Of a stretch of 33,462 nucleotides of DNA, positions 1-33,462 are shown one piece after another. How positions within the stretch are numbered: the stretch's first letter is position 1; the number at the start of each line of letters is the position of its first letter. The notes beneath the pieces were generated by a model. That model was not told the origin of the DNA. It saw nothing but the letters and a program-made list of their open reading frames with translations, and searched no databases. The translations under genes and the position numbers were made by a program. Origin of the DNA: Algoriphagus marincola HL-49 (GTDB lineage Bacteria; Bacteroidota; Bacteroidia; Cytophagales; Cyclobacteriaceae); contig LJXT01000028.1 of assembly GCA_001314815.1 (NCBI GenBank), positions 1 to 33,462 of the forward strand, given 5' to 3'.

Positions 1-61
1 AAAGTAACGAAAAAATAGTTTCTGAGTTTCTAAATCAGAGGTCAGGCGGGATTCCGGGTTA

Positions 62-141
62 TTGTCGAATTGATGAATCGATGAATTGACGAAGTGAGTT
101 GTTGTCGAATTGATGAACTGATGAATTGTCGAAGTGAGTGG
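62..141. repeat. Two tandem 40-bp repeats
   Basis: Two adjacent 40-base units (62-101 and 102-141) match at about 36 of 40 positions. Both start TTGTCGAATTGATGAA and end GAAGTGAGT. The sequence after them (about 142-226) is also repetitive, with GTTCGAAGTTC/GTTCGGAGTTC words and a CCTACCTTTGGCAGGCAGGT stretch resembling a word in the gaps further right. It lies just 3' of the nucleotidyltransferase-like gene on the minus strand. No gene is supported in 1-226. Confidence 0.8.
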
Positions 142-226
142 TTCCTACCTTTGGCAGGCAGGTGGGGTTCGAAGTTCTGGGTTCGGAGTTCCGGGTTCAT
201 GGTTAACAACGTTGAACCTTGAACTT

Positions 227-646
227 TTAACTGCGCAGCAACCAACTGCTCGACTGAATCTTTTCTCCCAAGCCATCGATCAATTCGATTCCCAATTCCT
301 CACAAACGGGAACTTCAGGAATGGACTGATTATTTTGATCACCTCCATTGGCAAAGGCCAATTGATAATCCTTTGAAAGTTCTTTATGGACTTTTCTGAT
401 CGTTTCACAGACTGTTCTATCCTTATCAATGGAGAGATATACCTTATCCACTGATTTGATATTGGAAACGATAAACATCCGCTCATCCTCCAACTGAAAC
501 TCTGCAGAGCCCTTCAGCATACGCTGATAATCATTATTGACAATCACAATCAACTCATCGCCCACTGCCTTGGCATGATTAAAATACTCAATATGTCCTT
601 TGTGTAGGGGATTGAAATAACCGGAAACGATGATGGCTTTGGGCAT
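227..646 (-). CDS. Cytidylyltransferase-like (adenylyl/cytidyltransferase family) protein
   Basis: This is a 139-residue protein of the HIGH-type nucleotidyltransferase superfamily, which transfers CMP or AMP to a phosphorylated small molecule. The N-terminus has the nucleotide-binding signature GYFNPLHKGHIEYF (about residues 9-22), with HKGH as the HxGH motif. A C-terminal SSSWL (about 132-136) sits where the family usually has an ISSS/ISTT substrate-site motif. The length fits glycerol-3-phosphate cytidylyltransferase (TagD) and the adenylyltransferase half of HldE. The substrate cannot be read from the sequence. In Bacteroidota such genes often sit in surface-polysaccharide regions, which fits the nearby wza-wzc pair, although about 2.3 kb and another gene intervene. 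It starts at an ATG and is surrounded by repeats. The family is secure; the exact role is open. Confidence 0.85.
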   Translation of the reverse strand: MPKAIIVSGYFNPLHKGHIEYFNHAKAVGDELIVIVNNDYQRMLKGSAEFQLEDERMFIVSNIKSVDKVYLSIDKDRTVCETIRKVHKELSKDYQLAFANGGDQNNQSIPEVPVCEELGIELIDGLGEKIQSSSWLLRS

Positions 647-680
647 GGATTAGGGTTTAAGGTGGAGAGTTAAACGTTAA

Positions 681-711
681 ATTATTAAGGGTTAAGAGTT
701 AAATGTTAAGT
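681..711. repeat. Left arm of inverted repeat around the four-helix-bundle gene
   Basis: A 31-base TTAA-rich segment containing TTAAGGGTTAA. It pairs as an inverted repeat with 1199-1229, matching at 26 of 31 positions (mismatches at positions 4, 16, 23, 30 and 31). The two arms bracket the gene at 753-1136. The surrounding 661-735 is low-complexity (GTTAA words), so part of the similarity could come from base composition. Confidence 0.6.
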
Positions 712-752
712 TGTTAAGAGTTAAGGCGTTGAGATTTAAGTTAGTACTATTT

Positions 753-1136
753 CTATTTATAACCTTTTGTTCCACTATTCCTCAAGGTCGTAATCAGATT
801 GAAAATCTTTCTTTTGAGTGATTCTGTCTTTTTTAGTAAGATTTCAAACTCTTGCATAGAAATAAACTTCGAGTCTATTGCCCTGTAAGATTGGGATCTG
901 ACTTCACCATTGGAGCCTTTTGCAATGAACAGAAAATTGATAAACTCTCTGTTTCCATCTCTCTCGAATCCCTCCGCAATATTGTCCATTATAGAACCTG
1001 CTGCTGAATTTATCTGTGATGAGAATCTAAAATCCTTAGAAAATGGTTCTTTTTGGCTTAATTCACGAACAAACTTGCTTAACTCACGAGCCTCCTTCCA
1101 AATTTCTAATTCCTCAAAGCTTTCAATACGCGCCAC
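753..1136 (-). CDS. Four-helix-bundle protein (23S rRNA intervening-sequence protein / Avd-like family)
   Basis: This 127-residue, all-helical, charged protein has the family's opening IESFEELEIWKEAREL and a central block with SSQINSAAGSIMDNIAEGF at about residues 40-58. These are typical of the S23/IVP four-helix-bundle family, whose members occur in 23S rRNA intervening sequences and, as Avd, beside diversity-generating retroelements. Stand-alone copies have no firmly known function. The only in-frame start is GTG at 1136, with a TGA five codons upstream. The gene stands alone on the minus strand inside a TTAA-rich inverted repeat (681-711 / 1199-1229). No reverse transcriptase, template repeat or rRNA is present here, so a retroelement role has no local support. 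Confidence 0.88.
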   Translation of the reverse strand: MARIESFEELEIWKEARELSKFVRELSQKEPFSKDFRFSSQINSAAGSIMDNIAEGFERDGNREFINFLFIAKGSNGEVRSQSYRAIDSKFISMQEFEILLKKTESLKRKIFNLITTLRNSGTKGYK

Positions 1137-1198
1137 TGAAACTTGTGATCAATCTATAATAAACAGGAATTAAACCGATTTAGAGATTTAGGAAAAAC

Positions 1199-1229
1199 CA
1201 TTAACAATTAACTATTAACCCTTAACAAT
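1199..1229. repeat. Right arm of inverted repeat around the four-helix-bundle gene
   Basis: This is the reverse-complement partner of 681-711. Just outside it lies a short tandem pair, 1255-1270 and 1271-1286 (TTCGATAATTAAACGG / TTCGACAATTAAACAC). Its TCGA/AATT flavour recalls the 40-bp tandem repeats at the window start, so the gene appears nested between two layers of related repeats. Confidence 0.6.
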
Positions 1230-1508
1230 CAATGTTTCCGGGCTAGATAATCGATTCGATAATTAAACGGTTCGACAATTAAACACCCTTGACGCAGCTT
1301 CGCCCTTTCAGTCCCAATCCGGAAAAAATTTCGATTTAGAAGGCTACTATGATAAAAATCAATGGTAAAAGATTCCCGTAGCTTCTTCCTCGATATTTTC
1401 TTCGTTTCTGGGTCTTAGCTGCTTAAAAAGACTGTTTTACAGTTATTTCGGGGGTCGAAAAGCCAAAACCTTGCCACTCCTGGCTCTGTCTTGACGGTTC
1501 AAAGATAT

Positions 1509-1537
1509 AAAAATGAGTAGTTTTGGTACTCATTTTT
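1509..1537. repeat. Perfect AT-rich hairpin
   Basis: An 11-bp perfect stem, AAAAATGAGTA (1509-1519) with TACTCATTTTT (1527-1537), around the 7-base loop GTTTTGG. A run of A on one side and T on the other would suit a weak bidirectional terminator, but the stem is GC-poor. No gene ends within 300 bases. It could also be an operator-like palindrome. The role is unknown. Confidence 0.5.
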
Positions 1538-1770
1538 AATCCAATTTCTACTAACTTTTTTTATATACTATTTTTTGCATTTTGTAATATTCTTTAGCAT
1601 TCCTGTACAAGAATATACAAGAAGCTCTGCATCAAGAAATTCGCTATACTAATTACCTAATATGATTGATTTCCTCAACTTTCCAGAGCTATGGATACCC
1701 AAAATGTTCGACAAAAAGAACCTTTCCCTGTTCATTTTCCCAAAACCATATGCCAATCTTAAGCGTTTTA

Positions 1771-1937
1771 CCGCCGTTCGTGCCTACCTTCGGTAGATAG
1801 GTCATCACGCATGGCTATTTACTCAAGGTTTTATGTCCTCTTGCTGGCATAAAATATCCGTTTCCAAACCAAAGTTTATGGGCCAGCGCTGAGGATATTG
1901 GTGTTTCTATTACCCGGGGTTAAAACCCCGGGCTATT
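1771..1937. repeat. 167-bp direct repeat, copy A
   Basis: Copy A of a near-identical pair, with copy B at 1996-2162 (same length, offset 225). In order it contains a CCTACCTTCGGTAG mini-hairpin with a GGTCATCACGCATGGC tail, a CTTGCTGGCA...GGGCCAGCGCTG module, and a strong hairpin CCCGGGGTTAAAACCCCGGG (9-bp stem). The spacer between the copies (1938-1995) carries a degenerate CCACCGCGGCGG palindrome and a TTCAGCACTCTT word that recurs in the other gaps. Confidence 0.9.
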
Positions 1938-1995
1938 ACAAGTCGTGTCCACCGCGGCGGACCGGCACTTCAGCACTCTTTGTTCAAGTCTAATG

Positions 1996-2162
1996 CCGCC
2001 GTGCGTGCCTACCTTCGGTAGACAGGTCATCACGCATGGCTATTTACTCAAGGTTTTATGTCCTCTTGCTGGCACAATTTTTCCATTTCCAAACCAAAGT
2101 TTATGGGCCAGCGCTGGGGATATTGGTGTTTCTATTACCCGGGGTTAAAACCCCGGGCTATT
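1996..2162. repeat. 167-bp direct repeat, copy B
   Basis: Copy B of the pair with 1771-1937. Differences are scattered single bases; the three structural parts (TTCGGT mini-hairpin, CTTGCTGGCA...GCCAGCG module, CCCGGGGTTAAAACCCCGGG hairpin) are all kept. Because the hairpin stems are intact in both copies, either the duplication is recent or the structures are maintained. Confidence 0.9.
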
Positions 2163-2605
2163 CAAGGTTTGACCCTTTCAGAGTCTCTTTAACTGCTTCA
2201 ATTTTACCTATAATTTCCTGCTTTCAGCACTCTTTCCAACTTCGAAACCTGCTTGCAGCAGGCAAGTTCGACATTGAACATTCATCATTCGACATTAAAA
2301 CGGCCGAGCGAAAAGAAGACCATCAGAGGAATGGCTGCAGGTCAATTGATACAAATACGCCGTATTTCGTAAATCGTTCTTCGTCTCTGTCTCGCTGTGC
2401 CTTCAGCACTTTTTCTCGCCCCCGTTCGTGTCATCACACACGGCACAAAATAAATCCGCTATGTCTTGCTGGCACCCAATTCTCACTTCCAAAATAAAAA
2501 TCATGGGCCAGCGCTTGGCCATTTGGTCCGATTGAAATCCCCGGGTTGTACCCGGGGCTGTTATAAGTCGTGCCTTCAGCACTCTTTTATTTCACCGAAT
2601 AATTA

Positions 2606-2664
2606 AGGTATATCTCAGGAGGCGAAGCCGACTATATCTCGCGACCGAAGGGAGTATATTTCGC
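2606..2664 (-). repeat. 59-bp exact direct repeat, copy 1 (GAAATA/hairpin units)
   Basis: Identical over 59 bases to 2837-2895 (offset 231). Read on the minus strand it is a string of GAAATA- or GAGATA-headed units, each followed by a small stem-loop such as GGC-TTC-GCC. The two copies are separated by more units of the same kind and the CACTCCGCTACGCGG stretch. Confidence 0.9.
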
Positions 2665-2836
2665 GACTGAAAGGAGCATATTTCGCCGAAGGCGTATTTC
2701 AAGAGGCGAAGACGACAATATTTCGCGAAGCGTATTTCTTTCATTTTTGAGACTGCCACTCCGCTACGCGGCTCGCAGTGACGGTAAAAACAGTAATTTC
2801 TGGAACGAAGTGAAGCCTATCTCACCGACTGAAAGG

Positions 2837-2895
2837 AGGTATATCTCAGGAGGCGAAGCCGACTATATCTCGCGACCGAAGGGAGTATATTTCGC
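2837..2895 (-). repeat. 59-bp exact direct repeat, copy 2, leading into the wzc stop codon
   Basis: Identical to 2606-2664. It continues through units GAAATACGCCTTCGGC (minus strand, 2894-2909) and GAAATACACTTTGTG (minus strand, 2909-2923) to a unit whose GAAATAG is the last lysine codon and TAG stop of wzc (2933-2935). The repeat array therefore starts exactly at the end of the coding sequence. Confidence 0.9.
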
Positions 2896-2932
2896 CGAAG
2901 GCGTATTTCACAAAGTGTATTTCCCCAAAGGC

Positions 2933-5377
2933 CTATTTCCTCCTCAAAGCCCGTTTCCACCAGGGTAATTGGACTTCTTCATGATAGCCGTAGGAGTTAT
3001 TTCCATAACCGTATCCGTAGCCATAGCCATAGCCGTATCCATAGCCTTTGTCAATATGGACATCATTTAGGATACCATAGATTTTTTTGACTCCGCCTTT
3101 TTCTACCAAATTATTGAGAACCTCAGCATTTCCTTTCATGGAATAGCCCTGACGGAATACAAAGAAACTGATATCAGCATGCTTGAAAAGTTCTTTTGTC
3201 TCAGAGACTATCCCAACAGGAGGACAGTCAAATACCACTATATCATATTCTTGGCGGATTTCTTCAATAATTTGTCCGAATTTATCTTGTAGTAGTAACT
3301 CCGCAGGATTGGGTGGAATCGGCCCGGAAAGGATGATATCTAGGTTTTCGTAACTGGAGGATTTGACGATTTCTTTCCAGGAAGTATCCGAACTCAAGGC
3401 AGTACTCATGCCTTTATCATTGACCAAGCCAAATTCTTCGGCAATTTTTGGCTTTCGAAGGTCCAATCCGATCAAAATGGTCTTTTTGCCCATCAAGGAA
3501 AAGACAGATGCCATATTCATGGAAACGAAGGTTTTTCCCTCCCCTGAGATGGATGATGTAAAAAGAACCGTCATCCTTTCGCGATTGGGACTTAAATAAG
3601 ACATGTCGGCTCTTAGAGAGCGAAAAGATTCTGTAACGGTTGATCTAGGATTTAATAATACCGGCAAATTATCGCCTGTATTACTTCTCCCAATCATGGA
3701 AATCAAAGGTACCTTGATGGCTTTCTCAAGCTCCTTGGGATCTTCTAATTTTGTATTGAGGAAATCTTTTACAGTTATGAAACCTATCGGAAGAATCAAA
3801 CCTAAAATCAAGCCTATCAATAAGTTCAGACTACTTTTTGGAGCTACGGGTGTCTGACCTGCCTTAGCAAAATCCAATATTTTATTCTTTGGCATATTGG
3901 AGGCCATGGTTATTTCCGCCTCGGCCTTCTTTTGAAGCAAATAGATGTAAATATTTTCGTTGATTGTGAATTGACGGGTATAATTCAACAAACTCCTTTC
4001 TGTGGCAGGTAATGCATTTATATCCTGTTCGATCAATCTAATTCGGCCATTGATATCCGAAAGGGTATTTCGTGAGTTTTCAATAGCTGAGCGTACATTT
4101 TCTTTCAAGGCATTTGAAGTGCTTTGAATTCGGGAATTGATATCCCGCATCTGTGGGGTTTGATCATTGAAAGTAGCTGATATCCGGACTCGATCTGCCT
4201 GTAATTCAGAAAGGCTTTCTACTAAGGAGGTCAAAAGAGGATCGGTAACGCCTACGATGGCAGGGGCTACCAAATCTCCCAATTGGTTATTATCCAAATA
4301 GGATTGTAATGTCTGTAGGTATTTGAGGTTTAGCTCAATCTGACTTCTCTCCTGTTCCAAGTCTGTAAGACGCTCAAATATCATAGAGCCCTCTTGAGAA
4401 AGGTTGAAAATTCTGTTTTTAGACCGGAATTCCTGCAATTGGCTTTCTGAATACTCAAGAGAGTCAGATATTCCGCTTAATTGCTGCTCAATAAATCGAA
4501 TCGTATTCTCAGATGCCTGATTTTTTTCATAGAGTTCGCGTTGCAGGTATTCTTCCATCAATTTATTGATGTAATTCTCCCCTAATCTTCTCAGTGGAGT
4601 TTCCATAGAAAGCGTCAAAATAGAAGCTTGCTTGTTAAGCGGATTTGCTTGAAGATCATCCTTCATTTTCAATGCCAGAGAAGGAGTATCTATCAGACGG
4701 AAAAAATAAACCTCTCCAGGCAAGGCTGAAATTAGATTGACTGTGAAAGAATAAAACTCACCCGATACCTCCTGACCAAACTCAAAAACGGATCGAGGAA
4801 GTGAAAACGACTCTAATTTACTTTTATAAAATGGGTCCTTTGGATTGAAAACAGCAAACGCTTCCTCGTCCTCTACGGTAAGTTCAAAGCTCTGCTCATT
4901 CAATACTTCCAATCTAAAAAGTCCTCCCACAACCTGCTCTCTATTCCAATCCACTGCCACATAAACTGGAGTATTTCCATAAATCTGTCGTGGTTTGAAT
5001 ATGTCATCCTGAAAATATGCCACATTCAAATCCATCTCTGAAATGGTAGATTGTGCCAGAGAATAGGATTTTAATATTCCTATTTCATTATCAATATTAC
5101 TTTTATTTTGAAGTCCCAGTCCGGCAGATTCGAAAAGGTCAGCACCTAGTGTAGGTTTATCGTCCACCACCAAAACTGTAGATTCTACTTTATAGATTGG
5201 GGTTGTAAACTTGTTTAACAAAAAGGCTGAAAGCAGGCCAAGAAACATGAAAATCACAATAATTGGCCAATATTGAAGGTAATTAAATAATAATACCTTC
5301 AAATCGATTTCATCCTCTTGCTGTGCTAGAAAAGGATTCGGCTGATTTTGTGGATTAGAAGCAGAATTGGGATACAT
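2933..5377 (-). CDS. wzc: Polysaccharide co-polymerase / tyrosine autokinase (Wzc-type)
   Basis: This inner-membrane protein of 814 residues should control chain length and export of a capsule or exopolysaccharide. The order is Wzz-type N-terminus with a membrane helix at about 38-55, a long periplasmic coiled-coil region (about 260-450), a GNVR-like segment, a second helix at about 512-533, then a cytoplasmic BY-kinase domain. Kinase motifs are Walker A SGEGKT (611-616), Walker A' ILIGLDLRKP (D639) and Walker B YDIVVFDCPP (D717). The C-terminal tyrosine cluster is unusually regular: seven Gly-Tyr dipeptides at about 778-791 plus Y796 and Y798. Its start codon overlaps the upstream wza stop (TAATG), indicating translational coupling. 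The last codon and stop fall in a repeat unit. No cognate phosphatase is in the window. Confidence 0.95.
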   Translation of the reverse strand: MYPNSASNPQNQPNPFLAQQEDEIDLKVLLFNYLQYWPIIVIFMFLGLLSAFLLNKFTTPIYKVESTVLVVDDKPTLGADLFESAGLGLQNKSNIDNEIGILKSYSLAQSTISEMDLNVAYFQDDIFKPRQIYGNTPVYVAVDWNREQVVGGLFRLEVLNEQSFELTVEDEEAFAVFNPKDPFYKSKLESFSLPRSVFEFGQEVSGEFYSFTVNLISALPGEVYFFRLIDTPSLALKMKDDLQANPLNKQASILTLSMETPLRRLGENYINKLMEEYLQRELYEKNQASENTIRFIEQQLSGISDSLEYSESQLQEFRSKNRIFNLSQEGSMIFERLTDLEQERSQIELNLKYLQTLQSYLDNNQLGDLVAPAIVGVTDPLLTSLVESLSELQADRVRISATFNDQTPQMRDINSRIQSTSNALKENVRSAIENSRNTLSDINGRIRLIEQDINALPATERSLLNYTRQFTINENIYIYLLQKKAEAEITMASNMPKNKILDFAKAGQTPVAPKSSLNLLIGLILGLILPIGFITVKDFLNTKLEDPKELEKAIKVPLISMIGRSNTGDNLPVLLNPRSTVTESFRSLRADMSYLSPNRERMTVLFTSSISGEGKTFVSMNMASVFSLMGKKTILIGLDLRKPKIAEEFGLVNDKGMSTALSSDTSWKEIVKSSSYENLDIILSGPIPPNPAELLLQDKFGQIIEEIRQEYDIVVFDCPPVGIVSETKELFKHADISFFVFRQGYSMKGNAEVLNNLVEKGGVKKIYGILNDVHIDKGYGYGYGYGYGYGYGNNSYGYHEEVQLPWWKRALRRK

Positions 5378-6198
5378 TATCTATTGATCGAAATAATAAG
5401 ATTAATAATCAAAGCCGCTGCGGTGATCGACGAAATTACCAAAGAAATGGATTGAGCGGCATTTTCTCCTGCTCCAATCTCCCTCACTTTCATAGGCTCT
5501 GCATAGAGTTGATCATTAGGTTGGATAAAATAAAAAGGTGAACTGACCAGATTTCGGTCGATCAGGTTTACCCGGTGTAGGCGAGTACCGTCAGGATATT
5601 GACGAATCAATAATATTTCGTCCCGCTTTGCTATTGGTGAGAGATCTCCTGCATTGGCAATGGCTTCAAAAATAGTCATTCTATCCTGGAGTACAACATA
5701 CTTGGAAGGTCTCCTGAATTCACCCAAAGCCGAATAGCGAATACCCCCTAGCTTTACCTTCACATACAATTCATTTTTAAGGTATTCTCGAAGTGATTCT
5801 TCAATTTTAACTCTAGCTTCTTCGAGTGTCAAATCCTTCACTTGAATATCTCCAACAATGGGAAGCCTAATAAACCCATCTTTATTGACAGTGTATCCAG
5901 TCATATAGTAGACATCACCACCAGTTTGGCCAGCAATATTTCCCATTTGATTGTTCATCATAGGGGGTCTACCATTAAATCCAGACTCAATAATATCCTG
6001 GGCTGTTTGAACATTGACATCGATGATATCATTGTATTGAAGGCGATAATCAGGAACTTCATATTCAATTAGTTCGCCTTCTGCAATAAGTTCATTGCCC
6101 TCTAGGTTTTGGAGATAAATAATTTTTTCGTTGGACACACAGGATGAAAGACCTAGAAAAAGTGAGGAAATGACAGCGATCGTCAGTCTTTTAGTCAT
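5377..6198 (-). CDS. wza: Polysaccharide export lipoprotein (Wza-like, poly_export/SLBB)
   Basis: This is a 273-residue outer-membrane export channel component working with the Wzc-type partner. A lipoprotein signal ends in LSSC with C20 as the lipidated cysteine. The polysaccharide export domain begins near YRLQYNDIIDVNV (about 52-64) and includes GFIRLPIVGDIQV (about 108-120). An SLBB-type ligand domain follows at about 155-235. A hydrophobic segment at 249-270 closes the protein, as is common in Bacteroidota members, which are shorter than E. coli Wza. It starts at ATG 6198 and overlaps wzc by one base. A TAAGTTTG promoter element lies 34 bases before the start. The rest of the capsule locus is outside the window, so the polymer is unknown. 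Confidence 0.93.
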   Translation of the reverse strand: MTKRLTIAVISSLFLGLSSCVSNEKIIYLQNLEGNELIAEGELIEYEVPDYRLQYNDIIDVNVQTAQDIIESGFNGRPPMMNNQMGNIAGQTGGDVYYMTGYTVNKDGFIRLPIVGDIQVKDLTLEEARVKIEESLREYLKNELYVKVKLGGIRYSALGEFRRPSKYVVLQDRMTIFEAIANAGDLSPIAKRDEILLIRQYPDGTRLHRVNLIDRNLVSSPFYFIQPNDQLYAEPMKVREIGAGENAAQSISLVISSITAAALIINLIISINR

Positions 6199-6232
6199 AG
6201 GGATGAATGAAATATAAATTACAGAATTTGGG

Positions 6233-6240
6233 CAAACTTA
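6233..6240 (-). promoter_or_regulatory. Probable -7 promoter element of wza-wzc
   Basis: On the minus strand this reads TAAGTTTG, an exact match to the Bacteroidota TAnnTTTG consensus, 34 bases before the wza ATG. A TTTTGG is present further upstream, but about 22 bases away rather than the usual 19-20, so the -33 element is doubtful. Confidence 0.5.
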
Positions 6241-6777
6241 GGAAAAAAGGCCTAAAAACATCCAAAATTAAATTAGCAAATCAGGGAGTTGAATGTTAAA
6301 AAAGGTAGTTTTTGAACAAAATTTAATTTTGAACACGAAAAAATGTTGATTATTAATGAATATCCGATTATTGGATGAGTTGCAGAAAATTAAAAAAATA
6401 GCTACTTCTGTTATCCTGCTTCTCCAGAAGCTGGATCTTTCTTTTCATCTTCTGTTTTTAGAAGGTCCTACTAGATGAATAACGAATTCTTGCTGGGACC
6501 AGTATTTTGTTTCCATTTCAAAGATCAAGGGCCAGCGCTTGATTATTATTCTTCATTATTTCCATGGGTTGCGCTTCACCTCGTTCCTCGGTTTGCTTAC
6601 CCATGGCTATTCAAAGTTCAACTCCTTTGGAGTTGTATTTGCATCATATTTCGTGCCTTCAGCACTCTTGTATCTCCCCGACTGAAAGGAGGTGTATTTC
6701 GCGACTGAAAGGAGCATATTTCGCCGAAGGCATATTTCAAGAGGCGCAGCCGACTATATCTCGCGACCGAAAGGAGT
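6241..6777. other. Non-coding gap between wza and the acylase gene (region 2 of the repeat family)
   Basis: 6241-6460 is AT-rich unique sequence that should hold the rest of the wza promoter. 6487-6548 is a diverged CTTGCTGGGA...GGGCCAGCGCTTG module. Around 6656-6670 is a GTGCCTTCAGCACTCTT word. 6675-6777 is a chain of GAAATA/GAGATA hairpin units on the minus strand, running into the stop codon of the acylase gene. No gene is supported; short open frames here simply read through the repeats. Confidence 0.7.
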
Positions 6778-8955
6778 TTACTTCCTCCTACCCGGCTGAT
6801 ACTTTTCCTCCATTCTTTTTTCTACGTCTTCTCTATAAAAGGCTACATCCTTAAAGTTCGCATCAGCATATCGCTGGGCTTGATCAAGAAAGTGTGGGGA
6901 CTCGGGATCAGAACTCTGACCCCCTGCCAAAATACTCTTGGCTTTCACCTTTTCTCCAAATTCCACAACGGCTACGAAGCTATTGCCCGAACTTCCATAC
7001 AATGCCTTCGTTCCTTCTTGTCGACTTGCACCATAGGAAGCCAAAGCTCCCCATCTGCCAGAAGCCAAACCAATCGGAATAAATGGTTTGGAGTCATCGT
7101 ATTTCAAATCAATATCTCCACTAAGCCGCTGAAACCGGTTTACTTCTCCCCATGCTAAGTTCCAAGTTCCATAGTCTTCTTTCAATTGCTCCAAGGTCTC
7201 TTGGAAAACTTGAACCATCTCCTGCTGAACATCCGATTTAGAATGCGATTCCAGCACTTCATTTTCTACCAAATCATTTAAATCCCGGAATTGACGCTGA
7301 TAATTAATCCCATAAAAATGAGCCAAGGTCATAGCCTCCGATTCCTTGGAGGTTTTATAATCCCAAACTTTCAAGGTTTGAGTGGCTGCTTGCAAATCAG
7401 CACTTTTTCCATACTTCTCCAAGGCAATCACCAAAGGCGGAATCAAACGCTGAAATGCAGGAATAAGGGGATCATAGGCCAATTCAATAAAGGAATCCAA
7501 ATCTAGATTTTCAGCTTTTGATAACACATCCACTGCATGAATACCGCGGAAATTCTCACGATCCGGAGCCATATAAAAAGGATAATCGGCTTCTTTGGGA
7601 CTGAATTCACCGGCTGCCGTAAAAGGCGTTGAGTTACAGTTTTGAATCCAGTCGGTCGGAGGGTTCAAAATGGTAATACTCTCATCTACAGTATGTAAAC
7701 CCTGCCAGTCAGTTGCAGGATCGGAGCCATCCACAGGCTTGGAATAGTCAAATTGGGGATCTCTTTTTGGGATAAAGTTCCCATGGAAATAAGCGATATT
7801 TCCTTCTGCATCTGCAAATACAGTATTGTTGGACGAGTTAGTCCGGATATCCATCATCTCCCGAAACTCCTCATAATTATCCAGCTTGGTCCGGGTATAA
7901 CTCTGAATTAGGGCATTCACTGGATCCCAATTGATTCGTGTTGCTACCCAGTTTTCTTCGAGTTTGTGAGTAATTGGACCCTGATGAGTTCGATACATGG
8001 TAAATTCCTTAGTCTTGAGGCCCTCCGAGGTTTTGTAGGAGAGTGTCACAGGAACTTCCTCAATTTCCCGTTTTTCATCTCCATATTGATAAAAATACTT
8101 GCCATTTTCTTCGGTGATCTCTTGCTTAAATTCATCGATAAAATCCACTCGTGTGGAGGTATGTATCCATCCCGTTTTCTCATTGAATCCCTGATACACG
8201 AAAAACTGACCCCAGGTCACTGCGCCATAAGCATTTAGCCCTTCCTCGCTTACCACGTGAACTTCAGGTCGAAAATAAAAAGAGGTATGAGGATTGATTA
8301 GCAGCATAGCATTGCCAGACGCGGTCATATCCCCACGGATGGCAATTCCGTTACTTCCCTTCGGCTCTTCATATGGATCAGGATGATTCAATCCATCCCC
8401 AAATTCAGAATAGGCCAAAGCCTTATTTTCTTCATAAAAGGCTTTTATTCGGGAGGTGGGAATTTGCTCTATATCTCCTCCGATGGAACCCTCAAAAAAG
8501 TACATGGGAAACCAAGGCTGATAGCGATCAATAACTTGCGGTTGCACTTCAGGGTGGGTGTGCAGGTAATAATTGACCCCATCAGCAAAAGCCTGACAAA
8601 GCTCTTTCAACCAGTCAGGAGCCTTTTCATATGCTGCTTTTGCTTCTGCTTCTGTCATGTAAAGATTGGCCCGCAAGTCAGAATAAAGCGCCTCCTCTCC
8701 TTCGAGTTCGGCCAATCTACCGGTAGCCCAAATATAGTTTCGCTCTACTCTTCGAAAGTCATCCTCACATTGGGCATAAAGCAATCCAAAAACCGCATCC
8801 GCATCACTTTTTCCATAAATATGGGGCACTCCAAAATCATCCCGGATGATCTCCACCCGTTCCGCTTGGGCTTCCCAATTATCGATTTCATTCGGAGCCT
8901 TACAGGCAAAAACGAAAGAAAGAAAAGCAGCTAAGAATAAGGTAGATCGGAGCAT
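6778..8955 (-). CDS. Penicillin acylase family (Ntn-hydrolase, S45) lipoprotein
   Basis: This 725-residue amidase is predicted to be exported and lipid-anchored (lipobox FVFAC, C18). Family members mature by self-cleavage into alpha and beta chains; the predicted cleavage is before Ser201 in EEPKGSNGIAI, which becomes the catalytic N-terminal nucleophile. The beta chain shows family landmarks: LLINPHTSFYF after the nucleophile, VDFIDEF, and QNCNSTPF. The N-terminal RDDFGVPHIYG is also typical. Relatives cleave acyl-homoserine lactones, aculeacin or penicillins; the substrate here cannot be assigned. The gene is monocistronic on the minus strand. The final AAG TAA (Lys-stop) is contributed by a repeat unit. 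Length and motifs look complete. Confidence 0.92.
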   Translation of the reverse strand: MLRSTLFLAAFLSFVFACKAPNEIDNWEAQAERVEIIRDDFGVPHIYGKSDADAVFGLLYAQCEDDFRRVERNYIWATGRLAELEGEEALYSDLRANLYMTEAEAKAAYEKAPDWLKELCQAFADGVNYYLHTHPEVQPQVIDRYQPWFPMYFFEGSIGGDIEQIPTSRIKAFYEENKALAYSEFGDGLNHPDPYEEPKGSNGIAIRGDMTASGNAMLLINPHTSFYFRPEVHVVSEEGLNAYGAVTWGQFFVYQGFNEKTGWIHTSTRVDFIDEFKQEITEENGKYFYQYGDEKREIEEVPVTLSYKTSEGLKTKEFTMYRTHQGPITHKLEENWVATRINWDPVNALIQSYTRTKLDNYEEFREMMDIRTNSSNNTVFADAEGNIAYFHGNFIPKRDPQFDYSKPVDGSDPATDWQGLHTVDESITILNPPTDWIQNCNSTPFTAAGEFSPKEADYPFYMAPDRENFRGIHAVDVLSKAENLDLDSFIELAYDPLIPAFQRLIPPLVIALEKYGKSADLQAATQTLKVWDYKTSKESEAMTLAHFYGINYQRQFRDLNDLVENEVLESHSKSDVQQEMVQVFQETLEQLKEDYGTWNLAWGEVNRFQRLSGDIDLKYDDSKPFIPIGLASGRWGALASYGASRQEGTKALYGSSGNSFVAVVEFGEKVKAKSILAGGQSSDPESPHFLDQAQRYADANFKDVAFYREDVEKRMEEKYQPGRRK

Positions 8956-9289
8956 GTTTTTGATTTTGGGTGAAAGTTTAAATAAAGTAAATATTGGGAA
9001 ATTTGGCTTAGAAAATTTGAAGGGCGGTTTTTTCTTCTCTCCCTAAGGGGCAAGGATATCTCTCCCGCAAAGGAGAAAAGTAAGAAATATAACTTCGGTG
9101 AAATATGCTTTATGCAATACGCTTTCAGCGAAATACACCATGTGAAATACACATCACTCCGTTCGGTGAAATAAATAGTACTGAAGGCACAGCAAGACAA
9201 AGGCGAAATACGATTTACGAAGTACGATTTACCGCGCATTTTTCTCCAGCAGAGTTCTCAAGAAGCGAAAGAAGAGTGCTGAAGTGCCG

Positions 9290-9305
9290 GTCCGCCGCGG
9301 CGGAC
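9290..9305. repeat. 16-bp perfect palindrome GTCCGCCGCGGCGGAC
   Basis: A perfect GC-rich palindrome directly after AGAGTGCTGAAGTGCCG. Degenerate versions follow the same GTGCTGAAG word near 9640, near 11105, and (reverse strand) near 1948-1965. At 2565-2588 and 6656-6670 the word is kept but the palindrome is missing, as if precisely deleted. Confidence 0.85.
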
Positions 9306-9466
9306 ACGAAATATATCAGCCCTACCAGAGGTAGGCAGGCCAGTATGAGCGAAGAGGAACGATGAGCGAAATGCTGGGTAAAAAAGAAATAAAACCACCC
9401 CAGCGCTGGCCCTTGATTTTGAATTAGAAGTAGAAATGATATGCCAGCAAGACCTAGAGGAATCTT

Positions 9467-9690
9467 AATCGACGATTTACGAATTACGATTTACGGCGAA
9501 ATTTTTCAATATAAACCGATTTTCAAATTTTCATCTCTAATTATTTCTCACCGCTTTAATGTCGAATGATGAATATTCAATGTCGAACTTCCCTGCTGCA
9601 AAGCAGGTCTCGAAGCTGGAAAGACGCTGAAGTGCCAGGCCGTGGTGGACACGACTTGTAAAACGACCGGATTGGAAATCCTACGATATG
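9467..9690 (+). repeat. Long direct repeat flanking the aldolase-like gene, left copy
   Basis: Matches 10942-11160 over its whole length with a few small gaps, roughly four bases in five by eye. Shared landmarks in the same order: AATCGACGATTTACGA, AAACCGATTTTCAAATTTTC, CTTTAATGTCGAATGATGAA, CCTGCTGC, GCTGAAGTGCC, GGTGGACACGACTT, ACGACCGGATTG and ATCCTACGATATG. It lies upstream of the promoter of the aldolase-like gene. Confidence 0.88.
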
Positions 9691-9704
9691 GATTCGGAAT
9701 TACA

Positions 9705-9722
9705 TCCCGATAGCTATCGGGA
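9705..9722. repeat. 18-bp perfect palindrome TCCCGATAGCTATCGGGA
   Basis: A perfect inverted repeat between the left direct repeat and the promoter at 9804. From memory, this word recurs in Bacteroidota intergenic DNA. It could be a protein-binding site or a dispersed repeat; it has no U-tract that would make it a good terminator. Confidence 0.7.
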
Positions 9723-9803
9723 CCCGAATAACTAAGGCAACATTAAAAAAACACTCGATATTTTGGAAAATTCTGTAAAACTTCATTTTTCTATTCAAAA
9801 TTT

Positions 9804-9811
9804 TACCTTTG
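9804..9811 (+). promoter_or_regulatory. -7 promoter element of the aldolase-like gene
   Basis: TACCTTTG matches TAnnTTTG exactly and ends 24 bases before the ATG at 9836, close to the 22-base spacing seen at 25644. No TTG is evident 19-20 bases upstream. The element covers a possible TTG start at 9809, which argues that translation begins at 9836. Confidence 0.6.
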
Positions 9812-9835
9812 AACAATCATAAACAAACCAATGCA

Positions 9836-10942
9836 ATGGACTACCGATCTTTGATTTCCTCTCCTACTCTTTTGATTGATGAAAAAATCTGCCGTGCCAA
9901 TATTAAAAAAATGGCAGATAAAGCATCTCTCCACCAAATGGAGCTGATTCCCCATTGGAAAACTGCCCAGTCAAGGACAATTGGCAATTGGGCAAAGGAT
10001 TACGGTATTCGACAAATCACCGCCTCTTCCATTAAACAGGCTGCCTACATGAGCAATCAGGGTTGGGAAAATATCCACATTGCCTTCCCCTTCAATGTAA
10101 GAGAAATACCTAGCCTAAATAAACTCACAGAAAGCCAGTCCATTTCTGTGCAGATCGTCAATACCTTCACCATCTCCAAACTAGCCGAAGAGCTCCAAAA
10201 CCCTATCGGGTTTATGATTGAAATAGATGCCGGATATGGTAGAACGGGGGTTCACATGAGTGATTTTGGGAAAATTGATGAAATTCTTCGGATCGCAGCG
10301 GGGTCTGATAAATTGAATTTTATTGGCTTTTACATACATCCCGGGCACACCTATTACATGCCAGATAAGGAGGGGATCTATCATGAGACCCGGCAGGCAT
10401 TAGCCATGCTCAAATCTAAATATCAGGCTCAATTTGAAAGTTTAAAAACCCGAATCGGTGATACTCCCGGCTGCGCTGTGGCACATGATTTCGGAGATAT
10501 TGATGAGATGGGACCGGGAAATTTTGTCTTTTATGATTTAATGCAAGCAGACTTAAAAAGCTGCGAAAAATCGGATATTGCCGTTGCTCTTGCGGTTCCT
10601 GTGGTGGATATCATTCCTGAAAGAAATGAAATTCTAGTCCATGGAGGAGGTGTTCATTTGGCGAAGGATTTTTTACAAAGAGAAGATGGTCAAAAGATCT
10701 TTGGAGAAGTGGTGCTACTGAATGAAAAAGGTTGGGAAATCCCAAGTGAAACCAGCATTGTCAAAAGTATTTCTCAGGAACATGGCTTGATCAAAGCTTC
10801 GAAGAAATTATTGGAGCAAGTGAAAGTGGGAGATCTCTTAGGAATACTTCCTGTTCATTCTTGTATGACCGCAGATGCGATGGGGGCTTATCTGAGCTTG
10901 ACTGGTGAATGGGTGGATCATGCGGAGAAGAAGAGTTTTTGA
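9836..10942 (+). CDS. D-threonine aldolase / DSD1-like PLP enzyme (alanine-racemase fold)
   Basis: This 368-residue fold-type III PLP enzyme belongs to the D-threonine aldolase / D-serine dehydratase group, acting on D-beta-hydroxy amino acids (retro-aldol cleavage or dehydration). The PLP lysine is K42 in IPHWKTAQS, matching the family PHxKT motif. The C-terminal HxC metal site is H341/C343 in LPVHSCMTAD. EIDAGYGRTGVH (129-140) and FYIHPGHTY (165-173) are also typical. The metal-binding pair favours a D-TA/DSD-type enzyme over a plain alanine racemase. ATG 9836 is preferred to TTG 9809, which falls inside the promoter. The gene stands alone between two long direct repeats, and the right copy begins at the last base of its stop codon. 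Confidence 0.9.
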   Translation: MDYRSLISSPTLLIDEKICRANIKKMADKASLHQMELIPHWKTAQSRTIGNWAKDYGIRQITASSIKQAAYMSNQGWENIHIAFPFNVREIPSLNKLTESQSISVQIVNTFTISKLAEELQNPIGFMIEIDAGYGRTGVHMSDFGKIDEILRIAAGSDKLNFIGFYIHPGHTYYMPDKEGIYHETRQALAMLKSKYQAQFESLKTRIGDTPGCAVAHDFGDIDEMGPGNFVFYDLMQADLKSCEKSDIAVALAVPVVDIIPERNEILVHGGGVHLAKDFLQREDGQKIFGEVVLLNEKGWEIPSETSIVKSISQEHGLIKASKKLLEQVKVGDLLGILPVHSCMTADAMGAYLSLTGEWVDHAEKKSF

Positions 10943-11160
10943 ATCGACGATTTACGACGCAATTTTTCAATTAAACCGATTTTCAAATTTTCATCGCTAA
11001 TTTTTTCTCATTGCTTTAATGTCGAATGATGAATTTTGAATGATGAATATCGAAGTTGCCTGCTGCCTTTAGGTTTCGAATTTGGTAAGAGTGCTGAAGT
11101 GCCGTTCCGCCGCGGTGGACACGACTTTTAACACGACCGGATTGAAAATCCTACGATATG
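10942..11160 (+). repeat. Long direct repeat flanking the aldolase-like gene, right copy
   Basis: Partner of 9467-9690. Its first base is the last base of the TGA stop. Relative to the left copy it lacks about 14 bases near the start and has a small extra GAATGATGAAT piece in the middle. It is followed directly by GAAATA hairpin units. Confidence 0.88.
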
Positions 11161-11564
11161 AATATGAAATATGCTTCGCGAAATACACCTTGTGAAATAA
11201 ACCTCACTCCGTTCGGTGAAATACTCTGAATAAATTCATGGTGAAATAAAGAGTGCTGAAGTGCCGTGCGTGATGACCTGTCTACAGAAGGTAGGCACGA
11301 ACGGCGGCCAGCCGGAAATATGCTCCTTTTCAGTCGCGAAATAAAGTCGGCTTCGCCTCCTGAAATATACCTTCTTTCAGTTGGTGAGACAGGCCTTATA
11401 TCTTGGCGCAGCCATATCTTTCTTTATCTGATAAGCTATCTTTTATTCCTTTGCTGAATTGAAGGGGTAAGATTTTCGATACGTCCTATGCCTTTTTTGA
11501 CTTAAAAATACTCCTCTGAATGCATTCTTTTCAATGGACGTTTTAATTTCGAATGATAAATTAT
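11161..11564. other. Repeat array and tail between convergent genes (region 4)
   Basis: 11165-11245 is a chain of plus-strand GAAATA units, including GAAATACACCTTGTG at 11180-11194, closely matching 9130-9180. 11250-11310 holds GTGCTGAAGTGCCG fused to the GTGATGACCTGTCTAC hairpin module, a combination not seen elsewhere in the window. 11316-11400 has more GAAATA units. 11401-11564 is ordinary AT-rich sequence between the convergent aldolase and aldo/keto reductase genes. The open frame at about 11266-11457 lies within repeats and is not credible. Confidence 0.7.
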
Positions 11565-12455
11565 TTATCTGTGGGCTTCATACTTTGAAACGGGGATTCT
11601 ATCCCGCAAATCCTGAATCAAAGTACTCGGAACTTCTCGGCTTAACGCATAGGCCTTCGCCAAGCGACTTACCTGCTCTACCGAACTCGCACCTACTGAG
11701 AGCGATGCAACGGCAGGCTCTTCCAAGCCAAAACGAATCAAAACAGCCTGAGGATCAAAACCACTTCCATGGATTATCTCCCGTATTTCCTCAACCTCCG
11801 CTTTTGAAAAGTTCAAATACTCCTTTCGAGGTTTATCCAATAAAATGCCTTTCGCCAAACTACCTCTCACCAGAACCCTGGAATCACGCTCTTCAATCAT
11901 TGGAAAAATTGACTCTTCGGGCCTCCTATCCAACGGACTGTATTGAGTCATAAAAAGTGCGGGAGGGTTTTTCTTAAGTACATGCCGCACCACATTGGGT
12001 CGAATGGAGGAAATCCCGAAGGCTCTGATTTTCCCTTTCGCTTTCAAAATTTCAAAAGCTTCCAAAGTCTCATCCCAAGGATCATCGATTGTACCTCCAT
12101 GAAGGAGATAAACATCCAAATAATCAGTTTGAAGTCGTTTGAGACTTTCATCCACAGCATTCAAAATATAAGCTTTCTTTGGATTCCAATCCCATCCTGA
12201 TCCATCCTGACGCCATTCATTCCCCACCTTGCTGGAAATCAACACCTGATCCCTCCGTCCTGCTATGGCCTTTCCTACATTCGATTCATTGATTCCTTTT
12301 TGATATAAGTCGGCTGTATCCAGCAAATTGATCCCAGAATCCAAGGCCTGATGAATGATTTCCATGCTTTCCTTTGCATTTTCTGGAAGGGACATACAGC
12401 CCAGGCTTATTTCGGGAATTTGAAAATCGGTTTTGGGAAGCTGTATTTTATTCAT
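11565..12455 (-). CDS. Aldo/keto reductase
   Basis: This 296-residue NAD(P)H-dependent oxidoreductase should have a TIM-barrel fold and reduce aldehydes or ketones. The catalytic tetrad is visible: D46 and Y51 in LLDTADLY, K76 in SSKVGNE, H119 in YLLHGG. The C-terminal part SLSVGASSVEQV resembles the cofactor-binding GASS motif. It is close to the YdhF-type group in layout. ATG 12455 is chosen over the adjacent in-frame GTG at 12458. It is divergent from pfkA with a 116-base gap. The substrate is unknown. Confidence 0.93.
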   Translation of the reverse strand: MNKIQLPKTDFQIPEISLGCMSLPENAKESMEIIHQALDSGINLLDTADLYQKGINESNVGKAIAGRRDQVLISSKVGNEWRQDGSGWDWNPKKAYILNAVDESLKRLQTDYLDVYLLHGGTIDDPWDETLEAFEILKAKGKIRAFGISSIRPNVVRHVLKKNPPALFMTQYSPLDRRPEESIFPMIEERDSRVLVRGSLAKGILLDKPRKEYLNFSKAEVEEIREIIHGSGFDPQAVLIRFGLEEPAVASLSVGASSVEQVSRLAKAYALSREVPSTLIQDLRDRIPVSKYEAHR

Positions 12456-12571
12456 CACATTTTGTCATTTTGATTTATCCACAAGTTTTCAAAATTTACG
12501 GTTTATTCATATCAGAAAATGATTCTTTCTGTCATTATTAGCTATTTTTACGACGCTTAGAACCTATTAAA

Positions 12572-13546
12572 ATGAAAAAAATCGCAGTTTTTACCTCAGG
12601 AGGAGATAGCCCCGGCATGAATGCCTGTGTACGTGCAGTGGTCCGTACAGCTATTTTCAAAGGCCTGGATGTTTACGGAATCTACAGAGGCTATGAGGGG
12701 ATGATTGAGAATGATATCAAACGGATGTACACCTACTCCGTCAGTAATATTGTACAAAGAGGCGGCACCATCCTAAAGTCTGCTCGCTCAACGGAGTTTC
12801 GAACTCCTGAGGGCCGCAAAAAAGCCTATGAAAATCTTAAAGCCCATGGAATTGAAGGTTTGGTAGCCATCGGAGGAGATGGAACCTTCACAGGAGCAAA
12901 GATTTTTCATGAGGAATTTGGCATTCCGGTAGTTGGCTGTCCCGGGACCATTGATAATGATATCTATGGCACTGACTACACCATAGGTTTCGATACCGCG
13001 GTGAATACAGCTTTGGATGCTATTGACAAAATCAGGGATACTGCCGCTGCCCATGACCGGATATTTTTTATCGAAGTGATGGGTCGGGATGCGGGTTTTA
13101 TCGCAGTTGAGTCTGGAATTGGAAGCGGTGCGGAGTTTGTCATGGTGCCAGAAACTGCCACAGATCTAGATGCGGTGGTTCTGTCCCTTAAAAACCTTAG
13201 AAAAACCAAAACTTCAAGCATCATCGTAGTGGCAGAAGGAGATGATGAAGGCAATGCGGAGGTGATCATGAATAAGGTCAAAGAGAAAATTAAAGACAAA
13301 AAGAAAGAGTTTAAAGTAACTACTTTGGGTCATATTCAGCGGGGTGGAAACCCTACGGCCCGAGATCGGGTTTTAGCATCAAGATGTGGAATGGCAGCCG
13401 TGGAAGGATTGCTTGAAGGCAAGTTTGCCTGTATGGCTGGCATCATGAACCAAGAGGTTGTATATACGCCTTTCGGTGACTGCATCGGAAAAGAAAAACC
13501 GCTGATCCAAGATCACCTGAAATTAATTGAGTATTTAAGTATCTAA
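12572..13546 (+). CDS. pfkA: ATP-dependent 6-phosphofructokinase
   Basis: It phosphorylates fructose-6-phosphate to fructose-1,6-bisphosphate, the committed step of glycolysis. The 324-residue length is normal for the bacterial enzyme. Motifs: TSGGDSPGMNA (8-18), GGDGTFTGA (101-109), PGTIDND (124-130, catalytic D128), MGRDAGFIA (near 170), and a C-terminal GHIQRGGNPTARDR. Glycine in GGDG and in PGTIDND points to ATP use; pyrophosphate-using enzymes carry Asp and Lys at these positions. A small membrane protein gene begins one base after the stop, so the two are probably co-transcribed. TATTTTTA at 12543-12550 sits 21 bases before the ATG and could be an imperfect -7 element. Confidence 0.97.
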   Translation: MKKIAVFTSGGDSPGMNACVRAVVRTAIFKGLDVYGIYRGYEGMIENDIKRMYTYSVSNIVQRGGTILKSARSTEFRTPEGRKKAYENLKAHGIEGLVAIGGDGTFTGAKIFHEEFGIPVVGCPGTIDNDIYGTDYTIGFDTAVNTALDAIDKIRDTAAAHDRIFFIEVMGRDAGFIAVESGIGSGAEFVMVPETATDLDAVVLSLKNLRKTKTSSIIVVAEGDDEGNAEVIMNKVKEKIKDKKKEFKVTTLGHIQRGGNPTARDRVLASRCGMAAVEGLLEGKFACMAGIMNQEVVYTPFGDCIGKEKPLIQDHLKLIEYLSI

Positions 13547-13547
13547 T

Positions 13548-13883
13548 ATGGGCTTTATCCCGATTTTCCTTACCCTTGGAGGTGCTTGCCTCCTGTTTTA
13601 TCTTACCGTCAGAAACACCTTTCAGCGGAAAATAGCGCTTGAAAAAGAACTGTTTTTCAATCTAGGGGAAAAGCTCCCTGAGTTGAAGGGGAAATCTGAA
13701 GAGTTGAGTAGCAGCGAGCAGATTCTAAAACAAATCTCTGGGCTTGAATTAAGTCCTAAAACCAAAAAAGAGGTCTTAGAGCTGCTCAGAGAGATGAAAG
13801 TCAATCGATCGCAATACAATAAACTGATCAAAAAAGCTCCTTACAATTGGGTCGCCAAAATCAGTGGCTTTCGGCCAATTTGA
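13548..13883 (+). CDS. Small membrane-anchored protein, possibly LemA-like
   Basis: This 111-residue protein has one N-terminal membrane helix (about 4-20) followed by charged, probably helical sequence. The C-terminal stretch QYNKLIKKAPYNWVAKISGF (about 89-108) resembles the end of LemA proteins, which have YN...FP...A...GF there, but the protein is about 75 residues shorter than LemA. That link is an inference from memory. It begins one base after pfkA and overlaps the convergent miaA by 23 bases at their 3' ends. Function unknown. Confidence 0.8.
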   Translation: MGFIPIFLTLGGACLLFYLTVRNTFQRKIALEKELFFNLGEKLPELKGKSEELSSSEQILKQISGLELSPKTKKEVLELLREMKVNRSQYNKLIKKAPYNWVAKISGFRPI

Positions 13884-14778
13884 TATTGATCCACTTGATA
13901 ATTTGCTCAAAATCATCTGGGTGAAACCACTGATAATCAGATTCTTTTCGAAACCAGGTCAGCTGTCTTTTGGCATAGCGTCTTGAATTACGCTTAAGTA
14001 ATCGGATAGCTTCCTCACGATCATACTTTCCTTCCAGGTATCCGAATATTTCTTGATAGCCTACAGTTTGAAGAGCATTCAAATGACGCTGTTCGAAAAA
14101 CTGCTCCGCCTCCTCAAAAAGTCCATTGGCGATCATTTGATCCATTCGCTGATCGATCCGTTGATAGAGTTCTTCTCGATCTCGCTCAAGTGCAATTTTT
14201 AAGATTCTAAAGGGTCTTTCCACTTTTTTTCTTTTCCTGAAAGAGCTAAAAGGTTTTCCTGTTCCTCGAATCACCTCCAAAGCCCGCATCAATCGCTGTG
14301 GGTTTTGAATATCCACTTGGCTGTAGTATTCTGGATCTGCTTTCTTGAGTTCCTCTTGCAGAAACTCCAGTCCATTTTCTTGGTAGTCACGAATCACCTC
14401 CTTTCGGAAAGTATCCGGAATATCCGGCATATCATCTAAGCCATCGGTGATAGCTTTTGCAAAAAGTCCCGAACCTCCGGTCATGATGGCAACAGATTTC
14501 TCCAAAAACAGATCCTCTAAAATTTGCAGGGCATCGCTTTCGAACTTTTTGACATCATAGTCTTCTGAGATTGAAACAGAATCGATTAAATGGTGTTTTA
14601 CCTCCGCTAATTCAAGGGAAGTAGGTTTCGCTGTTCCAATGGATAGTTCTCTGTAAAACTGTCTGCTGTCGCAGGATATGATTTCTGTATTAAAATTATT
14701 GGCTAGTTTTAGACACAATTCTGTTTTGCCCACAGCAGTAGGACCAACTATCAAAATCAGGGTCGGATTTTCGGACAA
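13861..14778 (-). CDS. miaA: tRNA dimethylallyltransferase
   Basis: It transfers a dimethylallyl group to N6 of A37 in tRNAs reading UNN codons, improving decoding fidelity. At 305 residues it is the usual length. Motifs: P-loop GPTAVGKTEL (12-21), ISCDSRQFYRELSIGTAKPT (about 34-53), GGSGLFAKAI, RLMRALEVIRGTGKPFS and the C-terminal RRYAKRQLTWFRK. The start is TTG 14778; the frame is closed by a stop seven codons upstream with no ATG, and the N-terminus fits the family. Its 3' end overlaps the convergent small membrane gene by 23 bases, and it is divergent from the REC-Hpt gene with a 45-base gap. Confidence 0.96.
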   Translation of the reverse strand: MSENPTLILIVGPTAVGKTELCLKLANNFNTEIISCDSRQFYRELSIGTAKPTSLELAEVKHHLIDSVSISEDYDVKKFESDALQILEDLFLEKSVAIMTGGSGLFAKAITDGLDDMPDIPDTFRKEVIRDYQENGLEFLQEELKKADPEYYSQVDIQNPQRLMRALEVIRGTGKPFSSFRKRKKVERPFRILKIALERDREELYQRIDQRMDQMIANGLFEEAEQFFEQRHLNALQTVGYQEIFGYLEGKYDREEAIRLLKRNSRRYAKRQLTWFRKESDYQWFHPDDFEQIIKWINIKLAESH

Positions 14779-14823
14779 TGGATCAGGAATTTTGATTTAC
14801 TTTCAAAAGTCCAAACTTATAGA

Positions 14824-15579
14824 ATGAAAAGCAAAAGCATACTAATCGTAGAGGATAACGACCTGAACCGGAAGTTTTTCGAAAATCTGATCGGTCAAAT
14901 CTGGGAGTTTGAAAGTGCTCTCAACGGACGTGAGGCTATCGAAATATTAGAAAAAAGGGATTTTGATTTGATTCTGATGGATATTCAGATGCCAGAAATC
15001 GATGGTATCACTGCCCTAAAAAGAATTCGAGAAAAAAATCTGAGTCTCAGTCCTGTCATTGCGGTAACTGCTTTTGCGGATGAAAGTGAACGGGATGTGT
15101 TTTTGAGTCAAGGCTTTGATGACTTTATCACCAAACCCATTCGTCCTAAGGAATTCATCCTGCAAATCCAGAAAACCATCAATGGTGAAAAACCAAAGAT
15201 ATTCAAAACTAAAAGCACCACTGATGTAGAAGCAGTGGTATTGGATAAGAAAGTTTTCAAACAACTTAGCAAATACAATAAACCGGATACTATACAGCAA
15301 ATCTACCGTGACTTCATGGAGGAAGCTGATCAACTACTTCCCGCTATAAATAGTGATTTTGCCGATGGGCTATACGAAGAAGTCAGCAAAAACTGCCACA
15401 TCATCAAGGGAAATGCCGGCACACTCGGAATCAATCGAGTGTATATAGCTGCCGCAAAAGCGGAAAAAGAAAGCCGACAAAATCAGATTTCTTCCCTCGA
15501 TAAATCATTGGCTGAAATGGAAAAAGAAATTATCATATTTGGAAAATATTTAGCAGAAGAAACTATTTTTAACCCATGA
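14824..15579 (+). CDS. Response regulator with C-terminal Hpt domain (REC-Hpt)
   Basis: This 251-residue cytoplasmic phosphorelay protein begins with a receiver domain (about 5-120): acidic pair E10/D11, phosphoacceptor D53 in LILMDIQMP, T82, K104. After a linker comes an Hpt domain (about 140-240) with HIIKGNAGTLG, phosphohistidine H192. Such pairs usually form the tail of hybrid kinases; here they are free of any kinase. There is no DNA-binding domain. It overlaps the next receiver gene by four bases (ATGA), so phosphate probably passes between the two. The sensor kinase is not in the window. Confidence 0.93.
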   Translation: MKSKSILIVEDNDLNRKFFENLIGQIWEFESALNGREAIEILEKRDFDLILMDIQMPEIDGITALKRIREKNLSLSPVIAVTAFADESERDVFLSQGFDDFITKPIRPKEFILQIQKTINGEKPKIFKTKSTTDVEAVVLDKKVFKQLSKYNKPDTIQQIYRDFMEEADQLLPAINSDFADGLYEEVSKNCHIIKGNAGTLGINRVYIAAAKAEKESRQNQISSLDKSLAEMEKEIIIFGKYLAEETIFNP

Positions 15580-15953
15580 GCGAAACAAAAAGAATATTAG
15601 TCGGCGAAGATAGTTCTATCATCATCAACCTTACCAAGAGTGTACTCGCATTCGAAAACTACGAAATGACTGCTGCCAAAAATGGCAAACAAGTTTTGGA
15701 AAAGTTTGAGAAAGAAGACTTTGATTTGATCCTAATGGATATCAGCATGCCTGTCTTGGATGGAATTGCCTGTACCAAGGAAATCCGGCAGATGGCCGAC
15801 GAAAAAAAGGCTAAAGTACCCATCATTGCCATCAGCGGCAATATTCATAACATGACCCATGATGAGTTCCGAAAGGCCGGCTTTGACGATTTTCTTCAGA
15901 AGCCTCTTGATTATGACCGCCTTTTGGCCACCGTCAAAAAATTCTTGAGTTAA
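15576..15953 (+). CDS. Single-domain response regulator
   Basis: A 125-residue stand-alone receiver domain: acidic E11/D12, phosphoacceptor D55 in LILMDISMP, S87 at the usual Thr/Ser site and K109 in FLQKP. It has no output domain, so it would act by protein contact or as a phosphate shuttle, probably with the Hpt domain encoded immediately upstream. The next gene's ATG follows its stop codon with no gap. Confidence 0.93.
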   Translation: MSETKRILVGEDSSIIINLTKSVLAFENYEMTAAKNGKQVLEKFEKEDFDLILMDISMPVLDGIACTKEIRQMADEKKAKVPIIAISGNIHNMTHDEFRKAGFDDFLQKPLDYDRLLATVKKFLS

Positions 15954-16232
15954 ATGGCAATTAAGTACACAAGGCATTTTTTGGACAAACTTGAAAACTT
16001 ATTCGCCTCCTCTGAGTATATTCTACGATACGAGAAGGGAAGTTTCAAGTCAGGATATTGCATTTTGAAAGACACCAAAATTGTGATTGTGAACAAATAC
16101 TTTCCACTGGAAGGTAAAATTAATGCCTTGGTAGACATCCTTGGCGAATTGCAGTTTAACCCTCAAGATTTTAAGGAAAAAGCTGTTCAGGACTTCCTAA
16201 AGGAACTACAACAAACACAACTGAAATTTTGA
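15954..16232 (+). CDS. Conserved-looking hypothetical protein
   Basis: A 92-residue soluble protein with no motif I recognise. It has an amphipathic N-terminal helix (FLDKLENLFASSEYILRYEKG), a central beta-like GYCILKDTKIVIVNKYFPLEGK and a helical C-terminus. It starts directly after the receiver gene's stop and overlaps the next gene by four bases (TTGA), so it is part of the same operon. Coding quality is good. No function is proposed. Confidence 0.8.
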   Translation: MAIKYTRHFLDKLENLFASSEYILRYEKGSFKSGYCILKDTKIVIVNKYFPLEGKINALVDILGELQFNPQDFKEKAVQDFLKELQQTQLKF

Positions 16233-16993
16233 ATATTCGCTTTTTAGGTACCGGTACCTCCCAGGGAGTTCCAGTCATAGGCTGTGACTGCGAGGTCTGC
16301 CGGTCGGTAGATTTCAGAGATAAACGATTTCGATGCTCTGTTCACATGGAAACAGAAGGCAAAAGCCTCGTGATTGACACGGGACCTGACTTTCGGATGC
16401 AAATGCTTCGAGCCGATATTCACCAACTTGATGCAGTCATCTATACCCACGAGCACAAGGATCACACCGCTGGACTAGACGATATCCGTCCATTTAATTT
16501 TCGCCAGAAGAAAGACATGCCTGTCTATGGTCGAAGTCAGGTACTCAATCAGATTCGTCAGGAGTATTCCTATGTTTTTTCGGAGAAAAAATACCCTGGA
16601 GTCCCTCAGGTTTTGCCGATTGAAATTGACGAAGAGACATTTGAAGTGGAAGGGATTACCATCAATCCCATTCCCGTGATGCATTATAAATTGCCGGTTT
16701 TGGGTTTTCGGGTGGGTGACTTCACCTACATTACCGATGCCAACTACATCTCTGAAGAATCCAAAAAGAAAATCAAAGGATCAAAAATCTTGGTCTTAAA
16801 CGCTCTTCAAAAAACTCCCCACCTCTCCCACTTCACCCTAGAAGAAGCCATCGAAATGGCACAAATGCTGGGAGCTGAGCAAACTTATTTCACTCATATT
16901 TCCCACAAGTTGGGACTTCATCGGGAGGTAGAAAGTGAGCTCCCTGAGGGCATTCATCTAGCTTATGATGGATTGATGCTATCTTTGCCTTGA
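16229..16993 (+). CDS. MBL-fold metal-dependent hydrolase (PhnP-like)
   Basis: This 254-residue metallo-beta-lactamase-fold protein carries the family opening FLGTGTSQGVPVIGC, metal ligands in THEHKDH (about residues 74-80), a D in VIDTGPDFR, YITDAN and a late THISHKLG histidine. An early CDCEVC cysteine pair also occurs in PhnP-type phosphodiesterases, which hydrolyse cyclic phosphates, but the substrate is not certain. TTG 16229 is taken as the start because the conserved GTGTSQG lies within ten residues and no ATG precedes it. The start overlaps the previous stop (TTGA), and its own stop overlaps the next ATG (TGATG). Confidence 0.9.
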   Translation: MNIRFLGTGTSQGVPVIGCDCEVCRSVDFRDKRFRCSVHMETEGKSLVIDTGPDFRMQMLRADIHQLDAVIYTHEHKDHTAGLDDIRPFNFRQKKDMPVYGRSQVLNQIRQEYSYVFSEKKYPGVPQVLPIEIDEETFEVEGITINPIPVMHYKLPVLGFRVGDFTYITDANYISEESKKKIKGSKILVLNALQKTPHLSHFTLEEAIEMAQMLGAEQTYFTHISHKLGLHREVESELPEGIHLAYDGLMLSLP

Positions 16994-18579
16994 TGCATTT
17001 AAATTATCATTTTCTTCGCTTCCTCTGCCCTCGGCTTCAGGAAATAATGCAAGGTTTTGTGGCAGTTGCCTGCTTTTCGCAAAACAAAGATGAGCTTGTC
17101 ATCGAATGGAAAAAAGAAGAGGAGACGCGGTTTTTGCGTGCACACTTTCTCCCCCCGCAGATTTACTACTCTTTCCCTGAAAACTTTCAGCGGGCCAAAC
17201 GAAATTCCATTGATCTTTTCCCTGAACTGATTGGTGAAAAAATAAAGTCCTGTCAGGTGTTGAGTTTTGAAAGAGCATTCTATTTCGAAATGGAATCAGG
17301 CATGATATTGCTTCTCAAACTTCATGGAAACCGAAGCAATATTCTGCTCTATGAACCCAATCAGGAATTCCCAATCCGAGTATTCCGAAATGCGCTTTTG
17401 GAAGATAAATCCTTGAATTGGAGAGAGCTCGAAAAATCCCTTGATCTCAGTCAGGAACAATTTGAAGCGCTCCAAGGCAATGCTTCTAAATTTCTCCCCA
17501 CCCTGGGTAAAATCCCCAGAGCATTTCTGCTCAAACAGGCTTATCCTGAGGCAAATTTGGAGGAAAAGTGGAGTCAAATGCAAGAAATGATTGACATGCT
17601 AGACAGTCCGATTTTCACTTTGGTTCAAGAGGATGAGGATGTCCGCCTTACCCTTCTTCCCAGCGACAATGCGATCGGTCAGTATTCTGACCCTTTGGAA
17701 GCTTTAAATGCGCTTTTTCACAAGGCTTTGGTGATTGGGGCTTTGGAAAAAGAAAAGAAGCAGCTGGCCAAAAATTATGCTGATCAAATCAAGCGAACGG
17801 AAAATTTCATCCAAAAAGCCAAGGCCAAATTGGAAGAACTTCAAAACTCACCTCCACCTGCACAGATTGCAGACGTAATCATGGCTAATCTTCATGAATT
17901 TTCTGATGGAGTACTGAGTAAAAATCTTTTCAACTTTTATACACAGGATGAAATCAAAATTACCCTCAAACAAAACCAGAAACCTCAAGAATTAGCGGCT
18001 AACCTTTATCGAAAAAGTAAAAACCGAGAGATCGAATGGAAGCAATTGGAGGAGGCGATTGCATCCAAAGAGAAAAGGCTATCGGAATTGCAACACTTGG
18101 CTGGCCAGGTGGAGCTGATGGAAGGATTTCGGGACCTGAAAGAATTTAAAAAGAATCATAAATCTGAAATCAAAGACGCTAAAAATCAAGAAAGTCTGCC
18201 TTTCAGACAATTCAATATTTTTGGATTGGAAGTTTGGGTTGGAAAATCATCCAAGGACAATGATGAGATGCTACGCAGGTTTGTACATAAAAATGATATT
18301 TGGCTACATGCAAGGCAGGCTCCGGGATCCCATACCATCATCCGAAATCCGGGAGGCAATAAGGTGGCAAATACTGTGTTGGAGCGTGCTGCATCGCTGG
18401 CAGCTTATTATTCTAAATTAAAAAATGAAAGCCTTGCTCCTGTAATTTATACAGAAGCCAAATATGTGAGAAAGATCAAAGGATCTGCTCCAGGCTCGGT
18501 CATGGTGGACCGCGAAAAAACCCTTTTGGTGAAACCTGAAGGTCCCAATCAGGAAATTTCGGGGGATATCAAGGACTGA
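16993..18579 (+). CDS. rqcH: NFACT-family ribosome quality control protein (RqcH/Rqc2 homologue)
   Basis: This 528-residue protein should bind stalled 50S subunits and direct addition of C-terminal alanine tails to the nascent chain. The order is an NFACT-N domain (about 1-160), a middle region with a long coiled coil (about 250-385), and an NFACT-R domain with HKNDIWLHARQAPGSHTII near residue 430-450, the family hallmark. ATG 16993 is chosen over the TTG one codon upstream because it forms a TGATG overlap with the previous gene. The extreme 3' end overlaps the convergent small membrane gene by 11 bases. The family call is firm; the tailing role is inferred from characterised homologues. Confidence 0.9.
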   Translation: MHLNYHFLRFLCPRLQEIMQGFVAVACFSQNKDELVIEWKKEEETRFLRAHFLPPQIYYSFPENFQRAKRNSIDLFPELIGEKIKSCQVLSFERAFYFEMESGMILLLKLHGNRSNILLYEPNQEFPIRVFRNALLEDKSLNWRELEKSLDLSQEQFEALQGNASKFLPTLGKIPRAFLLKQAYPEANLEEKWSQMQEMIDMLDSPIFTLVQEDEDVRLTLLPSDNAIGQYSDPLEALNALFHKALVIGALEKEKKQLAKNYADQIKRTENFIQKAKAKLEELQNSPPPAQIADVIMANLHEFSDGVLSKNLFNFYTQDEIKITLKQNQKPQELAANLYRKSKNREIEWKQLEEAIASKEKRLSELQHLAGQVELMEGFRDLKEFKKNHKSEIKDAKNQESLPFRQFNIFGLEVWVGKSSKDNDEMLRRFVHKNDIWLHARQAPGSHTIIRNPGGNKVANTVLERAASLAAYYSKLKNESLAPVIYTEAKYVRKIKGSAPGSVMVDREKTLLVKPEGPNQEISGDIKD

Positions 18580-18940
18580 TTCGCGGAGGATCAGGAGCTC
18601 GAAGAGAAATTTTATTGAACCCATTGACAAGAACTACTGTGCCAACTATCCCTGTAGCCCCACCCACATACAAAAGAGCTTTCCCTGCATCCGGATTACT
18701 GCCTAAAAGCTGACCGCCGATAATAGTTACCGTGTACCCAATAGTGGCAATAAAAATCCCTGTCTTTAACTGCTTTTTGGAATTATGAAGATTGAGTTGG
18801 ACCTCGTACAACTCCTGATCCATCTGGACAATAGATCTTCTTAAGGAGTCCAAATTGGCCTGTTGGGAGCTACTTTGAGCCCAGGAATTTGACATGGACA
18901 ATAAGCCCAAAAAAGTCAATGCAATAAAAAACCGACTCAT
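18569..18940 (-). CDS. Small exported/membrane protein, last gene of a LytS-LytTR operon
   Basis: This 123-residue protein has an N-terminal signal peptide, probably cleaved after SWA-Q (about 21-22), a helical, heptad-like stretch (about 28-60: NLDSLRRSIVQMDQELYEVQ) and two glycine-rich hydrophobic segments (about 62-80 and 88-106). No family is recognised. Its ATG lies one base after the LytTR regulator's stop, so it is co-transcribed and may be a membrane partner or target of that system. Confidence 0.78.
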   Translation of the reverse strand: MSRFFIALTFLGLLSMSNSWAQSSSQQANLDSLRRSIVQMDQELYEVQLNLHNSKKQLKTGIFIATIGYTVTIIGGQLLGSNPDAGKALLYVGGATGIVGTVVLVNGFNKISLRAPDPPRISP

Positions 18941-18941
18941 A

Positions 18942-19715
18942 CTATTGATTAATCCAGCTTTTGAATTCGTTTACACGCTCTCTTGCCACTACCAAGGCAT
19001 CTTCTGATTTGGCGTTCATGGCAAGGGCTAATCGTCCGTTAAGATAAGGCTTGATTTCGACCAAACCATCTAAATGAATAATCATTGAACGATTAATTCT
19101 ATAAAACTTTAACGGATCTAGCAAGTCGGACTCCAATTCACTTAGGGAATGATCGATTACATATCTCACTGAAGAACCTATTTCTACCAAGTAGGTCAAG
19201 CCTTCTTCTGCATAGAAATAAGCCACATTTTCAACCGGAATAAAGACAAATTTATTGCCCAGTTTAGTTAAAAACCTTTTCTTATAACTTTTTGATGTAT
19301 AATGCTTTACGATATTATTAATAAAGCTCTGATCCAGCGATGCAGTTTCAGAATTTGGATTGAATTTCTGAGCCTTCTGAAGAGCTTTCACCAACCTCTG
19401 TTCATCTATTGGCTTAAGTACATAATCCAGGCAATTATGGTCAAAAGACTGAAGTGCATATTCATCATAGGCCGTAATGAAAATTACGGGAATTTTCAAA
19501 TCAGCCATCCCTGTAAAGGCTTTGAAACTCAAACCATCTGCCAAATGTATGTCGCACAGTATCAAATCGTAATTGGAGATATTTACCAATTTGGTCCTAA
19601 ACTCGCGGACACTTTGAACAGAATCGATGACTTTCCAATCAGAAAAATTTTGTGAAACGATGGATTTGATTCGCTTCTGCGCTAGGGGTTCATCTTCGAC
19701 TAACAGTATTCTCAT
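18942..19715 (-). CDS. LytTR-family response regulator
   Basis: A 257-residue two-domain transcription regulator. The receiver domain has E7/D8, phosphoacceptor D55 in LILCDIHLAD, T81 and K101. The LytTR DNA-binding domain (about 148-250) includes NVAYFYAEEGLTYLV and DPLKFYRINRSMIIHLD, the usual core. The start lies inside the 3' end of the kinase gene (26-base overlap), so the kinase upstream is its partner. The target genes cannot be deduced; the adjacent small membrane protein is a candidate. Confidence 0.95.
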   Translation of the reverse strand: MRILLVEDEPLAQKRIKSIVSQNFSDWKVIDSVQSVREFRTKLVNISNYDLILCDIHLADGLSFKAFTGMADLKIPVIFITAYDEYALQSFDHNCLDYVLKPIDEQRLVKALQKAQKFNPNSETASLDQSFINNIVKHYTSKSYKKRFLTKLGNKFVFIPVENVAYFYAEEGLTYLVEIGSSVRYVIDHSLSELESDLLDPLKFYRINRSMIIHLDGLVEIKPYLNGRLALAMNAKSEDALVVARERVNEFKSWINQ

Positions 19716-20718
19716 AGCTTCCTATCAAAGGGAGTTTAACTTCAAAAATCTTTTCCCCATCAAGAATCTCGATGGAATGATCTAAAAACCTATATCTTTC
19801 AGAAATGTTTTGAAGACCTATTCCGGTAGATTCTTCTACCGCCATTTTTGGCTGCTTGGGATTACTCACTGTAAGATAGTCACCCTTGGTATATATTTCA
19901 ACCTGTAGCGGCTCTGTTTCTGTAAAGTAATTGTGCTTGACAGCATTCTCCACCAGTAATTGAAGGACTGCAGGTGGAATAAGTTTCGATTTACTTTCCT
20001 CTTCAATTTCCACTTTAAAGGAAAGCGATTGATCGAATCGAATAGAAAGCAAATCCATGTAATCATATAAAAATTTAAGCTCTTCTTTCAAGGTAATGAG
20101 TTCATTTACCTTGTTATTGAGCATGTAGCGATAGATAGAACTTAGCTTTTGTAAGTAGCTATCTGCCACTTGAATATTTTCATGAATCAGCACTGACAAA
20201 GCGCTGAGATTATTAAAGAAAAAGTGAGGGTTAAGCTGGGTATTGAGTGATTCCAATCTTGCCTCGGCGCTCAAAAGCTTAAGCTTTTCGGCCTCCAGAT
20301 TTTTCTCACTGAATTTTTTATTGAAATAATAGATCGCATTGACACAGTTGAGGAAGAGATTTACTCTGAAGAGAAACCCCAGGGTCAAGAGGAAGTTTTG
20401 TTTGGTCAAGTCGAAAGGACCTCCGAATATAGACCCGGTTGATTTGACTGAAATCAGTGCCAATCCTGTGATCAAAACAAAGCTTGATAAAAACTGAACT
20501 GCCAGGGGGTGTACTTTTTTGAAAAGCGGAAGGGTATTTCTTTCGATGAAATAATTCGCAAACCAAACGAGGTAAGACAGAATGATGATTAAGGGAAAAA
20601 GTTGATTTTTAGGAAGAGCAGCTTGGAATAATCTATCCCCATCCAATATGAGAATATTGAAAAAGGAATACAATCCCAAAAGTCCTGGATAAATGAATTT
20701 ATATCTATGGCTAAACAT
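19690..20718 (-). CDS. LytS/YesM-type sensor histidine kinase
   Basis: A 342-residue membrane kinase with four predicted membrane helices (about 9-27, 40-57, 75-93, 110-131), a short coiled coil (about 137-160), then a His_kinase domain: phosphohistidine H165 in QLNPHFFFNNLSAL, followed by an HATPase region with LLVENAVKHN and GIGLQNISERY. There is no large extracellular sensor domain, so the signal is probably sensed within the membrane. It overlaps the LytTR regulator by 26 bases. Confidence 0.94.
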   Translation of the reverse strand: MFSHRYKFIYPGLLGLYSFFNILILDGDRLFQAALPKNQLFPLIIILSYLVWFANYFIERNTLPLFKKVHPLAVQFLSSFVLITGLALISVKSTGSIFGGPFDLTKQNFLLTLGFLFRVNLFLNCVNAIYYFNKKFSEKNLEAEKLKLLSAEARLESLNTQLNPHFFFNNLSALSVLIHENIQVADSYLQKLSSIYRYMLNNKVNELITLKEELKFLYDYMDLLSIRFDQSLSFKVEIEEESKSKLIPPAVLQLLVENAVKHNYFTETEPLQVEIYTKGDYLTVSNPKQPKMAVEESTGIGLQNISERYRFLDHSIEILDGEKIFEVKLPLIGSYENTVSRR

Positions 20719-20758
20719 GCCCGCTGATTTCTTCCCCTAATAAAATAAATGAATGAAA

Positions 20759-20789
20759 AGCAAGGGTGGGGCAATGCCCTACCCCTGCT
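20759..20789 (-). terminator. Rho-independent terminator after the FAS1 gene
   Basis: A hairpin with about 14 paired positions and one mismatch (AGCAAGGGTGGGGC paired with GCCCTACCCCTGCT on the plus strand) around a tiny AAT loop, followed on the minus strand by TTTTCATTCATTTATTTT. It lies 23 bases past the FAS1 stop codon and upstream of the kinase gene on the same strand, so it separates the two units. Confidence 0.75.
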
Positions 20790-20811
20790 ATATGGTGGTT
20801 AAATAATTCTC

Positions 20812-23568
20812 TTAAAGTGTCGGTAATAATACTCCGTCGATGACATGGACTACTCCATTTTCAATCGCGACATCTGCTGCTACTACATTGTATGTATTTC
20901 CAGCCGAATCTGTCACAGTGACATTCGCTCCAGTTCGGGTTACTGTCAGGTCCTCTCCAGCAAGCGTAGGCACGGTCTGCTCACCTTCAGCAAGGTCGGT
21001 AGAGAAAGCAACTGCAGGAACTACGTGGAAGCCAAGTACTTTCTGTAATCCTTCCAAACCGATTGCATCGATCAATTCATCAAGATCAGCTACTCCAAGT
21101 GTGCCCAAAAGATCTACAAAGGCATCGTTGGTAGGAGCGAATACGGTGATTGCTTCTGCATCAAGCAAAGTTTGTCCAAGTCCGGCAGCAGTCACAGCGT
21201 CCAATAGGACCGTCAAACCAGCATCTGTAGCAGCTTCAACTACATTTGGAAGATCTTCTTCAGGCAATAATACTCCATCGATGACGTGAACTACTCCATT
21301 TTCGATCTCTACATCTGCAGTTACCACGCTGTATGTGTTGCCTCTTCCATCTGTGACAGTCACCGCATCTCCATTACGAGTTACAGTCAAATCCTCTCCG
21401 GCAAGTGTAGGGACAACCTGGTCTCCTTCAGCCAAATCAGCTGCAAAGGCAACTGAAGGCACCACATGGAAACCAAGTACATCCTGCAGACCTTCCAGTC
21501 CGATGGCATCGATCAATTCATTGAGATCAGCTACTCCAAGCGCATCCAATAAGTCTACAAAAGCATCATTAGTAGGTGCGAAAACAGTGATTGCTTCTGC
21601 ATCCAATAGCGTTTGACCAAGACCAGCAGCAGTAACGGCATCCAAAAGAACAGTAAGACCTGCAGCTTCTGCAGCTTCAACTAGATTCGGTACATCTGGC
21701 TCATTCGCAGTAGGTAAAACCACTCCGTCGATTACGTGAACAACACCATTTTCGATCGCTACGTCAGCAGCTACTACATTAAAGGTATTTCCTCTAGCAT
21801 CAGTCACGGTCACATTGGCACCTGTACGAGTCACTGTCAAGTCCTCACCAGCCAAAGTAGGAACAGTCTGTGCTCCTTCGGCCAAGTCAAAAGAGAAGGC
21901 AGTAGCAGGCACTACGTGGAAACCAAGGATTCTTGTAACTTCTTCGATTCCAACAGCAGCAACCAATTCCTGTAGAGAACCTAAGTTCAATGCAGCCAAA
22001 AGATCAAGGAAAGCTTGATTGGTTGGAGCAAATACGGTGATCGCTTCAGCATCAAGAAGCGTTTGACCAAGGTCAGCAGCAGTTACTGCATCCAAAAGAA
22101 CTGTCAAATCAGCTGCTGTAGCTGCTTCTACTACATTTGGAAGCGAGAACTCAGGCAATAACACACCGTCGATCACGTGAACGACTCCGTTTTCGATGGC
22201 AACATCTGCTACTACCACATTTGCTGTATTTCCCAAAGCATCTGTTACAGTCACACCACTTTCACCGGCTTCTACTGTCAACTCCTGACCTGCGAGAGTC
22301 GTGAAAGTATTGGTAGCTTCCAGATCTGTAGAGAAAGCTACTGCAGGTACTACGTGGAAACCCAAGATAGTCTGAAGATTTTCGATTCCTCCGATTTTAG
22401 CAACCAATTGGTCTAAATTCTCAGCATCATAAGCTGCCAAAGCAGCGGCAAAGGCATCATTGGTTGGTGCAAAAACAGTCATTGCTTCTGCGTCTAATAG
22501 TGTTTCGCCCAAATCAGCTGCTGTTACAGCGTCCAGCAGAGTAGTCAATCCGGCGCTTTGCGCAGCTTCTACCACGTTTGGAAGCATCAAATCAGGGAGC
22601 ATTACACCGTTGATCACATGGACTACACCATTTGCAATTTCAATATCCGCTGCAACCACCTGCGCTGTACGTCCTAGTTGATCGGTAACAGTCACAGTAC
22701 CTCCGGCGACTTCAACAGTAATTTCCTGTCCGGATACGGTTGTGAAAGTATTGGTAGGCTGTAGATCGCCTGAAAAGGCTACTGCAGGCACTACATGGAA
22801 TCCAAGGACAGTTTCTAAGTTTTCGATACCTCCGATTTTCAGAACCAATTCATCTAAGTCAGCTGCATTGAATACTTCTAAAGCAGCAGCAAAAGCTTCA
22901 TTGGTTGGAGCAAAAACAGTGATAGCTCCAGCTGAAAGCAGCGTATTTGCCAATCCATCAACTGCGGTCACCGCATCTAGCAAAGTAGTAAGACCAGCCT
23001 CTGTAGCGGCTTCCACAAGATCTGGAGCAGGCAAATCAATAGAAGGTATCAAAACTCGGTCAATCACATGGACTACTCCGTTTTCGATTTCCACATCAGC
23101 CTGTACCACTCGAGCCGTGTTTCCAGCAGCATCGATTACAGTTACGATACCTGGAGCACGGTTTACTACTAATTGCTGACCCGCTAATGTGGTCACAACA
23201 TTGGTTTCTTCAAGCTGATCCGAGAAAATGGTGTTTGGGACTACGTGGAAACCAAGGATTGTTTCCAGATTCATTGGACCACCGATTTTTTCTACCAAAT
23301 CATCCAAATCAGTCGCTCCAAACTCAGTCAAAGCATTCGCAAACGCATCGTTGGTTGGGGCAAAAACAGTAATTGCGCTTTGCGCTTGCAAAGTCGCTTC
23401 CAACCCGGAAATAGCCCGAATGGACGTCACTAGAGTGGTCAAACCGGCATCCTCAGCCGCCTCTATGAGCGTGGGATAAGGTAAAGGGCCTTGATAGTCT
23501 TCATTCTCACAGGCGACGAATGAAAAAAAGACGACCCCAACTAAAAGGTACTTTAAGAGTTTTGTCAT
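20812..23568 (-). CDS. Six-domain fasciclin (FAS1) lipoprotein
   Basis: A 918-residue surface or periplasmic lipoprotein (FSFVAC, C20) made almost wholly of six FAS1 domains of about 147-148 residues each. Each has the VFAPTN(D/E/Q)AF box and ends in NGVVHVI(D/N)GV. FAS1 domains mediate adhesion and protein-protein contacts in matrices. At DNA level the units recur with a 441-base period (for example 21119 versus 21560). The C-terminal domains 5 and 6 are nearly identical, whereas domain 1 is most diverged, suggesting stepwise duplication or homogenisation from the 3' end. It is acidic and Lys/Arg-poor. It is a single-gene unit between two terminators. Confidence 0.95.
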   Translation of the reverse strand: MTKLLKYLLVGVVFFSFVACENEDYQGPLPYPTLIEAAEDAGLTTLVTSIRAISGLEATLQAQSAITVFAPTNDAFANALTEFGATDLDDLVEKIGGPMNLETILGFHVVPNTIFSDQLEETNVVTTLAGQQLVVNRAPGIVTVIDAAGNTARVVQADVEIENGVVHVIDRVLIPSIDLPAPDLVEAATEAGLTTLLDAVTAVDGLANTLLSAGAITVFAPTNEAFAAALEVFNAADLDELVLKIGGIENLETVLGFHVVPAVAFSGDLQPTNTFTTVSGQEITVEVAGGTVTVTDQLGRTAQVVAADIEIANGVVHVINGVMLPDLMLPNVVEAAQSAGLTTLLDAVTAADLGETLLDAEAMTVFAPTNDAFAAALAAYDAENLDQLVAKIGGIENLQTILGFHVVPAVAFSTDLEATNTFTTLAGQELTVEAGESGVTVTDALGNTANVVVADVAIENGVVHVIDGVLLPEFSLPNVVEAATAADLTVLLDAVTAADLGQTLLDAEAITVFAPTNQAFLDLLAALNLGSLQELVAAVGIEEVTRILGFHVVPATAFSFDLAEGAQTVPTLAGEDLTVTRTGANVTVTDARGNTFNVVAADVAIENGVVHVIDGVVLPTANEPDVPNLVEAAEAAGLTVLLDAVTAAGLGQTLLDAEAITVFAPTNDAFVDLLDALGVADLNELIDAIGLEGLQDVLGFHVVPSVAFAADLAEGDQVVPTLAGEDLTVTRNGDAVTVTDGRGNTYSVVTADVEIENGVVHVIDGVLLPEEDLPNVVEAATDAGLTVLLDAVTAAGLGQTLLDAEAITVFAPTNDAFVDLLGTLGVADLDELIDAIGLEGLQKVLGFHVVPAVAFSTDLAEGEQTVPTLAGEDLTVTRTGANVTVTDSAGNTYNVVAADVAIENGVVHVIDGVLLPTL

Positions 23569-23683
23569 AGCATGTTATGGTTAGTTTGCTTTCAAAACTC
23601 TGTGTAGACACGAATTGATTTCTGAATAATCGCGAACTGTAGATTTTTCACTGTGAACTGTGAGATTTTCACCCTGAATTGAA

Positions 23684-23703
23684 AAAAGCCCCGGAGGGCT
23701 TTT
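23684..23703 (-). terminator. Rho-independent terminator after pyk
   Basis: An 8-bp perfect stem AAAAGCCC/GGGCTTTT with a four-base loop. On the minus strand it is followed by a run of six T. It lies about 63 bases past the pyk stop and about 115 bases before the FAS1 start. T-rich sequence on both sides could let it work in both directions. Confidence 0.75.
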
Positions 23704-23765
23704 GATTTTAAATCCAATTAAAGAAGGTTGAAATGCAGTTTTAAGCTCAGATCAATCCTTCCTTA

Positions 23766-25190
23766 TTAATTTACAATATGAATTTTGAGCATATTGGTCT
23801 TGCCTTTGGCCTTGAGTGGCATACTGGCAGTATTGATAATGATATCACCAAGATTTACATGGTCATCACGCTTTAGGGTGTTCTCGATATCCTCGAAAGT
23901 AGCGTCGGTCGAAATTTGATTTTCATAGTAATAAGCACGTACTCCCCATACAAGTGACATTTGGGTAATTAACTTCTCGTTTCGAGTGAAAACAAAAATA
24001 CTTGCTTTTGGTCGGTGAGACGCGATTCGGAAAGCAGTAAAACCCGAAGAGGTAATTCCCACAATGGCTTTTGCCTTCACATTTCTTGAAAGTCTGGAAG
24101 CCATCAGGATGAGGTTATTACTCAAAAAAGTAGGCGCACCTTCCGGAATTTTGTAGAGGTTATGGTAAATATCTGAGTTATCTTCTAGGTACTTGATAAT
24201 GCTAGACATAGCCTTTACAGCATTCACAGGATATTTCCCTGAGGCTGTTTCGGCAGAAAGCATCACTGCATCCGCACCATCAAGAACCGCATTCGCCACA
24301 TCATTGGTTTCTGCCCGTGTAGGTCGTGGATTGGAGATCATACTTTCCATCATCTGAGTGGCAATGATAACTGGCTTGCAAGCAAGCTTACATTTCTCTA
24401 CCATTTTCTTTTGCCATAAAGGAACAATTTCTTGAGGTACTTCCACTCCAAGATCTCCCCTAGCTACCATGATGGCATCTGTCGCTTCGATGATATCATC
24501 GATATTTTCCAAAGCTTCCGGTTTCTCGATTTTTGCCACAATCCTGCAGACTTTTCCGGCTTTTTGGATTCGCTCTCGCAAATCAGTGATATCATCCGCT
24601 GATCTTACAAAAGAAAGCGCAATCCAATCTACCTCTTGCTCCAAGCCAAAGACTAAATCTTCTAGGTCCTTTTCGGTAAGAGAAGGTGCAGACACTTTGG
24701 TATTAGGCAGGTTGATACCCTTTCTAGACTTTAAAATACCCCCATGAACTACCGTACAGTTTACATTTTTGCCGTCGGTATCCTCCACGATCAGTTCCAA
24801 ATTCCCATCGTCAATCAAAATACGATCGCCAGAAACCACATCATTAGGCAGGTTTTGATAAACCGTAGATACCAAAGAAGCATTTCCCACTACGGGATCA
24901 TTGGTAATCGTAATTTTATTTCCAGGAACAATTTCAACTCCGTTATTCTCTACCTCTCCTACACGGATTTTTGGACCCTGGAGATCCTGAAGTATGCCTA
25001 GGTGTAAATTGTCTTCTTTGTTGATTCTTCGGATAATTTCAATTACCTCTTTATGGATGGCATGGCTACCGTGGGAAAAGTTTAGCCGAAATACATTGGC
25101 CCCAGCAGCTGCTAAGCTTTTGATCGTTTCATAATTATTGGAAGCAGGTCCAATGGTAGCAAGAATTTTGGTCTTGTTGAATTGATTCAT
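23766..25190 (-). CDS. pyk: Pyruvate kinase
   Basis: It catalyses phosphoenolpyruvate plus ADP to pyruvate plus ATP, the last glycolytic step. At 474 residues it is normal. Motifs: TKILATIGPAS (7-17), FRLNFSHGSH, the active-site signature IVAKIEKPEALENID, MVARGDLGVEVP and ATQMMESMI. The C-terminal allosteric domain is present. It starts two bases after the stop of the IPExxxVDY-family gene and is probably read from the promoter at 25644-25651. A terminator follows. Confidence 0.97.
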   Translation of the reverse strand: MNQFNKTKILATIGPASNNYETIKSLAAAGANVFRLNFSHGSHAIHKEVIEIIRRINKEDNLHLGILQDLQGPKIRVGEVENNGVEIVPGNKITITNDPVVGNASLVSTVYQNLPNDVVSGDRILIDDGNLELIVEDTDGKNVNCTVVHGGILKSRKGINLPNTKVSAPSLTEKDLEDLVFGLEQEVDWIALSFVRSADDITDLRERIQKAGKVCRIVAKIEKPEALENIDDIIEATDAIMVARGDLGVEVPQEIVPLWQKKMVEKCKLACKPVIIATQMMESMISNPRPTRAETNDVANAVLDGADAVMLSAETASGKYPVNAVKAMSSIIKYLEDNSDIYHNLYKIPEGAPTFLSNNLILMASRLSRNVKAKAIVGITSSGFTAFRIASHRPKASIFVFTRNEKLITQMSLVWGVRAYYYENQISTDATFEDIENTLKRDDHVNLGDIIINTASMPLKAKGKTNMLKIHIVN

Positions 25191-25192
25191 TA

Positions 25193-25621
25193 TTAATAGG
25201 TTAATAGGTTTTCTTTTGATTTTAATTTCGAGATATCAAGCTTCATGACATTTTGTACATAAGGAATCTGCCGGAGATTGGAAACAAAAATTTGAGCGTC
25301 CAGTAGCTCTGTTTCATCTTGTACCAATAGAAAATAATCCATGGTCCTAAGTTCGGGAATCAAGTAAGATACATTTCTTTCAGAGGTGATTGCCTTGTTT
25401 TTCAGAAGCTGAATAAATCCATGAGGTAAAGAAAGGAAATATTGGCTAATTTTCAGATTGGGTGCAGACAAAAACTCCAATTCGATATCATCTTCCCGCG
25501 TCAGATCTAAATGGAGCGCACGATTGATGAGCCAGGCCATTTTGTAGTCCTTCACAGGAGATACGATACCCAAAAGCTCAAAATCATAGGTATGCTCAAT
25601 TTCTAATCTGACTTTCTTCAT
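25193..25621 (-). CDS. IPExxxVDY-family protein
   Basis: A 142-residue soluble protein of a Bacteroidota family named for the IPExxxVDY motif, seen here as IPELRTMDYF (about 89-98) with Met in place of Val. The function is unknown. It is the first gene of a two-gene operon with pyk (two-base gap), a neighbourhood that suggests a link to glycolysis or to pyk expression. It starts at ATG 25621, 22 bases after a perfect TAACTTTG element. Confidence 0.88.
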   Translation of the reverse strand: MKKVRLEIEHTYDFELLGIVSPVKDYKMAWLINRALHLDLTREDDIELEFLSAPNLKISQYFLSLPHGFIQLLKNKAITSERNVSYLIPELRTMDYFLLVQDETELLDAQIFVSNLRQIPYVQNVMKLDISKLKSKENLLTY

Positions 25622-25643
25622 TTAGGCTTGGCAAGACTTAGCT

Positions 25644-25651
25644 CAAAGTTA
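25644..25651 (-). promoter_or_regulatory. -7 promoter element of the IPExxxVDY-pyk operon
   Basis: On the minus strand this reads TAACTTTG, an exact TAnnTTTG match, ending 22 bases before the ATG at 25621. A T-rich TTTTTCG lies about 17-20 bases upstream as a weak -33 candidate. Confidence 0.55.
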
Positions 25652-25877
25652 GAAATAAAAAAATGACGAAAAATGAAGTAGCACCTCTTTCAGATTTTTT
25701 TTGAGAAAATAAGCTCCTGAAAAAAGAGCTAACAACAAACCAATCAAAAGGCTAGCTAATTCGACAAAGATTGAAAAATCCTCAAATACTGGGAATATTG
25801 ACCCTGAAATTTGAAGATTTTAATTAAATTTCTGTGTTGAGCGACAAAGTTGGCAAAAAATTTACTTAGACCTTTTC

Positions 25878-25909
25878 TTTGCCTATTCGCTTTTAAATAT
25901 ATTTCTTTG
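25878..25909 (+). promoter_or_regulatory. Possible acpP promoter
   Basis: TTTG (25878-25881), a 20-base spacer, then TTTCTTTG (25902-25909), one base off TAnnTTTG. The element ends 30 bases before the acpP ATG. Spacing and position fit the Bacteroidota sigma factor; the imperfect TA leaves doubt. Confidence 0.4.
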
Positions 25910-25939
25910 CGGAGTGTTATTAACTAAACTGATCACAAA

Positions 25940-26176
25940 ATGTCTGAAATTGCACAAAAAGTAAAAGCCATCATCGTAGACAAACTTGGCGTAGAAGAAT
26001 CTGAAGTGACTATGGAAGCGAGCTTCACCAATGATTTGGGAGCTGACTCTCTTGACACGGTAGAATTGATCATGGAATTCGAAAAAGAATTCAATATCTC
26101 TATTCCAGACGACCAAGCTGAGCAAATTGGCACTGTAGGTCAAGCTGTCTCTTACCTTGAGGCTAACGTAAAATAA
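25940..26176 (+). CDS. acpP: Acyl carrier protein
   Basis: A 78-residue acidic carrier of growing fatty acyl chains. The phosphopantetheine attachment serine is S37 in [17 protein letters not shown]-terminus and length are standard. fabF starts 19 bases after its stop, the usual acpP-fabF-rnc order. It is first in the run acpP-fabF-rnc-nadE-lgt. Confidence 0.98.
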
Positions 26177-26195
26177 TCATTCTTTCATTCATTTT

Positions 26196-27446
26196 ATGAA
26201 TTTGAAACGAGTTGTAGTAACGGGTATAGGCGCCATCACTCCCATTGGCAATACTTCCGAAGAATTTTGGAAGGGATTGACAGCGGGAGTAAGTGGCGCT
26301 GCACCTATTACCAAATTCGACGCGTCACTTTTCAAAACCCAATTTGCCTGCGAAATCAAAAATCTCGATGTAGATAATTTTATCGACAGAAAAGAGGCAA
26401 GAAAAATGGATCCTTTCACGCAGTATGCCATGATCTCAGTTGATGAGGCGATGGCTGACTCAGGATTGGATTTGGACAAAATTGACAAAGCACGTTCAGG
26501 GGTTATTTGGGGATCTGGAATCGGTGGATTGCGTACATTCCAAGACGAGGTGACTAGCTTCGCCTTAGGAGATGGAACGCCTAGATTCAATCCTTTCTTT
26601 ATTCCTAAAATGATCGCTGATATCAGTGCAGGTTTTATTTCCATCAAATATGGATTTAGAGGTCCTAACTTCGTCACTGTTTCGGCTTGTGCTTCTGCCA
26701 CTAATGCACTAATCGATGCATTCAATTACATCCGAATGGGCAAAGCTGATATTTTCATATCAGGTGGCTCTGAAGCAGCTGTAACTGAAGCAGGAATCGG
26801 AGGATTCAATGCGATGAAAGCATTGTCGCAAAGAAACGATTCACCTGAAACGGCTTCTAGACCATTTGATAAGGATAGAGATGGTTTTGTGTTGGGTGAA
26901 GGTGCCGGAGCGCTTATTCTTGAAGAGTATGAGCATGCCGTAGCCAGAGGTGCCAAAATCTATGCAGAGCTAGTCGGTGGTGGAATGTCTGCGGATGCTA
27001 ATCACATTACTGCTCCACATCCCGAGGGATTAGGAGCTAGCGAAGTGATGGAATCTGCACTGAAGGATGCCAATCTTAGTACAACGGATATCGATTATAT
27101 CAATGTGCATGGAACCTCCACTCCACTTGGTGATGTGAGTGAAACCAAAGCAATCCAAAAGGTATTCGGAGAACACGCCTACAAGCTCAATATTTCCAGT
27201 ACCAAGTCCATGACAGGCCACTTATTGGGTGCTGCAGGAGCCATCGAGGCAATCGCATCTATCATGGCGATCAAACACGGGATCATTCCTCCGACGATCA
27301 ATCATTTCACGGATGATGAAAACCTTGATCCCAAACTTAATCTGACATTCAATCAGGCTCAAAAGCGTGATGTCAATGTCGCCTTGAGTAATACCTTCGG
27401 TTTTGGCGGACATAATTGTTCCGTCATCTTTAAGAAAATAAACTGA
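26196..27446 (+). CDS. fabF: 3-oxoacyl-ACP synthase II
   Basis: It condenses malonyl-ACP with acyl-ACP in fatty-acid elongation. At 416 residues it is typical. The thiolase-fold Cys-His-His triad is visible: C165 in VSACASATNA, H305 in VHGTSTPLGD, H342 in TGHLLGAAGA. The glycine-rich FGFGGHN end is intact. It follows acpP by 19 bases and precedes rnc by 7 bases. Confidence 0.98.
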   Translation: MNLKRVVVTGIGAITPIGNTSEEFWKGLTAGVSGAAPITKFDASLFKTQFACEIKNLDVDNFIDRKEARKMDPFTQYAMISVDEAMADSGLDLDKIDKARSGVIWGSGIGGLRTFQDEVTSFALGDGTPRFNPFFIPKMIADISAGFISIKYGFRGPNFVTVSACASATNALIDAFNYIRMGKADIFISGGSEAAVTEAGIGGFNAMKALSQRNDSPETASRPFDKDRDGFVLGEGAGALILEEYEHAVARGAKIYAELVGGGMSADANHITAPHPEGLGASEVMESALKDANLSTTDIDYINVHGTSTPLGDVSETKAIQKVFGEHAYKLNISSTKSMTGHLLGAAGAIEAIASIMAIKHGIIPPTINHFTDDENLDPKLNLTFNQAQKRDVNVALSNTFGFGGHNCSVIFKKIN

Positions 27447-27453
27447 TTACCAG

Positions 27454-28194
27454 TTGAATTTGCTGAAGCGTCTGGGAATTCAAAACTTATTTCTGAGTAA
27501 AAAAGACAAAAGGCTTGCCTCCTCCATCAAAATGATGATTGGAGGCAAGCCTTTTAATATTTCCCTCTATCAGCTGGCCTTGACGCCGGCGGCTTTGGGG
27601 GAAGAAAGCCCACAAGGCTATCGAGTAAGCAATGAGCGCTTAGAGTTTTTGGGTGATGCCGTTCTCGGTTCAGTCATTGCCGAATACCTTTTCCAAAAAT
27701 ACCCCTTACGGGATGAGGGCTTCCTCACCGAAACTCGCTCCAAACTTGTCAATCGGGAAAGCCTAAATCAGACCGGAATCAAAATCGGAATCAAAAATAT
27801 GCTCTGGGAGTATATTGAGGACAGGCCCTTTACTGCGAATAAATCTCTTTATGGGGATACTTTGGAAGCGATGATCGGGGCCATTTATCTTGATCGGGGT
27901 CATGCTTTCACCAAGAATTTTATCCTGCAGCGCATCCTCCTTCACTTTGATATCCAAGGGATGATTGCAACCACCTCTAATTACAAATCAAAAATCATCG
28001 AATGGACTCAAAAGGAAAATAAGGAGGTAGATTTTAAGATAATTGAAATCAATGGCAACCAGCGGTACAAAGAGTTTGTTGTAGCTTTGAGAATAGAAAA
28101 TAGAGACGTAGCCGTTGGAAAAGGCCCCACTAAAAAGAAAGCAGAACAGGAGGCCTCTAAAATTGCCTGCGAACAATTAAAAATCCCCCATTAG
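27454..28194 (+). CDS. rnc: Ribonuclease III
   Basis: A 246-residue double-strand-specific endoribonuclease for rRNA and mRNA processing. The signature NERLEFLGDAV (60-70) carries E61, E64 and D68. The second metal-site pair is D135 and E138 in GDTLEAMIGAIYLDRG. A dsRNA-binding domain spans about 165-243. The start is TTG 27454: the sequence before the first internal ATG resembles the extended N-terminus of Bacteroidota RNase III, so starting later would truncate the fold. Confidence 0.95.
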   Translation: MNLLKRLGIQNLFLSKKDKRLASSIKMMIGGKPFNISLYQLALTPAALGEESPQGYRVSNERLEFLGDAVLGSVIAEYLFQKYPLRDEGFLTETRSKLVNRESLNQTGIKIGIKNMLWEYIEDRPFTANKSLYGDTLEAMIGAIYLDRGHAFTKNFILQRILLHFDIQGMIATTSNYKSKIIEWTQKENKEVDFKIIEINGNQRYKEFVVALRIENRDVAVGKGPTKKKAEQEASKIACEQLKIPH

Positions 28195-28212
28195 GATTTC
28201 CCTTCAATCAGT

Positions 28213-30045
28213 ATGAAATTAGCACTTGCCACAGTCAATCAGACACCCCTAGACTGGACGGGAAATCTCCAGCGAATCATTGCTGCGACCGACCAAGCAA
28301 AGCAAGAAGGTGCAAGACTTATTTTTTTTCCTGAGCTCTGTATTACTGGCTATGGCTCAGAAGATCTATTTCTCAGCTATTGGTACCCAGCAAAAGCTTT
28401 AGACCAACTCCATTTACTTCTTTCTCATAGCCAGGGTGTAACGATTGCCGTGGGTCTCCCCTACCGAATCCAAGACAAGGTCTACAATACCATGGCATTG
28501 CTAGAGAATGGTAAGCTGAAAGGCTTTGTAGCCAAGCAGTTTATGGCGATCGACGGCGTTCACTATGAATTCCGCTGGTTTACTCCCTGGAAAGCCAATG
28601 AACAGATCGAAGTTGATTTCTTTGGAGAGAAAATCCCCTTTGGCGATATTACCTTCGAAAAGGAAGGAATTCATTACGGATTTGAGATCTGTGAAGATGC
28701 TTGGAGAGGAAAAGAAAGGCCGGGCTATAGATTTTGTGATCGAAAAGTAGAGTTGATCATCAGTCCCAGTGCAAGCCATTTTGCCATGGGCAAAACCCTT
28801 GAGCGTAAGCAATTAATCGAAGAAAGCTCAAAGATTTTTGACTGCTTTTATGCCTATGTAAACCTTCTTGGAAATGAATCCGGAAGGATGATTTTTGATG
28901 GAGAGGCGCTTTTCGCCAAGTCAGGAAGGATTCTCTATCGAAATCAACTTCTCTCCTTTCAAGACTATCAGGTCATGACCTTCGACTACAAGGATGAGGA
29001 GCAAGAAATTGCAGAAATCCATCCCAAGGAGTGGGAATTCGCTCAAGCTTCTGCCTTGGGTCTTTTTGATTACCTGAGAAAAAGTAAAAGCAAAGGCTTT
29101 GTACTTTCGCTTTCCGGTGGGGCAGACTCCTCGACCATTGCTGTATTGGTTGCAGAGATGGTCCGCAGAGGTCTCCAAGAGCTAGGATTACAAGCATTTT
29201 GTCAAAAGATCGGTTTGAATCACTGGGAAAACTATTCAACTGATCCCGAAAAACTTCTAGTTAATGAACTTTTGACCACCGCCTACCAAGGTACCTCCAA
29301 CTCATCCAAAGACACGCTTGAAAGCGCTCAATCCTTGGCTGAAAGTCTTGGGGCTAAGTTTTATCATTGGACAATCGATGAGGAGGTTTCTTCCTACACT
29401 TCTAAGATCGAAAATGCCTTGGGAAGGAAGCTGACTTGGGAAAAGGATGATATCACCTTGCAAAACATTCAGGCACGGGCACGCTCTCCTATTATTTGGA
29501 TGCTAGCCAATATCAACAATGCGCTACTTTTAGCTACTTCCAACCGGTCGGAAGGCGATGTAGGTTATACGACAATGGATGGCGATACAAGCGGAAGCAT
29601 TTCCCCGATTGCGGCAGTTGATAAATATTTTGTACTCCATTGGTTAAGGTGGGCAGAGGAAAACCTCAATCGCCCGGGACTTAAAAAAGTAAACTCACTG
29701 CGGCCCACTGCCGAACTCCGACCAAGTGAACGAAAGCAAACGGACGAGAAGGATCTGATGCCCTATTCGCTAATTGTGGAAATCGAAAAACTAGCAATTC
29801 GGGATAGACGATCCCCTATGGACATTTATTGGCTCTTAAAAGAAGAACTGGATCTGAATCCAGATGAATTGAAAGGTTATGTAAAAAAATTCTTTCAACT
29901 TTGGGCACGGAATCAGTGGAAGCGAGAAAGACTCGCTCCTTCCTTCCATCTGGATCAATTTAATGTAGACCCAAAAACTTGGTATCGATTCCCTATCCTT
30001 TCTCAAGGATTTACCGAAGAACTCGCACAATTGGACAAAGCTTAA
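28213..30045 (+). CDS. nadE: Glutamine-dependent NAD+ synthetase
   Basis: A 610-residue two-domain enzyme making NAD+ from nicotinate adenine dinucleotide, ATP and glutamine. The N-terminal nitrilase-type glutaminase has the Glu-Lys-Cys triad E41 (FFPELCITGYG), K108 (GFVAKQF) and C160 (YGFEICEDAW). The C-terminal synthetase has the PP-loop SGGADSS (301-307) and ATSNRSEGDVGYTTMDGD. Length fits the long, glutamine-using form. It lies 18 bases after rnc and 6 bases before lgt. Confidence 0.96.
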   Translation: MKLALATVNQTPLDWTGNLQRIIAATDQAKQEGARLIFFPELCITGYGSEDLFLSYWYPAKALDQLHLLLSHSQGVTIAVGLPYRIQDKVYNTMALLENGKLKGFVAKQFMAIDGVHYEFRWFTPWKANEQIEVDFFGEKIPFGDITFEKEGIHYGFEICEDAWRGKERPGYRFCDRKVELIISPSASHFAMGKTLERKQLIEESSKIFDCFYAYVNLLGNESGRMIFDGEALFAKSGRILYRNQLLSFQDYQVMTFDYKDEEQEIAEIHPKEWEFAQASALGLFDYLRKSKSKGFVLSLSGGADSSTIAVLVAEMVRRGLQELGLQAFCQKIGLNHWENYSTDPEKLLVNELLTTAYQGTSNSSKDTLESAQSLAESLGAKFYHWTIDEEVSSYTSKIENALGRKLTWEKDDITLQNIQARARSPIIWMLANINNALLLATSNRSEGDVGYTTMDGDTSGSISPIAAVDKYFVLHWLRWAEENLNRPGLKKVNSLRPTAELRPSERKQTDEKDLMPYSLIVEIEKLAIRDRRSPMDIYWLLKEELDLNPDELKGYVKKFFQLWARNQWKRERLAPSFHLDQFNVDPKTWYRFPILSQGFTEELAQLDKA

Positions 30046-30051
30046 TATCCC

Positions 30052-31173
30052 ATGAATTTGACACAGTTTTTAAATTACATCGTCTGGGATCCAAACCCGG
30101 CTGTAATCCCCGGATTTGATCGACTAAGATGGTATAGTCTTCTTTTTGCCCTTGGCTTCATCATTTCCCAACAGTTTATGGTCTACTTCTTCAAAAAAGA
30201 AGGGCATAAGGAGGAATTGGTCGATAAACTGACCATCTATATGGTGCTGGCTACTATAATCGGCGCCCGACTGGGGCATGTGTTATTCTACGAGCCCGCC
30301 AAATATTTGAGTAATCCGATAGAAATTTTGAAAGTCTGGGAAGGTGGACTTGCTTCTCACGGGGCAGCCATAGCCATTTTGATTGCGCTATGGATGTATG
30401 CCCGCAAAACGCCCGGTCAAAGTTATCTCTGGGTAGTAGACCGAATCGTCATCGTAACCGCTTTGACCGGAGCCTTAATCCGATTAGGCAATTTGATGAA
30501 TTCGGAGATCGGGGGAAAAGATATGGAAAGCGATCATGGAATTGTTTACGCACGCGATTTGGAGGAAATACTGGAATCCTTGCGAGTACCCATTGTTTCG
30601 ATCGACGCCTACAAACCAGATGATCGAAGTGATGAACTCACCGGAAATGGGATTGTCCCGGTAAATGTGAGAATCGAAATTAGCAAAGGTGATTTTAACA
30701 AAGAGACTTTAGAAAACACCCTACAAAGCGACGTGAAGTATGCCCTCACGCAGTTTAATAGCTCCAAAAAGTATTTTGCCGAGCCCCTTGAAACCCCGCT
30801 CGATTTGACACTTGAGGAAGATAGAGAAAGCTTTATCGCAATTGTCAAAACATTTGGTAGAGCCAAACACCCAACGCAAATTTATGAATCAGTGACTTAT
30901 TTTGTCATTTTCTTAGTCTTGATAGGAATTTGGTGGAGATACAAAGAACAGGTGCCGGAAGGACTTCTTCTGGGGCTTTTCCTGGTTTTTGTTTTTGGAA
31001 TGCGCTTCGTGTGGGAGTTTTTCAAAGAAAACCAAGTGGAATTCGAAGAGGGGCTACAGTACAATATGGGTCAGCTACTGAGTATTCCTTTGGTACTAGG
31101 AGGAATATTCCTGATCGTCAAAGCTTTGAAAAACGGACTCAAACCCATCAAAGATCAAGGAACAGGATCGTGA
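30052..31173 (+). CDS. lgt: Prolipoprotein diacylglyceryl transferase with enlarged loop
   Basis: This polytopic membrane enzyme attaches diacylglycerol to the lipobox cysteine of prolipoproteins, the first step of lipoprotein maturation; the lipoproteins in this window (wza, acylase, FAS1 protein) are clients. Conserved residues: H103 in GLASHGAA, R144 in [11 protein letters not shown], and R318 in [10 protein letters not shown]. At 373 residues it is about 80 longer than E. coli Lgt. The extra length lies between GNLMNSE and KHPTQIYES (about 152-272), a hydrophilic stretch of about 120 residues where E. coli has about 45-50. The 3' end overlaps the convergent yidD by 19 bases. Confidence 0.94.
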
Positions 31174-31379
31174 CCCTGACCTCCCCAAGGGTGACAGCGG
31201 GAAATCCTTTTGATTCCTAACCACCCCCCTTTCAAAGGTCCATGCTTGAGGATGGCTTCTTTCGTATAGTGACTACACGTGGGTGTATACCGACAAGAGG
31301 AAGGAAAAAGTGGCGATATCGTATACTGATAAACCAATACCGGAAAAATGGCGATCTTTCTAACAAGGTTTTTCCACAT
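31155..31379 (-). CDS. yidD: Membrane protein insertion efficiency factor YidD
   Basis: A 74-residue protein aiding YidC-dependent membrane insertion. The hallmark is complete: [22 protein letters not shown], then [22 protein letters not shown] 31379 is preferred to the TTG at 31415, because family proteins begin close to the hydrophobic YQ..ISP segment. Outside the usual rpmH-rnpA-yidD-yidC cluster. It overlaps lgt tail-to-tail by 19 bases. Confidence 0.95.
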
Positions 31380-31437
31380 GTGTTGTTTGAATGGTCTGAT
31401 TGATTTGAAAACCAAAACTATTGATTGAAAATTCCCG

Positions 31438-32880
31438 GTGAAAAATCCTTTTGCACATATTTTATTTTTTCTACTGCTAGCACTTGGTTGGACTGAAAAA
31501 CTATATGCACAGGATACTAGCCTAGCCCCGGGAAGGCAAAGCCCACCTGACAGTGTCTATATCAACAATATTTTCATCATAGGGAATGAAAAAACACAGA
31601 AGAATATCATTCTTAGAGAGCTTGACTTTACTAGTGGACACTATTACAATTGGGATACTTTTCTAGAAATCATACAGGCTGACCAAAATAAAATCTACAA
31701 TCTACGGCTTTTTACCTCAGTAGAGATAACGCCGCTTTTCACAGAAGATGATCAGGTAGAAATCCTGATTAGAGTAAAGGAGCGTTGGTATATCATACCT
31801 TCCATCATATTTGAACTGGCGGACCGTAACTTCTCCGAGTGGTGGACCAACCAAAACCGGGATCTTTCGAGGGTAAATTTTGGCCTTCGGGTCTCGCATG
31901 GCAATGTGGGAGGTAGAAATGAAAAGTTGAGATTTAGTGGGCAACTTGGGTTTACTCGAGCATTGGACTTGCGATATAGCAAACCATACATCGATAAGAA
32001 TCAAAAACACGGACTTGCTACACAGATCACATTCTTTGAGCAAAAGACTTTGGCCATTCGATCGGCAGATAATCGACAGGTCTTTTTCACCAATGAAACT
32101 GAGGATATTCTTCGAAAAAGCCTTACGGCCGCTGTTCAATATACCTATCGGAGAACATTCTACAATTTCCACTTTTTGACATTGGGCTATTCATCCAATA
32201 CAGTGGACGAAGATGTTTTGACTGAAAATCCCAACTACTTTCTACATGGTGACAACTCGCTCCGCTACCTCTACATGAGTTATACTTTCCGTCATGACAA
32301 TCGTGACCTAGCTGCCTACGCTACCAAAGGTGAATTGCTTCAAGCAACAGCAACCAAGTATGGAATTTTCAATACTGATGATATTGATGAGATAGAGGTG
32401 AGCATTACAGCGAATAAGTATTTGCCGATTAATGATAAGTTACATTTTGCAACAGGCCTGACCGCCAACTGGTTTTTGAGTCCAAATCAGCCTTATACAC
32501 TCGTACGGGGTGTGGGATATAATCCGAACTTCATTCGAGGCTATGAATTGAACGTGATTGAAGGTCAGCAGCTGTATGTACACAAAAACTCATTCCGTTG
32601 GAAATTCCTCGATTGGGCGATCGATATTTCGAATGTGATGCCACTTGAGCAATTCAGCACGATTCCATTTCGTTTTTACCTCAGTGCTAATTTCGACCAC
32701 GGCTATGTGAAGGATAGAAACAGACTTCCTGAGAATGCACAATTGACTAATCAATACCTTTATGGCTATGGATTGGGAATTGACATGGTAGGCTTTTATG
32801 ATGCCGTGTTCAGACTGGAATATTCACTCAACAATTCAGGACAGGGAAATCTTTTCTTAAATTTCAAAGCCCCATTCTAA
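31438..32880 (+). CDS. POTRA/beta-barrel outer membrane protein (BamA/TamA superfamily-like)
   Basis: This 480-residue exported protein has a signal peptide (cleavage near LYA-QD, about residue 25) and one POTRA-like domain (about 38-122: [21 protein letters not shown] ... [14 protein letters not shown], shown in parts). An antiparallel, aromatic-rich barrel follows, ending in a C-terminal phenylalanine (LNFKAPF), the usual outer-membrane insertion signal. A single POTRA makes it shorter than BamA, so it is probably a paralogue for assembly or secretion of other envelope proteins. The start is GTG 31438, directly before the signal peptide. Confidence 0.85.
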
Positions 32881-32898
32881 TTGACTTAGCAATAATTA

Positions 32899-32916
32899 AT
32901 TACAAGTATTTGTGAT
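32899..32916 (+). terminator. Possible weak terminator after the barrel protein gene
   Basis: A 7-bp AT-rich stem ATTACAA/TTGTGAT with one G-T pair and a four-base loop, followed by TTTTATTTTTTA. It is 19 bases past the stop codon. The low GC content makes it weak. Confidence 0.35.
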
Positions 32917-32962
32917 TTTTTATTTTTTACCTAAATTCAAAGGAGACTTTTGATTGACTCCG

Positions 32963-33462
32963 ATGAAAAAGGTCCTAACTTTTACTTTGACCTGGGGGAT
33001 AGTTCTATTTGCTTTTGCACAAAATGACCCCCTGACCCAAACGCATGGGGCCCGAATGATAGCTCTGGGAAATATGCGGGTTCACCTTCCGGACACCTGG
33101 TCTTACTTCAATAATATCGGAGCTTTGGACCGGGCAAGCTACACGGGAATTGTAGCTGGCTATGACCACCGATACAATCTCAAGGAACTTTCCACCTTTA
33201 GTCTAGCTGGAAGTTTTCGGAATACTTGGGGGACTTTTGGCGCAGGAATTAGCCGCTTTGGTGGGCCGCTGCTCAATCAGCAAAGTCTGGGTGTAGGATA
33301 TTCAAATACGCTTGGGATCAGCAGCTTTGGAATCAAGCTGGAATGGGCGCAAACGCAAATCGAAGGATTTGGAAGTGCAGGAGGATTGGTAGTCAGCATT
33401 GGAGGCGTGACAGAGCTGAGTCCGTCCCTTTTCCTAGGAGCGCATATCAGCAATATCAATCG
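32963..33462 (+). CDS. Exported protein, 3' end cut by the window (possible PorV/PorQ-like outer membrane protein)
   Basis: An open frame begins at ATG 32963 and is still open at the window end (166 codons plus two bases). It starts with a clear signal peptide (MKKVLTFTLTWGIVLFAFAQ). The mature part begins QTHGARMIALGNMRVHLPDTWSYFNNIGALDRASYTG in pieces, then alternates glycine, aromatic and polar residues as outer-membrane strands do. The ARxxALG...D.WSxFNNxGAL opening recalls PorV/PorQ and FadL-like proteins of Bacteroidota; that is inference. It follows the barrel protein by 82 bases on the same strand. Confidence 0.75.
   Translation, partial: MKKVLTFTLTWGIVLFAFAQNDPLTQTHGARMIALGNMRVHLPDTWSYFNNIGALDRASYTGIVAGYDHRYNLKELSTFSLAGSFRNTWGTFGAGISRFGGPLLNQQSLGVGYSNTLGISSFGIKLEWAQTQIEGFGSAGGLVVSIGGVTELSPSLFLGAHISNIN

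Follow-up and report, generated by a model that had tools for sequence, protein, structure and literature searches.

Arrays in the window

The window, i.e. the whole stretch of 33,462 nt analysed here, is contig C100 of a genome of 3.8 Mb in 190 contigs (hereafter the window genome). It carries arrays of a six-base head, GAAATA or GAGATA, iterated on one strand (Table 1). Thirty same-strand GARATA neighbours lie 10-25 bases apart, against a mean of 0.69 (maximum 4) in 100 dinucleotide shuffles, and 24 of these 30 are spaced at 14, 16, 22 or 24 bases with a hairpin-like insert, against 0.06 (maximum 1). The four arrays reported in a preliminary description of this DNA all lie where it placed them; 79 bases of unrelated sequence (2739-2817) split the region 2588-2939 into arrays 1 and 2, the latter overlapping the 3' end of the wzc-like gene (2933-5377). 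Array 4 also includes the off-by-one heads GCAATA and GAAGTA. The stems quoted earlier are present in the sequence, namely CAC-CAT-GTG (9130-9144), CAC-CTT-GTG (11180-11194), CGCT-TTC-AGCG (9120-9130) and, on the minus strand, CAC-TTT-GTG (2923-2909) and CGCC-TTC-GGCG (2909-2894). The quoted TGC/GCA stem (9100-9115) is a weaker case, the following head being GCAATA, one base off. In place of the earlier figure of about 15-24 bases, unit lengths fall into classes of 10/11, 14, 16, 18, 22 and 24/25 bases.

Table 1. Head arrays identified in the window
Feature	Position	Strand	Heads and units	Context
Array 1	2588-2738	minus	8 heads GAAATA/GAGATA; units of 14, 24, 16, 22, 22, 24 and 23 bases	3' of the minus-strand wzc-like gene
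Array 2	2818-2939	minus	7 heads, including CACTTTGTG and CGCCTTCGGCG hairpins	
Array 3	6647-6784	minus	6 heads, 6762 down to 6652; off-by-one head GAAGTA near 6784	
Array 4	9084-9232	plus	heads at 9084, 9100, 9130, 9144, 9168, 9205	
Array 5a	11166-11248	plus	heads at 11166, 11180, 11194, 11218, 11243	
Array 5b	11315-11385	plus	heads at 11315, 11338, 11362; 24-mer insert AAGTCGGCTTCGCCTCCT	
AAGATA-headed triple	11399-11442	minus		sister family

Some other features are present in the window. An Rfam scan gave a match to Acido-Lenti-1 (RF01687) at 2539-2583 (45.2 bits), adjoining array 1, and pieces near this match (AGAGTGCTGAAGTGCCG / GTGCCTTCAGCACTCTT) are found again within or close to arrays 1, 3, 4 and 5. 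The wzc-like gene encodes a C-terminal (Gly-Tyr)n tail (2990-3050, minus strand), and six-base repeats that are nearly exact lie directly ahead of array 2. Finally, a 918-aa protein encoded at 20812-23568 on the minus strand contains several similar repeats that by eye resemble fasciclin domains.

Unit grammar and stem covariation

Head-to-head distances are quantised at 10/11, 14, 16, 18 and 21-25 bases (a backward-hexamer control gives 0-5 per length). The commonest spacing is 10/11 bases, and the 14-base class is over-represented because the loci were fetched with a 14-base unit between two heads. Units of 10/11 bases contain no hairpin, their inserts usually ending in T plus one base; all longer units are mini-hairpins. 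The hexamers found repeated on both sides of hairpins are GAAATA (106 distinct units), AAGATA (13) and GAGATA (11), and the other flanking hexamers with at least 8 units are shifted or opposite-strand readings of these three.

Covariation of the stems was judged with scripts against shuffled and slid controls. In 73 distinct 24-mers with seven pairs, 64% of the stem cells are Watson-Crick in register, compared with 18-31% when slid by 1-3 bases. Pairs 2-18, 3-17, 4-16, 7-13 and 8-12 are formed in 57, 54, 59, 46 and 60 of the 73 units, the corresponding shuffled means being 35, 22, 28, 21 and 41. When the set is reduced to 25 representatives with at least 6 differing bases, 61% of cells are Watson-Crick against 19-29% slid; pairs 3-17, 4-16 and 7-13 exceed every shuffle, and 2-18 and 8-12 do not. 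Several stem columns covary with all four pair types. Units of 14, 16, 23 and 25 bases display the same covariation at most pairs, and the 18 distinct 18-base units display it clearly at the innermost pair only. That the stems differ and keep pairing behind a constant head, as the preliminary description had proposed, thus holds far above both kinds of control.

Hairpin position 1, which faces the invariant G of the following head, is T in 34 of 73 24-mers and in 32 of 72 16-mers. Under GAAATA it is C 38, T 47, A 18 and G 10 times, and under AAGATA T 11, A 5, C 4 and G 2 times; pairing of this position with the head is only hinted at.

The loops and mismatches also follow rules. Triloops are T-N-C in 109 of 172 cases (N = T 79, G 15, A 12, C 3), mostly closed by a C-G pair. 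An unpaired TC stands opposite another TC at mirrored positions in 43 of the 73 24-mers, the three registers accounting for 20, 18 and 5 units, whereas re-dealing the halves gives an expectation of 16.9 (maximum 29); eleven other dinucleotides are mirrored in this way in 0-1 of the 73 each. Read on the opposite (TATTTC) strand, the T-N-C loops become G-N-A and TC/TC becomes tandem GA/GA. C(GNA)G is an extra-stable type of DNA mini-hairpin, and since these loops and the GA/GA tandem mismatch are on the TATTTC strand, this would be the likelier folded strand. TC/TC is commoner where the head is on the coding strand (23 of 27 sense versus 11 of 29 antisense among hairpin-filtered units); the difference is smaller without the hairpin filter (30 of 56 versus 12 of 40, four groups summed), so no weight is placed on it.

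Distribution in the genome and in related lineages

A triple-head pattern has 78 matches in the window genome against 0 for the backward-read pattern, and a double-head pattern 190 against 15. Copy number is patchy, from 1 to 93 triple-head matches per genome among 36 genomes of the genus, where the window genome, G007, G035, G025 and G005 are rich and G009, G015, G021, G022 and G028 poor, and is mostly near control level in 22 genomes from other families of the same order. In a scan of named genomes, the 14-base unit between two heads was found in at least 113 stretches. Among the matches listed, 70 of 80 loci carry the name of a genus of Cyclobacteriaceae (Algoriphagus, Belliella, Indibacter, Mongoliibacter, Mongoliitalea, Cecembia, Aquiflexum, Cognataquiflexum, Arthrospiribacter, Litoribacter and Lunatimonas, all of which we take to belong to this family), 8 belong to records that name no genus (uncultured, Cytophagales or Bacteroidetes), and two candidate-phylum loci (L151 and L170) were left out as probable chance matches. 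The GAAATA-headed hairpin units are a real, sizeable and genome-wide repeat family of the aquatic Cyclobacteriaceae, far above chance. The preliminary description knew of no named family of this design, and no Rfam family reaches its gathering threshold on the units. We did not find the repeat grammar described in the best-ranked papers of one open-access full-text library, and as far as this search shows the family, with its unusual grammar, is apparently undescribed.

A sister family is headed by AAGATA. Triples of this head are present in 20 of 59 genomes of the genus, most of them in relatives G075 (32) and G071 (30), with three in the window genome. It has the same syntax and hairpin modules as the GAAATA family, including TC/TC in 19 of 35 AAGATA-headed 24-mers. 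Most heads within one array are of a single kind; one array (L043, 4523-4790) mixes TATCTT and TATTTC heads. At one dapA-like operon junction the arms are GAAATA-headed in the window genome and AAGATA-headed in relative G069, with flanks that are 95% identical.

Array layout and gene context

In its complete form an array has two inward-facing arms around a centre in which no conservation is visible by eye. Among 230 arrays, 60 are two-sided and inward, 6 outward, 146 one-sided and 18 with more direction changes. They are mostly intergenic, 26 of the 230 overlapping an ORF of at least 110 aa by over half. Both neighbouring genes are known for 205 arrays and are co-directional in 154 cases, convergent in 30 and divergent in 21, compared with 260, 61 and 89 for 410 spacers of at least 60 bases in the same loci, indicating a mild preference of the arrays for spacers of co-directional genes.

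Arrays fill spacers of the his operon, of cysD-cysN and of a dapA/aldehyde dehydrogenase/proline racemase operon (gene names assigned by eye). In 71 homologous tandem junction pairs between differently labelled genera, arrays are present in both members of 40, in one member of 13 and in neither of 18. The 40 pairs stem from 13 distinct junctions and are not independent, the junction set was fetched by the array pattern and is therefore biased, and two of the 40 compare the window genome with Algoriphagus, very likely the same genus. All 12 divergent homologous pairs are without arrays. In one operon, arrays occupy one junction in four genera or labels and another in five. The shared spacers align in part; for example, Belliella and Indibacter are 97.6% identical over a stretch of 82 bases, while their neighbouring genes are 81-90% identical. 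More ORF families recur in array-bearing loci of different genera.

The hisF-hisI spacer, sampled by gene in 21 genomes and classified by eye, holds GAAATA arms in 10, AAGATA-like arrays in 6 and neither in 5. In his spacers (L118-L137), the same spacer is occupied by different word-repeat families depending on the species (GAAATA, AAGATA, TTTACGA, AACCTTTGAGG, GACCGAAGA, CATCGGACACCGGA and GAATATCGAATAATGAA), several of which have inverted arms.

Evolution of orthologous copies

Orthologous copies were compared in a small sample of 33 pairwise spacer comparisons from overlapping species pairs, giving 171 stem-pair cells. Of these, 114 are unchanged Watson-Crick pairs and 31 unchanged and unpaired. 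A single change broke the pair in 9 cells and created it in 7, 4 cells still pair after changes on both sides, and 6 are others. Three of the four double-changed cells sit in units that appear to have been exchanged or to have diverged heavily, leaving about one plausible compensation. Single pairs are thus broken about as often as they are made, with hardly any compensation, which runs against the earlier view that the covariation reflects selected (RNA) structure. This scarcity suggests that the family-wide covariation does not arise from compensation at each site; with decay in situ and covariation across the family, pairing must be kept in the pool that supplies the copies.

Divergence between orthologs is 9.6% at paired hairpin positions, 16.2% at other hairpin positions, 16.1% in the 10/11-base inserts and 6.7% in flanks, which were chosen for good local alignment; the 3.3% of the heads is biased low because heads defined the units in one sequence. 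Whole units are also gained and lost: array 2 of relative G069 has one extra 14-mer and lacks others, and array 4 is partly conserved there. Inspection by eye of the 430 bases 3' of the wzc-like gene shows an array in 3 of the 8 relatives that have sequence there; 3' of the acylase-like gene, 3 of 11 have one. In G071 and G075 (L255 and L256), the region 3' of the wzc-like gene holds higher-order tandem repeats in which the module consists of three units with GAAATA heads, and one module at this locus in G075 has AAGATA heads instead.

Signatures of RNA and DNA

The arrays might be selected as intercistronic RNA, with inward arms pairing (GAAAUA/UAUUUC) and hairpins projecting, and setting mRNA processing, stability or translation. 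Their recurrence at co-directional junctions across genera (both members of 40 of the 71 pairs, and the two junctions of one operon described above) and their avoidance of divergent neighbours (a divergent setting for 21 of 205 arrays and for 89 of 410 spacers) speak for this. Moreover, the one two-armed element folded is more stable than its shuffles (z -2.3 to -4.7), with RNA values of -2.6 and -4.7 for its two strands.

The array at 2601-2738 of the window, in contrast, is on neither strand more stable than its shuffles, whether folded as DNA (z 0.42 and 0.48) or as RNA (z 0.47 and 0.85). Inside the stems of the hairpin-like units (209 of 268), G.T is found 24 times against 87.9 expected and A.C 28 times against 85.4; position 1 is outside this count because the opposing G is invariant, and a T there would make a G.T pair with it on the head strand. 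When the units in tandem gene pairs are divided according to the transcribed strand, 12 G.T and 13 A.C are counted in sense units and 7 and 11 in antisense units, so that G.U is not in excess over A.C on the transcribed strand. One-sided arrays between co-directional genes have no sense bias either (45 sense, 57 antisense). The equal avoidance of G.T and A.C, the missing strand preference and the shuffle-level fold of the window array together disfavour selected RNA and give no support to the reading of the units as structure selected in RNA. The hairpins also decay in situ, and arrays are missing in most relatives at two window sites. As for the junctions, the bias and non-independence of the sample weaken the argument, and inherited sites with fast unit turnover would also explain the recurrence, some shared spacers still aligning in part. 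An RNA selected at these junctions is unlikely; with no G.U tolerance on the transcribed strand and about one plausible compensation among orthologs, the arrays do not show the signature of a structured cis-RNA.

Mobility and comparison with known repeat systems

The arrays resemble REP, BIME and REPIN elements, which are characterised in PMC6006769 and PMC3733652 as short intergenic hairpins with a constant unpaired foot tag and varying stems, occurring in inverted doublets and clusters at high and patchy copy number. The units here are short intergenic palindromes with a constant 5' tag (head plus hairpin, 14-25 bases), and inverted doublets predominate (60 inward against 6 outward). The tag differs, being GAAATA, GAGATA or AAGATA instead of GTAG/GTGG or CGTC, and unlike REP elements the arrays hold many tiny hairpins each (8-19-base inserts), a six-base head and the mirrored TC/TC.

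According to the same sources, REP elements flank their cognate Y1 (RAYT) genes, with an atypical Bacteroidetes subclass 2.6 (PMC6006769, PMC3733652). The window genome has eight Y1 transposase matches, seven of which resemble by motif the atypical Bacteroidetes subclass or subclass 1.2. No array was found at these eight loci in flanks of roughly 1.5 kb, or less where two of the loci reach a contig end, nor at 28 Y1 matches in six relatives, where three loci hold one isolated head doublet and one locus has no recognisable Y1 frame. Linkage of the REP/RAYT kind was accordingly rejected for the genes found, with 0 arrays at 36 Y1 matches in seven genomes. Other repeats do flank Y1 genes in the window genome: the RAYT-like genes (NHFH, YIHHNP/YIHQNP) of L039 (C113) and L040 (C131) are flanked on both sides by AACCTTTGAGG...CCTCGAAGGTT / AACCTTTGAGGT...ACCTCGAAGGTT. 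This repeat also sits in his operon spacers, and a Y1 gene of the subclass 1.2 type (L034, C70) is flanked by GTGCCTTTGGCAC / CTGAAGGGGCGA / TTGAAATACCGATAG repeats. As the window genome is 93.8% complete, a cognate gene may have been missed; REP-like behaviour together with the failed linkage would mean that the putative enzyme was missed or is of another kind.

The arms of the arrays are inverted, but comparison of orthologous sites by eye revealed no clean empty site with a target duplication and no parent transposon, and none of the 22 largest ORF clusters beside arrays, many of which are shared operons, was recognised by eye as a transposase. The first window array has no match in phages and plasmids, and the 14-base unit between two heads has none in viral contigs; the same contigs gave no match to the pattern of a TGAAATT-headed look-alike from Clostridia. 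Nothing found here makes the units decayed pieces of one known repeat or IS, an outcome that the preliminary description had named as refuting it.

BrickBuilt, a MITE of Porphyromonas gingivalis with an internal minisatellite, also has tandem short units inside an inverted-repeat element, and is, like the arrays, intergenic, found in Bacteroidota, variable in unit number and without Rfam match. It repeats one 23-base unit (PMC4596501), whereas here length and stem vary and the head and grammar are constant. The TAACTGA repeats of Beggiatoaceae, Cyanobacteria and a few Bacteroidetes share an iterated short head word in mostly intergenic positions; according to PMC4679880 they are arranged as direct repeats, lie for the most part upstream of start codons in the main genome of that study, and have no predicted RNA structure. 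Heads here are instead spaced by hairpins and have no orientation to genes. Integron attC sites are conserved in structure, variable in sequence and read as a folded single strand; they are far larger than the present hairpins.

Interpretation

The family most probably (about 0.55) consists of short non-coding interspersed DNA repeats of Cyclobacteriaceae, REP/REPIN- or MITE-like, whose hairpin matters as DNA during spread. An array is an iterated RARATA head (GAAATA, GAGATA or AAGATA) separated by 4-5 hairpin-free bases or by an exchangeable mini-hairpin. Copies may spread via a step that reads the hairpin as DNA, single-stranded or cruciform, in which a putative protein would recognise both hairpin and head; this step would keep pairing in the pool of units, and inserted copies would decay. 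Of the three roles suggested in the preliminary description, the parasitic DNA repeat fits best and the structured 3' RNA is the weakest, the protein-binding array lying in between.

Random spread alone does not predict that junctions recur across genera, which counts against a purely mobile repeat, and the recurrence at some operon junctions makes an intercistronic function possible. A modular intercistronic DNA element, doubtful on present evidence, would have its identity in its syntax: head, hairpin modules and arm layout would be inherited separately, the head of a whole array would be exchangeable at a conserved junction, a candidate protein would read head and folded hairpin, and the element would have a lasting role in operon expression.

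Still less probable is a binding array in double-stranded DNA, in which the head is the protein site, 11-base units keep one helix face and hairpins are mere spacers. The predominance of the 10/11-base spacing, the single head kind of most arrays and the low divergence of the heads (which defined the compared units) are in line with it, but spacings of 14 and 16 are out of helical phase, mere spacers need no covarying stems, fixed loops or TC/TC, and the L043 array mixes heads.

Stems could also be formed with no structural selection, by quasipalindrome templating (template switching) that copies stem arms and slippage between heads that multiplies units. Inside stems Watson-Crick pairs alone are kept, alike on both strands, units are gained and lost whole, and G071 and G075 have tandem higher-order arrays, all as expected from such a process; yet it should erase the mirrored TC/TC, which persists in 43 of 73 units and at three registers, the loss of a pair is about as frequent among orthologs as the gain of one, and the process leaves the spread to dozens of sites unexplained, so that we regard it as improbable. 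A CRISPR is unlikely with a six-base repeat and re-used self-complementary inserts.

Read as interspersed DNA repeats, the arrays present strong stem covariation that seemingly originates from the pool of repeat units and not from site-level RNA selection, which makes them a trap for covariation-based RNA discovery. Since an array with another head and the same layout can occupy the same junction in a sister species, pairs of close species could reveal how the arrays are copied and which protein reads them.
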